A stretch of 64,000 nt of DNA. Origin: Aurantiochytrium sp. KH105 (taxonomy: Eukaryota; Sar; Bigyra; Thraustochytrida; Thraustochytriidae). A model generated the notes under the pieces. That model searched no databases. It saw nothing but the letters and a program-made list of their open reading frames with translations, and was not told the origin of the DNA. The translations under genes and the position numbers were made by a program. The stretch spans positions 496,001 to 560,000 of the forward strand of contig BGKB01000008.1 in NCBI GenBank assembly GCA_003116975.1, given 5' to 3'. Shown piece by piece: positions 1 through 64,000 of the stretch (position 1 is its first letter; each line of letters begins with the position of its first letter).

Positions 1-2914
1 TCATGATCGACCGACGAGACATTGCCGGGCCAATGCGTGATGCGGCTAGCGCCTGCGCCGCCAAGTCTTCCTTTTGTTGCCGAATATCCTCTCCAAAAAC
101 GAGCACGTCCTTGAAAAGAATCACACCACGATCCCCGCGCGAGACACGCGTGACCACCACATCCAGGAGATAGTTCGCCAAGACGGGGTCGATCACATCA
201 AGACCTGCGTTCACCAGCGTTTCGAGTTCATGGGCCTCGACAAAGTCTCTCTCCCTCTCTGGCGACAAAAGTGCATTAAACGTCAAACGCGCTCGTTCGC
301 GTCTCGTCCCTTGAAGCGCTGTGGTGATGGACACGAGAAACTCGGAAAAGCTGAGCTCGCCGTTGTGGGAGGTGTTGGCGGCCACGAACAGCCGTTCGCA
401 GAGATGCTTTGCTGCGGGCTGGACCTCAAAGCCGACTTGTGCATTGACGAGACCTGCAACAAATGACTCGCGGGTGACCGTTCCCTTGAGTGAGCAAGGT
501 TTGAGACGCTGGAAAGAGTTTCGCGCGGCTCGTGCTAGCGCCACACTCACACCGAGCTCCCGTAAGAATTTGCCAGGTCGTGGTGTATTCGCATCTTGTG
601 CTTCTCCGTCTTTGGGCGGAGGGACTGGTTTGCCGCCCGGTGTTGGCGTGGACGGATCTGCTCCAGAGGCCGCACTTGCTGGTTCCCCTTGTGTTCCTGA
701 CGCTGTGGCCATTTGCATTGATCGAGCGCACTTTAGCTCGTGCGAAGTAACCATGGCCACTTTGATCCGCGTTCGAAGTGTATTAAGCAATCCCTTTTTT
801 GCCTTTTGGAGGGACATGGCATTGGCCATAAAGTTCTTGGGCTTGTCCCCCGAGGCAGACTCAGTCCGTGAGCCAGCCGTCTCTTCAGGACTTGATTTTC
901 CAGCGTGCCGTCCGTTGCGGGGACCAAGCCCACGTCTCGCAATGCCTTCCTTCTTTACGGCGGTGATTTGCGGGAAACAATCTGCAATGAGCCTCACCAG
1001 CTCGGGTAGTCCGCTCTTGGCGTTCCACAGTCCCTTAAAGTCCTCAAAGTCCATCTGGCTCTCTTGCGCATTTTGCTCTTCTAAATTGCGTAGCATCTCT
1101 TCCTCGGCGACACCGTCATCGTTCAGCCAGTCTCCCGCCGAATCGAAGCTGCCAAGCGAGATATCGTCATCGTCGTCGTCGTCGCTCTCCGACCTGTACA
1201 TGTCGAAGTCGTCACCTGGGTCATCGGATCGGCCAAGACGATTGTCGCCAAGACGATCGTCAGCATTCCGATGCGAACCACGAATGCACGCAAAATCACC
1301 AATCTCCTCATCATCGTCCGCGTCTACGTCTTCGACGTCGTCCTCTTCGTCATTGTCACTCTGAGCATCGTTCCCATGAGACCGATGTACTCTGGTCTTC
1401 TGCCGATCACGACGGTGTTGCTTCGCAAAGTCGCGAAGAGCCTTGCGCATGAGGGCGCGGCGCTTACGTTGCGTTTGCGCAAATGCCTCTTCGCGCAGCG
1501 TCCTGCGCTCATGCGCGCCAACAATCCATGCCATGAGAACGCCGAAGTCACTGGTGAGCGCTGAGTCGGCGTTGCAGCGCAAAAGCGTGAAAATATCGTG
1601 TTGCGAAATGAAGCCGTCCCGGTCCGTGTCCAGGACTTCGAAACAGAGAAATAGCTTTTGCTGCGTCGTACCGAGCATGAACGTCGAGAGATATGTGGCG
1701 AACTTTGCAAAGGTAAGCCCTTCGCGTCTCTCTGCCGGGTCTCGCCCGCACATAACGGAAAAAATGCGCTTGATCATCGCGCTTTCACCAGGGTTCATGA
1801 AGACCCGGGAAAGCACTTGCTGAAACATGGACAGCGACATGGCCTTGCGAGCCAGCAGACCCTTTTGCTGGAGTGCGAGCTGGCTCGCCTTGAGCGCGTG
1901 CGTTTCGTCGTCTGCGTGCGTTGTTGAGTCTGCCGCCAAGAGCTCGTCTGCCTGCGAGGCGGGCCCACTTTCATCCTTGTCTCGTACAATGGCCCGGAAG
2001 ACGCGCTCGGCGGCTTCCATTTGCGGCGCATTAAAGAGACAGCGCTGTGTGCGATAGAATTTGTCCGCGTATGTAAGCTCCTCTTCTTCATCCGGGTCTG
2101 AGATTCTGCCCATGACGGATCGCTTGCTCGACGCCGCGAGGGATTTGGCAGGCTTCTTGGAAGCCGCCTGTGGCCCAGGTCCGCCAGCAGGAGTGGAATT
2201 GCTTCCTGGGGCCGGGTTCGCTGGACTCGAAGACGCTGTCGCCTCGGTGTCGAGTGATTTGCGCCGTAGTTTGGCAAGAGCCTGTTTGCGGGCTCGTTCG
2301 CGTTTTGCGGCTCCGGCACGCACAGAGGGCCTTGCGATTGCTATTTTGGTGGGTGGAATGACTTTGCGAGCCTCCGTCTCAGGATGTTTTTCCCTGAAGT
2401 GACGAAGCCGCTTGGCTGCGGCGCTTCGGTGGTGTTCCGTGACCCTCGCTTCAGCAAGCTCGCGGATACGGTTCTTCATCTCCTCGCGAACGGCGGGGTT
2501 GGCGGTCGCAACACGAGCGCTCTGCGAGATTTGCCTCATGAGCAGTTGGTTTTGTAGCTGTTGTTTCTTCCAATCGCTGTCCGTCTTGGAGCGCCGCGAG
2601 ACTTCTTCAAAGGTGCTCTTGAAGTACTCCGCAATGCGCTGACATTCTTCTTCTTCTCGAAACATTTCGTCTTGCACATTTTGCAGCGTAACCTTGGCGT
2701 CGCAGGCGAAGGCGCGTTCCGCTTCTTTACGTTTTCTGGCAATCTCTTCGACGCGTCTCTGATCCACGGCGTCCATGAGCGCGTCCAGGGTCGCGTGCCG
2801 CTGCTCCGGCACAACGTGCTGCTGGTGCTTGCTCTGGAACTCGTACAGCAGCTGCATGATCGACGTCCGGCGCACCGCGCCTTGCGCGGCGTCCTCCGTT
2901 TGCGCCTCTGTCAT
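1..2914 (-). CDS. EF-hand protein, N-terminal part (runs off left edge)
   Basis: An uninterrupted frame runs from an ATG at 2914 to the window edge, giving 971 visible codons and no stop; an in-frame TGA lies a few codons upstream, so this Met is probably the start. The first 200 residues are charged and helical (Glu/Arg/Lys-rich, possible coiled coil). Around residues 427-438 a clear EF-hand loop follows a helix (DTDRDGFISQHD, Asp at positions 1, 3 and 5, Gly at 6, Asp instead of Glu at 12). A second EF-hand-like loop (NTSHNGELSFSE) sits near residue 846. Between them is an acidic linker rich in Asp/Glu runs. A calcium-responsive regulatory role is inferred from the loops only; the C-terminus is outside the window and I do not recognise the family. 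No introns are needed. Confidence 0.85.
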   Translation of the reverse strand, partial: MTEAQTEDAAQGAVRRTSIMQLLYEFQSKHQQHVVPEQRHATLDALMDAVDQRRVEEIARKRKEAERAFACDAKVTLQNVQDEMFREEEECQRIAEYFKSTFEEVSRRSKTDSDWKKQQLQNQLLMRQISQSARVATANPAVREEMKNRIRELAEARVTEHHRSAAAKRLRHFREKHPETEARKVIPPTKIAIARPSVRAGAAKRERARKQALAKLRRKSLDTEATASSSPANPAPGSNSTPAGGPGPQAASKKPAKSLAASSKRSVMGRISDPDEEEELTYADKFYRTQRCLFNAPQMEAAERVFRAIVRDKDESGPASQADELLAADSTTHADDETHALKASQLALQQKGLLARKAMSLSMFQQVLSRVFMNPGESAMIKRIFSVMCGRDPAERREGLTFAKFATYLSTFMLGTTQQKLFLCFEVLDTDRDGFISQHDIFTLLRCNADSALTSDFGVLMAWIVGAHERRTLREEAFAQTQRKRRALMRKALRDFAKQHRRDRQKTRVHRSHGNDAQSDNDEEDDVEDVDADDDEEIGDFACIRGSHRNADDRLGDNRLGRSDDPGDDFDMYRSESDDDDDDDISLGSFDSAGDWLNDDGVAEEEMLRNLEEQNAQESQMDFEDFKGLWNAKSGLPELVRLIADCFPQITAVKKEGIARRGLGPRNGRHAGKSSPEETAGSRTESASGDKPKNFMANAMSLQKAKKGLLNTLRTRIKVAMVTSHELKCARSMQMATASGTQGEPASAASGADPSTPTPGGKPVPPPKDGEAQDANTPRPGKFLRELGVSVALARAARNSFQRLKPCSLKGTVTRESFVAGLVNAQVGFEVQPAAKHLCERLFVAANTSHNGELSFSEFLVSITTALQGTRRERARLTFNALLSPERERDFVEAHELETLVNAGLDVIDPVLANYLLDVVVTRVSRGDRGVILFKDVLVFGEDIRQQKEDLAAQALAASRIGPAMSRRSIM

Positions 2915-3183
2915 CTTCTTACCTTGACACGCCCTTGCGACGGGAGTTCAGCCGGCGAGAACACCGGACGCGCTGCAGCGCCCCGCGAGCTATGAGCACC
3001 CTGGCTAATCAGCGCTCCCCGCCGCCTCGCGGATGGTCGATCATCGAGGTTCTGCTCTGCCATTTCAGGATGCTCATTGCGGCGCGGAGTGCCCAAAAGA
3101 AGAGGGAACTCTCGAAAAGGTGTGTACTCCCACGATTGTCACTGCTGGTGATGCATGTCTAGCACAAGAAGAAACGGGAGAAG

Positions 3184-4437
3184 ATGTTGTCGCTCTTTTC
3201 GAACGAGGATAGACGTGAAGCCGCGGGGGGCGTAGGAGGCACCGTTGTTGAACGTGGGTGCACCGAGGGGGGCGCACAAGTCACAGAGAATGGTAATGAG
3301 GACAAGGCGAACAACGACATGGCCAAGATGTATCAGGAAATGATAGCAGCTTTCAAAGCCCAGCAAGAGGGTTTCAAAGCCCAGCAAGAGGATTTTGAAG
3401 CCTGTCAAGGGGATTTCAAGGCTCGCCAACAGGAAGCCATGAAGCAGGCCCGTGAAGAGGCCCAGGAAGCCATGAAAAAGGCCCGAGAAAAGGCCAAGGA
3501 AGTCATGTGCAGAACGAACCTCTTGCAACAAAATGTCGAGGATCTGATGGGAAAGTTAGAGCTGCAGGAGGGCAGGGAGCCTTCGGATAGCAACTCTGAT
3601 TGCGACCTCGAATACCCGGCGAAGACGCCAGGCATAACGGAAAGGACCCAACGGCGGCGGAGCCGGGGCCAGAGTTTGGAGGACGACCTGCTGCGGAAAC
3701 GGCGTCAAAGCGGAGCAGACACTGGTCGTGCGAGTGTAAGTGATAGGTATGAGCATGCGCGATTGTAGGAGGATGACGATAACAAGCGCAAGGTCACGAC
3801 GGTTACCGACGAAAGACAGTCCTCGGGACGACTAAGGTCAGGATCTCCGACTCGTCCTACTCTCCCAGCAAAGTCCACGAAGGCACCGTTCGTGAAAATA
3901 GCACTCTCAGTACCGAACATATACAAGGGAGTGAGCCGACATGGGACTGGCCCCGTTAGAACCGCGGCGCGGATTCCCCGAGTCGGCAATGCAGGAATTG
4001 CAATACCTCATGAGCATGAACGCACTGGAGGCAGGTTAACCGTAGCTGAAGAGATGGGTGGTGGTCACTAAAGCCTCGCTAAAGAATGAGAACCTTTTCA
4101 AAGTTGCGGATCTCTTCGACTTTAGCGAGCGATCCATGTTTACGACTCACCTGTCAAGGGACATCGCAAAGCTTTTTCACGCACCTATCGAAGGGTGGCA
4201 TTCGCGGAGTGATTGACGGGTTTGACGGCGTGACGAGAGCGCTGCATAAGCTTGCCCACAACATCATGATGGCTTTGACAACATGGGGCACCTGCCATTG
4301 CAAAAGTGGAAGAGTATGCGGCGCTGCGACAAGACATGTACGCGGAGATCAAGCGAAAGCTGCCCTTGGATGTTCTTGACTACGTGCTGAAAGAAGACTC
4401 GGGCGATGACGAGGACAGGAATGTCATGGCCATCTGA
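3184..4437 (+). mobile_element. Decayed element-like coding stretch (gag-like?), fossil
   Basis: The strand carries protein-like but broken sequence. The first part, up to about 3768, reads as a strongly helical Gln/Ala/Lys/Glu coiled coil with imperfect repeats of the type FKAQQEGFKAQQEDFEA, followed by an Arg/Ser-rich basic tail; the last part ends in a charged segment with an Asp/Glu-rich C-terminus. A coiled coil followed by a basic tail resembles the gag region of LTR retroelements, but I see no protease, reverse transcriptase, integrase or terminal repeats, so the family assignment is a guess. It is broken in a few places. Base composition is lower in GC than the flanking genes. It could equally be a decayed host gene. 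Age cannot be estimated without other copies. Confidence 0.3.
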
Positions 4438-4569
4438 ACGGCTGCCGCCGGGCTTGCTGGCGAGTGTGAGCGTATGCTCCGTCTCGTAGGTAGCGTCGAG
4501 CGCACAGCGGCTGCGGGGAAGATCGACGGCGTCGTGCCTGACACTGTGAGCGGAAACACGTGGGCGCGC

Positions 4570-4629
4570 GCGTTGCGGAGCGCGTTGCGGAGCGCGTTGC
4601 GGAGCGCGTTGCGGAGCGCGTTGCGGTGC
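4570..4629. repeat. 12-bp tandem repeat, five copies
   Basis: Five head-to-tail copies of GCGTTGCGGAGC, the last with one change (GGTGC), lie 160-220 bp before the likely start of the kinase-like gene. The unit is a multiple of three, so the downstream frame stays open through it (as a VAER repeat), but it more likely belongs to the leader or promoter. Confidence 0.9.
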
Positions 4630-4790
4630 ACACTTGGCCCGCTCTCAAGCACGCGCCGGCAAGGGAGGGAGGAAGGGAGGGCGAAGGCAGCGAAGAAGGA
4701 AGCAAGGCGAAGCGGACGAGGCGAGCAGACTCCGAACCTCGGGCGGGCGAGCGAATGGGCGAGCGGGCGAGCGGGCGAGAGGGCGGCGCG

Positions 4791-5879
4791 ATGCCGAGAG
4801 ACAAAGACGCGGATGCGACGGCGGCGCTGATGGCTGCTCTGGCTCGGGTGCGCGCGCGGCTCCCGCTCGCGGAGGGCGACTTTCAGATCCCGATGTCGGC
4901 CGAGTCATGCGAGACCCTCGTTTTCTCCAACCGGACGATCGTGGACCGCTGCAACACAGTTGGCATCCCGATGATCTGCAAGCGCTGGGTGCACAGCTTG
5001 GCGCCTCGCCGCCCGGACGAGAACAAGGCTGCGGAGGCTGCCTTCAAGCGGGAGTGGGCCATGTACGAGGGCCCCCTGAGCCCGCTGCAGGGCCTGTCGG
5101 TCCCGCTCTTGATCTACGCGGGTTCCTGGGCGTTCCTGCCGTACGTCTTGGCAGTTTCGGACGAGGGCGACTCTCTGGAGGTCCTCATGAACGCGCGCAT
5201 GGCGGAGGTGGCGGCGGAGGCGGAGAAAGCTTCTTCTTCTTCTTCTTCTTCTTCTTCTTCTTCTTCGTCTACTTCTTCGATCTTCCAGCCTCTCCTGGAC
5301 GCACATTTCCTCGCTGCGCTGGATGCCCTGCAGGCCCTGCACGGCTGCGGCGTGCTGCATGGCGACGTCTCTGCGCGGAACATTGTCGTGCACCCGTCTC
5401 GCGGCGTGAAGTTCATTGACTTCGAGATGTCGGAGGAGTGCGATGATCCGGGCGCGTTTGAGAACGAGGTGGCGGCGCTCTTCGTGCTTTTCAACCAGAC
5501 GCCGGAGAGCGCGGCGGCCTTGGAGCATGCTGCTGCTGGTGCTGCTGGTGCTGCTGGTGCTGCTGGTGCTCCTCGTCTGAAGAAGAAGAGGTCCTGGCGC
5601 TCGATACTGCCCTCTCTTTCGCGCCGGCGCAAGTCGGCTGGCGCTGCTGGCGCTGCTGGCGCTGCTGGCGCTGCTGGCGCTGCTGGCGCTGCTGCTCACG
5701 GGAACGAGAGCAGCAGCAGCACTGCTCTCGAGAGTTCGGACAGTTCGGGCAGCGAGGGCAGCAAGCGCCCCCGCAAGGACAAAAACTCGGAGGCGACGGA
5801 CTCTTCGGACGGCAGCAGCAGGCAGAGCAGCAGCAGCTGCAGGAGAGACATGCCTGACATGCCGCTGCCGTCGCCGTGA
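4791..5879 (+). CDS. Divergent protein-kinase-like (APH/Bud32-style) protein
   Basis: The predicted protein has 362 residues. A catalytic-loop motif HGDVSARNIV followed by GVKFIDFE matches the HxDxxxxN...DFx pattern of kinase-like folds, with DFE replacing DFG, as in small atypical kinases and aminoglycoside-phosphotransferase relatives. A candidate ATP-binding lysine lies in PMICKRW in the N-lobe. The lobes are separated by a poly-Ser run (about 12 residues, coded by TTC/TCT repeats), and the tail has two (Ala-Ala-Gly)n tracts, a basic KKKRSW segment and an acidic Ser-rich end. The frame stays open upstream to 4560 through the 12-bp repeat and a GGGCGA tract; ATG 4791 (MPRDKDADAT) was chosen because complex sequence starts there. 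The substrate is unknown. Catalysis is plausible but not assured. Confidence 0.7.
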   Translation: MPRDKDADATAALMAALARVRARLPLAEGDFQIPMSAESCETLVFSNRTIVDRCNTVGIPMICKRWVHSLAPRRPDENKAAEAAFKREWAMYEGPLSPLQGLSVPLLIYAGSWAFLPYVLAVSDEGDSLEVLMNARMAEVAAEAEKASSSSSSSSSSSSSTSSIFQPLLDAHFLAALDALQALHGCGVLHGDVSARNIVVHPSRGVKFIDFEMSEECDDPGAFENEVAALFVLFNQTPESAAALEHAAAGAAGAAGAAGAPRLKKKRSWRSILPSLSRRRKSAGAAGAAGAAGAAGAAGAAAHGNESSSSTALESSDSSGSEGSKRPRKDKNSEATDSSDGSSRQSSSSCRRDMPDMPLPSP

Positions 5880-6584
5880 TGAATTTCCTTGTTCGATGCT
5901 TTGCTCGCTCGTCAACTCTTCTTCTCTCTCATTGTATACCATCATCACAGCGAAACAATGTTATTTTTACATTTGTTAGTTTTTTTTTCATTCAAGCTGT
6001 CATGTTTTTGGCGGGCTCGAGGACAGACAGACTCCCACCCACCATGACGCGGCGGTGCCGTGGCATTGAGACTCGAGCGATGGGCGTCGCGTGGGCCCGC
6101 AAAATCGGTGCAGACGATGAGTAAGATCGATAGAGAGCTCGCTCGGCTGCACAGCGAGAAGACTGCCATTGAAACACATTTCGGAATCAACCGAGATGAA
6201 TTAGCAAATGCAGAAGCAGAGCGTGCTCGTGTACGCAAATAAAGTTGGCCAGCTCACTGGAGCCAGCCAAATGCGAATGGTGAAAGAATAAATTCACTCA
6301 GCTGCACTGAGATAGACGAATCGAGAAGCGAGGCAAAGCCGATTTGTACGATCTGTCTGTCACGGTTCATACTTGTGCAAGAGCGGTCTCGGCCAATGTG
6401 ATGGCACAGGACAAAACATTGGAAAGAAAATCGCGTTTGGGGAAGAAGAAAAAGCAAGATGATCATAAGTAAGTGTGTGTGAAGAATAAAAAACGCACTT
6501 AGTTGGTTGCTACTAGGCTAGGGCGTAAAAGCTTGCGTCAATGGGAAAATGGCGGGACCACCATTGTCTCCATTGTTCTACGAA
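5880..6584. other. Intergenic, convergent 3' regions
   Basis: AT-richer DNA between the 3' ends of the kinase-like gene and the OYE-like gene. Apart from a 41-codon frame at 6117-6242 described separately, I see no gene, RNA or repeat. AATAAA-like words near 6288 and 6486 could serve the flanking 3' ends. Confidence 0.6.
6117..6242 (+). CDS. Possible 41-residue helical peptide or last exon
   Basis: An ATG at 6117 opens 41 codons rich in Glu, Arg, Ala and Leu (begins MSKIDRELARLHSEKTA, ends in AEAERARVRK), a composition typical of a charged coiled coil and unlike the surrounding noncoding DNA. The sequence before it (GGTGCAG/ACG) could also be a 3' splice site, so this may be the last exon of a transcript whose other exons I cannot find. 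No family is recognised. Confidence 0.25.
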   Translation: MSKIDRELARLHSEKTAIETHFGINRDELANAEAERARVRK

Positions 6585-7802
6585 TTAGAGCTTGGCAGAC
6601 TCAAGGCTGGCGCCGATCTTTTCCTGGGGCACGAGCGCAGACTTGTCGGCGTCCTCATAGAACGGATAATCAACATAGCCGTCCGGCGACCCATGCTTGT
6701 AAAAGGTCTCGCGCACGTACTTGTTGAGCGGGAGCTTTTGCTGGATGCGGTGAACGAGGTCCGGGTTCGAAATGAACCAGCGGCCAAAGCCAATGGCGTC
6801 GTAGTGACCATTGTGCACGGCGTCCGGGGCCGTGAGGGGAGTGAATCCGCCAGCACCAATGATAGGGCCCCGGTAGAGGTGACGGAACTTTGATGGGTTG
6901 TAAAGACCCATGCTGAAGCCAGGGTCCTTGGAGTGGTCCTTGTCGAACTTGCCACCAAACCAACGAGGCTCGGTGAGCAAGAGGTAGGCGAGGTTGTACT
7001 GGTCAAGGGTCTTGATGGCCGTCGTGTACAGCTCGAGCGGGTTGGAGTCGCTCGCGCCAAAAAACCGCATGGTACCCTCAAACTGAGGCGAAATTCGCAC
7101 GCCGACGCGCGAGAGGGGCATCTCCTCCGAGATGGCCTCGACGGCCTCACGGAGGAGACGGCAGCGGTTCTCGATGCTGCCTCCATACTTGTCGGAGCGC
7201 TTGTTGGTGTTGTCGTTGAGGAACTGATCAATGAGGTAGCCGTGGGCAGCGTGGAGCTCGACGGCATCGAAGCCAGCCTCCCGCGCATTGCGCGCTGCGC
7301 GCTTGTAGTCCTCCAGCAAACGCGGAATCTCGTCCTCGCGGAGAGGGCGCGGTTTGGAGTAGGTGTCGACTTCTCCCGAGAGCGTGCCGCCTGTCTTGCC
7401 GGGCGCGGTGACGTCGCTGGCCGAGACGGTGGGCAGGCGCTCCGGGTCGGCCATGGGGTGGTCGCGCATGGTCTCGTGGGCCATGCGGCCGGTGTGCCAG
7501 AGCTGCACGCTGATGAGTCCCCCCTTTGCATGCACGCTGTCGACGATCTTCTTCCAGCCCTGGGTCTGTTCCTTGGTCCAGATGCCGGGCACGTTGTTGT
7601 CCGGGAGGCCCTCCGGCGAGATGCACGTGGCCTCGGTGATGAGCAGGCCGCCCTCGGTGGCGCGCTGCGTGTAGTACTCCTTCATGAGCTCCGTGGGCAC
7701 CAGCGTCTTGCGGTCGGCGCGGAACCTCGTCAGCGGCGCCAGCACCACGCGGTGCTTGAGGCGCAGCTCGCCCAGCTGGAGTCCCTCGAACAGCGCCGAC
7801 AT
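6585..7802 (-). CDS. Old-yellow-enzyme family FMN ene-reductase (OPR-like)
   Basis: The 405-residue protein is an NADH:flavin oxidoreductase/old yellow enzyme TIM barrel. It starts with the family's LGELRLKHRVVLAPLTRFRA strand and carries HAAHGYLIDQFL, with His184, His187 and Tyr189 in the spacing of the substrate-binding His/His and catalytic Tyr of plant OPR enzymes, then SDKYGGSIENR. The FMN phosphate-binding region is seen in IIGAGGFT and AIGFGRWFISNPDL near the C-terminus. Family members reduce the C=C bond of alpha,beta-unsaturated carbonyls such as oxylipins, using FMN and NAD(P)H. No targeting peptide or peroxisomal tripeptide is evident (it ends ESAKL), so a cytosolic location is inferred. 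It is divergently transcribed from the thioesterase-like gene at 8779. The physiological substrate cannot be read from sequence. Confidence 0.95.
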   Translation of the reverse strand: MSALFEGLQLGELRLKHRVVLAPLTRFRADRKTLVPTELMKEYYTQRATEGGLLITEATCISPEGLPDNNVPGIWTKEQTQGWKKIVDSVHAKGGLISVQLWHTGRMAHETMRDHPMADPERLPTVSASDVTAPGKTGGTLSGEVDTYSKPRPLREDEIPRLLEDYKRAARNAREAGFDAVELHAAHGYLIDQFLNDNTNKRSDKYGGSIENRCRLLREAVEAISEEMPLSRVGVRISPQFEGTMRFFGASDSNPLELYTTAIKTLDQYNLAYLLLTEPRWFGGKFDKDHSKDPGFSMGLYNPSKFRHLYRGPIIGAGGFTPLTAPDAVHNGHYDAIGFGRWFISNPDLVHRIQQKLPLNKYVRETFYKHGSPDGYVDYPFYEDADKSALVPQEKIGASLESAKL

Positions 7803-8778
7803 CCTCGCTCCCGTCTCCGCCCCGTCTCCTCCTGCTCGCCCGCTCGCAAGTCCCGCCCGCTCGCCTGCGCCTCGAACCCAAGCTCCGACTCGCGTTCACG
7901 ATCTGCTGCTGCTGCCGCTCCCGGTTCTGGTCCCTGCCTGCCTGCCTCGCCGATTCGCGCCGGTTTCGCCGCGGCGGGCGCGGAGAGCGCGGCGGGGCGC
8001 GGCGGGAGGGAGGGAGAGAGGGAGGGAGGAGCGAGCGAGCGGCGGCGGCATCGATCGATCGATCGATCGATTGATCGATCGGTCGATCGAGGAGGGAGGA
8101 CGCGCCGCGGCGTGCCAGGCAGGGCCGGCGAAACGAGGCGAGGCGAGAGGAGGGAGGCGAGGCGAGGGAGGCACGGTCGGACGCAGGCGCGCGGCGTACA
8201 GGGGGGGAGGAGAGGAGCGGCGCCGGCAGGCGTCTTGTCTGAGCTGAGATCAGCTGAGCTCAGGTTAGCTCAGCTCAGCTCACGCCAGCTCATGCCAGCT
8301 CGTCTCGGCTCATCGTCTCGTCTCGTCTCGTCTCGGCTCGGCTCGTCTCGTCTCGTCTCGGCTCGGCTCGGCTCGGCTCGTCTCGTCTCGCGCACGGCGA
8401 AGAGCAAGCAGAGCAGAGCAGAGCAGAGCAGAACAGCTCAGAGAGGGGACATGGACGAGACGAGACGGGACGAGCAGGGCTTCCCGGGCACGTGCGGAAA
8501 GATAGAAAGCAGGGCGCGTCAGTGTACTACGTAGTACTATGTCATGCCGCCCTTGCTTGCTTGCTTGCTTGCTTGCGTGCGTGCGTGCGTGCGTGCTTGG
8601 AGCGGCAGACCTGGAACGGGAGAGCGAGGAAGGCGCGCGAGGGCGTCGCGGGCGCCGTCGGCTGCTGGCGCTGTTCTTGGCAGGGCTCGTCGCGGTCGCC
8701 GGCCTCGCCAGACGCCTGTGAGTCAGCGCCCTCGTCGCCGCGTCACGAGAAGTGCTGTCCGTGCTGGCTGGAAGCGGC
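7803..8778. promoter_or_regulatory. Divergent intergenic region packed with simple repeats
   Basis: Shared upstream DNA of the OYE-like gene (-) and the hot-dog gene (+). It holds (GATC)n at about 8050-8092, CAGCTGAGCTCAG-type direct repeats at 8245-8300, a TCGTC/TCGGC pentamer tract at 8299-8391, GAGCA repeats near 8404-8430 and (GCTT)n/(GCGT)n at 8548-8600. No TATA-like element stands out. Long open frames here are by-products of stop-poor repeats. Confidence 0.6.
8299..8391. repeat. TCGTC/TCGGC pentamer microsatellite
   Basis: About 18 imperfect pentamers alternate between TCGTC and TCGGC blocks; the interspersed variant blocks suggest slippage of mixed units. Confidence 0.9.
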
Positions 8779-9957
8779 ATGATCAGCGCGGGCAACGAGG
8801 GCAGCGCCCCCGAGACGACCCGAGAGGAGGCCGCCAGGATGCGCGTCGTGAGCAGGGAGCACAGCTACTTTTGGGCGAGCGGCAAGGTGGTCGTGGGCGA
8901 GGACAGCCGCGAGCAAGATGCAAGCTGCGAGATCGAATTCACCAACCGCGCGCAGGGACCGCCCATGGCCGCCCACGGAGGCTCGAGCGCGGCGGCGCAC
9001 GGCGTGCTGCTGGCGGGGCCCTGCGCAGAGATTGCGGGCGTGCCGGAGATGGCGCTCGCCATCAAGTACACCAAGCTTACCTACCTCAAGCTAACCGCGC
9101 TCGGGGAAACGCACGCCTTCAAGATGCTCGAGTGCGGCACGGCGGAAAATGATGACGCCCAAGTCTATGGCCGCGGCAGGATCTCTGACGTCTCTGGAAA
9201 TCCGCTCACCGAGTCAGAGGTGCGGTACACGAACGTCCTCAACATGCGCCTCGTGCAGACGTTGCGCACCGACGACGAGGCCCTGGCCTCGTCGCCGCTC
9301 TTCATGACAACCGTCGGACAGACCATGGAGTCTGTTCGTAACGGCGCCTTTGGTCTGCGTGGAGAGCCCCTCGTGGCCGAGCATCTTCTCGAATCATACG
9401 ACCCGAGCAAAATCGTACCGGGACTCATTGTGCACCCAAACATGGGTCCTCCGGCCTCAGAGCAAGAGCGTCAGAGCTACGACTTTGGCCCGCAAAACAA
9501 CATGTCTCTATGGAGCGCGTACTCGAAAGAGACCATATCTATTTCTAGCCTGCTTTCCGTGCGGAGCGCGACCTCTCAGGCTGACAGTCTCATCGACGAC
9601 AAGCCAAACCTCAGTACAGGTGGTATTTTTGTCGCCCTCGACCACATCATGGGCCACACAGTCATGCTCTCAGGGTCGCATTGTGTCACGGCTTTTCTCG
9701 AAATCGAGTACCACCAGGCCATCGAGATCGATCCGAGCGCGTTCAGCTTTGTTTATCTGCATGCGTACATTGAAAAGATTGAGGGTCGCAAGGTTTTTGT
9801 GCGTGGCTCGGTGCATGCTGTCACCTTGGAGGGTGCGCAGTCCGGGGATCCAGAAGACTGGCGCAAGATGCCAGAAATCGCTACGGGCTTTGGTCTCTTC
9901 ATCCACATGTCTTTTCCCGGTCACCCCGGTCACGAGCATACCGAAAGCAAGTTATGA
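8779..9957 (+). CDS. Double hot-dog acyl-CoA thioesterase-like protein
   Basis: The 392-residue product contains two regions resembling PaaI/THEM4-type hot-dog thioesterase domains. The first (about 55-160) has GPPMAAHGGSS, matching the GPPGxxHGG start of the hot-dog helix (His66). The second (about 275-375) has TGGIFVALDHIMGH followed by a strand set ending in EKIEGRKVFVRGSVHAV, very like the 'vEGRKxfv' strand of PaaI-type enzymes, with Asp288 in the helix. The linker is about 115 residues. Known family members hydrolyse acyl-CoA thioesters; here the halves look like one fused dimer. The first ATG is 8779 (MISAGNEG); 8838 (MRVVSREHSYFW) is an alternative. No clear targeting peptide is visible. 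Exact substrate is unknown. Confidence 0.75.
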   Translation: MISAGNEGSAPETTREEAARMRVVSREHSYFWASGKVVVGEDSREQDASCEIEFTNRAQGPPMAAHGGSSAAAHGVLLAGPCAEIAGVPEMALAIKYTKLTYLKLTALGETHAFKMLECGTAENDDAQVYGRGRISDVSGNPLTESEVRYTNVLNMRLVQTLRTDDEALASSPLFMTTVGQTMESVRNGAFGLRGEPLVAEHLLESYDPSKIVPGLIVHPNMGPPASEQERQSYDFGPQNNMSLWSAYSKETISISSLLSVRSATSQADSLIDDKPNLSTGGIFVALDHIMGHTVMLSGSHCVTAFLEIEYHQAIEIDPSAFSFVYLHAYIEKIEGRKVFVRGSVHAVTLEGAQSGDPEDWRKMPEIATGFGLFIHMSFPGHPGHEHTESKL

Positions 9958-10409
9958 GTGAGTGAGCTTGCACGACTCGTACTCAATATCGCTGCTGGTC
10001 TGACAGATCTGCATACGTCAAGCAGCTCAGCCTCTTGGAGACACAGATCTACTCGCGGAAAGTAGCGTCTAGAGTATAGAGAGAGAGAAAGAAAGAATAA
10101 CACAGAGGGATAAAGAGGACAACATGGAGATGTCGTTGAAGAAAATGGACGAAGTCGCCAGAGTCGGCGGAGAGTAAAGTATTCCTAGTACAATAAGACA
10201 AATCAAGGCAGTCTAGATAGCTAGCTGCCCAACTTAGAACTCCGTCAAACAGAGCATAAATGAATAATTCGATAAATGGATCAAAATGTATCGATGCGTC
10301 AAGGAGTCAGGGGGAAGAACAAAGCAACATACGGAATCAACAAGGGGGCTCTGGCTTGTTTGATTGCTTGCCTGCCTGGTGAAGCGACTTACTTTTCTTT
10401 TCTTACACT
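9958..10409. other. Intergenic, convergent 3' regions
   Basis: AT-rich DNA between the stop codons of the hot-dog gene and the giant repeat gene. It presumably carries both 3' UTRs (ATAAATGAATAATTCG near 10256 is polyadenylation-like). I see no gene, RNA or repeat. Confidence 0.6.
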
Positions 10410-11955
10410 CTACGTTCGATTGCGCTTCATCTTGGACGCAGCCTTCTTTGCCGCGTCTTTCATTTTGTTAACAAGCCCCGGCTTGCTCTCTCCATAATCA
10501 GCGACATTACCTAATTGCGTGCTGGAAGCATTTGATTTGCGCCGAAAACCAAATAGCGTGCGGGAAGACTTGCGACTCCGCGAGGAAAGGTTGGCCGACG
10601 AGTCCCTCGCCCGCGCACTGCTAGGGGACGTTGGCGTGGTCGGCGAGGTCGGTCTGGAGGCAGGCGGCGCGTCGTGGGTGCGCGACATCTCTGCACGCCG
10701 TTGCTGAGCCTTTTTATATTTCTCCTTTGTTTCCTCATCCATATCCTCGACGTCGATCGTCTTCGATCCCTTGAACCCGTATCCCTCGAGCATTTCCTGG
10801 ATCTCTGGTGATGAGGTGCCGTCGTAGCACTGCGAGTCCTTGTCCTGCGCTCCCTTCTTCAAAAGGAACTCGACAACCTTGGTCTGGTTCATGACACACG
10901 CCCAATAAAGCGGTGTGCGGCCCGACGTTGCCTTGCTTGCGGCAAGGAACAGCTTTCCCAGCCACGTGTTGTCCATATCCTTGTCAACTCCTCGTTTATC
11001 GACCTCATCAAACTTTTTGCCTTGCATGACGAACCTTTTCAGTTTTCGCAAATCACCACGCTTTGCTGCAAGCCAAATGCTGTCATAATCGGCAAGCATC
11101 CAGTCCTCGAGACCTCCGTTCTTGACCGCGGGCTTCATGTCGACATCGACAACCGTCAGGTTGCGATCGGGAGCTCTATAGAGGCAAGTTTCGTCCCAGT
11201 ATTCAATGCCGTCCTTGTCCGTTTTCCACTCCGGCTCCTCGATCGACACGCAATTCTTCTTGCCACGTACGCGCGAGTCCTTCCAAAGACTCGACTTCTC
11301 GTACGAGGCAATGCTTACTTTGGCGCGCCGTCGCTGCGGCAAAGAATGCGTTTTCGACTTGCTCTTCTTGTTTCGCTCATCCTCGGAATCGCTATCGTCA
11401 TCGCTGCTGGCCTTGCCACGGCCTCTCTCGTCATCCGAACCCTTGTCACTGTCAGAGTCGTCGCCGTCGCCCTCGCCGGCCCCACCTCGTTTGTTGGCAC
11501 CGCTTCCACCCCGATTCGAACCCTGCTTTCCCTTGTCGTCGTTGCTCTTTTTGCGATCGCCATCGTCGTCCTGTTCGTCCTCGTCGCTACTGCGATCGTC
11601 TCTCTTCTTGTCTTTCTTATCATGTCGGGATGACTTACGACCCGACGAATCGCCGTCCGCGGCACGAGTTGGTCTTCGACGCGAGCTGTCCGAAGAGTTC
11701 TCTTCCGAAGAAGACCTTGACGACGACGATGAAGACGATGAAGATCGCGTTGATGACGTTGACGCTGACACGCTTCGAGCACGGCGGGACCCACGCTTGC
11801 GCCGTCGAGAGGCTGCATCAGAGTCTGAGCCCGACGACGAATCCAACGAAGATCCAGAAGATGAAGACGACGACGACGACGACGACGCCGATGACGACGA
11901 CGACGAACCCCGTCGCTTCTTGCTCTTCGTCGACTTCTTCTTCTTCTTCTTCTTC

Positions 11956-11988
<33 letters not shown>

Positions 11989-14900
11989 GACTTTTTGAGA
12001 TTCGCCAAATTGCGGCGCACTTCACTGCCCCGTGACTTGATCCGCTTCAAATCTTCTTCCTCCTCCTCTTCGTCGTCGTCGTCGTCATCGGAGTCGGAGT
12101 CGTCCGAATCCCAGCTGCCCTTGCCTTTCTTTCTGTTCGCCGCCGCGGCGGCTAGCATGGCTGCATTGCGCACGCGCGGCTTTCGCCGTGAATCCTCCGA
12201 GTCGTCCGAAGAGCCGCTTCCGCTCTCATCCTCGCTGCCCGAGGAAGAAGAAGAAGAAGAAGACTTTCGGCCCTTCTTGACCGAGGCCGAGAGGCTGCTA
12301 GGCAGGCGCGCCTTCGATCTACGGGCATCCTCGCTGTCTTCGTCGCTGTCCGAGGCCGACTTGCGGCTCTGCTTGAGCGCATTGGAAAGTCCACTGGGAA
12401 GCCTTGAGTTTGGCTTGGCGTCCTCCTGATCACTGTCGCTCGACCCCTCGTCGTCTTTGCTCTTCAAAGATGGCTTTCTCCCCTTCTTTGCAGTGGAACT
12501 CAGCTTACTGGGGAGACGCGCCATGGGGTTGCGCGTATCCTCGTCCTCATCGCTTTCGCTCTCGCTCTCGCTCTCACCTTCGCTGCTGCTAGAGGTAGCT
12601 TTCTTTGCTCCTTTCTTGACGGCATTCGCCAAATTGCTGGGCAAACGCTGCGTGGGCTTACCTCTGTTGGCTTGTGCGTCACTGTCCGATGGATCGCTCT
12701 TGCGGTTTTGCTTAAGTGCGTTGGAAAGGCCAGAGGGAAGTCGCGATGTTGGCTTGCGTGTAGCATCATCATGCTCGCTCTCACTCTCGCTCTCAGAGGA
12801 AGAAGAGACAGACCCCTTTTTGGCTCCATTCTTGACGGCGCTCGCCAGTTTGCTGGGCAGCCGCGATCGGGTCTGACGCTCGTCTTTGCTACTCTCGCTC
12901 TCTTCATCGCTCTTCGAGGTAGATTTACGGTTTTGCTTGAGCGCGTTCGCTAAACCACTAGGAAGTCGCGATGCCGGCTTGCGGTCGTCCTCGTCGTTCT
13001 CGCTCGAATCACTATTGTCATCGCTCCCAGAGGATGATCTCCGTCCCTTCTTTCCAACAGCATTGCGGCTGCTAGGAGGTTGAGCCTTGGACTTGGGAGC
13101 ATCGGCATCGCTCTCGCTTTCGCTTTCACTTTCGCTTCCACTTCGACTCGAGTCCGACCCGCTCTCGCTTTCCGATGATGAAGATTTCCGTCCTTGCTTG
13201 AGAGCACTTGCGAGACCGCTTGGGAGTCGTGAGGTCATCTTTGCATCTTTCTTTCCCGTTTTGCTCGACGCGTTCTCAACGTCACCATTGTCTCGTCCCT
13301 TTTGCACAGCGGCGGCCAGCTTGCTCGGCAGACGCGATTTGGGCTTCTGCACGTCTTCGCTTTCGCTTTCAGAAGACGACGATGCTTCTGTGCCGCTCTC
13401 ATCCTCGTTGGCAAAAGACGTTGTCATAAGCTTGCTGGGAAGCTGTCCCTTAGTCCTTTGCGCGCGCGCCTTGTCGTCCTCGTCGTCGTTACGACCAGAG
13501 GTTTGGGTTGTGTCATTTTCACTCTCCGAACCCGATTTGGACCCAGACTCGGACGCTTCTTGCGATCTTGGCGCGCCAAGCTTGCTTGGAAGACGGAGCT
13601 TCGCATTCTTTGCGGCGTTCGCACCAGCAATTGCACCAGCGCCAGCCTTCTTGTCACTGCCATTCCCGTCATCATCGTCGTGACCCTCGTGATCGCTTTC
13701 AGAATCAGAACCAAATTCTGTTTCAGAATCAGAATGAGAGCCAGAGCCAGAAACACCTGGAGCGGCTACAGGAGCATTCTTGGTAAAACCTTCTCCGATT
13801 TCCCTGTCCGCCAACGAGACGTCGCTCTCGTCATCGACATCATCACCATTCGCACCCTCTTCGTCCACAGCGCGAGGTGAGCCATCAGCGTTGGAGCCAG
13901 ATACACTCGATCCTTGAGATGCGTTATCGTCCGTAACGGATTTAGGTGCTGCTTGAGCATTCGTTTGGCTGGTGATTTTTTTCTGTCCTTCAGCACCAGT
14001 CCCTGGCTGCTCGACGTCGACACCTTTAAGGGACCCTTCATCTTTCTCGTCTTCCTCTTCGATTTCATCGTCGCCGCTCTCGGCCGCTTCATTCACCACT
14101 TCCACGACAACTTCGTGATCCTCGTTGACGTCGCTCTCGCTCAGCTCCGAGCCTTCCTCATACGAGCCATCCGAGGATCCATCGTCCTCTTCATCATCGA
14201 CCTCCTCCTCATCTTCGTCGTCGTCGTCATCATCCTCGGATTCGGAAGATTCATTGGGTCCATATGGAACGATGGGGCGGCGGGGTTTTTGTGCCGCATC
14301 CTTGGCTCTCCTTGCGTCAGCCTCTGCTCGGGCACGCTTACGCGCTGCAGCAGCCCTCATGCTAGGCGTCATAATTCCTGGAGTCACGACCCCAGCGGCG
14401 GCCTCATTCTCTGCGTGACTTGGGGAAGGCTGGCGCGCCTGTTCCGACTTTTCGAGACGGTTGCCAAGGACCTTTTTTCTGATGGCTTCGAGTTTTCGCG
14501 CAGTCTCCGGCGAGTTCAGCTTGACCTTGAGCTCGTAAATCAGGTCGCCCTCTCCTAAACCTTCGTCCGTGTATCCCTCTGAAGCCTCTGACGACTCATC
14601 GTCAACCTCTTGCGCATCTGCGCCAGAACGCGGCGAGCGTGCGGTCCGAGCAGCAGGGCTTCGTGACCGAGCTTCATTCACGTTTTCACCCTCGCTTTCA
14701 TCAGCACCTTCTTCTTCTTCTTCTTCTTCTTCTTCTTCTTCATTCTCATCGTAGTCCTCGTCCTCGTCCTCGTCCTCGTCATCATCATCTTCCACGTACT
14801 CGTACTCTTCGCCGTCAATCTTGATCATCGAGCGACTGCTTGTTTGTGTCGCAAGCATATCCCTGATCGACTTCATCTCCTCGAAGAGACGATGCTGCAC

Positions 14901-17570
14901 AGCCACGTGCTCGGACTGCTGAGCGTCAAGCCTTTGTTCGAGATCCCTGCAGCGCGCCTCAAGCTCCTCCTTCTCCTTGAGGGCTTCGGCCCGAAATTGG
15001 CGCAGTTCTGCCTCGGAACGGGATACCTCACGTCCTCGCTGCGTACGAGACGATGATTCCCCCTCGCCATCCTCGTTTTCGGTATCGTTCTCCGAGGCAT
15101 CGTCTGAGGTCTTGCGTCGGCGTCTTCTTCCGTCGTTTGCCGATTGGCGCGTATTACGCCAGTGACGGCCATTGTCTTCTTCTTCGTCCTCGTCGTCCTG
15201 GCGACGACCGAGGGTACCACGCGTCACTGTTGGCTTTCTTTGTCCGCTGCCACGCTGATAGTCGCCGCTCTTGGCTGGCTCACGGCCCGTGAGTTGACCT
15301 TGGCGTGGATCACCACGTGCTTGCTGGCGCGGGGTGTCGCTGGCGCTGAGAAGGGCGGCTTTTTGCTTGTGGAGTGCCATGCGAGCCTTCATGCTAGACA
15401 TTGCCGTGAGAATCTCATCTGCCTCTGCCTGGAGTGCAGGTGTATCATTAGACTCGAAAGCTTGACCCGGCGCTTGGCCACCACCGGCTTGCTTCGTCAC
15501 CTGCGAAGAGCGCTTGTAGGACGTCTTCGGAACGCGATCTTTGTGAAGGGCCATACGCGTCTTCATACTGGTCATAGCGCTAAGCATCTCGTCAACGTCC
15601 ATTTGCTTCTCACCAAGTTTGCCTCGCGGCTGCTCTTTCTTCGTTGCGACTTTGCTTTTCTTCTGTGCATCTCTTTCCTCGCTCTCTTGGACCGCTTTGG
15701 CCTGTGAGATGAACGACTTCACTTTGTTGACGATTGTCTGTTCCTTGTCTTCTGCATCGCCATAGTACGCATGTTCGCGGCGGCCCAGGGGGACCATTTC
15801 ATCGGGCACAATGACGTCTTGGAGCCCAACCTCGATCTCAAAACTTTCGTCATCATCAACGTCATCTTCCGAGGCAACTTCTGAAAACTTCTTTTCCTTG
15901 CGTGCAGGGCGGCAAACGGAGGCAGACTCGTCGTCGTCGTGAAGAATTCCAATAACATACTGTCCGTCGTCACTTCCGGGGCCAGGGCCCAGCTGAGAGG
16001 GAGGGCCTACAACGTGGTCACTCGCGACCGACGCGGCTTCATCTTGACTAGAGTGATCCGAAAGCTCGTCAAGCTGACTGTTTGCGCCTGGTCGGATATC
16101 GTCGAGCGACACGAGATCTCCGTTCTCACTGTAGTCATCAGCAGAGTCGCCTTGAAGATGGTCATTTTCGTCACCGTTTTCGTCGTCGTCGTCGTCGTCA
16201 CCCTCCTCGCTGTCTGAGCTGCCGCCAGGAAATCCGAGCCCGTCCATGTTTTCGTGGGTGCGTCTTTCGTTTCCAGATGCATTTGGTGAAAACTCAAGTG
16301 ACGAAACGGACGCGTCACTGTCACGCACACTGCTCTCGCCGTCATCGTCACTCGAATAAGAAGGGAAGCCGAGGTCCTGGGTGGACGAGGCCTCGTCGAA
16401 CCCCGTTTCCGACTCGCTCGGGCTCGCAAGAATGTCCACATCGTCCTCGTCGAAGCATTCGTTCGACTCGTTGTCATCGTCATCGTCGTCGTCCATGTGG
16501 CCAAACGCTTTCCTGTTTCCTCCAGCGGCCTTACTCCGGTAATTGCGGTCGAACTCCATTGAATCCTCATCGGCACTGCTGAGACCTTCAGAATCGACGC
16601 TGCTCCTCGACTCGACGCGCGCGCGATGCTGTAAGTGCCACATGCGGCTTTTGTTCGCAATTTCCCCAGCGGATGTGACCGATTCTTGGTCACTGGAATC
16701 CGGGACAAAACGAGGAGAGCGCGCGTGTTCTGCCTCGAGACGTTCCTTCATCGCAAGTTCGAGAAAGCCCAAGTCGTCGGTGCCATCAGCGGGAATTTCA
16801 AAGTCATCGGGGTAGTCATCTGCATTGCCGCTGAGCTGCGAGAGCAGCTTGTTCTTGGCAAGCCCTTTGCCCTGCTTCTTCTTGTTCTTCTTTTTCTCCT
16901 TGGCTGCGTCGAGTTTGAAGCGAAGCTCGTCGAGAGAAGGAAAGCCCTTGGGCGTCGACTTGCCGCAAAGCTTGCGCGCCAGCAGCACCGTCTCATCTGT
17001 GTCTTGGAATGCGCGCGTCCGTTGGCTGACGAGGCCTTGGCTCACCATCTGGGCAGAGTCGTTGCCGCCAGGAGTGTACCTGGCGTCGGGAGCACGAGCT
17101 GGGCGCTTGATAGCAGTAGCCTTTTGCTGTTGCTTTTGCTGTTGCTGTTGCTGCAATAGGTGGCCATTGTATCCCATAAATATCGAAGGTTGCGGAGCAG
17201 ACTGTTGCTTTGGCTGTTGCTGCTTCTTTTGGCGAGATGCACGCTCTTCACGCAGCTTGCGCTCGAGCACATCACGAGGGCGTGACCCGGAGTGCGACCT
17301 GGACCTGTCCGTGACCGAGGCCTTGGCGTGATTTCGGGGCGCGCGCGACGAGTCTCGAGAGCGAGATGCCTGCGCACCTTGATCCGCCTCGAGCGAGTCC
17401 TTTCTCCGCTGCGCGTACCCGAGGATCGCGTCGGGGTCTTCGAGCTCCATCTCCGCGGTGTCCTCGTCGGCGTCCGACTCGTACACAATGCCGGAGACCA
17501 CGCCGTTCCGCATGGCGTCGTCGCTCAGAGCGTACGCGGAGTGCGGATCGGCGCGGGCGTACGTCGCCAT
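10410..17570 (-). CDS. Giant acidic Ser-rich protein with RLPSxL repeats and ankyrin repeats
   Basis: A single 7.2-kb frame encodes 2386 residues. Order from the N-terminus: Gln/Lys-rich segment (about 135-175); long Asp/Glu/Ser-rich tract; two copies of a motif with SMKxRMALHK (about 655-740); coiled coil (about 848-908); acidic run (918-957); then, about 1325-1770, roughly a dozen copies of a basic motif RLPSxLxxAxKxxRKS separated by Ser/Glu/Asp clusters; poly-Ser/poly-Lys blocks and an RS-like tract; and, about 2155-2260, ankyrin-like repeats (DSIWLAAKRGDLRKLKRF, GRTPLYWACVMNQTKVVEFL). The tail is basic. Alternating acidic Ser clusters and basic motifs recall Nopp140 and treacle, CK2-phosphorylated nucleolar scaffolds, but their domains are absent. 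A phospho-regulated scaffold is inferred. ATG 17570 (MATYARADPH) is the first Met of the frame. Confidence 0.85.
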
Positions 17571-18925
<1,355 letters not shown>

Positions 18926-19654
18926 ATGCCTAAGTCGAAGCGCGCACGCGTGGTCCACCTGACCAAGACGGAGTCGAGGGGCCGAGCGCGCAAGTCGGAG
19001 CTCATGGACCTCGTGCAGCAGTGCTGCGATGAGTACAAGACGGTCTACTTGTTCTCATGCGACAACATGCGGTCGAATCCACTCAAGCAGCTCCGCATGG
19101 ACATGAAGGACTCGCGCTTCATGTACGGCCGAAACAAGGTCATGCGGCTCGCCCTGGGCAAGACCAAGGCCGAGGCGTACCAGCCTGGAATGGAGAAGCT
19201 TGCGGAAAAGCTGCACAGCGAAATGGGCCTCCTTTTCACCAACACCAAGGCTGCTGAAGTGGAGGCCAAACTTGGCGACTTTAAGGAGATCGACTTTGCC
19301 CGCGCTGGCTTCAAGGCCGACAGGGACATTGAGGTCAAGGCAGGCCCCATTGTGGGCGAGCCTTCGTCCTCGTACGAGCCTCTTCGCAAACTTATGCTCC
19401 CCGTCAAGCTCAACAAGGGCGTCATCGAGCTCGAGGAGGACCATCGCGTATGTAGCAAGGGCGATGTCCTGACCCCCGAGCAGGCGCAGGCCCTCAAGTT
19501 CTTCAACATCAAGCTCGCAGAATTCCGCGTTAAGCTGCTCTACCGCTTCCGCGACGGAGAGCTTACGCAGCTTGCTGAGGATACCATGGAAACGGAAGGC
19601 AAGGCCGACGAGGACGATGAGGACGACGAGGTTCTCGATGAAGACGACTTCTAA
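18926..19654 (+). CDS. MRTO4: mRNA turnover protein 4 homologue (60S ribosome assembly factor)
   Basis: The 242-residue protein has the uL10/P0-like fold of Mrt4. It starts MPKSKRARVVHLTKTESRGR, the hallmark N-terminus, followed by YLFSCDNMRSNPLKQLR and MYGRNKVMRLALGK, and a central insertion domain (EIDFARAGFKADRDIEVKAG, LMLPVKLNKGVIELEEDH). It ends in an acidic tail (EDDEVLDEDDF). Mrt4 occupies the P0 site on nucleolar pre-60S particles and is exchanged for P0 during maturation. Length matches the family (about 240). The start has A at -3 and no upstream competitor. It is head-to-head with the giant acidic protein and tail-to-tail with the PH-domain gene. NSA2, another pre-60S factor, lies 35 kb away. 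Confidence 0.97.
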   Translation: MPKSKRARVVHLTKTESRGRARKSELMDLVQQCCDEYKTVYLFSCDNMRSNPLKQLRMDMKDSRFMYGRNKVMRLALGKTKAEAYQPGMEKLAEKLHSEMGLLFTNTKAAEVEAKLGDFKEIDFARAGFKADRDIEVKAGPIVGEPSSSYEPLRKLMLPVKLNKGVIELEEDHRVCSKGDVLTPEQAQALKFFNIKLAEFRVKLLYRFRDGELTQLAEDTMETEGKADEDDEDDEVLDEDDF

Positions 19655-20194
19655 GAAGGAAACATCATTGAGGACGACGTGCCTCCTCCCGATGTTCCAC
19701 TACACCGCGTCTTCTTACGCTATTCGCCGCGCAACTTCGTCGCTTCTTCTTCTTCTTCTTCTTCTTCTTCTGAAAAGTGCTCTAGTTTCCATTTGCCCCT
19801 CCTCCTCCCCCCCTTTTTCTCTCTCTCTTCTCAAATGCACCCGTGTTCGCAAGTACATACGTGGCCACAAGCGATCGAAATGAAATCAGGTCGCTTATGA
19901 GGGCTACCACCGCCGCCTTTGCAAGCAAACGCTTGGATTATGCCGCAAACAAATAACATACGTTTTCCCTCTTGCCGGATATTACTCTTTTTCTCTCTCC
20001 TTGTGACTTCCTGCTGCCATCTGATTGTCTCTGCACGCCTCTTCTTTGTTTGCTAGCTAGCGTCATCCTCGTGTGCGAAACATCGCGCTGGAACACGCAC
20101 GCGGTAACAATCCGGCTTCAGTACATCTTGAGACCTCGAGATCATCTGCATGCTGAGGTTGAGATGAGGAGCGAGGAAAAAGTTCTGTGGCACG
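19655..20194. other. Intergenic, convergent 3' regions
   Basis: DNA between the stops of MRTO4 (+) and the PH-domain gene (-). A TCT/TTC tract lies at about 19743-19771, followed by pyrimidine-rich sequence likely to be 3' UTR. No gene or RNA is seen. Confidence 0.6.
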
Positions 20195-23100
20195 TCAATT
20201 TGTCTCAGGGGCCATGGAGGTATCAGTGTCATCATCAGACAATTGTTCAGCTTCAAACTCGAGCCTCAAGCTGCGGATGTTGCGCTCGTCGGTCTCTTCG
20301 TTGAGATCAAAAGGCGAGGTCAGGTACAAGTGCTCGATGCAACGCGCATGAACCTGAACCCAGACCTCCGGAGAGGCAGCGTCTCCGTCACTGCACACGC
20401 GGACCACTCGGTACGCAGTGGCACTTTCGATCGTAATGAGACCGTCCGGAGCGACAAAAATCTCAATTGGAGAGGCCACATGGGTCGTCGAAGGGCAAAG
20501 CAAGACCTCCGGAGGACCCGTCAGCATACGATGACAAACGGAGTACACATCTCCTTCAATGACAGTTCGGCTCGACGCCAAAAGAAGCTCGCGCGTCCAG
20601 AACTCCACGTGCGAGTCTTCTGGAACTGCGAGCTCGTCCGTCGACAGCTGACGAATCGTGTCGCTCAAAAGGTCTCGCAGCTTGCGCGCAAACTTGGTCG
20701 TTTGCTCAACACTGCCAAGCTCATAATACGCAGCATTAAGCAAGATGGCGCGCTCACGGCTCAGGTCCTTGAGAACTTGCGTTTGATCAGCGAGGGAATT
20801 GCGCGAGTCACGGTTCGACTTGAGCGGAAGAACGAGCTGGCTCTTGGCGTTCGATGCACCAATGAGGACCTCCTGATAGGCCTCTCGAGACTGGGTCGCC
20901 GCGAGATCTTTTTGCAGCTGCGACGCTCGACCGCGTTGATGGTGACGGTTCGCCCCGCCGACCTCCTCGAGAGAACGGAGCTCAAAGCTCGCGTTGAGAC
21001 TGCGCACCCCACTGCTTTTGGACCCGGTCGTCCGGTCCGATTTAAAGGAACATGACTCGGGCGTCTCAAAACCACCGTGCGGCCAGCGAAACGGCAGCTG
21101 CCGTCCATTTGCACTCGTTGCAGATCTTGATGAATGTTGTTGGTGGTGCTGGTACTGCTGGTGCTGCTGCTGGCGCGAATGCGAATTCGTTCGCCTCTTG
21201 GACTGGCGCGATCCGTGACGATCTTGCACCGGAGTCACGTGATTCGCGCAATGCTCCGCACCGCGCGGCCCGGATGTCTCGTCACCTTCTTTGCTTTCAT
21301 AAGACTCTGTTCCACCGACGACGCTATTGTGGGTATTCACTTTTGCACTGCTGCCAGCGCTATGATGGCCTCGCTGCCGCCGATGCTGATGTCGAGAGGA
21401 ATGATGATGGTGATGATGGTGATTTTTAATTCTTGTTTGCTTGTGACGCTGGTTCTTTGCGTTGTTGTCCCAATCGTCATCCTCGCGATCACGACAGCCG
21501 AGCACGTTTTCGTGACACAATCGTAGACCCAGCGCAAAGGTAGCTGCGAGGTCGGCATTGAAGAACTCAAAGATGAGAGGCACACCCTCAACGGTAAGAA
21601 CTGCGACAATGAGATTTCCGCGATCGCGGCAGACGGCTTCAATGTTGGCCGTTACACGATGCGCGCCTCCGGGCACGAATGCATCCTCCTGACTGACCAT
21701 GAGGGTGATCTCTTCTTCTCCATGCAAGACGGCGGCGACGCTTGCAAGGGGAAAGCACGAAATATTGGCCCCCACGCCAACTTGTACCTGGCTTGCGGAC
21801 GAGGTCTCGGTGTAGGCCACGGCAAAGGGGTTAGCGTTGCGCTCGAGATTATCGCGATCCCGCTGGTTGATTTGGCGGCAAATCTCGCTCGCGCCTGTCA
21901 TGCTCTTGGACCACAAAAGCTGACCCTCGTCCATGTCAAAGACCAGGAAGCGGGGCCCACAGCCACGTTTCTTGGCCGAATGCTTGATCACCATACTACC
22001 TTGCTGGATTACGCGAAGTTGCTCCTGCACGGCCGTCGAATGCGCGATTTGGCGCATCATGCCAGCCCAGTCGCTGGTGGATCGGCTTAGACACTGCGCG
22101 TGGCCTTTGGTTGCCTGCAGCTGGGATTCAATCCAAGCGAGCTGGCCGTTCATGCGGGCAATCTCGTCTTGCAGGCCTTGGTGCTCCTCCACCAAGGTTG
22201 CGTGCGCCTGCTGAAGGACCTGGACATTGTCTGGATCATCATAGGCATCTTCCAAGGACGACACGAGGGTCTCATCGCCGTCTGAAGAAGTGACTTCGCC
22301 TTCGTCGTCTGTTTGTCGGCACAGCTCGTCATCGTCGCCCAAATCGCCGCCCGAGTCGCAGCCTAGACGCTGCTGCTGCTGAAGTGGGTGGGCCGCCGCG
22401 CTTTTTTTTACAAGACCGGCCTTGCCTTCGGGGGCCCAAAAGTGTGCATTTTCCGCCTCTTCGGGAGAACCAAGAGCTCGGCGTGTGCGCGCGCTCCCGG
22501 CGGAGCGGCGACGACTGCCTCCGCCAACGCTGCCGAAGCTCTTGCGGATCTGGGCCTCGAGGCGCTCCAGCTGAGCGCTGAGGCGGCGCTCTGTTCGCGA
22601 CTTTTGGTCTAACGCGCTCTCGATGAGCTTTTTGGCGCCCAAGAGCGAGCTGTCGGACCCTTTGCGCGGTCGCGGCGGCATCGGTGGCGGGGAAAGAGGC
22701 TCAGCATCGACAATGCCAGCTGACAGGCGTACAGTACCTCCGACTGCATCGAGAACGATACCGTCATCGTCGTCGTCTTCTTCTCCCCCGTCATCGTCTC
22801 TGTCTGCTTCCTCGTCGTCGTCGTCGTCATAGTTGCCGCCTCGTCGAGGACGACGTCTTTCACTTTGTTTTTGTTCTTCGCTGTCTTGGCGCTGGTTGCT
22901 GCTGTGCGCGCAGCTCCCGGAGTCTGAAGAGGCTGCAGAAGTAGCCGTGGACGAAGAGCGTGATACGAGACCTTTGGGCGTACCAGGCGCTTCTGGGCAC
23001 GCCGGGATGGCGCGCGAGGAGATTTTGCGGCCCTTGTGTCGGCTCGATTTGCCCGCGCTGTTGTTGGGCCCTGTCCCGACACTGCTGCCGCTGCCGGACT

Positions 23101-23206
23101 TTTCGTGCGCGGGCGACTCAGGCAGGTCAGCCCAGATCTCTTGCAACGACGAGGTGCTGTCCTTGCGTCCGCCTTCGCGCCGCAGGAGCCGGCGGCCGGC
23201 CTCCAT
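20195..23206 (-). CDS. PH-domain-like coiled-coil protein with His-rich linker
   Basis: From ATG 23206 (MEAGRRLLRREG, G at +4) the product has 1003 residues. The frame is open upstream to 23449 but only through GCAA and CT repeats, so that part is treated as leader. Order: Ser-rich, acidic and Arg-rich low complexity (1-300); coiled coil (about 328-370, LVEEHQGLQDEIARMNGQLA); a pleckstrin-homology-like region (from about 385) with GSMVIKHSAKKR and RFLVFDMDEGQLLWSK, resembling PLC-type PH domains; a His/Gln-rich linker with a run of seven His; and a folded-looking C-terminal region (about 740-1003) that I do not recognise. PH-like domains usually bind phosphoinositides or proteins, so a membrane or cortical scaffold is possible. 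No catalytic domain is visible. Confidence 0.75.
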   Translation of the reverse strand: MEAGRRLLRREGGRKDSTSSLQEIWADLPESPAHEKSGSGSSVGTGPNNSAGKSSRHKGRKISSRAIPACPEAPGTPKGLVSRSSSTATSAASSDSGSCAHSSNQRQDSEEQKQSERRRPRRGGNYDDDDDEEADRDDDGGEEDDDDDGIVLDAVGGTVRLSAGIVDAEPLSPPPMPPRPRKGSDSSLLGAKKLIESALDQKSRTERRLSAQLERLEAQIRKSFGSVGGGSRRRSAGSARTRRALGSPEEAENAHFWAPEGKAGLVKKSAAAHPLQQQQRLGCDSGGDLGDDDELCRQTDDEGEVTSSDGDETLVSSLEDAYDDPDNVQVLQQAHATLVEEHQGLQDEIARMNGQLAWIESQLQATKGHAQCLSRSTSDWAGMMRQIAHSTAVQEQLRVIQQGSMVIKHSAKKRGCGPRFLVFDMDEGQLLWSKSMTGASEICRQINQRDRDNLERNANPFAVAYTETSSASQVQVGVGANISCFPLASVAAVLHGEEEITLMVSQEDAFVPGGAHRVTANIEAVCRDRGNLIVAVLTVEGVPLIFEFFNADLAATFALGLRLCHENVLGCRDREDDDWDNNAKNQRHKQTRIKNHHHHHHHSSRHQHRRQRGHHSAGSSAKVNTHNSVVGGTESYESKEGDETSGPRGAEHCANHVTPVQDRHGSRQSKRRTNSHSRQQQHQQYQHHQQHSSRSATSANGRQLPFRWPHGGFETPESCSFKSDRTTGSKSSGVRSLNASFELRSLEEVGGANRHHQRGRASQLQKDLAATQSREAYQEVLIGASNAKSQLVLPLKSNRDSRNSLADQTQVLKDLSRERAILLNAAYYELGSVEQTTKFARKLRDLLSDTIRQLSTDELAVPEDSHVEFWTRELLLASSRTVIEGDVYSVCHRMLTGPPEVLLCPSTTHVASPIEIFVAPDGLITIESATAYRVVRVCSDGDAASPEVWVQVHARCIEHLYLTSPFDLNEETDERNIRSLRLEFEAEQLSDDDTDTSMAPETN

Positions 23207-24320
23207 CTCGTGTTCGCAAGTTTCCTCCGTCTCTCTCTCTCTCTCTCTCAGCCGGAACGCGCAAGCGAACGTCGGTTCGCCAGCTCGCTCCCTCGCTCGC
23301 ACGCACGCAAGAAGTTTAGCAAGCAAGCAAGCAAGCAGGCAAGCGAGCACGCCCCTCGCGCGCCCGCCCGCTCGCGCTCCCTCGAGCAGCGGCGCGGGCT
23401 GAAGATCGATCGGTGTCTGCCGCCGCTGCCGCAGACGCGGGCAGGTCAATCAGCTGCGCCTCCGCACGTTCTCCTCTCCCTCGCCCCCCTTTCCTCCTTC
23501 GGTTTCCTCGCCCCTCCCTCGCTCGCTCGCCGCCGCGCCGCTCGCGTCTTCCCCGCTCTCAGCCCGCCCGCAAGGCCGCTAGTCTCGTTCTACCCTGAGA
23601 GCGCTCTCGGCCAAAACGGCCACACGGGACGCCCGGCCTGCGTCCCCCGCGTGCTCGGCGCCGCGCCCGAAACGGCGCGGGACGGGCGGCGGCGGTCCCG
23701 CCTTAACTCGCGGGTCGCGAGGGGGGCGCGGGAGGGGGCGGAGGGGGCGCGGTAAGGGGGTATAAACGCGGCGGGCGGGCATAAAAAGAAGACGTGCGGC
23801 TGCGAGCCCAGACCACGAACAGACCAGCGGCGACGAGGTGCGTGCGAGCGTGCGCGAGGGCGGCGAGGGCGCGGCGCGCAGGGGCGCGAGGGCCGCGGGC
23901 GGCTTGCGGCTTGCGGCGTGCGGTTTGCGGCGGAGAGGCGGAGGCTCGCGCGAAGCGGGAGCGGTTTTTTTTTGGGGGGAAAAGGGAAAAGGGAATGGAC
24001 GCAGCGCGCATGACGCGAGAAGACGAACAGAAAAGACGCGACGAGCCCCGACGACGGCGACGCGCGCGAGGGCGCGGAGGAGGTCGGCGCGGGGGAGGGG
24101 AGGAGGAGGGGCAGCGGGTGGGGAGGAGGAGAGAGCGGAGCAGAGGTGGAGGGGTGCATGGTCGGGAGGCGAAGCGGAAAGGGAGAGATGGAGATTGAGA
24201 AGAAGGAAGACGGAAGATGCTGACGAAATGTTGTGCACGACGATGACGACGGTGACGTTGACGCGGTTCGCACGCTGTGAAAACAGGAGGAAGACCAAGA
24301 ATCCAGACAGGCAAGGCACA
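23207..24320. promoter_or_regulatory. Divergent promoter region between PH-domain gene and ASADH
   Basis: Contains CT repeats (23229-23249), AGCA repeats (23318-23345) and a TATA-like element (next entry). Between that element and the ASADH ATG lie about 550 bp of purine-rich leader. It may hold a 5' UTR intron: GAG/GTGCGT at 23838 is a possible donor, and AAAACAG (to 24286) or CCAGACAG (to 24310) possible acceptors. No separate gene is seen. Confidence 0.5.
23761..23766 (+). promoter_or_regulatory. TATA-like element upstream of ASADH
   Basis: TATAAA is set in a very GC-rich block (GGGGGTATAAACGCGG), with a second ATAAAAAG at 23781-23788. It is the clearest TATA-like site in this intergenic region and is oriented toward ASADH. 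Confidence 0.5.
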
Positions 24321-25424
24321 ATGTTCGCAGCGGCAGGCGCCAACCTTATGAACGCCGTGTCGAAGACTGCCGCGAGGCAGTTCTCGACGTCGGGCGGCGT
24401 GAGCAAGAAGCCCGTCGTGGCCATCGCTGGCTCGACCGGCGCTGTCGGCCAGGAGCTCCTCGACCTCATCAAGGAGCGTTCGTTCCCGTTTGCTGACATC
24501 AAGCTTCTGGCCTCGGCCCGCTCGGCCGGCAAGACCCAGGACTTCATGGGCAAGACCTACACCGTCGAGGAGCTCAAGGAGGACTCCTTTGAGGGCGTCG
24601 ACATCGCCTTCTTCTCCGCTGGCGGCGGCCGCTCCAAGCAGTTCGCCCCTGCCGCCGCCAAGGCCGGCGCCGTGGTGATCGACAACTCGTCGGCCTACCG
24701 CATGGACCCCGAGGTGCCCCTCGTCGTGCCCGAGGTGAACCCTGATGCCGCCTTTGACCGCCCCAAGGGCATCATCGCCAACCCCAACTGCTCGACCATC
24801 ATCATGAACATGGTCGTGTGGCCCCTGCACCAGAAGGCCGGCGTGGAGCGCGTCGTTGTCTCCACCTACCAGGCTGCCTCCGGCGCCGGCGCTGCCGCCA
24901 TGGAGGAGCTCGAGCAGCAGGCCAAGGATTGGGTCGCCGAGAAGAGCCCCGTCACCCAGGACATCTTTGGCCGCCAGTACATCTTCAACCTCTTCTCCCA
25001 CAATTCTGACGTCGACCAGGAGACTGGCTACAACGAGGAGGAGACCAAGATGATCAAGGAGACCAAGAAGATCTTCTCGGACCCCAACATCCAGGTCACC
25101 GCCACCTGCATTCGCGTCCCTGTTCTCCGCGCCCACTGCGAGTCCATCAACGTGACGCTCAAGAACTCCATGACCGAGGACGAGGCCCGCGAGCTCCTCG
25201 CCAACTCCCCCGGTGTCTCTGTGCAGGATGACCGCGTCGCCAACAAGTTCCCCGAGCCGCTCGCGTCCTCCTTCAAGGATGACTGCTTTGTGGGCCGCAT
25301 CCGCCACGACGTCAGCCAGCCCGAGGGCAAGGGTCTCGACATGTTTGTCGCTGGTGACCAGATCCGCAAGGGTGCCGCGCTCAACGCCATCCAGATTGCC
25401 GAGCTCCTCATGTCGCGATCCTAA
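24321..25424 (+). CDS. Aspartate-semialdehyde dehydrogenase, probably organellar
   Basis: The 367-residue enzyme reduces beta-aspartyl phosphate to aspartate semialdehyde with NADPH, the branch step to lysine, threonine and methionine. The NADP-binding loop AGSTGAVGQE lies near residues 37-46; the catalytic cysteine is in NPNCSTI (Cys157); GAGAAAMEEL and the substrate-binding RVPVLRAH are present. The first 30 residues (MFAAAGANLMNAVSKTAARQ, then FSTSGG) look like a mitochondrial or plastid presequence with a cleavage-like RQFST. Length after removal is typical of bacterial-type ASADH. ATG 24321 was chosen because upstream in-frame sequence is low-complexity leader. Codon use is strongly C-ending, suggesting high expression. 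Confidence 0.97.
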   Translation: MFAAAGANLMNAVSKTAARQFSTSGGVSKKPVVAIAGSTGAVGQELLDLIKERSFPFADIKLLASARSAGKTQDFMGKTYTVEELKEDSFEGVDIAFFSAGGGRSKQFAPAAAKAGAVVIDNSSAYRMDPEVPLVVPEVNPDAAFDRPKGIIANPNCSTIIMNMVVWPLHQKAGVERVVVSTYQAASGAGAAAMEELEQQAKDWVAEKSPVTQDIFGRQYIFNLFSHNSDVDQETGYNEEETKMIKETKKIFSDPNIQVTATCIRVPVLRAHCESINVTLKNSMTEDEARELLANSPGVSVQDDRVANKFPEPLASSFKDDCFVGRIRHDVSQPEGKGLDMFVAGDQIRKGAALNAIQIAELLMSRS

Positions 25425-25791
25425 GTGTCGACCTTTTAAACATTATTTTGACCTGCAACGCAAAGAGAAACTTGCTTCGACTTGGCCGCCAAATGTCTTT
25501 TTTCCCTTTTTTCCTTGGAAAAGAGTGAATCCGAAGTGTGTTGCTATCGCTCGAATGTGCTCCTATTTCCTACCCCCCTCCCTTGAAAAAAGTGCGCGAC
25601 CGCTGCTCGAATCGTTGTCTGACCAAACCAAAAATATGTGCATGCTTTCTTTTTGCGCACGCACACAATCTGACTGATGTGAGACAATCTCCAAACTGCT
25701 GAAGCCAAAGCAATGAACGACATGCAAATTTCAATTAGTACAAGAGAGAGATATGTTTTTTCGCCGCCTGGCGCATCTTCTTCGAGAGGCA
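25425..25791. other. Intergenic, convergent 3' regions
   Basis: AT-rich spacer between the stops of ASADH (+) and the EF-G-like gene (-). No gene, RNA or repeat is seen. Confidence 0.6.
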
Positions 25792-28266
25792 TTACAAGTG
25801 AGAGATAATCTTGCTTGCATAAGTCTCCGAGACCTCCGTGTAACCAGCGACAGTAAGAGAAAAGTTACCTTCACCGGCGGTCATGGAGCGAAGCACAGTA
25901 GAGTAGCCAATGAGACCTTCGAGGGGCACCGACGCGTGAATTGAAGACTTGGCCATGTGGACCACGGAATCCGATGTTGTCTCGGCCTGGACATCCTTGA
26001 TCTGGCCGCGACGCTCATTGCTAGAAAGGTCGCCAATCACAGAACCGATATCGTCATCAGGAACGATGATGATAACATCCGCGACAGGCTCGAGAAGGCC
26101 CGCCTGCGCCTTGTTGAGGATAGCCATGGACGCACGGGTAGCGGCAGCGCGAAGAGACGGTGGCGGTGCACTCGAGTTGGCCTCGCAGTGATTCTCAATA
26201 ATCTCTACCTCGACGCCCTGCACGGGGTACCCGAGAAGCGGGCCTCGTTGAAAGGTGTCGATCACGCCGCTGCGAAGCGCCTTCTCTTGGTCCACTCTGA
26301 GCGTCCATTGCGATTCCGCGCCGGCCCCTGGAGTCCGGAAGCGAATCCGCGACTCTTGCGCAGAAGAATCAGCAGGGTCAGGAAGGAGGCGGACGGGGGC
26401 GTTGATGCCATCCGGATGCGGACGCACTCGCAGCGTAACCGTGGTAGTGCCAGCATTGCCAGCTGACTCCCTTTGTTGCTCTGCTGCATCATCGCCATCC
26501 GCGTCTTCGTCCTCGCTCAATCTGGCGCTCTCAGACGGCTGGTTTTGCGTGTAGCTACCCGAGGCCTCGACGGCATCGCGGAGAGTTTCCCGGTAGGCGA
26601 CACGTACGCGTCCGAGCTCACACGGGACCTTGAAGTCTCGTTGTAGCTTGGTGACCGCAATATCAAGATGCAGCTCGCCCATACCGTAGAGAAGAAGCTG
26701 GCCTGTTTCGTCATCCTGAACGACGTTGAGACTCGGATCATCACGGAGGAGAATTTCAAGAGATTCCAAAAGCTTTGGTTCGTCGGAAATGGACTCGAGC
26801 TCGATGGCTGCAGAAAAGACAGGAGGCGGAATATCTACACCACGCAGCGAGGCCCGCTTCGCATTGCTCGAAAGCGTGTCACCCGTGCGCACGCCCTTGA
26901 GACCGCAGAGAATGCCAATGTCGCCTGCGCTGATCGCTTCAATTTGCTCGAACTCGTTGGCATATGCTCGCAGAACGCCTTGCACACGTTCGCGCAAGGG
27001 AAGCGCAGACTTTGCGTCGCGCCTGTTCTTAGCATTACCCGTAACTGTTCCGAGAGAAACCATGCCATCAGCAGCAGCGTGCGCGAGACTCACGTTGTGG
27101 TATTGTTTCTTGTTCTCCATCTTGCCCTCGTACACGCGAACGTAGGCAAGAGCTCCACGATTCGGATCATGCTGCACTTTAAAGACGAGCGCGGTCGAGT
27201 CATTGGACTTTTTCTTGGCGGCGGCCTTTTTCTTTGACCCACCCGCGCGCGCAAGCTCTTCATTATTGATGGCGAGCTCCATGGCGCCAACGCTCTCCAT
27301 TGGGTTGGGGAGATAGTCCAGGACCGCGTCCAACAAGGTCTGCACGCCAGTATTCTTGAGAGCCGATCCACAGAGCACTGGAACAGCGGCTAGCTCGTCC
27401 TGGTTGAGGCACACACGACGCACGGCGTGACGGATGTAGTGCTCGTCAATTTCCTCGACCTTGCCCGCCTCGTCAGCCTCGATGTAGACATCAAAGAACT
27501 GGTCGTCGAGACCAGCAAGCTGCTCGGCGAGCGTAGCGCGACCAAGAACAGCCTTGGACGCGACTTCCTCGGGCAGAAAACTCAGTGGGTGCTCTTCGAA
27601 AGTCTTGGACTCCTTACTCTGATCCCACACGAGCACGCGTTCCCGAATGAGATCAATGACACCGCGAAACGTTTGCCCCCCAAAGTCATCTGGCACAAAG
27701 TAAGGATGCTGTAAACAGAGCGTGGAAACGCCAAAACGATCCTCGATCATGTCCATGACCCTTTCCATGTTGGCGCCATCGCGATCCATCTTGTTGACAA
27801 AAGCGATGCGCGGGACACCGTAACGCCGAGCCTGAACCCAAACAGTCTCGCTCTGTGCCTGAACTCCAGACACTGCGTCGTAAAGGACGACCGCGCCGTC
27901 TAATGCGCGAACTGCGCGTTCTACCTCGACGGTGAAGTCTACATGTCCAGGCGTGTCAATGAGGTTGAGGGTGTGATTCCTCCACTCGAAGCTCGTGGAC
28001 GCACTATTGATAGTGATTCCGCGCTCGCGTTCCTGATCAAGGTAGTCCATGACAGTGTCTCCGTCATGGACCTCTCCAATATGCGAGACCTCGCCGCTGT
28101 AGTAGAGCATGCGCTCCGTCACCGTCGTCTTGCCGGCGTCAATGTGTGCCAAGATGCCAATGTTGCGCAACATCTCCGCTCCGCTCCCCTTGGCCGACGT
28201 CGACAACGGTCTCGACGTCGCTGGACGCGTCGCGCGCCATGCTGCGCGAGCCGCAGTTCCCAGCAT
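25792..28266 (-). CDS. GFM2: Mitochondrial elongation factor G2-type GTPase (ribosome recycling)
   Basis: The 824-residue translational GTPase has a mitochondrial-type presequence (MLGTAARAAWRATRPATSRP, then LSTSA). G motifs: AHIDAGKTT near residue 40, DTPGHVDF near 105 and NKMD near 158. The switch-region segment DGDTVMDYLDQERERGITI resembles mtEF-G2 (DGDTVxDFMxQERERGITI) more than mtEF-G1. Domains III-V follow, ending in GLIGYSTVLRSMTAGEGNF. mtEF-G2 works with the recycling factor to split mitochondrial ribosomes after termination; EF-G1 translocation activity is the alternative assignment. Domain IV carries an acidic insertion (DEDADGDDAAEQQ) and domain II a Lys/Ala insertion (KKKAAAKKK) that I do not associate with the family. 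It is divergent from SLBP. Confidence 0.9.
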   Translation of the reverse strand: MLGTAARAAWRATRPATSRPLSTSAKGSGAEMLRNIGILAHIDAGKTTVTERMLYYSGEVSHIGEVHDGDTVMDYLDQERERGITINSASTSFEWRNHTLNLIDTPGHVDFTVEVERAVRALDGAVVLYDAVSGVQAQSETVWVQARRYGVPRIAFVNKMDRDGANMERVMDMIEDRFGVSTLCLQHPYFVPDDFGGQTFRGVIDLIRERVLVWDQSKESKTFEEHPLSFLPEEVASKAVLGRATLAEQLAGLDDQFFDVYIEADEAGKVEEIDEHYIRHAVRRVCLNQDELAAVPVLCGSALKNTGVQTLLDAVLDYLPNPMESVGAMELAINNEELARAGGSKKKAAAKKKSNDSTALVFKVQHDPNRGALAYVRVYEGKMENKKQYHNVSLAHAAADGMVSLGTVTGNAKNRRDAKSALPLRERVQGVLRAYANEFEQIEAISAGDIGILCGLKGVRTGDTLSSNAKRASLRGVDIPPPVFSAAIELESISDEPKLLESLEILLRDDPSLNVVQDDETGQLLLYGMGELHLDIAVTKLQRDFKVPCELGRVRVAYRETLRDAVEASGSYTQNQPSESARLSEDEDADGDDAAEQQRESAGNAGTTTVTLRVRPHPDGINAPVRLLPDPADSSAQESRIRFRTPGAGAESQWTLRVDQEKALRSGVIDTFQRGPLLGYPVQGVEVEIIENHCEANSSAPPPSLRAAATRASMAILNKAQAGLLEPVADVIIIVPDDDIGSVIGDLSSNERRGQIKDVQAETTSDSVVHMAKSSIHASVPLEGLIGYSTVLRSMTAGEGNFSLTVAGYTEVSETYASKIISHL

Positions 28267-28868
28267 CCTGCAACGCTTCGCCTCGCGCTCGCCAAGCGCA
28301 GCGCGTCCGAGCAGTCGATCTCGAATTGCTCGGGGCCGGCGACGAGCTCGTGGTCCCGGCGTGCAGGTTTTTCTCTCCCTAGCGGGAATAGGAGAAGCGA
28401 AACCGCCTCGGTTACGTGAAACCTCTCACTGTCTGTAACCACCATAACTCGTCGTCGTTTCATAACGATCATGCAACGGGCAGCCTAACCGTGGCGAGAG
28501 CGGCGCGGGCTTGCAAAAACACATTGATCGAAACGAGCGTGCGAGCGCGAGAGCCTCTGTGCGGGCGCGACGCGCGGCGCGGCGCGGAGAGCAGGCGGCG
28601 CGGGTACGCGGCGCGGCGCTGTCCGCGCGACGGCGACGTGGCCTCGCTCGCTTGCGGGCTTCCGCCTCGTGGGGACGAACTAACCCTTCGCGCAGCGGGA
28701 CTCGGAACTCATCGGTCGACGTGGTCGAGCAGGGGAGAAGGAAAAAACATATATATCAGGGTCGAGGCTAACGACGACCTCCGCGCAGGAAAGGGAAAGC
28801 GAGAGCTGCGAGAACAGAGACGCAGAGACGGAATTTGACCAGCAAGAAGGAGGAGAAGAAGGGGGAAA
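28267..28868. promoter_or_regulatory. Divergent promoter region, GFM2-type gene and SLBP
   Basis: About 600 bp between two starts. It contains a TATATAT word at 28750-28756, 113 bp before the SLBP ATG and a good candidate for its core promoter, and a purine-rich leader just before SLBP. GCGC-rich repeats lie at 28540-28640. No gene is seen. Confidence 0.6.
28750..28756 (+). promoter_or_regulatory. TATA-like element upstream of SLBP
   Basis: AACATATATATCAGG stands out in otherwise GC-rich DNA, 113 bp upstream of the SLBP start codon. Confidence 0.45.
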
Positions 28869-29906
28869 ATGTCGTGGGCCGACGTCGTGGTGTCCAAGGA
28901 GCAGCGCGTGCGCAAACAGGCCGTGCCTGTCGAGCTTTTGGACACGCTCGATGACTCAAAAGACGGGATCAACCTCATGCTAAAGCAGCAGTCCCTCCTT
29001 GCGAAGCAACAGGGCGAGCGATCGGTCAACGTGCTTAGACCTGAATCCAAGAAATCGCATACACAAGACTCTGAAGGCGCATCAACTCCAACGACATTTG
29101 GCAGCAGCTGGCGCGACGTCCTTGCCGCAGATGCGGGCATGAGGAAGCGCGGCGCCAGTGAAATCTCACGAGCGGTGGCTCAGGGAAAGGCCCCCGTCGG
29201 GCCGGAGTCCTTAGCCGTTCCCAAAACGGCGCGCAACAGCCCCTTCCGCAAACAGGGCAAAACGGACGGCTCCCCGCACGGCGGGCCCGTGAGTCGCCCA
29301 CCTCAGCTCGTTCTCCCCGAGTGCGCGCGCATCGAAGAAGACCAAACGGGTCAGACGTCTCCTCTCGCTCCCGGAGAACCCGCAGCGGAGACGAGCAAAT
29401 TAAGCAAAAGCGCCCACGTGGCTCTGGCATCCTCCTCCTGGGCGGACGAGGTCGATGGCGAGGATCTTGCATCCGAGGTCGAGTCCTGGATGGGGTTGTC
29501 GGCGTCCGGATCGGAAACGGACCGACTCAGCCACCCGAGTCAGCTCCCTAAACAGCCTGTGGAGGAACTCACACCCGCACGTATCGCACAGCGCGAGAAG
29601 CAAATCAGCTTTGGCAAAGCCACTGATGGATACAAAAACTATGTACTCAAGGTCAAAATTGAGGATCGCGGCGAGGATACGCGCAAATACCCGGTCACGC
29701 CACGCACCGACGAGAAGATTAGCAAGCGATCCTTCGATTACAAGCTCAAAAAGTGGCGTCGGGCGCTCCACCGGTGGGATCCGGTTCCGGTGCCGAAGCG
29801 CATCAAGTCTTCGCCGCTTCAAAAGAAGATGACACTTCCATCATCGCCCAAGACCGACGCGCTTCTTCCGGACGCAACGCTGCCGCCGTCTCTCACACTT
29901 CCTTGA
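28869..29906 (+). CDS. SLBP: Histone mRNA stem-loop binding protein
   Basis: The 345-residue protein carries an SLBP RNA-binding domain at about residues 239-306: REKQISFGKATDGYKNYV aligns with the family's RxKQIxYGKNTxGYxxY; VTPRTDEKISKRSFDYK fits the position of the TPNK motif and following SRRSWD; KKWRRALHRWDP matches the family's (R/L)WRRALHxWDP. SLBP binds the 3' stem-loop of replication-dependent histone mRNAs for processing, export and translation. The TPNK phosphorylation motif reads TPRTD here. The N-terminal 235 residues are low-complexity, with SSW patches (SWADVV, SSWRDVLAA, SSWADEV) that may be docking motifs. Its presence implies that the organism makes stem-loop-terminated histone mRNAs. 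Confidence 0.93.
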   Translation: MSWADVVVSKEQRVRKQAVPVELLDTLDDSKDGINLMLKQQSLLAKQQGERSVNVLRPESKKSHTQDSEGASTPTTFGSSWRDVLAADAGMRKRGASEISRAVAQGKAPVGPESLAVPKTARNSPFRKQGKTDGSPHGGPVSRPPQLVLPECARIEEDQTGQTSPLAPGEPAAETSKLSKSAHVALASSSWADEVDGEDLASEVESWMGLSASGSETDRLSHPSQLPKQPVEELTPARIAQREKQISFGKATDGYKNYVLKVKIEDRGEDTRKYPVTPRTDEKISKRSFDYKLKKWRRALHRWDPVPVPKRIKSSPLQKKMTLPSSPKTDALLPDATLPPSLTLP

Positions 29907-30081
29907 AAAAGGCTTTGACTCTCGTAAGAATACGTTTATACAAAAGTAAGCATGACTCGCTCGACTTCATCTTGGCTTGAAATTCGTTTTCCTTTCGTTT
30001 CAATTCACTTAATGTGCTTACGTCTACGAACTCACTTTCGAACGCAATCCCAGCCAATGTGCTGCGAAAGAAGCGAACGTA

Positions 30082-31920
30082 TTACTTCAAATCGAAAGAT
30101 CGCATTGCCGATTTGTACCATCCCTCACTGGCGATAGGATGAAAACTGCCCGTGAGCATTCCTTGGCCTCCTGGGTTCTCTCGCACCCACTCCACCTTTC
30201 GAGGAATTGTAAGAATGCAGCTTCCTATATCATCGGTAAAATCGAGAACTTCTTGGAGTTCAAACGAGTGTCCATTGATGTGGCCCAAGTATCGCATGGG
30301 CTTGTCTCCCAGAGTGTCGCATGCCTCGGGATCATAATCGCTAGAGTCAATGGCTTGCTTTACTTCTGCAGATACCTTTCGACTGTCGCGAAAGGCAACC
30401 TCGAGTCGCAGCAAGCGCGCAAGACCGGTACATTCGCCAACTGGCTTGACGAGGAAATCCCACGATATATCATTTCGATCAAAGCCTGGAACAGCCACCC
30501 GAAATCCTCGTTTGCCATATTTTGCAAGCCGGCTTTCGTATGTTGGACTCCGGCGTGCCACGTCAATGAGATTGAATCCGCGCGAGATCGCACGAATCGC
30601 GCGAGGCAAAGCCCATACAGTTGAACCATCGTATCCTACACAGCAGCAATCGATGTCGAAGCCCATGAGGATCTCAGCTGGACTCTCGTAGAGTCGGAGA
30701 ATGATCTGCACAGCTGGAGTGCGGTATTCCTCATCCAGATCACTGTCATACCGATTGTTCGACGAAAAAGTGATTGCATGCTTTGTTCGCTTCACGCGAA
30801 AGTCGCCAAGCTGATCCGCTATCTCTTTCACTTTAGCGTTGGCTTCTTCCTCGGTTTTGAGTCCATAGATAAAGAGGTCGAGATCGGTGTGACACAAAGT
30901 GGATCTTTCTTCAATTGAATTCGAACCAGGACATCCCTGGTGCCAGTCATTCATTGCGCGTCTATACTCCTGAGAAGTCGCCGGAGCGCACTTGTTGATT
31001 CTACCAGGAGTACGTTGTAGCGCTGCAAGGACGCTGCCTCCTGCAAGAAACACATTTTCCCATGACAAGTTCTCAAAGACTAAATCAGTGACAAATTTGA
31101 AGTTCTCGTCGAAAGCAAAACGCGTTTCCTCAATTGGCATGCCCTCGCCATTTCCTCCGAACGAATCGTGCCCTCCAAAGAGAAGAGTGTAGGGGGATTG
31201 AAGATCAGCGTCTGGTTGGCGTCGAAATTTGTCCACGTTAAGACCACCATTCCCATAGACGTCGATCATCGACCAATACTTGCCATTCGTTTTCGTGCAT
31301 GCAGCTCGGTTCTTGACGAAGAACTGGCGCTGCTCATTCTCCTCCGCGCGGTGTGCGGCATCCTCAGCGGTGAGCCATCGATTGGGCTCTGCGTCAGGGT
31401 CTAGCTTTTGGAGCAAGCTCTTGATCATCAAGAAGTCAGCAGTCTTGATGAGCCTGCGTCTCTCGTTCTTAGAAAGTGGCCCAGGCACTGTGCCATTTTC
31501 GAGAAAGTCAAGGATCCAGCCAAAGGCCTCTGGGTCGCACTTTGGGAATTCTGTGACTGGCTTGAATCGACCGGAGAATGCTGTACACAATGCGGAATCT
31601 GGGTCGCGTCGGAGCGTCTCGACATGCGCCGTGAAGACCACCTCTTCTGCGCCAACTTTAATCGTGACGGTATCTTCTGCCAGAGCGTAGAGCGCCTCCA
31701 TTTGCGCGATTTGGTCATCGAGTTGTTTTCGTTGCTGCACGAGTTTTGCATGCTGCTCTTTGATCTCCTCCGTGGCGTTCCCAAGAGACCGGACGAGCTC
31801 TTGGTTATGCTCCATGGCTAACAAGCTCTGCGCGAGCAGCGCATCAAAGTGCGTCTTCTTTTCGTTGTCCTCAGAAGTCGACGCAGCGTCGGGAGGTGGA
31901 GACAGCTGTCGTCCAGACAT
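30082..31920 (-). CDS. BTB/T1-domain protein with nucleotidyltransferase-like module
   Basis: The 612-residue product begins with a coiled coil (about 40-75), then a KCTD-like BTB/T1 domain (about 84-170; VTIKVGAEEVVFTAHVETL, FGWILDFLENGTVPG). After a linker comes a globular region with FLAGGSVLAALQR (about 291-303) and HTDLDLFIYGL (about 343-353). The Gly-Gly-Ser plus Asp-x-Asp pair is the signature of the polymerase-beta-like nucleotidyltransferase fold, although the spacing is longer than usual; a third acidic candidate is in MGFDIDCCCVGYDG. The C-terminal third is not recognised. BTB/T1 domains oligomerise or bind Cullin-3. A nucleotidyl-transfer function is inference; the module may be a non-catalytic relative. 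The first Met is at 31920. Confidence 0.8.
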   Translation of the reverse strand: MSGRQLSPPPDAASTSEDNEKKTHFDALLAQSLLAMEHNQELVRSLGNATEEIKEQHAKLVQQRKQLDDQIAQMEALYALAEDTVTIKVGAEEVVFTAHVETLRRDPDSALCTAFSGRFKPVTEFPKCDPEAFGWILDFLENGTVPGPLSKNERRRLIKTADFLMIKSLLQKLDPDAEPNRWLTAEDAAHRAEENEQRQFFVKNRAACTKTNGKYWSMIDVYGNGGLNVDKFRRQPDADLQSPYTLLFGGHDSFGGNGEGMPIEETRFAFDENFKFVTDLVFENLSWENVFLAGGSVLAALQRTPGRINKCAPATSQEYRRAMNDWHQGCPGSNSIEERSTLCHTDLDLFIYGLKTEEEANAKVKEIADQLGDFRVKRTKHAITFSSNNRYDSDLDEEYRTPAVQIILRLYESPAEILMGFDIDCCCVGYDGSTVWALPRAIRAISRGFNLIDVARRSPTYESRLAKYGKRGFRVAVPGFDRNDISWDFLVKPVGECTGLARLLRLEVAFRDSRKVSAEVKQAIDSSDYDPEACDTLGDKPMRYLGHINGHSFELQEVLDFTDDIGSCILTIPRKVEWVRENPGGQGMLTGSFHPIASEGWYKSAMRSFDLK

Positions 31921-32267
31921 TGCGACGCGATAGGGCTTTCGCTCGTCAGCCGTCTAACTTGTCGTCCCGGGACGCCTCGCCCCTCCCTGACGAGCGGTTC
32001 GTAGAGCTGCAATCAAATCGAGAATCACACAATCTTTTGCTGTGAAACCGTCTCGAAACCACATTTTGAATGTAACGGTGTAACAGTGTCCAGGGCAACA
32101 AAGCTCGGTTGATACAAGCGTGCAAGAGCAAACCACTTTATGGGACTGCCGCAACGATGTACGAAGTCATATTTTCGCTAATGCAAATGCGAATCGAATG
32201 CTTTGTAAGGTAGTCAAACTTGTGGTTGACTATTCACTTTCTCTTTCCAGTGAGGAGACTAACTTGG
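31921..32267. other. Intergenic between two minus-strand genes
   Basis: Holds the upstream region of the BTB gene and the 3' region of the metallo-beta-lactamase-fold gene. No gene, RNA or repeat is seen. Confidence 0.55.
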
Positions 32268-33464
32268 CTAAAGTTCGATGTTGTGGAGTTCGATCTTGAG
32301 ACCGTCGTGGGGAATTTGGACGTCAATTCCCTTCGTTTCCTTGAGTTTGGCCAGCATTGCGTTGTCGCGGTCATGCTCAAAGTTGTGCGAGACGCCTATG
32401 AGAAAGGATTTTGCGGGGCGGAGCTCTTCGATGATTTCGAGACTCTGCTCGAGGCTGAGGTGAGTTGGGTACTTGCGTTTCTTGTGGAGGGTGTCGATCA
32501 CAAGGTATTCGATATCCCACTTGCGAAGTTGATCCATAATCTTGGGTGGAATCTCAGAAACGTCACTAAGGTAAACAAACTTGCGATTTGATTTCCCAAA
32601 GGCAAATCCAAGCGAAAGGTAGTTGGCGCCGTGATAAACAGGGAGCGGCGTAATATCTAGGCCAGCGACGGAAAACGGGCTGAGTGCGTCGTCAAGAGAC
32701 GGTGTTGACATGACCTTGTACTTTAGCGTGGCAATGAACGTCTTGACTTCATCTTGCATTGCATCGACCTTGCTCGGATCCTGGTCGGCAAGGTGCGCAA
32801 GTGGACCTATAAAGTCGGGTGCAGGGTCGCGCACTAAATAGGGAAAGGCACGCTTGATCATATTGTACGTGTGAAGCGAAGTATACACCTCGACCGGGTT
32901 TCCGGGCTTGGCGACGAGGCGTAGATCATCTAGACCGAAGACGGCGTCAGCATGGTCGTGGGTGATGACGACAGCGTCAAGTCTAGGGATGCCGTGCCGA
33001 GGGTACCATGTGAGGGCGGTTTCGCGAAAGGTCTTGCCGCAATCTATCTGTACAAAGTGTCTTTGCGCGCCTACTCTATCGTGCTGAGGTTCGTCATCGG
33101 TTTTGGTGCTCGTAGAATGAGCGTCGAAGCAAATGAGCATGGACGGGTTTCCGCGCACGTTCTTGTTGACCTCGGGAGGACCGTCTCGCAGCGCCTTTTG
33201 ACAGGTCTCGCAGCCCCCGACCTCGTTGAAACTCGGCTGCAAGCCCAAGACGCAGTTTAGGTGCGGGTTGACGGAGCTCGTGCCCGTACCCATAAACACC
33301 ACACAGGGTGGGGCGCCGGTTTCTCCGGCGCGTTTGTCCTCTCGCATCTGCATTTGCGCCCGAGCGGCATTCTCGTCGCCGCGAAAGCCTGCTACAGCCG
33401 CGAGTCCGAGCGCCGCGCCGGCCCCCAGGCACCTCGCCAGTCGCGTGGCGTGCGAAGCTGCCAT
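32268..33464 (-). CDS. Metallo-beta-lactamase-fold hydrolase (PhnP-like)
   Basis: The 398-residue protein has the MBL fold. The metal-binding motif is THDHADAVFGLDDLR, the HxHxDA(x)nGLDDLR form typical of PhnP-like and fungal C777.06c-type hydrolases rather than HxHxDH. Further ligand-bearing segments include LPVYHG, YLSDVSEIP and IGVSHNFEHDRD. CVVFMGTGTSS near residue 54 is the family's first strand and turn. The N-terminus (MAASHATRLARCLGAGAALG, then LAAVAGFRG) could be a mitochondrial presequence or signal anchor. PhnP hydrolyses cyclic phosphodiesters, so a phosphodiesterase activity is possible; the eukaryotic family is largely uncharacterised. It is divergent from ALKBH6. Confidence 0.9.
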   Translation of the reverse strand: MAASHATRLARCLGAGAALGLAAVAGFRGDENAARAQMQMREDKRAGETGAPPCVVFMGTGTSSVNPHLNCVLGLQPSFNEVGGCETCQKALRDGPPEVNKNVRGNPSMLICFDAHSTSTKTDDEPQHDRVGAQRHFVQIDCGKTFRETALTWYPRHGIPRLDAVVITHDHADAVFGLDDLRLVAKPGNPVEVYTSLHTYNMIKRAFPYLVRDPAPDFIGPLAHLADQDPSKVDAMQDEVKTFIATLKYKVMSTPSLDDALSPFSVAGLDITPLPVYHGANYLSLGFAFGKSNRKFVYLSDVSEIPPKIMDQLRKWDIEYLVIDTLHKKRKYPTHLSLEQSLEIIEELRPAKSFLIGVSHNFEHDRDNAMLAKLKETKGIDVQIPHDGLKIELHNIEL

Positions 33465-33961
33465 CCTTCTTCAACTTCGACACTTGCACCCTTTGAGAGG
33501 TTTTGCCGAGTTTTGCTCAGCTGCTTACTTACTACCTTTCACCGCTTGTCATGGGCTGGTATCACAAATACCGGCGCGTCGCACGCGCACAAGGGTGGGA
33601 GGGGGAGGGAGGATAACACACCAGGACATTGACAAGATCTCACTTGGGCGAGACGAACCCCAATGTTCTTCATCAGCATCAGCTAGCCAAATCATCATTG
33701 AGGTCGTCGATCTTGGTGCATTCGATGGCGCAGCGTTGTTGCAGATGATGTTTTGGCGTTCTTCGATTTGTACATTATCACATCAACGTGAACTAGATTT
33801 TCTTGCGACTGCGCATCTGCAAACAGATGGATCGCGGGTCGAGATGCGACACAAGTAGCATAGAGTTCATGCTCGCGCACATTCAATTGCTCGATCTAGG
33901 GACATCCCAACTCGTGCAAAACCATTTCTCTCTTTTTTTGGAGCACATTTTTGCGTGCACG
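33465..33961. promoter_or_regulatory. Divergent promoter region, MBL-fold hydrolase and ALKBH6
   Basis: About 500 bp with no gene. AT-rich stretches (33680-33800) lie nearer ALKBH6. No convincing TATA element or repeat is seen. Confidence 0.5.
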
Positions 33962-35103
33962 ATGGACTTTGCGGCGCTGCTGCGGCAGGCGCGCGAGGAG
34001 GCCGCAAAGGGGCAGACTCGCGGCAACAAGGATCGGGCAGCTGCTTGTGCACCAGCGCTGGCCAGCCTCCGCAACGCCGAAGAGGGCCGTCTTTTGGGAT
34101 GCCGTGTAGTAGAGCTCCTGCCAGGGACGTGCTGGTACTGCGCAGACTTTGTCAGCGCCGAGGAGGCCGACGCGCTCGAGGTCGAGGTCCGCAAGCAACC
34201 ATGGGAACAGCTAAGCGGGCGCAAGCTGCAAAATTGGGGCGGCGTCCCGCATCCAAGGTACGAGACGGTCTTCTTGAAGGAGAGGGGAAAAAGTTAGGGA
34301 TTGAAAATGAGATTTAGATCTTGTCTGGGCTAACGTCTCTGTTCACAGCGGCACGATTTTGGAGCCCATGCCCACCTTTGTGGATGCACTTGCGACACGT
34401 CTGCACGCAAGTGGGGTCTTTGCAGACGAAAAACCAAACCAAGCGCTCGTCAACCTTTACAGTGCAGACGAAGGCAGTACGTGATTATTGAAGAAACTTT
34501 TCACGAGAAAAGGAGCCAGGCAACAAGAAAGCTAACGTTTCGCTCCCTACAATTGACACTGCACGCTGCGCCACATGTATCTCTGTGTTTGCCATTTCGG
34601 TAAAAATCGATGGCTGGCTGATTGATCGATCGACTGGCTTTTCGACTGGCGGGCGGTTGGCGCGAAATTCACCTTGAAAAGTCGCACCACATCAAGACGG
34701 TCCTACGTTTAAGCCACGGGCTGCCATTCTTAGTTTAAGCCAAAGACCAGCAGTTTTGGCTTTTCGGGATCCCAAAGAAACATCGGCTGCGAAAGCCTTG
34801 GCGCGCGTGATGGAACCACGCAGCCTCGTCGTCTTTGCAGGACAAGCCTATCTTGAATGGGAACACTGGGTTCCAGCTGCACAAGAGCAGTCTATAGAGG
34901 GTGCTCTCAACGCGTCGCTTCTCTCGGTCGCTGGCGCGCAGGACGGCGTCACCATTAAAAAATCAGAGCGCATCTCGTTGACGATGCGCTGCGTCGCAAA
35001 TGTAAAGACGAGCGTGGACGAAGACGATTTGGCGCTGGACCCAGAAATGCGGCGCGAGGTGGCGCGTCGACACGAATGGTGGCGACGCGCCATTTCGCAG
35101 TGA
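33962..35103 (+). CDS. ALKBH6: ALKBH6-type 2-oxoglutarate/Fe(II) dioxygenase, three exons
   Basis: Three exons (33962-34257, 34349-34476, 34682-35103) give 846 nt, 281 residues plus stop. Introns are GT-AG: GTACGAG...TTCACAG (91 nt) and GTACGTG...TTGAAAAG (205 nt). The protein matches ALKBH6: LSGRKLQNWGGVPHP, LVNLYSADEG, then PHQDGP holding the iron-binding His145-x-Asp147, a distal His near 203 (EWEHWV), and RISLTMR carrying the 2-oxoglutarate-binding arginines (about 238 and 244). EPRSLVVFAGQAY aligns with human EPRSLLVLRGPAY. ALKBH6 has been linked to alkylation-damage tolerance, with substrates debated. The splice junctions were chosen because frame, GT-AG ends and homology agree; the second acceptor has a poor pyrimidine tract. 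The stop lies 26 bp from the convergent DHHC gene's stop. Confidence 0.9.
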
Positions 35104-35129
35104 ATAGTATTATAACAGTCATGTATTGG

Positions 35130-35873
35130 TCAGAGGTCTCCAAAATTGCGAAAGTGCGCAATCGATAGAAAGACAATGCCCACCACATAGACGATGAGCA
35201 AACCGAGAAGCGCAATAAAGGTGTTGAACATCCGAATAGTGTACTTGCCGATGCACTTGCCTGTCCAGGGGCAGTGGTGGTCGAGATCTTGGATGCATAC
35301 CCCGCAGGCGAGACAATGAATCGTCCCCGGGGGACGCAGCACCTGGCAAATATTGCACGGCAGGTCCGCAGAGCCCTCTTCATTGGCGGCTGCGAGACCA
35401 TCGACCTGACGCGGCACAATGCCTGGGTCGCTGCAGCTCGTGACCAAGAAGGCAGCCAGTACAAGCGCTGCAATCAATATGCCCACGACGCCAGCCGCGG
35501 GGTGCAGTGGGAAGGCTACAAAGGTAAGCCAGATTCCCGTGCACGAGGAGATGAGCAGGACGGTGACGACTGCGCACGCCCAGTCGGGTCCGAGCAGCAT
35601 GGTCTTTGGAAACCTGCCTTTGCGCTGGCCGACGCCAATCTCGCCGTACAGCAGCGTACATTTTCCTGCTTGCAGCGGCTGCGCGCACGTGCAACAGACG
35701 GCGCAACAGCAGCAGCGCTTGTCGCGCAGTCGGAGTTGGAGGCGCGGGGTCCGCCGTCTCGCGACGGCGGCTCCTCCTTCCTCGATGCTCATCTCGCGGC
35801 GGCGGTCCACGTGGCCCTCGCTCGGGACGAGCGTCGCGTTCCCCGCGTCGTGCACGGCCGCGGCGCCCAGCAT
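35130..35873 (-). CDS. DHHC protein S-acyltransferase, short C-terminus
   Basis: The 247-residue membrane enzyme carries the zinc-binding cysteine-rich domain CNICQVLRPPGTIHCLACG ... DHHCPWTGKCIG, whose DHHC cysteine forms the palmitoyl-enzyme intermediate for S-acylation. Hydrophobic segments: WACAVVTVLLISSCTGIWLT (about 98-120), a second at about 128-148 before the DHHC domain, and FNTFIALLGLLIVYVVGIVF after it. The protein stops right after this third segment (FRNFGDL), so the fourth transmembrane helix and the TTxE and PaCCT regions of typical DHHC enzymes are missing. A cysteine-rich stretch (CCCCAVCCTC) precedes the first helix. Either the enzyme is short or a downstream exon overlaps ALKBH6 on the other strand; I could not find one. 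Confidence 0.88.
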   Translation of the reverse strand: MLGAAAVHDAGNATLVPSEGHVDRRREMSIEEGGAAVARRRTPRLQLRLRDKRCCCCAVCCTCAQPLQAGKCTLLYGEIGVGQRKGRFPKTMLLGPDWACAVVTVLLISSCTGIWLTFVAFPLHPAAGVVGILIAALVLAAFLVTSCSDPGIVPRQVDGLAAANEEGSADLPCNICQVLRPPGTIHCLACGVCIQDLDHHCPWTGKCIGKYTIRMFNTFIALLGLLIVYVVGIVFLSIAHFRNFGDL

Positions 35874-37174
35874 GCCGCCCGCGTCGATCAGGTTCTGGGC
35901 GTCGCCTCGCGGTCTGTACTCCTCGCGCGACTCTCCTCAGGCTCTTGCTGCTTCACAACGTTCCTGAGAACGAGAACGACGAGAACGAGAACAACGACAA
36001 GGAGGACAGACTGGATCTGATCATTCGCGACAATAAACAGCTTGCTCGTTCCGTTTGGTTCTGATCGGGCCTCCCCATCGAGGAGGGTTTTCTATTTCGA
36101 GACCCCGTATCGTCAGGTGGGTTGCGGACGGCCAGAGGCTGCAGCATGCTGGCGGCAGGTAAGAGGCGGGTAAGAGATAGCAGATAGCGATGGCCCCGAC
36201 GTGGCTTGGAGCCGTCTGTGCGTTGCCGCGCACGTCGGCGCGCGTGGCGACGGCAGCTTCACTGGACGGGAGAGGGGTGCGCGAGACTCCCTAAAGTTGC
36301 ATATTTCTGCGTTTCCGCGCGTTGCCTTTGTGAGCAACTGCATCCCCAGCAGCCGTTTGTATTGGTCATCGTCGCTTCGACCTCCTTTCCACGCTTCGCT
36401 ATCGTTGTCGTCGCGAAAGCAAGCAAGTGCTTCACCTCTGCGGAGAAGACTATCTACGTGCTCGTGCTCGTGCCCTTACCCGCGCGCATTCCACCTCAGC
36501 AGGCGACACTACGGGTTGAGCCAGGCCCAGAACGTTGAGCACCTTTTTTCCCGTCGATGACTACCACGGGAGGAGCAAGCGAAGCTTGCAATGAACAGGC
36601 GCTACCTGAACGAGAGAGGCATTGAGATGAATACATCTTCGACGCAGTTCGCTCACGCGCAATGTACCGGGGTAAAAGGAATAGATTTGAGGGGGCGCTG
36701 AGGTCCTGGTCTTCAAGACTCTTGCTGATGCAGATGAAGTCCTCAAGCTTCTCAATGTGAAGAGCACAATGTCTCAAGGTCGTGCACGGAAAGCAAAGCC
36801 TGGCAGAGGCTTCTTTACTTTTCTATCGTCCTTAAACGATGTTTCCTCTAAAGGCTGTGCACCTCNGGTGTACTTGGTCGTTTTTTTCATGCTGTGCCTC
36901 GCTGTGCGCCCATTTTTTCCTACCCCCCTCCTCTCCATGCTACCCCCCCCGGCAAGCGCACTGGGTCTGTTAAATTTCGCCGCCTCGAAGCCGCGTGGAA
37001 AACCTTCCAACGAGAAAAAAAATAAAAATAAAAATGACAAGTATTGTCGCGAATTTTGCGCGTCAGAGGACAGACTCGGAACACAGCGACGAGGACGAGG
37101 ACGAGGACGAGGACAGAGACGAAGACCACGACCAAGACCAAGACTGAGACCGCTGGCGCGGCGACGACGCCGCG
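35874..37174. promoter_or_regulatory. Divergent intergenic region, no clear gene
   Basis: About 1.3 kb between the DHHC (-) and WD40 (+) starts. It holds modest open frames without recognisable protein character, a single N at 36866, a C-rich patch (36920-36950) and GAGGAC-type repeats at 37080-37140 just before the WD40 start. A possible donor (GGCAG/GTAAGA near 36155) has no evident partner. Confidence 0.5.
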
Positions 37175-38630
37175 ATGGCAACGGACGCAAGCGGCGCGAC
37201 GACGGGGCCGCTCCCGGCGCAGACACGGGAGTATCGGGGCCACGAAGCGCGCATGTTTTGGTGCGATCTCCGTGAGTTAGTTAAGGTTGTTGATGGCGGC
37301 GCCGACAACGACCTGGACGCGGAGCCCGGCGTGGCCTGGCGTGGGGAACTGCCGCGCGATGGGTTTGGGGTGTCTGCGGCGGGAGACTGACGTTGGATGC
37401 GTGGCGCTAACTTTCTACTTCTTGCTGTTCTTGCCTTGTTTGTTTCACGATCGGATAGTTGAGAGTGACGACGTCGAGAACGAGTCGCTCGTGGCGACGG
37501 CCTGTGAGGACGGCACGATTGGAGTATGGAGAGATGGCGAAGATCGTGCGCGGCGAACACACATGTTCTTCAAAGCACACGACGATGAAAGTCTCCGTGT
37601 GCTCTGGGACAATGGACAAGCCGCAGCAGCAGGCAAACGCATCATGTACTCTGGTGGGGCCAGAGGCGGTGTCAAGACTTGGGTCGTTGACATGGATGCG
37701 CAGCAAGAAAAGGTCGTTTTACTACACGAGACACATTGCGTGGACTCGTCGCGAAGTGAGCAGAATGATGGGCAAGTCTATGGTTTATTGCAATTCGAAC
37801 AGCGCGAGGAGCTCGCTGTGGCGCACGATGACCGAATCACCGTGCTGCACAAGAATGGCCTTCAAGAACTGCTTTCATGGCGCTATGGGAGTCGCGGATC
37901 TGTGACGGCGGGAGGCAGCCGAAATCCACACAACATGGCCTACGTCTTTGACTCAACCGTTCACGAAACATGTGTCTTTGCAGGGCTTTCTGACGGCTCG
38001 GTTCGCGGCCGTGATTTGCGTTCTCCCTTGTATGACACGCTATGTATTGATGATGCTCACGACTCGCATGTCACGTGTTGTGCGGTGTCAGGATCTGGGA
38101 CCTACATTCTCAGTGGCAGTGGGGGAGGTGGCACTGCTCTCTATGACCGGCGCGCCACAGAGAATGGACCTTTGTGGCGCAAGTTGCCGAGTGACGGCGA
38201 GACACCGCGACCCATCTACGGTGGTACCTTTTGGCCGCAGCGTGATGACCTCATGATGACGTGGTCGAGTAGCGGGGATTTGTGTTTCATGGACGCGAAG
38301 GGCCGTTCGCGACTCTTTTCACCTCACTTCAAGACACGGACACAGCGGGGTCAAAAGTACCCGATCTTTTCTCTGTCCATGTCTGCGCAATGGAGTCGAC
38401 TCGTGTTGTGCGGAGGAACAACCCCTTCGGAACCGCCTGTGGCCGCCCCTCGGAGTGCAGGTAGGAAACGGTCTCGATCTGTGTCCAGCTCTGGCTTGCG
38501 GCGCGCTCCAACTCTTGCTGAGGGTGCTCTTCCCGTGCGCGCCGACCCTCTGGATCATTCCGTGCCGTGGCTTTCTATGAGACTTGAAGCGACGTCAGTC
38601 ACGGAGTTCATTGATTCTGGCGCCCAATGA
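37175..38630 (+). CDS. WD40-repeat protein, two exons
   Basis: Exons 37175-37271 and 37459-38630 give 1269 nt, 422 residues plus stop. The intron (187 nt) starts CC/GTGAGT and ends GGATAG after a pyrimidine-rich stretch. Joining restores a canonical first repeat: GHEARMFWCDL, then ESLVATACEDGTIGVWR. Later repeats include GKRIMYSGGARGGVKTWVVD, VFAGLSDGSVRGRDLRSP and TYILSGSGGGGTALYDRR, so a beta-propeller of about 6-7 blades is expected. WD40 propellers are interaction platforms; I cannot assign this one to a complex. The last 15 codons and the stop lie inside the first copy of the tandem array at 38586, which continues as its 3' flank. A larger N-terminus from upstream exons is possible but unsupported. 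Confidence 0.8.
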
Positions 38631-39567
38631 AGAAAGTAGAAGTTGTGTATTGTATGGCTAAGAAAAAGGCAGTTTTATCGTGCATTGCTGTTGCTCCTCT
38701 TGCAAGAAGCACCAGCGTGTGAGGGAAGACAAGGAAAAAATGGAGGGAAGAGCGAAGCGACGTCAGTCACGGAGTTTATTGATTCTGGCGCCCAATGAAG
38801 AAAACAGAACTTGTGTATTGTATGGAAACAGAACTTGTGTATTGTATGGCTAAGAAAAGGGCAGTTTCATCGTGCATTGCTGTTGCTCCTCTTACAAGAA
38901 GAACTAGCGTGTGAGGAAAGAAAGGGGAAAATGGAGGGAAGAGCGGAGTTTATTGATTCTGGCGCCCACCATGGTCAATGAAGAAAGCAGAACTTGTGTA
39001 TTGTATGGCTGAGAAAAAGGCAGTTTTATCGTGCATTGCTGTTGCTCAGGGTGTGAGGAAACACAGGAAAAACGGAGGGAAGAGCGAAGCGACGTCAGTC
39101 ACGGAGTTCATTGATTCTGGCGCCCAATGAAGAAAGCAGAACTTGTGTATTGTATGGCTGATAAAAAGGCAGTTTCATCGTGCGTTGCTGATGCTCCTCG
39201 TGCAAGAAGCACCAGCGTGTGAGGAAACACAGGAAAAACGGAGGGAAGAGCGAAGCGACGTCAGTCACGGAGTTCATTGATTCTGGCGCCCAATGAAGAA
39301 AGCAGAACTTGTGTATTGTATGGCTGAGAAAAAGGCAGTTTTATCGTGCATTGCTGTTGCTCAGGGTGTGAGGAAACACAGGAAAAACGGAGGGAAGAAC
39401 GAAGCGACATCAGTCACGGAGTTCATTGATTCTGGCGCCCAATGAAGAAAGTAGAAGTTGTGTATTGTATGGCTGAGAAAAAGGCAGTTTTATCGTGCAT
39501 TGCTGTTGCTCCTCTTGCAAGAAGCACCAGCGTGTGAGGGAAGACAGGAAAAAATGGAGGGAAGAGC
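38586..39567. repeat. Six-copy tandem array of about 150-190 bp units
   Basis: Copies start at 38586, 38754, 38944, 39086, 39252 and 39401. Each unit begins with GAAGCGACGTCAGTCACGGA (copy 3 lacks the first bases), continues through CATTGATTCTGGCGCCCAATGA and a TTGTGTATTGTATGGCT segment, and ends in GGAGGGAAGAGC. Copy 1 contains the WD40 gene's last 15 codons and 3' flank. Copies 3 and 5 share a roughly 17-bp deletion (GCTCAGGGTGTGAGG); copies 1 and 6 share variants (GTAGAAGTTG, GAGGGAAGACA), so the outer units are closest to each other. Copy 2 has an internal 24-bp duplication. There are no spacers, so it is not CRISPR. Confidence 0.97.
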
Positions 39568-41125
39568 GCCCCTTTTTTCCTACACTTTGCCAATCAATCA
39601 CCAGGCCAGCTCCGTTATCCTTCTATCTATAATCATCCCTTTCTATCTTCTTTCCCCGAATGGCTCAGGCTACGTCTATTCGTTTCTTTCAACTATTCGA
39701 GCCCGGCCGAAAGTGGACTCGGACTCGAACCGTTCGTTTTTTGTTTTGTTTTTGTTTTTCCGTTCCTGTTCTTCCTTACTCAATCATCCCTCATGGCCCC
39801 CGCCCACCACTACGCCCCCCATGTTCCCTTCCCCACAGATCGCTCCTCAAGAGCGCAGCCTACCCCCTTTCCCTCCGCCCCCCTCGGTTCACATCGAGCC
39901 ACCGTGCGGGCAGGGCGCGAGTTCCGCCGTCGACCGCCGGCGGTCCATCGCGGGGTCCATCTGCGTTCCCTGGCCCCCGCACGCACCGCGACTCTGCCGC
40001 CGGCGCCAGCCTCGCCTCCTCCCATCCACCTGGATCCAGGCCAGCACGCCGAGCAGGCCCGCCGCTGGGCCTGGCGGGCGCGCCGCGACAGCGCCTCTCT
40101 GGTCTCGTCCCGTCCCGCCCCGCCTCGCGCGCCGCAGCCAAAGCCCTGCGTTACGGGTGACTAACCACCTCTCCGCTCCAGCTGCCGCTGGCTGGCCGGC
40201 CGGTCCCAGCTCGCCCGCCTCCCGTTGCACCCTGCTGCAGCTCGCCCGCCCGCCTGCCCGCCGCCCCGGCTCCGACCGCAGCCGCGGCAGCGCCTCCGCG
40301 CGGTCGTCCTGCCGCGCCGAGCCGCCTCGCGTCTTCGTCCATCCGCATCCGCATCGCATCCGCATCATCATCATCATCGTCGTGGCCAGCGCGCGCGAGC
40401 CGAGCGGCCGCGAGCAGAGAACGGAAAGGAAAGAAAGAAAGAACTTCTTGAACATCGTCTTGAACGCAGAACTTGAAACATAAGCAGAGCGCGTCGCGAA
40501 GGCCCGATCTGAGCAGCGGCAGCTGGTCTGGAGCGGGAAACGCGGCGCGCGAGGCGACGCAGGCGCGGCAGACGCGCTTCGCCTCGCCTCGCCTCGCCCC
40601 GCCTCGCTTTCGACCGGGGACGCGCGAGCGGGCTGGCCGAGCCCGGGCGCGGCGCGGCGCCTGTCCTCGCTCCCCCCCGCGGGCGGCGAGCGGGAGCGCG
40701 ACGCGCGCAGGAGAGATTAGATTCGTTGCGGCGGGCCGACGGAATCGACGCGCGCGGCGCGAGAGATTGATTAGATTGACGGCCTGCCCGGCGCAGCGGA
40801 GCGCCGGCGATCGCAGCCGCGCCGCGCCGCGGGGCGAGGGCGGAGACCCGCGCGAGGCGGCGAGGCAGGAGCCTTCTCGCGGCGGCGAGGCAGCCGCGAG
40901 GCGGCCGCGAGGCGGGTGGAGGGGAGCGCGGAGAGCGGAAGAGCGGGCGCGCGAGCGGGAAGAAGGGAGAAGAGACACGCGCCCCCGGGAGCGAGCGCCT
41001 TCGCCTTCGCGAGCTTGCGCATGTCCGCCGCGCAGAGAGGCGCGCCGGCCGCGGCGTGCAGAGGCCGCAGACGGCCAAGGCGCGAGGGCGCCGTCGAGGA
41101 GGAGGAGGAGGAGGAGGAGGAGAAG
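39568..41125. promoter_or_regulatory. GC-rich region upstream of the PHO80-like cyclin
   Basis: About 1.5 kb with no supported gene. Long open frames on both strands here reflect extreme GC content. It contains CATCATCATC and GCCTC-type repeats and, just before 41126, a (GAG)n tract (41099-41123) that would encode poly-Glu if an upstream ATG at 41021 were used. Confidence 0.55.
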
Positions 41126-42478
41126 ATGAGCCAGGCGAGCCGGCAGCAGGAGCAGGGGCTGGAGCAGCTCGGGCGGAAGCAGCACCTCCGCACACAGCGC
41201 GGCGGCCTCCTCCTCCGGGAAAAACGGCAGCTCCCGCAAAAGCAGCTGCATCAGCAGACGCAGCTGCTGCTGGGGGGCGGCAGGAGCTTGCGGAGGTCGG
41301 CGACGGCGACGAGCCTGCGCAGACGCTCGAGTCTGGTCGAGGTGTTTGCCGAGCCAGACCCGGAAGCAGGGGTGAAGAACGAGGGCCTGGCGCCGCATCA
41401 TCGACGCGACGTCGGCACCAAATCGTCGCAGCTGCGAGCGCCCTTCTCGTCGTGCGCCAGGAAGACCGGCAGCAAAACACAAGACAGCGAAGACGGAGAG
41501 GAAGAAACCGAGGACAAGGAGGACGACGAGGGAGACGAAGAAGAAAACGACGACTTCGAAGACGATGATGCGCGGTCGGCGGCCTCGTCGAACTTCTACT
41601 CCATTTCTGGCGAAGAATCAGCAGACTCAATAGCAGAGCTCTGGAGCCCGCTCGCCGTTCGCTACCATCGTCTCTCGAGTGACAACCTCGGCCTTGTAGT
41701 CTCCATCGCGCAGGGCGGTCTTCAGAGGATACGCAGGGAGGCGCAGTCCGCGCAAGTCTCCCTCCGCGACGTTGTCGATCTCTTCGGAAAGTCCATCGCC
41801 AACATGGCACGCATCGCCGACGGCCAAGTAAGACCGCCAAACGCAATCACAAGCTTTGACGGCGTCTCGGTCCCTTCCATCACAATGCCAGACTACATCT
41901 GGCGCATCGTGCAGTCCCTCAACGCCCAAGCTGACCCGGCGCATTTTGCCTCGGACGGCTCGGAGCTCTCAGAGCTTGCTCGGTGCACCTCGCCACGCCG
42001 ACGCGCCAGTACGGACAGTCTCGACGTGTACCCAAGTCCCGGCGAGACTGCCCTCGAGGGCGAGCATAGTGCCATGGGTCGAGGTCTCCGCTGTCTGTTG
42101 CTGGCCTTGGTTTACATTGATCGTGCGTACACGCGTCACCCCGATGCCTTTTGCATCAGGAGCGTGTCCATGCACCGCATCGTCCTCACGGCCATGTATC
42201 TTGCCGCCAAGTTCACGGACGATACGCTACCACATTCGCACTGGACATTTGCAAGACTTGGCGGGATTTCCTGCAGCGAGCTACGTTCGCTCGAGGTTTG
42301 CTTCTGCCATCTCGTCGACTATCGTCTCTATGTGACCGAGGCCGAGTTTCAGGCACTCTGCATGGAGCAGCTCCGCTGCGCCGTGCGCAACGCTCGAGAG
42401 CTTCGTCAAGCGCGCCAGGCGGCAAACAATCGCCCCTCGCTTCGTCGCAACTCCCGCAGCGCTGCAACGATGGCATGA
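41126..42478 (+). CDS. PHO80/cyclin-P-like cyclin
   Basis: From ATG 41126 (MSQASRQQEQ, A at -3) the protein has 450 residues. A PHO80-type cyclin box covers about residues 240-400: FDGVSVPSITMPDYIWRIV, LALVYIDRAYTRHPDAFCIR, SMHRIVLTAMYLAAKFTDDT, GGISCSELRSLEVCFCHLVD and YRLYVTEAEF are classic for this family. The N-terminal 200 residues are Gln/Arg-rich then acidic (EDGEEETEDKEDDEGDEEEN), as in fungal Pcl proteins. Such cyclins partner Pho85-like CDKs in nutrient signalling or polarity. The frame stays open upstream; ATG 41021 would add 35 residues including poly-Glu, and conserved sequence does not decide between them. Confidence 0.92.
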   Translation: MSQASRQQEQGLEQLGRKQHLRTQRGGLLLREKRQLPQKQLHQQTQLLLGGGRSLRRSATATSLRRRSSLVEVFAEPDPEAGVKNEGLAPHHRRDVGTKSSQLRAPFSSCARKTGSKTQDSEDGEEETEDKEDDEGDEEENDDFEDDDARSAASSNFYSISGEESADSIAELWSPLAVRYHRLSSDNLGLVVSIAQGGLQRIRREAQSAQVSLRDVVDLFGKSIANMARIADGQVRPPNAITSFDGVSVPSITMPDYIWRIVQSLNAQADPAHFASDGSELSELARCTSPRRRASTDSLDVYPSPGETALEGEHSAMGRGLRCLLLALVYIDRAYTRHPDAFCIRSVSMHRIVLTAMYLAAKFTDDTLPHSHWTFARLGGISCSELRSLEVCFCHLVDYRLYVTEAEFQALCMEQLRCAVRNARELRQARQAANNRPSLRRNSRSAATMA

Positions 42479-42845
42479 TGATTGTTGTTGATCACCATGC
42501 AAGGTGGCTTTCAAGAAACCAAAAAAACAAAATTGCAACACGGGCTCAACTCCTTTTCGTTGATGCTCGTCTCGGAATCTTATGTATGCTACATGAAATA
42601 TCTTTTTCTTGTCTTTGATGACATAAACTTGAGTGAGTCGTGCCTGAAATATTCAAAGTTGAGCATCTCGGAAAATATTAAGAACGCGACCCAGATGGTA
42701 GACCAAGAAATGAAACGCCGAGGTCGTGGCGCTCACCGTACGTACGTACGTACGTACGTACAAAGGAACGTTCGTTCATCTTCAACCCGATTGGAAATGG
42801 AAACATCTTCTTCTCCCTTCTTGACGGACTTTCAGCAGCTTTCGT
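42479..42845. other. Intergenic, convergent 3' regions
   Basis: AT-rich spacer between the stops of the cyclin (+) and the Sel1 gene (-). It includes a perfect (ACGT)n run at 42737-42761, which is self-complementary and could form a hairpin. No gene is seen. Confidence 0.6.
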
Positions 42846-45800
42846 TCACGCCGTTCGCTGGCCAAAAAAGGTATCGGAGAGCTCCACGAAACGCTGAATC
42901 CATCGTTCGAGTCCAGGGTAACGTTCCCTGGCCCAGACGCGCCAGCGAGCCATTCGAAGTGCTACAATGGCCCCGTCCGCTTCACTGCTTTGTTTCTCCA
43001 ATGCAGAAAAGAAAGCTTCGGCGCGGTCCAGATGCTTTGACGCGCGCGCTGTGTCGCCCAGCTCGAGAGCCTCCATGGCGAGGTTGTAGCTCGCTTGAGC
43101 CCGATACGTCGGCTGCAAGGTCCAGTCCCCAATCGTAGATGCCGCAGCCCAGGCACGTCGCGCGCCTTCAAGGTCGCCCTCCGCGTGCCTCAGATCGGCA
43201 TACAATAAAGTCTGCAGTGGGGGCATGGGTCGATCCACGCGAGCAAAGAGTGCACCATGCGGAACGCGCGGTAGCCTCTTCAAAGGCGCTGACAGTAACC
43301 AAAGGGCATTCTCTGCGCCGCGTGAATAACCAATAAGGCCCCCAAGCAAGTAATGAAAGAGACTATTCTCGTAGTCGCCGTTCAAATACGCATCAAAGCC
43401 CTGGCGCAGGCGTCGGCCCCAAGAACCTCGCAACGCCGACTTACGCAGATAGTGCGATGCATCCTCGCACGAAGACGACGTCAGCGAAGAGACTGCAAGC
43501 AGCTGGCCCAAGGCGTGCGCCGCAGGTACGCTCTCGAAATTGTCAGCAGCCATCCGAAGATACCTGCTGGCCTTTTCCACATTACGGAGCGTGGGCTCGT
43601 GCAGGTAAATGTGTGCTGCATTGTAAAGCGAGTCACCATCTCGCAGGTTGCGCTCAAAGAATTCAAGCGCCTTGCTGGCATTCTTGGCGATATCCCCGTG
43701 CCCAAAAAAGTAAATGTAACCGAGGCCATTCAAGGCCGCGAGCTGGTCATCGTCTGCTGCCGCGCGAGTGTACCGCTCAATGGCCGCAGTCAGGTTCTTT
43801 TCTTGAACGCCTTCGCCCTTGAGAAGCATGTTCCCGCAGGCTGTCATGGCCCCGGCGTGACCAGCATCTGCGGCGCGCTCAAAGTAGCGAAATGCACGCT
43901 CGTGGTCGCGCCCGAGGCCTCTAGAACCCCAATAATACCAGTTGCCGACAGCGACCATGGCGTCTGTGTCGCCCACCTCGGCTTGCCCGATAAAGTACTG
44001 TATATTGAGATCATCCTCGCCCTTTTCGCCCGCGTCCTCGACGTAATCGTGCAAAACTTGCGTTTCAACCAAGGGTTGCTGGCCTCGCGTCGTGTGCTCC
44101 GCCAAAGATCGTGCCGAGGCATCGCTGTAGTATGCGAGCGCGGCGCGGCAGTGCCTCGCGCGTCGCCATTTGTCTGCCAAGGCTAGCTTGGCCTCCACGG
44201 ATCCGCTCTCGACGACGGCGCGACGCATCGCCTGCGCTGGCGTCTCTTTTCCTTGCGATAGCAATACTTGATCGGATGGAAAGAAACGCTGCAGCCATGG
44301 CCGCGCTGCCCACACAAACGCAGCTTCTTCATGGCCATGGGCAGCGGCTTGTGCAAGCATGGTGGCGTCCACGTGAGGAGCACTCTCCATGGCGCGATGA
44401 AAGACCTCTGCAGGATTCTCCTCGGAAGCTTCATCGGCAATCGGGTCTGTCAGGGCTTGGTCCAAATCGTCCTCGTCTGCTTCCTCGTCGGCGTCATTCT
44501 TTGCTTGGCAGCTTTCCCCCTCGTCCTTTGACGTCAGCGCTTGCTTTGCTTGCTTTTGGTCCTTTGGCTGGAAAAAGTTCGTGAGCGATGCGGTATCGGG
44601 AACAAAGCTTGCGTCCATATCGTCGAGCACCTCTGTATGTTCGAGCGCGCGGTCAAAGACCTGCAGGTGGCGGACAAGACCATGCAAGCTCGAGCCCCAG
44701 GCATCGTTGGCAAAGTAGAGTTCTCCTGGCCCAGAAAGAACCGAGGCTACCGGCTCGTCGAGACGAAGAACACGATCACCATTTTGGTAGACGGAAATAG
44801 TAAAACGGCCCGTGCTGGTATCATTCCGGACAATCATGGCCACGTGCACCCATTGACCAAGGGGAAGCAAGGTCTCTGCATCGTGACCATAATCAGCACG
44901 CTCTCTCGTGCTCACACGAAGCGCAAGCCTGCTCGATCCGGGCAAGAGCCACAACGACGGCGTACGAAGACCCGATTCGTGTCCCTGTCCCATGCCATGA
45001 TACAAGATTGCACGCAGGCTCTCCGTCGATTGACGCGGATCCGCGGCAAGCCAAAAGGATAGAGACCAGCTCGACTGAACAAAGTCATCACTCCAGTGCA
45101 ACAAAGGCGTCCTGCCACTAAGTCGTGGAAGCTTGAGCGTGCTTGCGTGAAGCGCGAGCACTTCTTCGAGAACGAGAACAGGCGGACTTGGTATGACCCC
45201 GGCGTCCTGTGCAACTCCAGGACGCTGAAAGAGAATATCCAGACCACCAGCGCGGGAGGCATCCGGATCATTGCAGTCCATAAACGTGTATGTTACCGTT
45301 TGCGCAACAGGTTCTTCAGGACTGCTCACAAGGACATCGAATCGAACGCGAGACGCAAAACCGATGCGAATGCGGTGCGTACCACGAAAGACGATGGTCT
45401 CGTCAGCTCGTCCTTTGCGAAGTTCCATACGTTGTAACGCGGTGATTGGTGTCCTCGGGCGCGGATAACGTCGCACCTCGACGAAGAAATGTTCGTCGTT
45501 GAGGTCGTTCGTATCCTTGTCATCGGGTTCGAGACATTCGACGGAAAGTTGTCGCGGCGAGATCCATTCGCCGCGAAGCTTGGCCCCAAGCGATCGCGAA
45601 AATGAGAGGACTTTTAGGATCTCGTCACGTGTCGCGACGGGCGGACGGTTTGTGTCGCGGTCAAAGTCAAAGATGTAGATTCCAGATTCTGGCATGCGGG
45701 CCGCCACAAGTTGCGGCCAGAGTTCACCGTGAGCACCCGCAGTTTCGAGCGAGGCGTCCCACGCATCGAGGGATTCGTACCCAATGGCTGGAATCGGTGC

Positions 45801-46259
45801 CTCGAAAGCTTCGAGTTTGTCGGCCAAGAGGCGGCGCTGTTCCTCCCACGGGACGATACTCGCATCTTGCGGCTCGCGCGTTTCCGGTTCAAGGTCATCA
45901 TCGAGTAGCACGCGACGCATAATCTCTCCCGTGTCTGCATCTACAATGGCGAGTCCCCAGAGCGCATGCACGCCGGCGATGCGCGGGAGCGGGACGCGTA
46001 CATGGATCTGGACCTCGTCCAAAACACAGCACGCCCCAGGGTCCTCGCATCCCCGAACCTCGATGCTCCCGAGCTCTTTCGAGCCTTTGCTCGCAGAGGG
46101 CAAGAGCGCCACCGCCGCGAAGACCACCGCCATTGCCATCGCCGCCACTGCGCCAAAGGTCCTCGTCCCGCGGCTTCCTCGCGTCAAGGGGCGCGGTCGT
46201 CGCCTCGCCGTCCTCGCCGCCGCCGTTGGCGTCCCACGCGCGCCATGGGGGCCGCGCAT
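42846..46259 (-). CDS. Secretory-pathway LamG plus Sel1-repeat protein
   Basis: From ATG 46259 the product has 1137 residues. A hydrophobic stretch after a basic N-terminus (about 36-55, FGAVAAMAMAVVFAAVALLP) is a signal peptide or signal anchor. A concanavalin-like/laminin-G-type domain follows at about 387-535 (SWSLSFWLAADPR, LGQWVHVAMIVRND, GSSLHGLVRHLQVFDRAL), then an acidic linker and Sel1-like repeats at about 750-950 (AMVAVGNWYYWGSRGL, ERAFRYFERAADAGHAGAM, AALNGLGYIYFFGHG, ASRYLRMAADN). Sel1 repeats with a luminal location recall SEL1L/Hrd3 of ER-associated degradation, but the C-terminal membrane anchor is absent and LamG is not part of Hrd3. A luminal adaptor or glycan-binding scaffold is inferred. 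The frame continues upstream antisense to the neighbouring gene; that part is not coding. Confidence 0.88.
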   Translation of the reverse strand: MRGPHGARGTPTAAARTARRRPRPLTRGSRGTRTFGAVAAMAMAVVFAAVALLPSASKGSKELGSIEVRGCEDPGACCVLDEVQIHVRVPLPRIAGVHALWGLAIVDADTGEIMRRVLLDDDLEPETREPQDASIVPWEEQRRLLADKLEAFEAPIPAIGYESLDAWDASLETAGAHGELWPQLVAARMPESGIYIFDFDRDTNRPPVATRDEILKVLSFSRSLGAKLRGEWISPRQLSVECLEPDDKDTNDLNDEHFFVEVRRYPRPRTPITALQRMELRKGRADETIVFRGTHRIRIGFASRVRFDVLVSSPEEPVAQTVTYTFMDCNDPDASRAGGLDILFQRPGVAQDAGVIPSPPVLVLEEVLALHASTLKLPRLSGRTPLLHWSDDFVQSSWSLSFWLAADPRQSTESLRAILYHGMGQGHESGLRTPSLWLLPGSSRLALRVSTRERADYGHDAETLLPLGQWVHVAMIVRNDTSTGRFTISVYQNGDRVLRLDEPVASVLSGPGELYFANDAWGSSLHGLVRHLQVFDRALEHTEVLDDMDASFVPDTASLTNFFQPKDQKQAKQALTSKDEGESCQAKNDADEEADEDDLDQALTDPIADEASEENPAEVFHRAMESAPHVDATMLAQAAAHGHEEAAFVWAARPWLQRFFPSDQVLLSQGKETPAQAMRRAVVESGSVEAKLALADKWRRARHCRAALAYYSDASARSLAEHTTRGQQPLVETQVLHDYVEDAGEKGEDDLNIQYFIGQAEVGDTDAMVAVGNWYYWGSRGLGRDHERAFRYFERAADAGHAGAMTACGNMLLKGEGVQEKNLTAAIERYTRAAADDDQLAALNGLGYIYFFGHGDIAKNASKALEFFERNLRDGDSLYNAAHIYLHEPTLRNVEKASRYLRMAADNFESVPAAHALGQLLAVSSLTSSSCEDASHYLRKSALRGSWGRRLRQGFDAYLNGDYENSLFHYLLGGLIGYSRGAENALWLLSAPLKRLPRVPHGALFARVDRPMPPLQTLLYADLRHAEGDLEGARRAWAAASTIGDWTLQPTYRAQASYNLAMEALELGDTARASKHLDRAEAFFSALEKQSSEADGAIVALRMARWRVWARERYPGLERWIQRFVELSDTFFGQRTA

Positions 46260-46484
46260 GGTCGCGCCGACTCCGACAGCGGCGCGGGGCGCGGGGCCGG
46301 CGCGCGGGAGGCGTCGGCGCTGGCGGCCGCGCTCGCGCGACCCTGCGCGCGGAGGGAGCGTGTCGTGGCGGGGGCGCGGCGCCCTCGGCTCAGATGGATG
46401 GAGCATGCGGTTTTGAACGATCGGTTTTGAATCTGCACGAATCATCGCGCAGCCAGATCGCGAACGGGTGCGGCGGGCGCGAGC
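46260..46484. promoter_or_regulatory. Compact bidirectional promoter
   Basis: Only 225 bp separate the start codons of the LamG-Sel1 gene (-) and the DUF2419-like gene (+), so both promoters and both 5' UTRs must fit here or overlap. GC-rich with no TATA-like word. Confidence 0.7.
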
Positions 46485-47606
46485 ATGGCGGGCGCGAGCA
46501 TGGCGGGCGAGACGGCGACGACGCGCGTGGCGGCGGCGGTGGCGGCGGCGGTGGCGGCTGAGAATGACGGCTCGTCGCCTCTGGTGGTGCGCGGACACCA
46601 GCTGCCGCTGCAGTTTGATGGCATCGAGGATGAGGTGAACTTTTTGGGGGTACTCTCGGCGCTTGACTTTGGCAGCGGGTTCGCGCGTGAGCTGGAGCAG
46701 GCGGGCCAGGAGGGAGCGCCGCAGCGGCCTTTTGAAGAGGTTGTGCTCTTTGGCGTCATGCACATGTACATTTCCGGTGCAGCAATTGATGCAGATGGCC
46801 TGCGTGCCGTGAGCGCCTTTGGCATCGAGCAACACTTTGGCATCTCCAGTACCGTGGAAGAGGAGGCGCTCGGCGGCGCCATTCGCGCGAGCGTGCCGGG
46901 GCCGCTCAAGCCGCTTGTCGACCTCATGGTCAAGACACTCAACTCGCTCGGTGCCAAGCTCGTGGATCTCGGCAGCAAGTCGCTCGGCCACTTTCTCGTG
47001 GAAAAGTGCAGAGAGGAGGGTCCCGATCTCGATGCCGCTGCCGCTGTGCAACTGCTCGCAAACACCTTTGGCAGCGTCTTTGAAGATTGCATTCCTGCTC
47101 AAGTGGCGGCCGACGAAGGCGCCGAAGGATCGCTCTTGCTGGGACGCAAGGCGGTTCGCTTTCTGGAGCGCGTCGATGATCGTTTTTTCGAAGAGACAGC
47201 CCCGGGAGAACAGGCCGAAAGTCTGCGCTATCTCCTCAAGGATATCGCAGCCAAGCTGCCGGTCAAGGTCGATGCTGGGCTTATCAGTGGCATGCATGCG
47301 CTTGGGCTTGTTTTTGCCACGGACGAAACGGAAGACCCACTCGAGGGCACCGTCGTGCTTGATATGAGCAGTCCGGAGGATGCAGCACGTGAACAGCGCA
47401 TGCGCGCGCAGGCTTGGATGCATGCCAAGGCTTTGCTTGCAGAGCCAAGTCTTGGTGAAAAGCGCATTACCGCTCGGCAGCTCGATGCGTTTTTGCGTCG
47501 TTCCGCAGACGGCCACGCAGATGGCGAATCTGAAACAGAGGAAAAGGAGGGCAAGACCGAGGCTAGCAAGCTCGAGCTTGTCGTGCGGGGCACGAACCAC
47601 TATTAG
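46485..47606 (+). CDS. DUF2419/queuosine-salvage-like protein, divergent
   Basis: The 373-residue product shows an order of motifs resembling the DUF2419 family (queuosine 5'-phosphate N-glycosylase QNG1 and its paralogues): DEVNFLGVLSALDFGSGF for the family's DExxVNWxFxxDxLNFxFW, TLNSLGAKLVDLGSKSLGHF for the LNETGKILLEKxGxxFxN helix, AVQLLANTFGSVFED, an LPVKVDAGLISGMHALGLV segment where the family has an ADYRLPQ motif, and a C-terminal NHY ending. The key ADYR-type residues are not conserved, so it is more likely a paralogue with altered function than true QNG1. The N-terminus has an Ala/Val/Thr-rich stretch from GCG repeats. Alternative Met at 46500. Similarity was judged by eye from memory. 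Confidence 0.5.
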   Translation: MAGASMAGETATTRVAAAVAAAVAAENDGSSPLVVRGHQLPLQFDGIEDEVNFLGVLSALDFGSGFARELEQAGQEGAPQRPFEEVVLFGVMHMYISGAAIDADGLRAVSAFGIEQHFGISSTVEEEALGGAIRASVPGPLKPLVDLMVKTLNSLGAKLVDLGSKSLGHFLVEKCREEGPDLDAAAAVQLLANTFGSVFEDCIPAQVAADEGAEGSLLLGRKAVRFLERVDDRFFEETAPGEQAESLRYLLKDIAAKLPVKVDAGLISGMHALGLVFATDETEDPLEGTVVLDMSSPEDAAREQRMRAQAWMHAKALLAEPSLGEKRITARQLDAFLRRSADGHADGESETEEKEGKTEASKLELVVRGTNHY

Positions 47607-48087
47607 GTTAGAAATCGTATCACAAGCATCACGAGAGAATCTTTGATGGGACCTGGATTGACCGCAATTCCATTCTTTCCTTCGCACGTGTTTGGATCAT
47701 TATCATAGTTGTCGTCGTCGTCATCAAGGTAAAAGTCATAATTGGAGATTGTCGAAGTCGAATTCAGAGTCAAGCTCGTCACAATCGGCTTGAAGATCCA
47801 TGAAACGAGCGTCGCGAAGAAAACCTTCTCCATCTTGAAGGTGCGCATCCCCAAAGCCTGCATCGTGCTTTGACGAGGCATCTTCCGAGATATCCCATAT
47901 CTGATGATAAGGAAGAAAATTCTCTGCAGGCGGCGCTGACAATTTGGGCAGGACGCTGAGACGCTAATTTCACATGCACCATGTTATTTTGCGTCGCATG
48001 ACGGCGACAGAGAGTGGAAGTATCCTTTTTTCCCAAAGTAAAATTGAGTGTGCAAATACATGTATTGTGAACAAATTTAGAATCCTA
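47607..48087. other. Intergenic with an unexplained acidic open frame
   Basis: Between the convergent stops of the DUF2419-like gene (+) and the first MDR gene (-). On the minus strand a frame at 47736-47942 reads as plausible acidic protein C-terminus (contains PYHQIWDISEDASS and ends DELDSEFDFDNLQL) but has no ATG; an AG dinucleotide just upstream (AAATTAG) could be a splice acceptor. No matching upstream exon was found. Otherwise no feature. Confidence 0.4.
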
Positions 48088-49134
48088 CTACTTGGCCGCG
48101 TCTGCTTCCAAAATTTCGATAACAATCTTCCCCTTGGCGCGGTGCTGCTCGAGTCGGATAGCTGCGTCTTTGACACTCTTCTCGGTGAAAGGAAACGGTC
48201 CACTTGGGTCAAGCACCGGAGTGAATTTGCCAGCTTCGACGGCGGCCATTACGGTCTCGAGCGCCTCACTCGAAACGTCAATGTCAATCGTTGAGAGAGT
48301 AGGAGCATTTCGTCGCATCTTTTGCCGCGCAATGCGACCCATGACACCAAGAGCCAGAGCGGCAGTCTCGAAAAAGCTGCCTGCACTACTATGAAGGCCC
48401 GCAGGATTGACGGTGACGAAACGTCCACGCTGGTTCTTGCGAAAAACTTGGCAGCAGTTGGTCATGGCCGCATCGTCGCCAATGCAGTCGATGACCACAT
48501 CCAGGTCCGTGAGAACCTCCCACCAGTTCTCCTTGGTGTAGTCTACAACGTGATCGGCGCCTAGCTCGCTCACAAAGTCAGCATTCCGCGACGTGGTTGC
48601 CACAAAGGAGGCGCCGGCGCTCTTGGCGAGCTGGAGCGCAATCGTGCCAATGCCGCCAGATCCCCCAAGAACCAAGACACGTTCTCCTTGTTGAATCTTT
48701 GCTTTCTCAAACGCCGCCATTGCCGTCATGCCTGCCGTGGGGAGCGCGGCTGCTTCGACGGCCGAAAGACGCTTGGGTTTGAGGACTGCGCGCGCCGGAT
48801 CGACAAGTGCGAGCTCGGCCAAGCCTTGTTGAGAGTCGAACTCGACCTCGGCGACGATCTCGTCGCCGACCTTGAAGTTTCCGGCGCACTTGGGGCCGAC
48901 CTCCTCGACGACGCCGCAAATGTCCCCCGCTAGGACGTACGGAAATTTCTGTTTGGCCAGGAGCATTCTGGCCCGGCCGGAAAAGACAAAGGCGTCTCCC
49001 GCGTTGAGTGCGCCCGCGCGCACGCGCACCAGCATCTTGTCTTGCTCGCAAGCGGGCGCAGCAAAGTCTGAGACCATGGCGACCACATTCTCTGCCTTGC
49101 CATAGGCCTTGACTACTGCCGCTCTCATCATCAT
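48088..49134 (-). CDS. MDR-family quinone-oxidoreductase-like enzyme, copy 1
   Basis: The 348-residue medium-chain dehydrogenase/reductase has a GroES-like N-terminal half (LNAGDAFVFSGRARM, YVLAGDICGVVEEVG) and a nucleotide-binding Rossmann half (VLVLGGSGGIGTIALQLAKS at about 149-168, then GADHVVDY). The cysteines that bind the structural zinc in alcohol dehydrogenases are absent, placing it with zinc-independent quinone oxidoreductases and RTN4IP1-like reductases that use NADPH. Three adjacent Met codons (49134, 49131, 49128) could start. No targeting peptide is evident. It lies directly downstream of, and parallel to, a related gene at 49844-50986; the two share the MRAAVV start and most motifs, so they are tandem paralogues. 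Confidence 0.93.
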   Translation of the reverse strand: MMMRAAVVKAYGKAENVVAMVSDFAAPACEQDKMLVRVRAGALNAGDAFVFSGRARMLLAKQKFPYVLAGDICGVVEEVGPKCAGNFKVGDEIVAEVEFDSQQGLAELALVDPARAVLKPKRLSAVEAAALPTAGMTAMAAFEKAKIQQGERVLVLGGSGGIGTIALQLAKSAGASFVATTSRNADFVSELGADHVVDYTKENWWEVLTDLDVVIDCIGDDAAMTNCCQVFRKNQRGRFVTVNPAGLHSSAGSFFETAALALGVMGRIARQKMRRNAPTLSTIDIDVSSEALETVMAAVEAGKFTPVLDPSGPFPFTEKSVKDAAIRLEQHRAKGKIVIEILEADAAK

Positions 49135-49843
49135 TTTCGTCTCTGGCAGCCCCTGCTTCTCGTGCTTTTGCTTTCTTGCTTCTTGCGCGTCTTTGTGCTT
49201 TGTGCTCGTTCAGGTTCTGCTCGCCAAGAAAGTCCAGATCCGCTCGACGCACCTTCTATCACTGGCCAAGGAAGGAAGCGAGCTGTGCCAACAGGAGAGC
49301 GCGACTGTTGCGCACTCTGATGTCGCGGCCGCCGCGCGCACGGGCCCAGTAGGACCTGCCTAGCACCCTCTAACAGTGGTAGGTGCCCAGGGAGGTTCCA
49401 ACTCACAGCTCGCTTCTCCCGGCCCGAGCCAGCGTGGACAACGCGTGCGTGGTAATAATGAGCCAGCAACAGCCAGCATCAACGATGCCGTACGAGCTGG
49501 CTTGACGATGTTTTTGGGAGGGGAGGTGGAGAAGAAGCCGTCTCGTCTACGGGGAGACGCTCCGTGCTTTTATTTTTGCTTGTGCTTGTGCTTGTGCTTG
49601 TGTTGTGGTGTGAGTGGGCCAGAAGCGAATGTGCGACAAGACCAAAGACCAGGGACAAGACGAAGGGCATCCAGCAAGGAAAGGCACGATGCTGTCGTTC
49701 GGTCAAGGCGACGATGTAGCACAGAGCAAGGTTTGGTCAAAAGGGAAGTGGAAAATAACAATGAGAAAACATGTACATTGGTGATGATGATTCTGTGCGG
49801 CAGGTCTGCCTGGAAACGATGTTGCGTTTGCATTTCACGTTAA
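49135..49843. other. Spacer between tandem MDR paralogues
   Basis: About 700 bp holding the promoter of copy 1 and the 3' region of copy 2. A (TGCTTG)n-like tract lies at about 49577-49605. No gene is seen. Confidence 0.55.
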
Positions 49844-50986
49844 TTATTCATTGGGCTCGCCGTCGTCGACGAGCTTGGCGATTGGAAAGGCCACAGAGGA
49901 CCCGGTTTTGGCATGCACGGCGTCATTTTCGACGTCCTCGTCCTCGTCGACGGCCTCTCCCTCCTCGTCAGCGACACGGATCACGAGCTTGCCCTTGCTC
50001 GCGTGCGCGTGGAGGATATTGGCTGCCTCAATGACGCTCGCCTCGTCAAATGCAAAAGGGCAACGCTCATCGAGGACGGGGCGAAGGCGGCCGTGCTCCA
50101 CAGCGTGCTGGACCTCCTTCATGCGTTGGTCCGTAACCTTGAAATGGACGACGTCCATCTTGAAGCTGCGTGACCAGCGTTGCTTGCAGCTCGTCTTGAT
50201 GAAGCCTCCGACGGCGCGAAATGCGTCCCATTTGGTTGTAATTTCCATGTCAATTCCAAAGGGATTGAGAGAGACCAGACGTCCAGAACGCGAAGTAAAG
50301 ACATCCATGCAGTGCTGCATAGTGCTCGCACCGCCAACAGCGTCAATGATGACGTCGATGCTGTCGACCTGGGTCCACCACTCAACCTGCGTGTAGTCGA
50401 TGACCATGTCTGCACCAACGCTCATGACGAGGTCTGAATTCTGCGAGGTGGCGGCCACGAAACCCACGCCAGCGTCTTTGAGAAGCTGGATAACTGCAAG
50501 ACCGACCCCCGTGGACCCACCAAGCACCAAGACACGCTCCTCAGGGCTCACCTTGCTCTGTGCCAACGCTTGGAGCGCCGTGAGGCCGACGGTCGGCAGA
50601 CTTGCAGCTTCGAGCGCAGTGAGACCCTCTGGCGCAAGAGCTGCACGCTTTGGGGAGACGAGCGCAAACTCTCCCATGCCGTGCTTGTCGTCGAAGTCGA
50701 CCGAGGCCATGATCCTGTCACCGACGTTGAAATGCCTGCACAAGCCGCCAATCTCCTCGACGATGCCACAAATGTCACCGCCGAGTGCGTAAGGGAACTT
50801 GACATTGTTCATGAGTCCTCGCGCGCGACCAGACAGGATGATGTCGTCCGCAGCGTTTAGTGAGACCGCCAGTACGCGCACCACCATCATGGATGAGCAT
50901 CGGCCCAGGGTAGGCTTGGGAAAATCGTCCACGACGCGTAGAACCGCATCCGGTGCGCCATGTTCCTGGACCACGGCGGCGCGCAT
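49844..50986 (-). CDS. MDR-family quinone-oxidoreductase-like enzyme, copy 2
   Basis: The protein has 380 residues from ATG 50986 (MRAAVVQEHGAPDAV), the position matching copy 1. Motifs parallel copy 1: LNAADDIILSGRARGLM, YALGGDICGIVEEIG, VLVLGGSTGVGLAVIQLLKD, GADMVIDYTQVEWW. No zinc-binding cysteine set. It differs from copy 1 by an acidic C-terminal extension of about 35 residues (EEGEAVDEDEDVEND ... VDDGEPNE). An upstream in-frame ATG at 51121 would add 45 residues including a long poly-Glu run coded by (GAA)n at 51007-51052; I treat that as leader, though an N-terminally extended isoform is possible. Predicted NADPH-dependent reductase, substrate unknown. Confidence 0.92.
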   Translation of the reverse strand: MRAAVVQEHGAPDAVLRVVDDFPKPTLGRCSSMMVVRVLAVSLNAADDIILSGRARGLMNNVKFPYALGGDICGIVEEIGGLCRHFNVGDRIMASVDFDDKHGMGEFALVSPKRAALAPEGLTALEAASLPTVGLTALQALAQSKVSPEERVLVLGGSTGVGLAVIQLLKDAGVGFVAATSQNSDLVMSVGADMVIDYTQVEWWTQVDSIDVIIDAVGGASTMQHCMDVFTSRSGRLVSLNPFGIDMEITTKWDAFRAVGGFIKTSCKQRWSRSFKMDVVHFKVTDQRMKEVQHAVEHGRLRPVLDERCPFAFDEASVIEAANILHAHASKGKLVIRVADEEGEAVDEDEDVENDAVHAKTGSSVAFPIAKLVDDGEPNE

Positions 50987-52214
50987 AGTTCTTGCTTCGA
51001 TAATCTCCTCCTCTTCTTCTTCTTCTTCTTCTTCTTCTTCTTCTTCTTCTTTTATGTTGTCCGCTTGCTCGCTCGTTGCAGCTCTGGGAGGCTTCCTGCG
51101 ACATCTCGCCGCAGCGAGCATGCCTTCACGCTGGACCGTTTGCGAAATCGCCCTCGAGTCAGGTTGCGCAGCGGCGGCGCCACATCAATCAGCCTGGGTC
51201 AAGTGCATCATCGCGACATCGCGCCATCGCGCTATTGCGCACACTCACATTTTCCAGCGTCTTCTTCTTCTTCGACAGACAGATAGACAGTGGTCAGTGG
51301 ACAGTGGGACAGTGGGGGGGGAGGGCGGGAAAGTGCTTTGCGCAATCGGGGCCTCCAAGGCCGGCCCGGAATCGCGACGGCCCGGGACGAGCGGAATCTG
51401 CGCATGAGGCACGTGCCGCGACGCTAGATGCGACTGTTTGGTGTGCCTGAAGCTGGTGTATAGTAAGGTGGGTAGCAATGGCTGGTGAGAAGGAGGCAAT
51501 GACGGACAAGGGACGAACAACCACGTTGTATGGTGTGGCACAGACGAGCGTTGGTAGCGCAGTTTTTTCGTCTTACATGAGAGAATGACCGCCTTGGCAC
51601 GAGTCTCGTGTCGTGAAAGAAAAGAAGACCTGTTGTGGACAAGGTAGGCCTATTCTTCGACTGATCGGCACATCTATCAATGGCTAAAGGTGCAGTGACC
51701 GATACGCCTAGGGTAAAAGAGAAAGCTTGGTTCAAGCAACAAACCAGTCGTCGTTCTCTCTCGGTTTTGGTCTCGGTTATCGCCCATGTCACTGCAGAAA
51801 AAAAGTAAGTGTTTGTCTTACCAAAGCCTCTCTCGCAAGCGACTGCATGCCACGCAGCTCGCTTCGTTTCGGAGGCTGCTCGTCTCCTTTCCGCGTGGCC
51901 TTGTTCCCTTCCCGCGCAGCATCGTCTGCGAGTCCTTTCAATGTGTTTCCTTGGCACCACCGTGACTGTGACCTCCGTCGTGTCCTATCTTTTCCCCAGG
52001 ATAGCGTTTTGCTCTCACAGGGCTGGCCCAAAAACTGATCTCAGCAAGACCGGGATCGAGCGAGCGAGCGCGCGCGCGCGCGGGAGGAGACAGGCTGCGT
52101 CGCGCGGGAACTGCGAGAGACCAGAACCCCGACGCAGGCGGCACATTGCGCGTTTTTGCAGACCGAGAGACGAGCGAGACGTGACGTGACGAGACGAGAC
52201 GAGACGAAACGAAG
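50987..52214. promoter_or_regulatory. Divergent intergenic region, MDR copy 2 and hydratase
   Basis: About 1.2 kb. It contains the (TTC)n tract at 51007-51052, short ACAGTGG repeats near 51288-51315 (CAGTGGTCAGTGGACAGTGGGACAGTGG type), a CGCGCGCG run near 52065-52085 and GACGA repeats (52175-52205) just before the hydratase start. Open frames here lack protein character. Confidence 0.55.
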
Positions 52215-53030
52215 ATGGCGACGCGCAAGGCAGCGCTCGACACCGTCCGCGTAGCCTTTGGCAGCGATGGGTTCGCGACGCTGACCATGACGCGGCCCAA
52301 GGTGCATAACGCGCTTTCGGACGGCATGATTGCCGCGATGCGCGAAAGGCTGGCAGAAGTTCGCAAGGAGGCGCCCCGCGGACTCTTTATTCGCGCCGAA
52401 GGGAAAAGCTTCTCGGCAGGCGCAGACCTGGACTGGATGAAGCGCGCGGCAACGTACTCCAAGGAAGAGAACGTGGCCGATGCCATGGAGCTTAGCGGTA
52501 TGCTTCACGACTTGGCGACCCTGCCTCTACCGACGGTGGCGCTCGTTCAAGGCGCAGCCATTGGCGGCGGCGTGGGCATCGTTTCAGCATGCGACCTCGC
52601 GGTCGGCGTCTCGTCCGCCAAATTCATGCTTTCCGAAGTGAAGCTTGGTCTTATTCCGGCAACGATTTCGCCGTATGTTGTGCAGCGTATTGGCGCGCAG
52701 CAAAGCCGTCGTTTCTTCCTTACGGCGGAGCGTATCGATGCGCTCGAGGCGCGCCGGATTGGTCTTTTGCACGAGGTCGTCGAGGACAGCAACGCTCTGG
52801 ACACTTTTGAGAAGTGGGCCAAGGACCATTTCTCTGTCAACGCGCCGCAGGCCATGGCTACCTCAAAGGCTCTTATCGATGTTGTAGCGCACAAGGATAT
52901 TACGCCCGAGCTGCGTCTTGAGACGGCCAAGATGCTCGCAGACCAGCGCGACTCGGATGAGTGCCGCGAGGGCATCGCTGCCTTTTTCGAGAAGCGGGAT
53001 GGTCCTTTTGTCCTCCCCGAGTCAAATTAG
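52215..53030 (+). CDS. Crotonase-family enzyme, methylglutaconyl-CoA-hydratase-like
   Basis: The 271-residue enzyme has the crotonase fold. Oxyanion-hole and active-site segments: FSAGADLDWMKR (about 72-83), VQGAAIGGGVGIVSACDLAV (about 111-130), FMLSEVKLGLIPATISPYVV with the catalytic-type Glu near 141. ADLDWMKRAATYSKEEN and LGLIPATISPYVVQRIG are characteristic of methylglutaconyl-CoA hydratases (LiuC/AUH type) in leucine degradation, which hydrate 3-methylglutaconyl-CoA to HMG-CoA. A generic enoyl-CoA hydratase is the alternative. There is no convincing mitochondrial presequence (MATRKAALDTVRVAFG), which is odd for this pathway, and no PTS1 (ends LPESN). GACGA repeats precede the ATG. Confidence 0.93.
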   Translation: MATRKAALDTVRVAFGSDGFATLTMTRPKVHNALSDGMIAAMRERLAEVRKEAPRGLFIRAEGKSFSAGADLDWMKRAATYSKEENVADAMELSGMLHDLATLPLPTVALVQGAAIGGGVGIVSACDLAVGVSSAKFMLSEVKLGLIPATISPYVVQRIGAQQSRRFFLTAERIDALEARRIGLLHEVVEDSNALDTFEKWAKDHFSVNAPQAMATSKALIDVVAHKDITPELRLETAKMLADQRDSDECREGIAAFFEKRDGPFVLPESN

Positions 53031-53620
53031 ATCTTTCCCCTCCCTTCTCCCCTTGTCCCCAAACGCTAAAGTATAAGTATTCGCCAGCGAAAGAGGTTGT
53101 TGTTGTCTCGAGCTCTCTTTGATCAACACACACAATGGACAACGTTTATTCGTTCTGATTCATCATGTTTTGCTGCAACGCGCTATTCCCGCTTCCTCTC
53201 TTTCTCTCTGCACAGCCCCAACCAATTGCGAGCCAAAACAGCTGACTGCCAGCTGCTGAGCAAGCAAGGCATCCATCCCCCAAATGACAAAGCGTTGCGG
53301 TGTCGCGTGCCACCGCGCCCAAAATGCGTTGCGCAGAGCTGCCGCTGTTATACTACTAGAGGTGGCGCGTGAAGGCGCGTGTATACGATAGGGGCTACGT
53401 TGGCGATTGGCTGGTGCGAGGCGGCCTCGGAACTCGAAGAAGAAGAAGCAGCAAAGAAGGAAAGGCGGAGAAAGAAAGAAGGAGGGCGCGGAGAAGTCTC
53501 CGCGGGTGGCGGCGAGCGCGGCGCGGGAAAGCGCAGCAGCGCGGACGCGAGCGAGCGAGCGGACGAGCCGAGCGCGCAGGGCGCGAGCGCGAGCGCGGCG
53601 ACGACAGACAGACAGGCAAG
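53031..53620. promoter_or_regulatory. Intergenic upstream of NSA2
   Basis: About 590 bp between two plus-strand genes. The last 220 bp are purine- and GC-rich leader through which the NSA2 frame stays open without conserved sequence. No gene or TATA element is seen. Confidence 0.55.
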
Positions 53621-54403
53621 ATGCCCCAAAATGAGCACATGGAGCTCCACAAGAAGCGGTATGGGCGCCGCTTCGACGCGGAGGAGCGCGAGCGCAAGCG
53701 GGACGCGCGCGAGGCCCACCGGAGCTCCAAGTATGCCCAGAAGGTTCACGGCTTCAAGGCTAAGCTGTACAACCAGAAGCGCTTCAAGGAGAAGGCCGAG
53801 ATGCGCAAGACTATTGCCATGCACGACGAGCGCAAAAACAAGCATGCCAAGGAGGAGGAGGTGCAAAAGGGCGCACTCCCCGCGTACCTGCTTGATCGCG
53901 AGGGCACGAACCGCGCCAAAGTACTGAGCAACTCTGTCAAGCAGAAGCGCAAGGAAAAGGCCGGCAAGTGGGAGGTCCCCATTCCCAAGGTCAAGCCTCT
54001 TGCCGATAGCGAGGTCTTTCAGGTGATGCGCACTGGTAAGCGCAAGAACAAGGCTTGGAAGCGTCGTGTCAACCTTCCCGTCTTTGTGGACCCATCCTAC
54101 ACGCGCAAGCCGCCAAAGTACGAAAAGTTTATTCGCCCGACCGGTCTCCGGTTCAAGAAGGCAAACGTGACGCATCCGGAGCTCAAGGCCACCTTTCAGC
54201 TCGAGATTCTCGGCGTCAAGAAGAACCCGCACTCGACCACCTACACTGCGCTTGGCGTGCTTTCCAAGGGAACGGTCATCGAGGTCGCGACGCACGAGCT
54301 TGGTCTCGTCACGACCTCTGGCAAGGTGGTGACGGGCTCGTATGCCCAGGTCACCAACAACCCGGAGCTCGATGGCTGCATCAATGCCGTCCTGCTCGTG
54401 TAA
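53621..54403 (+). CDS. NSA2: Ribosome biogenesis protein NSA2 (TINP1)
   Basis: The 260-residue protein matches NSA2 over its whole length, which is the family's size. It starts [19 protein letters not shown], then [47 protein letters not shown], and the eS8-like C-terminal beta-barrel ([70 protein letters not shown]). NSA2 is an essential nucleolar factor on intermediate pre-60S particles, needed for ITS2 processing. ATG 53621 follows a purine-rich leader; the frame upstream to 53369 is not conserved. Strong C-ending codon bias suggests high expression. Confidence 0.98.
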
Positions 54404-54596
54404 GTCATTTACAGAGAGTGTAGCGCGAGTCTATGTGTTCATAATAGAATAATAGTTTTCTTCTTTTTTGATTGATGGATGCGGGACTTTGTCTTCCGAG
54501 TTGGGACGTACGTAATCCATGTCGTGCTAGGATGGTGTACCGATGGCAGTTTCAAGTTACAAAGTTGGTCATTGGATACATCAAACTTTATCAATG

Positions 54597-55610
54597 TTAT
54601 GCTGGGATGGCACCGTTGGCCACGTCGTGGCGAACATTGGTGTCGAGCTGGCCGAGCTCAAGCGCGCGATAAAAGGCCCAGTGCTTGAGAAGGAGCGCGC
54701 GCAGGCGATTGTGAATGCGTGCCAAAATATATCCAATGCCAATACCGGTGGCTCCAAGGTGAAAAGGCAGCTTGAGCTTTGTATGCGGCGTGCGGAGAAA
54801 AAATGGAAACATGTAAAATTCCATCACAGCCTTGAGTATGGCAATGGCTGGCGATGGTCGGTCATGAAGGGCTTCGAGACCTGGCAATTGCACTGGCAAA
54901 ACTTCTGCGAGACCGTCCGTGAAGAGCCACAAGGTGCATCCGTAGCTGCCGAGCTTGGAAAGTCCCAAAATGAAAAGTGCAAGGCGAGACAATTTGTGCG
55001 GGTCACCCCCGACAATAAAGAGATTGATGTCCTGGAGAATGCTCTCGCTCATGAGGCTGCCAAAGACGCGTTTTCGCCACGGTTGGGCGTACACGTTGGT
55101 GGAGCCATGGACGTACAGATCGTCGCGGCGGACATGTCGTGAAATATACAGTGCCATCCCGGAGAGTGGCACGAGCGACATGGTGCTGCATGTCCAGAGT
55201 CCCAAATCACAAAGGAACTTGCGCGTGAGCATGCGCATGCAAAGTTTTTGCGCAAGCGACAAGATGGAGACAGTCCCGCTCGCGTGACCGTCTTCTCGTC
55301 CAAGGTCGGCATTAGAACCCTGGAGTCGAAAGGGTGTCTGGCACAACTGACAGCGAAGGCGGCGGTCATTGTCGAGATTGAGCATGCGCCATTGATCGAG
55401 GCACGAGGCGTGCACGAAGCGGACCGTGCCTGCGCACTCGCAGGGCGCAATGAGGGGCTCCTCGCCCGCAAGGCTGCCCTGGTAGCAGAACCGGCACAGA
55501 GGCCCATCTTCTTCTTCTTCTGCTTCCTCCTCCTCCTCGTTGTCTGTCTCTTGCAGATCAAGCTGTGAGTCTTCTTGCGGACGCGGACGTCTGCCGCGTG
55601 CTGGGTTCAT
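54597..55610 (-). CDS. RING-CH (MARCH-type) membrane E3 ubiquitin ligase
   Basis: From ATG 55610 (MNPARGRRPRPQ) the protein has 337 residues. A RING-CH/RINGv domain lies at about 37-92: CRFCYQG (C-x2-C), PCECAGTVRFVHASCLDQW (C-x-C ... H-x2-C) and CQLCQTPF (C-x2-C), the C4HC3 order that distinguishes it from classical RING. Hydrophobic segments follow at about residues 130-155, 210-240 and 260-330, so it is a multi-pass membrane protein, as in MARCH proteins and Doa10-related ligases. An acidic stretch (EEEEEAEEEEDG) precedes the RING. It would ubiquitinate membrane or ER substrates; targets are unknown. Convergent with NSA2 (193 bp apart). Confidence 0.92.
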   Translation of the reverse strand: MNPARGRRPRPQEDSQLDLQETDNEEEEEAEEEEDGPLCRFCYQGSLAGEEPLIAPCECAGTVRFVHASCLDQWRMLNLDNDRRLRCQLCQTPFRLQGSNADLGREDGHASGTVSILSLAQKLCMRMLTRKFLCDLGLWTCSTMSLVPLSGMALYISRHVRRDDLYVHGSTNVYAQPWRKRVFGSLMSESILQDINLFIVGGDPHKLSRLALFILGLSKLGSYGCTLWLFTDGLAEVLPVQLPGLEALHDRPSPAIAILKAVMEFYMFPFFLRTPHTKLKLPFHLGATGIGIGYILARIHNRLRALLLKHWAFYRALELGQLDTNVRHDVANGAIPA

Positions 55611-57247
55611 CTTCGCGCGTCTCTCGCCGAGCGGCGAGCAAGCTCCGCCTCGAACGCCCTTTTGCAATCTGGCCCTTCACCTGACGGTGAGGTCGGCGGT
55701 CCCGATCGACGCTGCCAGGGCTTCGCTCGCACGCCGACACGTGTGGCTCTTTCTCGCGCGCCACGCTGTGCTAAACTCTCTACGTACGACGGCGCGGCTA
55801 CGTTGCGCGAGCGCGGAGACCTGGTGGAAGTTCTTCAGAACGAGAGGAATCGATGTCTGCGGCTCCGGGACTCCAAATGCAAAAAGTCGGTCGAAAAAAA
55901 GCTGGTCAAGGATTCTTCCTCTCCTGGTCGTGAAGAAAATCGTTGGAAAAGCGATTGACGTTTCGAAGAGGATGAATGCCCTGGCCTGTAAGAACTTCGT
56001 TGGGCTTTTCCGATGAGCACGACTTGGCCATGGTCGTGGAAAATGGCAGCGATCAGTGAAACACAAGGATCTCTACTTTTCATTTCGGTCTCGCATCCTG
56101 TATTGTCTTGGCTAGTGGCGTCGCAAGTTCAAGGAATCGATTCTATGTGCACCTGTCAAAAACCACACTTTGTATCACAAGAAGGCCTTTCGGTTTCAAA
56201 GTACGCACTACGATACTTTGTTCATGGAAGTTGGCTAAATTAAGATTTCACTGACGAGCGTCTATTGAGCTTGTGAAAAGCGACAAGCACAGGCAAATTG
56301 ATGCTGCAATCCTTTTACTTTCAAACTGATAATTGACACGTGTTTGCGATGGGCCTAGAGGTGTAATCGAGCACACAGTCAGTATACCCATGCAAAACCC
56401 GCTGCTTGTGATTTTCTGTTCCCCCACCTGAATTCATCATCATCCAAGCTTACTGTCGGATGGCGGACCAGCAACGCGATGGATGCCACACGTGGCCTAT
56501 ATTCCCCAGTAGATACTGCCAGACCGCGAAAACCTGATTTACGTGACATTCGCGGCAGTTGCCATGGTCACTGGCTAGATGGAACGTTCACCCTGAACTC
56601 TTTTCCCTCTTCTCTTCCCCTTCTTTCCGCTCCCACGTCTCGACCCAGCCCAGACCCGAGCACCGCGGGCACCGCCGTTCCGCGTCCGCGCTCTCCCGCG
56701 CCGCGGCACATCCCTGCTTGCCTCCGTTCCTCCCTCTTTCCTCCCTCCCTCGGCCGCGGCCCTGCCCGTCGTTTTACCCGCCGCGGCAGCAAGTGGAGAA
56801 TGCGCGGAGCGCGCAAGTGCGGAATGCGCGCGGGCACAGTGCAGCAAAAGAAAACGAAGGCGCGGTGTGCCCGGTCCTCCCTCCGGGTCCCGCACTGCTC
56901 CAGAGCGGAGCGGAGCGACAAACGAAGCAGCGCGCAGCAGAGCCGAGTCGAGTCGAGTCGAGGCGCGCGCGCGAGTGGAGCGAGGCCGCGGCGCGAGCGC
57001 GAGCGCGGACGCGCAGGGCGCGGAGACGCGGCGCCGCAGACGCCGCGAGGCCGCGCGGCGCGGCAGCGAGGCGGAGCGTCTCGGATCGAGTCCCGGCGAG
57101 CCCAGCCAGCCCGACGCAGACAGAGATCAGATAGATAGATCATCAGACGCGTCGTCCGCCCGAGGCGCCGGACGCGCAGGGCGGGCGGGCGCGCGCGGAG
57201 GGGAGCCAGGGCGGCACGCGGGCGAGGGAGAGGCGCGGGGAGAGAAG
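55611..57247. promoter_or_regulatory. Divergent intergenic region with a lower-GC stretch
   Basis: About 1.6 kb between the RING-CH (-) and kelch-BTB (+) starts. From about 55850 to 56560 base composition falls and short stretches look protein-like on the plus strand without a usable gene; this may be decayed coding or element-derived DNA of unknown type, broken several times. From 56580 to 57247 the sequence is a GC-rich, repeat-prone leader (GAGTC repeats near 56943, GATA repeats near 57128). Confidence 0.45.
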
Positions 57248-59359
57248 ATGCTCCCGGCGTCGATGGTGATGCAGAAGCGCGTGGAGAGACGCACGGTCTG
57301 GCGAGAAGTGGTGTCGACAACGTCCGGCCCCAGCTACAAGAACCACACGGCGACGCTCGTGGGAAGCAAGATCCTGGTCTTTGGCGGGTACGACGGACGC
57401 GGAAACCACAACAACGTGTTCGAATTCGACTGTCTGAAACGAAGCTGGAGAAGGGCGGACGTGGTCGGCGAACCCCCGAAGGGCCGCAATGGACACACGG
57501 CAACTTATGCGGAAAACAAGATCTTCATTGTGGGCGGATGGCTTGGATCGGGCCCGCTCGCGGCGTCAGACCTGCACATTCTGGAGACCTTTGGCGGGAT
57601 GCTGCGCTGGCGAGAGGCGCCCTCACGCGGCAAGGCGCCGGGGCCATGCAACATGCACACGACAGACTATGTTGCCAAGAAGCGTTCGCTCTTTGTCTTT
57701 CGTGGGGGTGACGGCAAGCAGTACCTGAACGACTTGCACTTGCTCAACATCGACACCCTCGAATGGTCCAAGCCCGACGTGACGGGTCAAAAGCCCGATG
57801 CGCGCGCCAACCACAGCTCCGCTCTGGTTGGCGAGAAGCTGTACATTTTTGGCGGCTGGGATGGCCGACAGCGCCTCAACGACATTCACATTCTCGACAC
57901 GGAAACCTTGGTATGGAGCTCTCCCAAGATTCACGGCCACGCGCCCTCGCCGCGAGCCGGTATGACGTTCACCTGCATGCGCGACAAGATCTACCTTTTT
58001 GGTGGCTCGGGTCCACAGGCCCTGTGCTACAAAGATCTTCAGGTCTTTGATCCTCAAACAAACACGTGGCTACTTGTCACCGAAGGGCGCGATGACGCCA
58101 AGGACATGGCCGTCGAGATCGAAAAGGCGTACCCAAACATGCATCGCGGCGAGCAAAAGGGCTTGAGCGGAGCAACTGCGATGATTGGGGCCAGCGGCTA
58201 CGGTGCCAGCGGTTACGGCGCGAGCCTCTCGAACTGGGCCAAACATGATGACAGCAACGACTCGCTGCCTGGGCTTTCGGTCATGGCAGACGACGGAAAG
58301 AGCTACTCGGATGGTTCGTCAAGCCGCGATCTCTCCCCGGCTGCGCAGGAACGTTCCCATTATCGCCATCATCAGCAGCTTTATCATCAACAGCAACAGC
58401 AGCAACAACAGCGAGAGCAACACATGTCCGTCTCGCCATCAAGCTGTAAGATGCGACAGAGTAGCGAAAATCCGAATTCCGTCTCTTTGCACGCCGACAT
58501 GTATGTTGTGGGCAAAGGTCCCTCCGAACGAGCAGGCCACACAGCCACTCTTGTGGGGAACAAACTCATCATTTTTGGCGGCAGTTGCGTTGACGAATAT
58601 CTGCAAGATATGGCAATGCTCGATGTGGATGAGGCGCCTGTGGTGCTCGTCGAGAAGAATGGCGGGCCCTTGAATCGGCTGCAGAACAAATTGCGCTCGT
58701 TTTTGGACTCGCCCGTGTTTTCCGACGTGACGTTCATCGTCGAGGGTAGGAAACTACGCGCAAGCAAACTGGCGCTGGCGCTCACGAGCGAGCGTTTCGA
58801 GAAGATGTTTTGCCCACGGGAAGACGGTACGCACTTTAAGGAGGCCGAGGAACGCGAGATTTGCATCAATGATGTCCCGTACGATGTTTTTCGGCTTATG
58901 ATCGAGTATTTGTACACGGGCGAATTGAAGCTACCCTTTTCGAACGCGCAAGTGCTTGGCACGGCCCAGGATGGCCTGCCATTGGACCTGTCCCATCCAC
59001 ATGGTCTTGCCAAAATGTACGTGGACGGAGCTATGCACTCGTCAATTATGACTGAAGTCGGAGAAGAACCCGACGTTTCGCTTGATTTGGACAAAATGCG
59101 TTTTCTGCAGAACATGCTCGTGTGTGCGGACCGCTTCATGCTGGACCATCTCAAGCAGCTGTGCGAGCGCGAGCTGGCCAGCTTCCTTTCGGTGTCCACC
59201 GTGAACGAGCTCGAGTACACGGCGCTCGAGACTAATGCGGCACAGCTTTACCTTGTTTGCAAGCATTTCCAGCGTCAGATTGAACCATCGATTTCGTGCA
59301 TGGCTGACCTGGGGGAAGGGTGCTCGAGCCCGCTGGCCCCGGAGACGAGCTTGATGTGA
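57248..59359 (+). CDS. Kelch-repeat protein with C-terminal BTB domain
   Basis: From ATG 57248 (MLPASMVMQKRVERRT) the protein has 703 residues. Kelch repeats fill about 25-290 (NHTATLVGSKILVFGGYDG, NGHTATYAENKIFIVGGW, NHSSALVGEKLYIFGGWDG, MTFTCMRDKIYLFGGSG), and another repeat resumes after a Gln/His/Ser-rich insertion (GHTATLVGNKLIIFGGS, about 430-447), making a six-bladed propeller with a large internal loop. A BTB domain follows at about 480-570 (FSDVTFIVEGRKLRASKLAL, RLMIEYLYTGEL), then a BACK-like helical part (LVCADRFMLDHLKQLCEREL). The order kelch-then-BTB is the LZTR1-like arrangement, opposite to most KLHL proteins; such proteins can act as Cullin-3 adaptors. Upstream in-frame sequence is leader repeats. 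Confidence 0.93.
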   Translation: MLPASMVMQKRVERRTVWREVVSTTSGPSYKNHTATLVGSKILVFGGYDGRGNHNNVFEFDCLKRSWRRADVVGEPPKGRNGHTATYAENKIFIVGGWLGSGPLAASDLHILETFGGMLRWREAPSRGKAPGPCNMHTTDYVAKKRSLFVFRGGDGKQYLNDLHLLNIDTLEWSKPDVTGQKPDARANHSSALVGEKLYIFGGWDGRQRLNDIHILDTETLVWSSPKIHGHAPSPRAGMTFTCMRDKIYLFGGSGPQALCYKDLQVFDPQTNTWLLVTEGRDDAKDMAVEIEKAYPNMHRGEQKGLSGATAMIGASGYGASGYGASLSNWAKHDDSNDSLPGLSVMADDGKSYSDGSSSRDLSPAAQERSHYRHHQQLYHQQQQQQQQREQHMSVSPSSCKMRQSSENPNSVSLHADMYVVGKGPSERAGHTATLVGNKLIIFGGSCVDEYLQDMAMLDVDEAPVVLVEKNGGPLNRLQNKLRSFLDSPVFSDVTFIVEGRKLRASKLALALTSERFEKMFCPREDGTHFKEAEEREICINDVPYDVFRLMIEYLYTGELKLPFSNAQVLGTAQDGLPLDLSHPHGLAKMYVDGAMHSSIMTEVGEEPDVSLDLDKMRFLQNMLVCADRFMLDHLKQLCERELASFLSVSTVNELEYTALETNAAQLYLVCKHFQRQIEPSISCMADLGEGCSSPLAPETSLM

Positions 59360-60246
59360 ATGGAGGAAGAGAAAGGAAGACTCGCAGAGTCACGTTACTC
59401 AACAAAGTCAAGTATGGCGAGCCACATGCCATCCGATGATCAATGAACAAAAGACGACGACGAAGAAGAACAAGAACAAGAACAAGAACAAAAACGAGCA
59501 CGGCAACCGGAGGAAGAGCGAACGAAGAGTTGGTTTTTTTGTATGAAAACAAGAGCAAAATGCGTCTTCCCCCCCCTGTAACATCATTTGCGACCGTGCA
59601 CCTGCGGTCGACTTCCTTTTCATTCCATTTCTTTCTGGCCACCACGCAAACTTATGACCTTAAAAACTCCAAGAATAAGACGTTTTTCGAGTATTCTTGC
59701 AGCTTCGTTCCTCGATTTCCCTTTGTGAAAAGTGCAGGAGAAAGAGCATACCACCGTGAAATGTCATAGCGACGACAGAGCACTCTGTGAATGCAGCAGA
59801 AGTCCAATCCCTTTCCCCCTCGAAAAAGACAAAAAACAAAAAGTCACTGTGAGACAAGTAGACTAGCCGCTGCCGTGTCCTACATACTCCTCCGCATGCT
59901 TGATGACTTCGCCAAAAGCGTACGAATCGCGGCTTCAGTCAGGCAACTCTTTTCCCTTTGATTGTTTGGTACGTACAACAAGTGAGTGAGAGGAAAAGCC
60001 AAAATGGCCGGGCTCCGCAACGGAGACTCGCGATCGATCACGCTGTGGCCAGCTTGTAGAAACAGCATGATCGAAACTTGCAAAGAAGACACGGCTGAAA
60101 ATCTGGAAACGAGCACGACACAAGGCCGGTATATACCGCTAGCGTATAAATGAAATGAAAAATGAAAGTTAAGGTAAAAAGAGTTGGAGGTGGTAGAGGT
60201 TATGATCGTTGATGTAGATGGTTGGATTGCATGGGATGCGTATACT
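59360..60246. other. Intergenic, convergent 3' regions
   Basis: AT-rich spacer between the kelch-BTB (+) and citrate synthase (-) stops. An AGAACA repeat lies at about 59464-59500 and a palindrome GGTATATACC at 60128-60137. No gene or RNA is seen. Confidence 0.6.
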
Positions 60247-61629
60247 TTACTTGACGTTCTTGACGATCCAGTCCGAGGTGATGGACTTGGGGCGCTCGAG
60301 CGGGAAGCCGAGAGCGCGGTCGAGAAGAAGCTGGGCGAGAGCACCGTAGGCGCGGGAAACAGCAAAGAGGACAGTGTAGAAGTTCTCCTCCTTGAAGCCG
60401 TAGTGCTGGAGGAGGACGCCGCTGTGGGAGTCGACGTTGGGCCAGGGGTTCTTGGTCTTACCGTGCTCGAGGAGAACGTCGGGCATGACCTTGTAGATAG
60501 TAGACACAATGTGGAAGAGATCGTCATCCGGCATAAACTTGAGGGCAAACTCGCGCTGCGCAGTGTAGCGGGGGTCAGTCTTGCGCAGGACGGCGTGGCC
60601 GTAGCCGGGGATGACACGGCCAGCGTTAAGGGTGTCCCATGCGAACTCGCGGATGGTCTCTTCGTTAACAGGCTTGCCCTCCTTCTGGAAGTGGGCTTGG
60701 AGGTCGAGGATCCAGCGGAGGACCTCCTGGTTGGCGAGGCCGTGGAGGGGGCCGGCCAGGGCGTTGAAGCCACTGGCGATAGCAAGGTACGGGTCGCTCA
60801 GGGTGGAGCCCACAAGGTGGGTGGTGTGTGCACTGGCGTTGCCGCCCTCGTGGTCGCTGTGGATGACGAGGTAGAGGCGCATGAGCTCGTCGAACTCGGG
60901 GTCAGAGTAGCCGAGCATGCGGCAAAAGTTGGCGCTGTAGTCGAGCGACTTGTCGTAGGGGGCGACCTTGCCGTCGTAGTAGGTGCAGCGGTAGATGAGC
61001 GCGGCGATCTCGGGGAGCTTGGCAATGACGTTGACAATGTCCTCGTACGCGGCCTCCCAGTACTTGGTCTTGTTGAGGCCCTTGGTGTACTCCTTGGCGA
61101 AGACGGACTCGGTCTGGAGCGCGGTCACGGCGGTGGAGAGCTGGGTCATGGGGTGCATGTCCTTGGGGAAGCTGCGGATCATGGGCTCAATGTGGTCCGG
61201 GAGCTTGGCGCGCTCGTGGAGCTCGTTGGTGAGGGCGGTGGCCTGCTCGGGGGTGGGGCACTCGCCGGTGGTGAGGAGCCAGAAGAGGGCTTCGGGGCCG
61301 GGCTCGCCGCCCTTCTCGCCGCTGGCGGGGGGGAGCTCCTTCTGGAGGTCGGGAATGGTGCGGCCGCGGAAGCGGATGCCCTCCTCGGCATCGAGGAGCG
61401 AGGTCTCCCAGATCATGCACTTGACGCCGCGAGCGCCGCCGAGGGCCTGCTCGACGGTCACCTCGCCGAGGCTCTTGGAGCCGTACTCAGCCTTGAGCTT
61501 CTTGAACTTTTCCTGCTCCTTGGGGACGACCTCGGTGAGCTTGTCCTTGAGGGCGCTGGTGGCGAGGCCGCGCTGGGCGGCGCTCGACGCGACCATGCGG
61601 GCGCGGAACACCTGCATCGTGCTCAGCAT
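60247..61629 (-). CDS. CS: Mitochondrial citrate synthase
   Basis: The 460-residue enzyme condenses acetyl-CoA and oxaloacetate in the TCA cycle. The N-terminus ([20 protein letters not shown], then GLATSA) is a mitochondrial presequence. Active-site residues are present: His in [12 protein letters not shown] (about 253), His in [10 protein letters not shown] (about 295) and Asp in [10 protein letters not shown] (about 400). [30 protein letters not shown] and [14 protein letters not shown] are typical of the eukaryotic mitochondrial form, and length agrees. C-ending codon bias is extreme, fitting high expression. In thraustochytrid-like oleaginous protists citrate feeds lipid synthesis, but that is context only. 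The antisense strand is open for about 500 codons because of this codon bias; that frame is not a gene. Confidence 0.98.
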
Positions 61630-62723
61630 TTTCCTGGCGTTGGTTTTTATCTGCTCGCTGTTGCTTCTTCTGTTGGTGATTGATTGATCAGTTCGCCGTT
61701 CGCGGATTGGATTTCGTTCGTTTGTCAGTCAATTCGTTCATGCGATTCATTCAAGATCGGTCAGTCGGGTCCCTCTCGTCAAGTGGTGTTTGCGAAGGCT
61801 CGGCTCCGCGCGCTCTTCGCGCAGGCAGACCTGCAGGCAAGCACGCTCGCAAGCACGCAGCAGCAGCAGCAGCAGCAGCCTGCCTCATATCTATCTGTCT
61901 ATCTTTTCTGGCTGCTTGGCTGGCTGCTTGCCTCTGGCTGCATTGCGACGCTCAGGCCGCGTCCAGACGGGCCTGCGCGGCGCGACGCAGCGCAGCGCGG
62001 CGAGGCGAGGCGAGGCGAGGCGAGGACCTGCGTGCGAGCGCGTCGCGGCGCGGTGCGGCGCGGCGCGAGGGAGGAGGCGATGTGCGCGTGCATGGCGCGG
62101 CAGCGACGTACCTTGGGTCGCGGGCGGGATTTGGATTTTGAATTTGAATTTGCATTCGAATTCGAACGATTTCTTTTCATCCCCGAAAAACTTTGCAATG
62201 CAGGCCTCGGTATTTCTCCGTCCCTGCCCACATCTCGTCTCGGGTCATTCTCACATACCCTTCACCGCGCCGCCCGCGCCCCTGTCTGCGGCGCTTCAGC
62301 GTGCCTCTGCGCTACCCTCTTAGCGGGGACATCGTCCCATCGTACGCGCCTGCAACGCGCAGGGTCCGTGCGTGCGAGGGGGGCGGCGCAGCCCAGTGGC
62401 GGGAGTAAACGCAGAGGGCGCGCAAGTTTCGCCGGGGCCTCGGGAAAGAAGGGAAAGAAACCAAGAAAGAAAGGATTCGGAAAAGGCAAGAAGCAGGCGC
62501 AGCAAAGAGCAGAGGGAGGGAGGGAGGGAGAGAAGAGGGGGGAAGGATTTGAAATGAAGGGCAAGGAAGCAGGAGGAAGGAAGGGAAGGAAGGCAAGTGA
62601 AGGAAGGAAGGGAGGGGGGGCAGGAACCAGTGACGAGGAGGAGCAGGACGATGATGATGATCATGCAGAGGAAGAATGAAGGCAGCGGCAGCAGCGGCGG
62701 CGGCGCGAGGAGGAAAGCCGCCA

Positions 62724-62779
62724 GGAATGGAATGGAATGGAATGGAATGGAATGGAATGGAATGGAATGGAATGGAATG
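62724..62779. repeat. (GGAAT)n pentamer array
   Basis: About eleven perfect GGAAT copies, with a few more degenerate copies at 62918-62950. The same pentamer occurs as a short run at 17676-17700, upstream of the giant repeat gene. Confidence 0.95.
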
Positions 62780-62856
62780 ACCAGCAGCCGCGGCGCTTGG
62801 CGGGTGACAGCGAAGCGGCACGGGCGGTTTCTTTGTCTGCAGCAGCTGCTCGCTGT

Positions 62857-62904
62857 CGATCCGATCGATCGGATCCGATCCGATCCGATCCGATCCGATC
62901 CGAT
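62857..62904. repeat. (GATCC)n pentamer array
   Basis: GATCC/GATCG pentamers run for about 48 bp, begin with a GATCGATCGG variant and end at GATGCGG. Confidence 0.9.
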
Positions 62905-63500
62905 GCGGCATGGAGATGAATGGAATGGAATGGCGTGGAGTGGAATGAAATGACCCGAGGACCACGCGTTCGTTGCGCGGATGGTCGAGAGCGGCGACCT
63001 TGCAGGCACGCTCGCACGCTCGCACGCGGACGGAGAATCAACACACGCGCTGAGCGCGAGACGCACTGCGCGGCCAGCCAGCCGGAACAGGCCTCTCTCT
63101 CTCTGAGCAAAGCCCTGCAGAAGAATTTGAAAAAAGCAGTGATCGAGCCCTCTGCGAAGACCTTGTTACCGCTGCTGGCTGGCTGGTGCGGCGCGCCGAC
63201 GCGGCGAGGGGCTGGCCGGATGGCTGGCTGTGCACCTGCTGCTGCAACTCGCACGAGTTCGAGTTCGTGGTGAGCAGGTTCCGCCAAGCAGGCAAACAAG
63301 CAAGCAAGCAAGCACGCCTGCTGAGCTAAGCTAAACTGAGCTGAGCTGAGCTGAGGCCGCTGACCGCTCGCAACTTCCGCTTCTCCTGCTCCTGCTCGCT
63401 CGGTGCTGGTGCGCTTCGGGTGGTGGTCAGCACCTGCAGCTGCAGGCAGCTAGCTAGCTCGCTGGCCACCGCGACATCAGCCACACCAGCACCAGCACCA

Positions 63501-63564
63501 GCAGCAGTGGCTTTCTTCTTTTTCTTCTTCTTCTTCTTCTTCTTCTTCTACTTCTTCTTCTTTC
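63501..63564. repeat. (TTC)n microsatellite
   Basis: TTC repeats with occasional TTT and CTA interruptions, ten bases before an ATG that opens a frame to the window edge. Confidence 0.95.
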
Positions 63565-63573
63565 ATTATTTCG

Positions 63574-64000
63574 ATGAAAAACCTGTGCGTAGCGCGGCTC
63601 AACACTCACGGCGCAGCAACGCTTGACCGGCCACGGAGCGACCGCGTCGCATCGCAGTGGCAAGTTGTTGGTTCCACGATCGCGGATCCGTCCTCGCTGC
63701 TGCTATTGCTTATTACGGCGGGCTTCCGTGGCGCGCCACGCCTCCGGCGCCGCCCCGACGAGTGGTCCTGCGAGCCTGCCGCCGCGCACACTCCCGAGTC
63801 AACAGCGTCGAGCCGAGCCGCGCCCGAGCCGACTTGCGCCATTCCGTCCGCACGCTCTGTTGCAGCTGCTGCGGCGACCGCGTTGAGGAGAGGAGAGGAG
63901 AGGGAAGAGCCGAGAGCGGCGGGAGGCTCGCCCCCGCCACCAGCCCCTGCGAGGCCAAAAAGATCACACACACCCCGAGCATGCATCTGCTGCTGCATGT
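63574..64000 (+). CDS. Open frame reaching the right edge, doubtful
   Basis: An ATG at 63574 (MKNLCVARLNTHGAATL) opens 142 codons to the window edge with no stop. The sequence includes a Leu run (SSLLLLLITAGF) and then Ala/Arg/Pro-rich low-complexity sequence typical of GC-rich noncoding DNA. The minus strand is also open here over 63606-63998. I cannot say which, if either, is coding. Confidence 0.2.
   Translation, partial: MKNLCVARLNTHGAATLDRPRSDRVASQWQVVGSTIADPSSLLLLLITAGFRGAPRLRRRPDEWSCEPAAAHTPESTASSRAAPEPTCAIPSARSVAAAAATALRRGEEREEPRAAGGSPPPPAPARPKRSHTPRACICCCM

Follow-up and report, generated by a model that had tools for sequence, protein, structure and literature searches.

Within the window, a 64,000-nucleotide stretch of the Aurantiochytrium sp. 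KH105 genome, the minus strand carries one very long open frame (10410..17570; all features below lie on this strand), and the question it raises is what kind of protein joins a repeated basic RLPSxL motif to an ankyrin domain in a chain of 2386 residues that is Ser/Asp/Glu-rich and mostly low-complexity (S 16%, D 11.3%, E 9.6%, K 8.3%, R 7.8%). The reading that we favour, tentatively, is that it may be a phospho-tuned, most likely nuclear scaffold, multivalent and charge-striped, with a docking ankyrin domain. Diploidy has been suggested for this strain in the available part of the genome report (PMC5924542), whose text puts the assembly at 512 scaffolds and 76.7 Mb and whose table puts it at 86.0 Mb. 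A PfaA model scores 930 bits on contigs C72 and C155 of the genome, below its cut-off of 1010, and also gives sub-threshold matches in 11 of 14 control genomes; with the genome size and the duplicated contigs, this is in line with a diploid thraustochytrid. The frame contains no stop, and the colinear second haplotype holds a full-length open frame of 2377 residues; in a codon alignment of the two, the frame is open end to end in both, with a pN/pS of 0.236 over 2368 codons. Indels between the haplotypes are multiples of 3 in 15 of 19 cases inside the frame, compared with 29 of 108 outside. Because both haplotypes are open and the inner indels are biased in this way, we take the frame as unsplit, as the sequence-only reading had assumed in placing all its parts on the same chain, and reject a split or chimeric gene. 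Searches of the same genome with residues 761-1310 and 1791-2090 returned, beyond both haplotypes, only weak low-complexity matches (E 1.1e-4 and 1.7e-4 around residues 894-954 for the first; E 6.1e-4 around residues 1802-1944 for the second). Segment matches below the Pfam cut-off (PRP38_assoc, E 0.036; TFIIF_alpha, E 0.02; ORF6C, E 0.48; and others) and a match to a TFIIA chain at residues 1080-1152 (E 0.0081) were taken as compositional.

Eleven [RQ]LPSxL motifs and their acidic serine spacers form an array at 12258..13595 (residues 1326-1771), in keeping with the span of roughly 12270-13600 first read from the letters. The cores, ten with Arg and one with Gln, lie within residues 1326-1760 and start at residues 1326, 1376, 1413, 1448, 1535, 1570, 1610, 1642, 1685, 1723 and 1755; by chance, the core reached at most 1 copy over 20,000 shuffles of the array and at most 1 over 3,000 shuffles of the whole protein. 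The earlier count of about eleven clear copies holds for the core, whereas the basic tail is present in nine of the eleven. These complete units (12258..13346; residues 1409-1771) score 26.6-39.4 bits on a profile built from the same nine units, and RLPSKL (13578..13595; residues 1326-1331) and QLPSKL (13428..13445; residues 1376-1381) are cores alone. Two degenerate copies had also been claimed, presumably those at residues 1493 and 1797. The former (KSKAQPPSSRNAVGKKGRRSS; 13032..13094; residues 1493-1513) reads QPPSSRNAVGKKGR, with QLPSSR in the other haplotype, and is borne out by a score of 13.0, where 300 block shuffles gave a 99th percentile of 12.6 and a maximum of 13.6; the latter scores 8.4, below the 95th percentile of 10.6, and is unsupported, as is the C-terminal PGLVNKMKDAAKK as a further repeat copy (profile score -0.7). 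Tandem Repeats Finder reported short-period runs only and no array at the period of the RLPSxL unit. The proposed alternation of two subtypes is found in 8 of 9 neighbouring pairs under our own labelling of ten units (the degenerate copy at 1493 in, the two core-only copies out), a modest signal equalled by 5 of 210 arrangements.

The chain had also been described as having an ankyrin C-terminus. One clear repeat at residues 2217-2241 does pass the Pfam threshold (PF00023, 22.7 bits against a cut-off of 21.1; 26.8 bits with the C-terminus alone), and a weaker stretch ahead of it is visible solely in alignment with paralogues. With a 23-residue insert between them and a short end element behind, these make up a mini-ankyrin domain (10773..11090; residues 2161-2266, limits set by us), which is not the very end of the protein because about 120 residues come after it, among them a Ser/Arg/Lys-rich tail (10413..10613; residues 2320-2386). 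The insert (10923..10991; residues 2194-2216) is identical in both haplotypes and has no clear GT...AG at its ends by eye, so it is taken as coding and a hidden intron is rejected. A single-sequence AlphaFold model of the C-terminus (mean pLDDT 41.1) confirms neither helix nor ankyrin fold.

Alignment points to the C272 gene as the closest relative of this domain in the same genome, where the domain is placed behind Tudor-like stretches. The alignment score is 102, whereas the best of 81 windows taken from L034, one other ankyrin protein, scores 63. When the genome is searched with C272, the window gene comes up at E 0.002, and C139 is the sole additional gene at E<=0.01. The C139 gene (L024:55-2751) has a like plan of charge stripes, Tudor-like stretch and mini-ankyrin domain, and appears to be linked to the window gene less directly: the pair scores 67, or 98 without the insert, where the L034 maxima are 63 and 86, and the C139 C-terminus as query gave 19 matches at E<=0.1 that include other ankyrin genes and not the window gene. 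Both C272/C18 and C139 share with the window protein a two-repeat ankyrin domain, a similar element at its end (GAxDxD...YGF/L) and a tail rich in Ser and Arg, and C139 is charge-striped as well. The window protein differs from them in its 23-residue insert, in having no Tudor domain detected by Pfam search, and in its RLPSxL array, with no [RQ]LPSxL in the C272 or C139 paralogues. No relative was confirmed by tblastn among viral contigs (C-terminus and array queries) or contigs of a prokaryotic collection (C-terminus query), which says little because these collections are viral and prokaryotic. A literature search by titles and abstract openings, with terms other than the motif, found no such protein.

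This kinship would fit a different scaffold, linked to chromatin or speckles and not nucleolar, in which the mini-ankyrin group would be tied to Tudor-like readers and a poly-Ser/RS tract would direct the protein to RNA-processing bodies. The nearest ankyrin relatives, C272 and C139, carry the Tudor-like stretches, and a poly-Ser, poly-Lys and RS-like tract can be read from the window translation at 11661..11993 (about residues 1860-1970). However, both Tudor matches are under the Pfam cut-off (SGF29_Tudor, E 0.0054 in C272; Tudor_3, E 0.015 in C139) and Pfam detects no Tudor domain in the window gene itself, and we consider this explanation unlikely.

Absence of the repeats from orthologues had been named as a sign against the proposal; the comparison made here is with the second haplotype only, where all 11 cores are kept, and LPSxL is invariant over the 11 copies in two haplotypes. 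Amino-acid changes between haplotypes fall in 0 of 66 core codons, compared with 22 of 247 spacer codons (Fisher p 0.006), and the core codons are synonymously mixed (four codons at Leu-2, four at Pro-3, AGC, AGT or TCT at Ser-4, five at Leu-6). The unchanged core and its synonymous diversity together argue that the RLPSxL motif is old and maintained by selection. Only the six-residue core stands out, since nonsynonymous and synonymous counts over the 18-residue unit (7 : 10) do not differ from those of the spacers (26.5 : 21.5; p 0.41). That last result would suit low-complexity drift, by which the array is an expansion without motif-specific function, retained for charge only, as would the Ser/Asp/Glu runs that differ in length between haplotypes and the degenerate and tail-less copies. 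An LPSxL held invariant despite diverged codons, and a copy number of 11 in both haplotypes, nevertheless make drift improbable.

Acidic serine clusters lie between the motifs across the array, as first noted, and net charge runs from +4 to +7 in the nine full units, is +2 and 0 in the core-only units, and ranges from 0 to -9 in the spacers. The motif-minus-spacer difference of 0.42 charges per residue is equalled by 2 of 459 circular shifts. Charge blockiness is above shuffles for the gene (z 22.7) and for the array (z 6.0), and is present as well in the C272 gene, which has no array (z 6.0), and in the genome's own Nopp140 (z 6.8). The CK2-like consensus [ST]xx[DE] occurs in 10 of 11 spacers, the last of which is an arbitrary 30-residue cut, and 116 times in the whole protein. 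The nine tails have a mean hydrophobic moment of 0.484, compared with 0.288 when shuffled, and none of 2,000 shuffles is as high; singly, 2 of the 9 tails, which are related to each other, exceed their own shuffles at p<0.05 (0.009 and 0.002).

Under the nuclear scaffold reading, the acidic serine clusters would be CK2-type sites, and phosphate added there would sharpen their charge contrast to the basic motifs. Every RLPSxLxxALKxxRK unit could serve as a short linear motif, its Ser starting a short basic amphipathic helix with Leu/Ala on one face and Lys/Arg on the other. About a dozen units might then make many weak contacts, either with a single folded partner or with acidic stretches, be they in the same molecule or in others, and the mini-ankyrin domain would dock the scaffold to a defined partner; we infer that such a protein may condense. 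The raised hydrophobic moment is also compatible with a scaffold in the cytoplasm that attaches to membrane or cytoskeleton by its basic amphipathic helices, for example through an SxLP-type end-binding motif. End-binding motifs of the SxIP type follow the pattern [ST]x[IL]P within a basic context, and SRLP is found in 6 of 11 copies. The conserved part is RLPSxL, however, which Ser precedes in those six copies only; we rate this explanation as quite improbable.

In the available parts of the respective reports, the alternating acidic-serine and basic repeats of Nopp140 interact with disordered regions in nucleolar proteins (PMC12905727), charge blocks made by phosphorylation in the Ki-67 repeats raise phase separation (PMC9106583), and treacle (TCOF1) has 11 central acidic repeats parted by basic stretches, with CK2 sites (PMC9133508). 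The window protein resembles Nopp140/NOLC1 (SRP40) in its alternating acidic and basic blocks and in CK2-like sites, known here by consensus only, and, by those partial descriptions, treacle in its alternating blocks and the phosphorylation-tuned Ki-67 repeat region in carrying charge blocks in repeats. The Nopp140-like logic suggested by the sequence-only reading is accordingly upheld for charge alternation, but not as identity with Nopp140. SRP40_C (PF05022) has no match in the window protein at E<=1, and the same Pfam search finds it at 82.4 bits in a separate gene, located on C142 and C127 (87.2 and 85.8 bits; cut-off 28.6), which has acidic serine clusters and no RLPSxL. Since SRP40_C sits in another gene, the window gene is not this genome's Nopp140, from which its sequence-specific RLPSxL motif and ankyrin domain also distinguish it. 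Nopp140 is further marked by an N-terminal LisH, by CK2 phosphorylation in the cell and by residence in the nucleolus and Cajal bodies, and treacle by LisH and a Lys-rich C-terminus with localisation signals. A missing Pfam LisH match in the window protein says little because the genome's own Nopp140 has none either; the start of the latter looks LisH-like by eye only. Pfam finds no family beyond ankyrin in the window protein at E<=1, hence none of treacle, and its ankyrin repeat and different motif set it apart from treacle as far as the available description goes (PMC9133508). That the window gene is the organism's own Nopp140 or treacle in divergent form, which the alternating blocks would allow and the LisH result does not oppose, is thus very improbable given the separate SRP40_C gene and an ankyrin domain not among the treacle features described there.

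A broader and more doubtful proposal is a family of phospho-tuned nuclear scaffolds, seen so far only in this genome, the one eukaryotic genome searched, that would couple a charge-striped helical-motif array to a shared mini-ankyrin anchor and represent an independent invention of the Nopp140/treacle logic beside a retained Nopp140. If so, repeats of charge blocks like those of nucleolar scaffolds would have had more than one origin, in this case combined with a folded anchor and a motif that is exact and under selection. A single protein could then separate the charge pattern alone from the need for a specific motif, and a paralogue with different basic islands (SR[LM]S in the C139 gene, RLPSxL in the window gene) and a related anchor would offer a natural control. 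ANKRD11 is likewise a nuclear protein of giant size that is rich in Ser, Lys, Asp and Glu and carries ankyrin repeats; these lie near its N-terminus, and it is not known to have an RLPSxL array.

Other motifs occur upstream of the array. Three [DG]LGF[PL] motifs (residues 266, 399 and 444) mark a stretch at 16227..16775, as plain pattern matches. The second motif type that had been placed twice in the same chain, SMKxRMALHK, is indeed found there as SMKTRMALHK (15540..15593; residues 660-677) and SMKARMALHK (15366..15419; residues 718-735), with SMKxRM at residues 668 and 726.

The window gene lies on the reverse strand at 10410–17570, where 2386 codons form one uninterrupted frame, and Ser (16%), Asp (11.3%) and Glu (9.6%) are abundant in its protein. 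Searches of the organism's own assembly (76.0 Mb, 367 contigs) revealed a second copy on contig C118, colinear over ~29 kb in blocks of 93–96% DNA identity, which is most simply the other haplotype of the region. This copy encodes 2377 aa without a stop. Over 2368 compared codons, the haplotypes differ with a pS of 0.102 and a pN of 0.024 (ratio 0.236), and pN/pS falls below 1 in all 13 segments, whose boundaries we chose (range 0 to 0.66, maximum at aa 1–100). Base substitutions are similar inside and outside the frame (272/7105 and 712/19016), and indels are multiples of three in 15 of 19 cases within it versus 29 of 108 outside. Because the C118 copy lacks a stop, the ratio is low, the indels preserve the frame and every segment lies below 1, the region is, or was until recently, translated as one frame. 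A division into separate genes, the outcome against which the sequence-only reading had set its single giant protein, is countered at the level of genomic comparison by the open C118 copy and the indel pattern.

Eleven [RQ]LPSxL cores lie between aa 1326 and 1760, while shuffles yield at most one per array (20,000 trials) or per whole protein (3,000 trials). Nine of the cores run on into a tail of basic residues that approximates Lxx(A)(L/V)KxxRK; the other two are core only. Eleven clear and two degenerate copies had been proposed: the core count stands, albeit with two tail-less members, and of the degenerate pair only the copy at aa 1493 finds support (score 13.0 against 300 block shuffles with 99th percentile 12.6 and maximum 13.6), that at aa 1797 scoring 8.4. 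The aa 1493 copy reads QPPS in the window and QLPS in the other haplotype. Loss of the repeats in orthologues was checked in the second haplotype alone, which, like the window, carries 11 cores. Two tail types alternate in eight of nine steps, as had been noticed, but 5 of 210 arrangements under our own labelling do equally well. Core codons are mixed among the copies, and the copies are therefore old rather than homogenised.

Amino-acid changes between haplotypes affect 0 of 66 core, 7 of 131 tail and 22 of 247 spacer codons (core versus spacer p = 0.006; unit versus spacer p = 0.03). Nonsynonymous versus synonymous counts do not differ between the 18-residue unit and the spacers (p = 0.41), and the units also diverge less at synonymous sites (pS 0.066 versus 0.145), so we claim moderate selective constraint for the core only. 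Its strictness suggests a folded partner in addition to charge. We read the core Ser as a putative helix cap and RxxS site. Mean hydrophobic moment of the tails is raised, at 0.484 versus 0.288 in shuffles (0/2,000 as high), although individually only two of nine tails fall below p = 0.05.

The alternation of acidic clusters and basic motifs is borne out: net charge is +4 to +7 in full units, +2 and 0 in core-only units and 0 to −9 in spacers, a contrast matched by 2 of 459 circular shifts of the motif mask along the array. CK2-like consensus sites occur in 10 of 11 spacers. Charge blockiness exceeds shuffles in the window gene (z 22.7), the array (6.0), the organism's own Nopp140 (6.8) and the ankyrin paralogue on contig C272 (6.0).

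The window gene is not Nopp140: it lacks SRP40_C, and separate genes on contigs C142 (87.2 bits) and C127 (85.8 bits), presumably two haplotypes of one gene, exceed the SRP40_C cut-off. These carry acidic serine clusters and end in SRP40_C, which identifies them by sequence as the organism's Nopp140. No SRP40_C occurs in 14 control genomes, and its presence above cut-off marks the assembly as eukaryotic in content. They lack [RQ]LPSxL, as do the C139 and C272 paralogues; the window gene is the reverse on both features. Pfam finds no LisH in these SRP40_C proteins, though their start looks LisH-like by eye, so its absence from the window gene decides nothing. The proposed Nopp140-like logic in a different protein holds for the charge alternation, and the window gene can act like Nopp140 without being Nopp140. 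The disordered repeats of Nopp140 are described as binding snoRNP and polymerase I proteins at regions that are themselves disordered (PMC12905727), and treacle as carrying CK2 sites in its 11 central repeats (PMC9133508). Phosphorylation that creates alternating charge blocks reportedly raises phase separation of Ki-67 repeats, and phosphorylation lowers that of NPM1 (PMC9106583). By analogy with Nopp140, Ki-67 and treacle, the array would make multivalent contacts tuned by phosphorylation, and the ankyrin domain would serve as an anchor. Given the Ser/Lys/Arg tracts and Tudor-like kin, a nuclear location is likeliest.

Across the whole protein, Pfam (E up to 1) matches ankyrin families only, one above cut-off (aa 2217–2241, reverse strand); two NCBIfam matches are both far below cut-off. 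Matches to solved chains (the best 60 of 77) fall on the ankyrin region in 59 cases; the remaining one is TFIIA, over an internal stretch (E 0.0081). Of the ankyrin repeats first described, only this one passes Pfam; the preceding repeat, DSIWLAAKRGDLRKLKRFVMQG, is recognised by alignment to the paralogues' first repeat, and a 23-residue coding insert separates the two. A structure prediction for the C-terminus came out at low quality. The C-terminus retrieves itself, the other haplotype and C272 from the genome (E up to 0.001), and a search with C272 yields C139, both haplotypes of the window gene and C18, the other haplotype of C272, but nothing more (E up to 0.01). In local alignment the domain reaches a score of 102 with C272, against a maximum of 63 when a single ordinary ankyrin protein, L034, is cut into 81 windows; with C139 the score is 67, or 98 once the insert is removed (L034 maximum 86). 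Profile comparison with the C272–C139 pair gives 97.4% (score 67.4) versus 92.8% (42.8) for the best of 27 L034 windows. The direct link to C139 is weakened because its C-terminus (E up to 0.1) returns 19 matches, including several other ankyrin genes, without the window gene.

The C272 gene (L005:3813–5045, 411 aa) has two Tudor-like stretches and a related mini-ankyrin domain, and the C139 gene (L024:55–2751, 899 aa) shows charge striping (z 17.9) and SR[LM]S at five positions, followed by a Tudor-like stretch and then a mini-ankyrin domain; the Tudor-like stretches in both are below Pfam cut-off. Since C139 combines charge stripes, a Tudor-like stretch and an ankyrin domain, a similar architecture, not the motif, recurs in the same genome. 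The C139 search returned no second haplotype copy; the window gene, C272 and the SRP40_C gene each have one. No other RLPSxL array gene emerged when pieces spanning the whole chain were searched against the genome and the best candidates scored, and searches of viral and prokaryotic collections returned no relatives.

Both reported SMKxRMALHK copies are present (15366–15593), within two copies of DE(M/I)L(S/T)AMxSMKxRMALHK, for which a search of the rest of the genome (E up to 1) gave no relative. Three [DG]LGF[PL] motifs in acidic surroundings (16227–16775, N-terminal fifth of the protein) are possibly another linear-motif set. The divergent neighbour, ~1.35 kb away, is a ribosomal L10 family gene with RL10P_insert (18926–19654), in our reading Mrt4-like; an AAAG microsatellite (17931–18196) containing a run of N (18044–18068) lies between the two genes. 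Elsewhere in the genome, contigs C72 and C155 carry a PfaA-like match with a second match ~5 kb away on the opposite strand, in a frame of ~2,100 aa, an arrangement present in both haplotypes.
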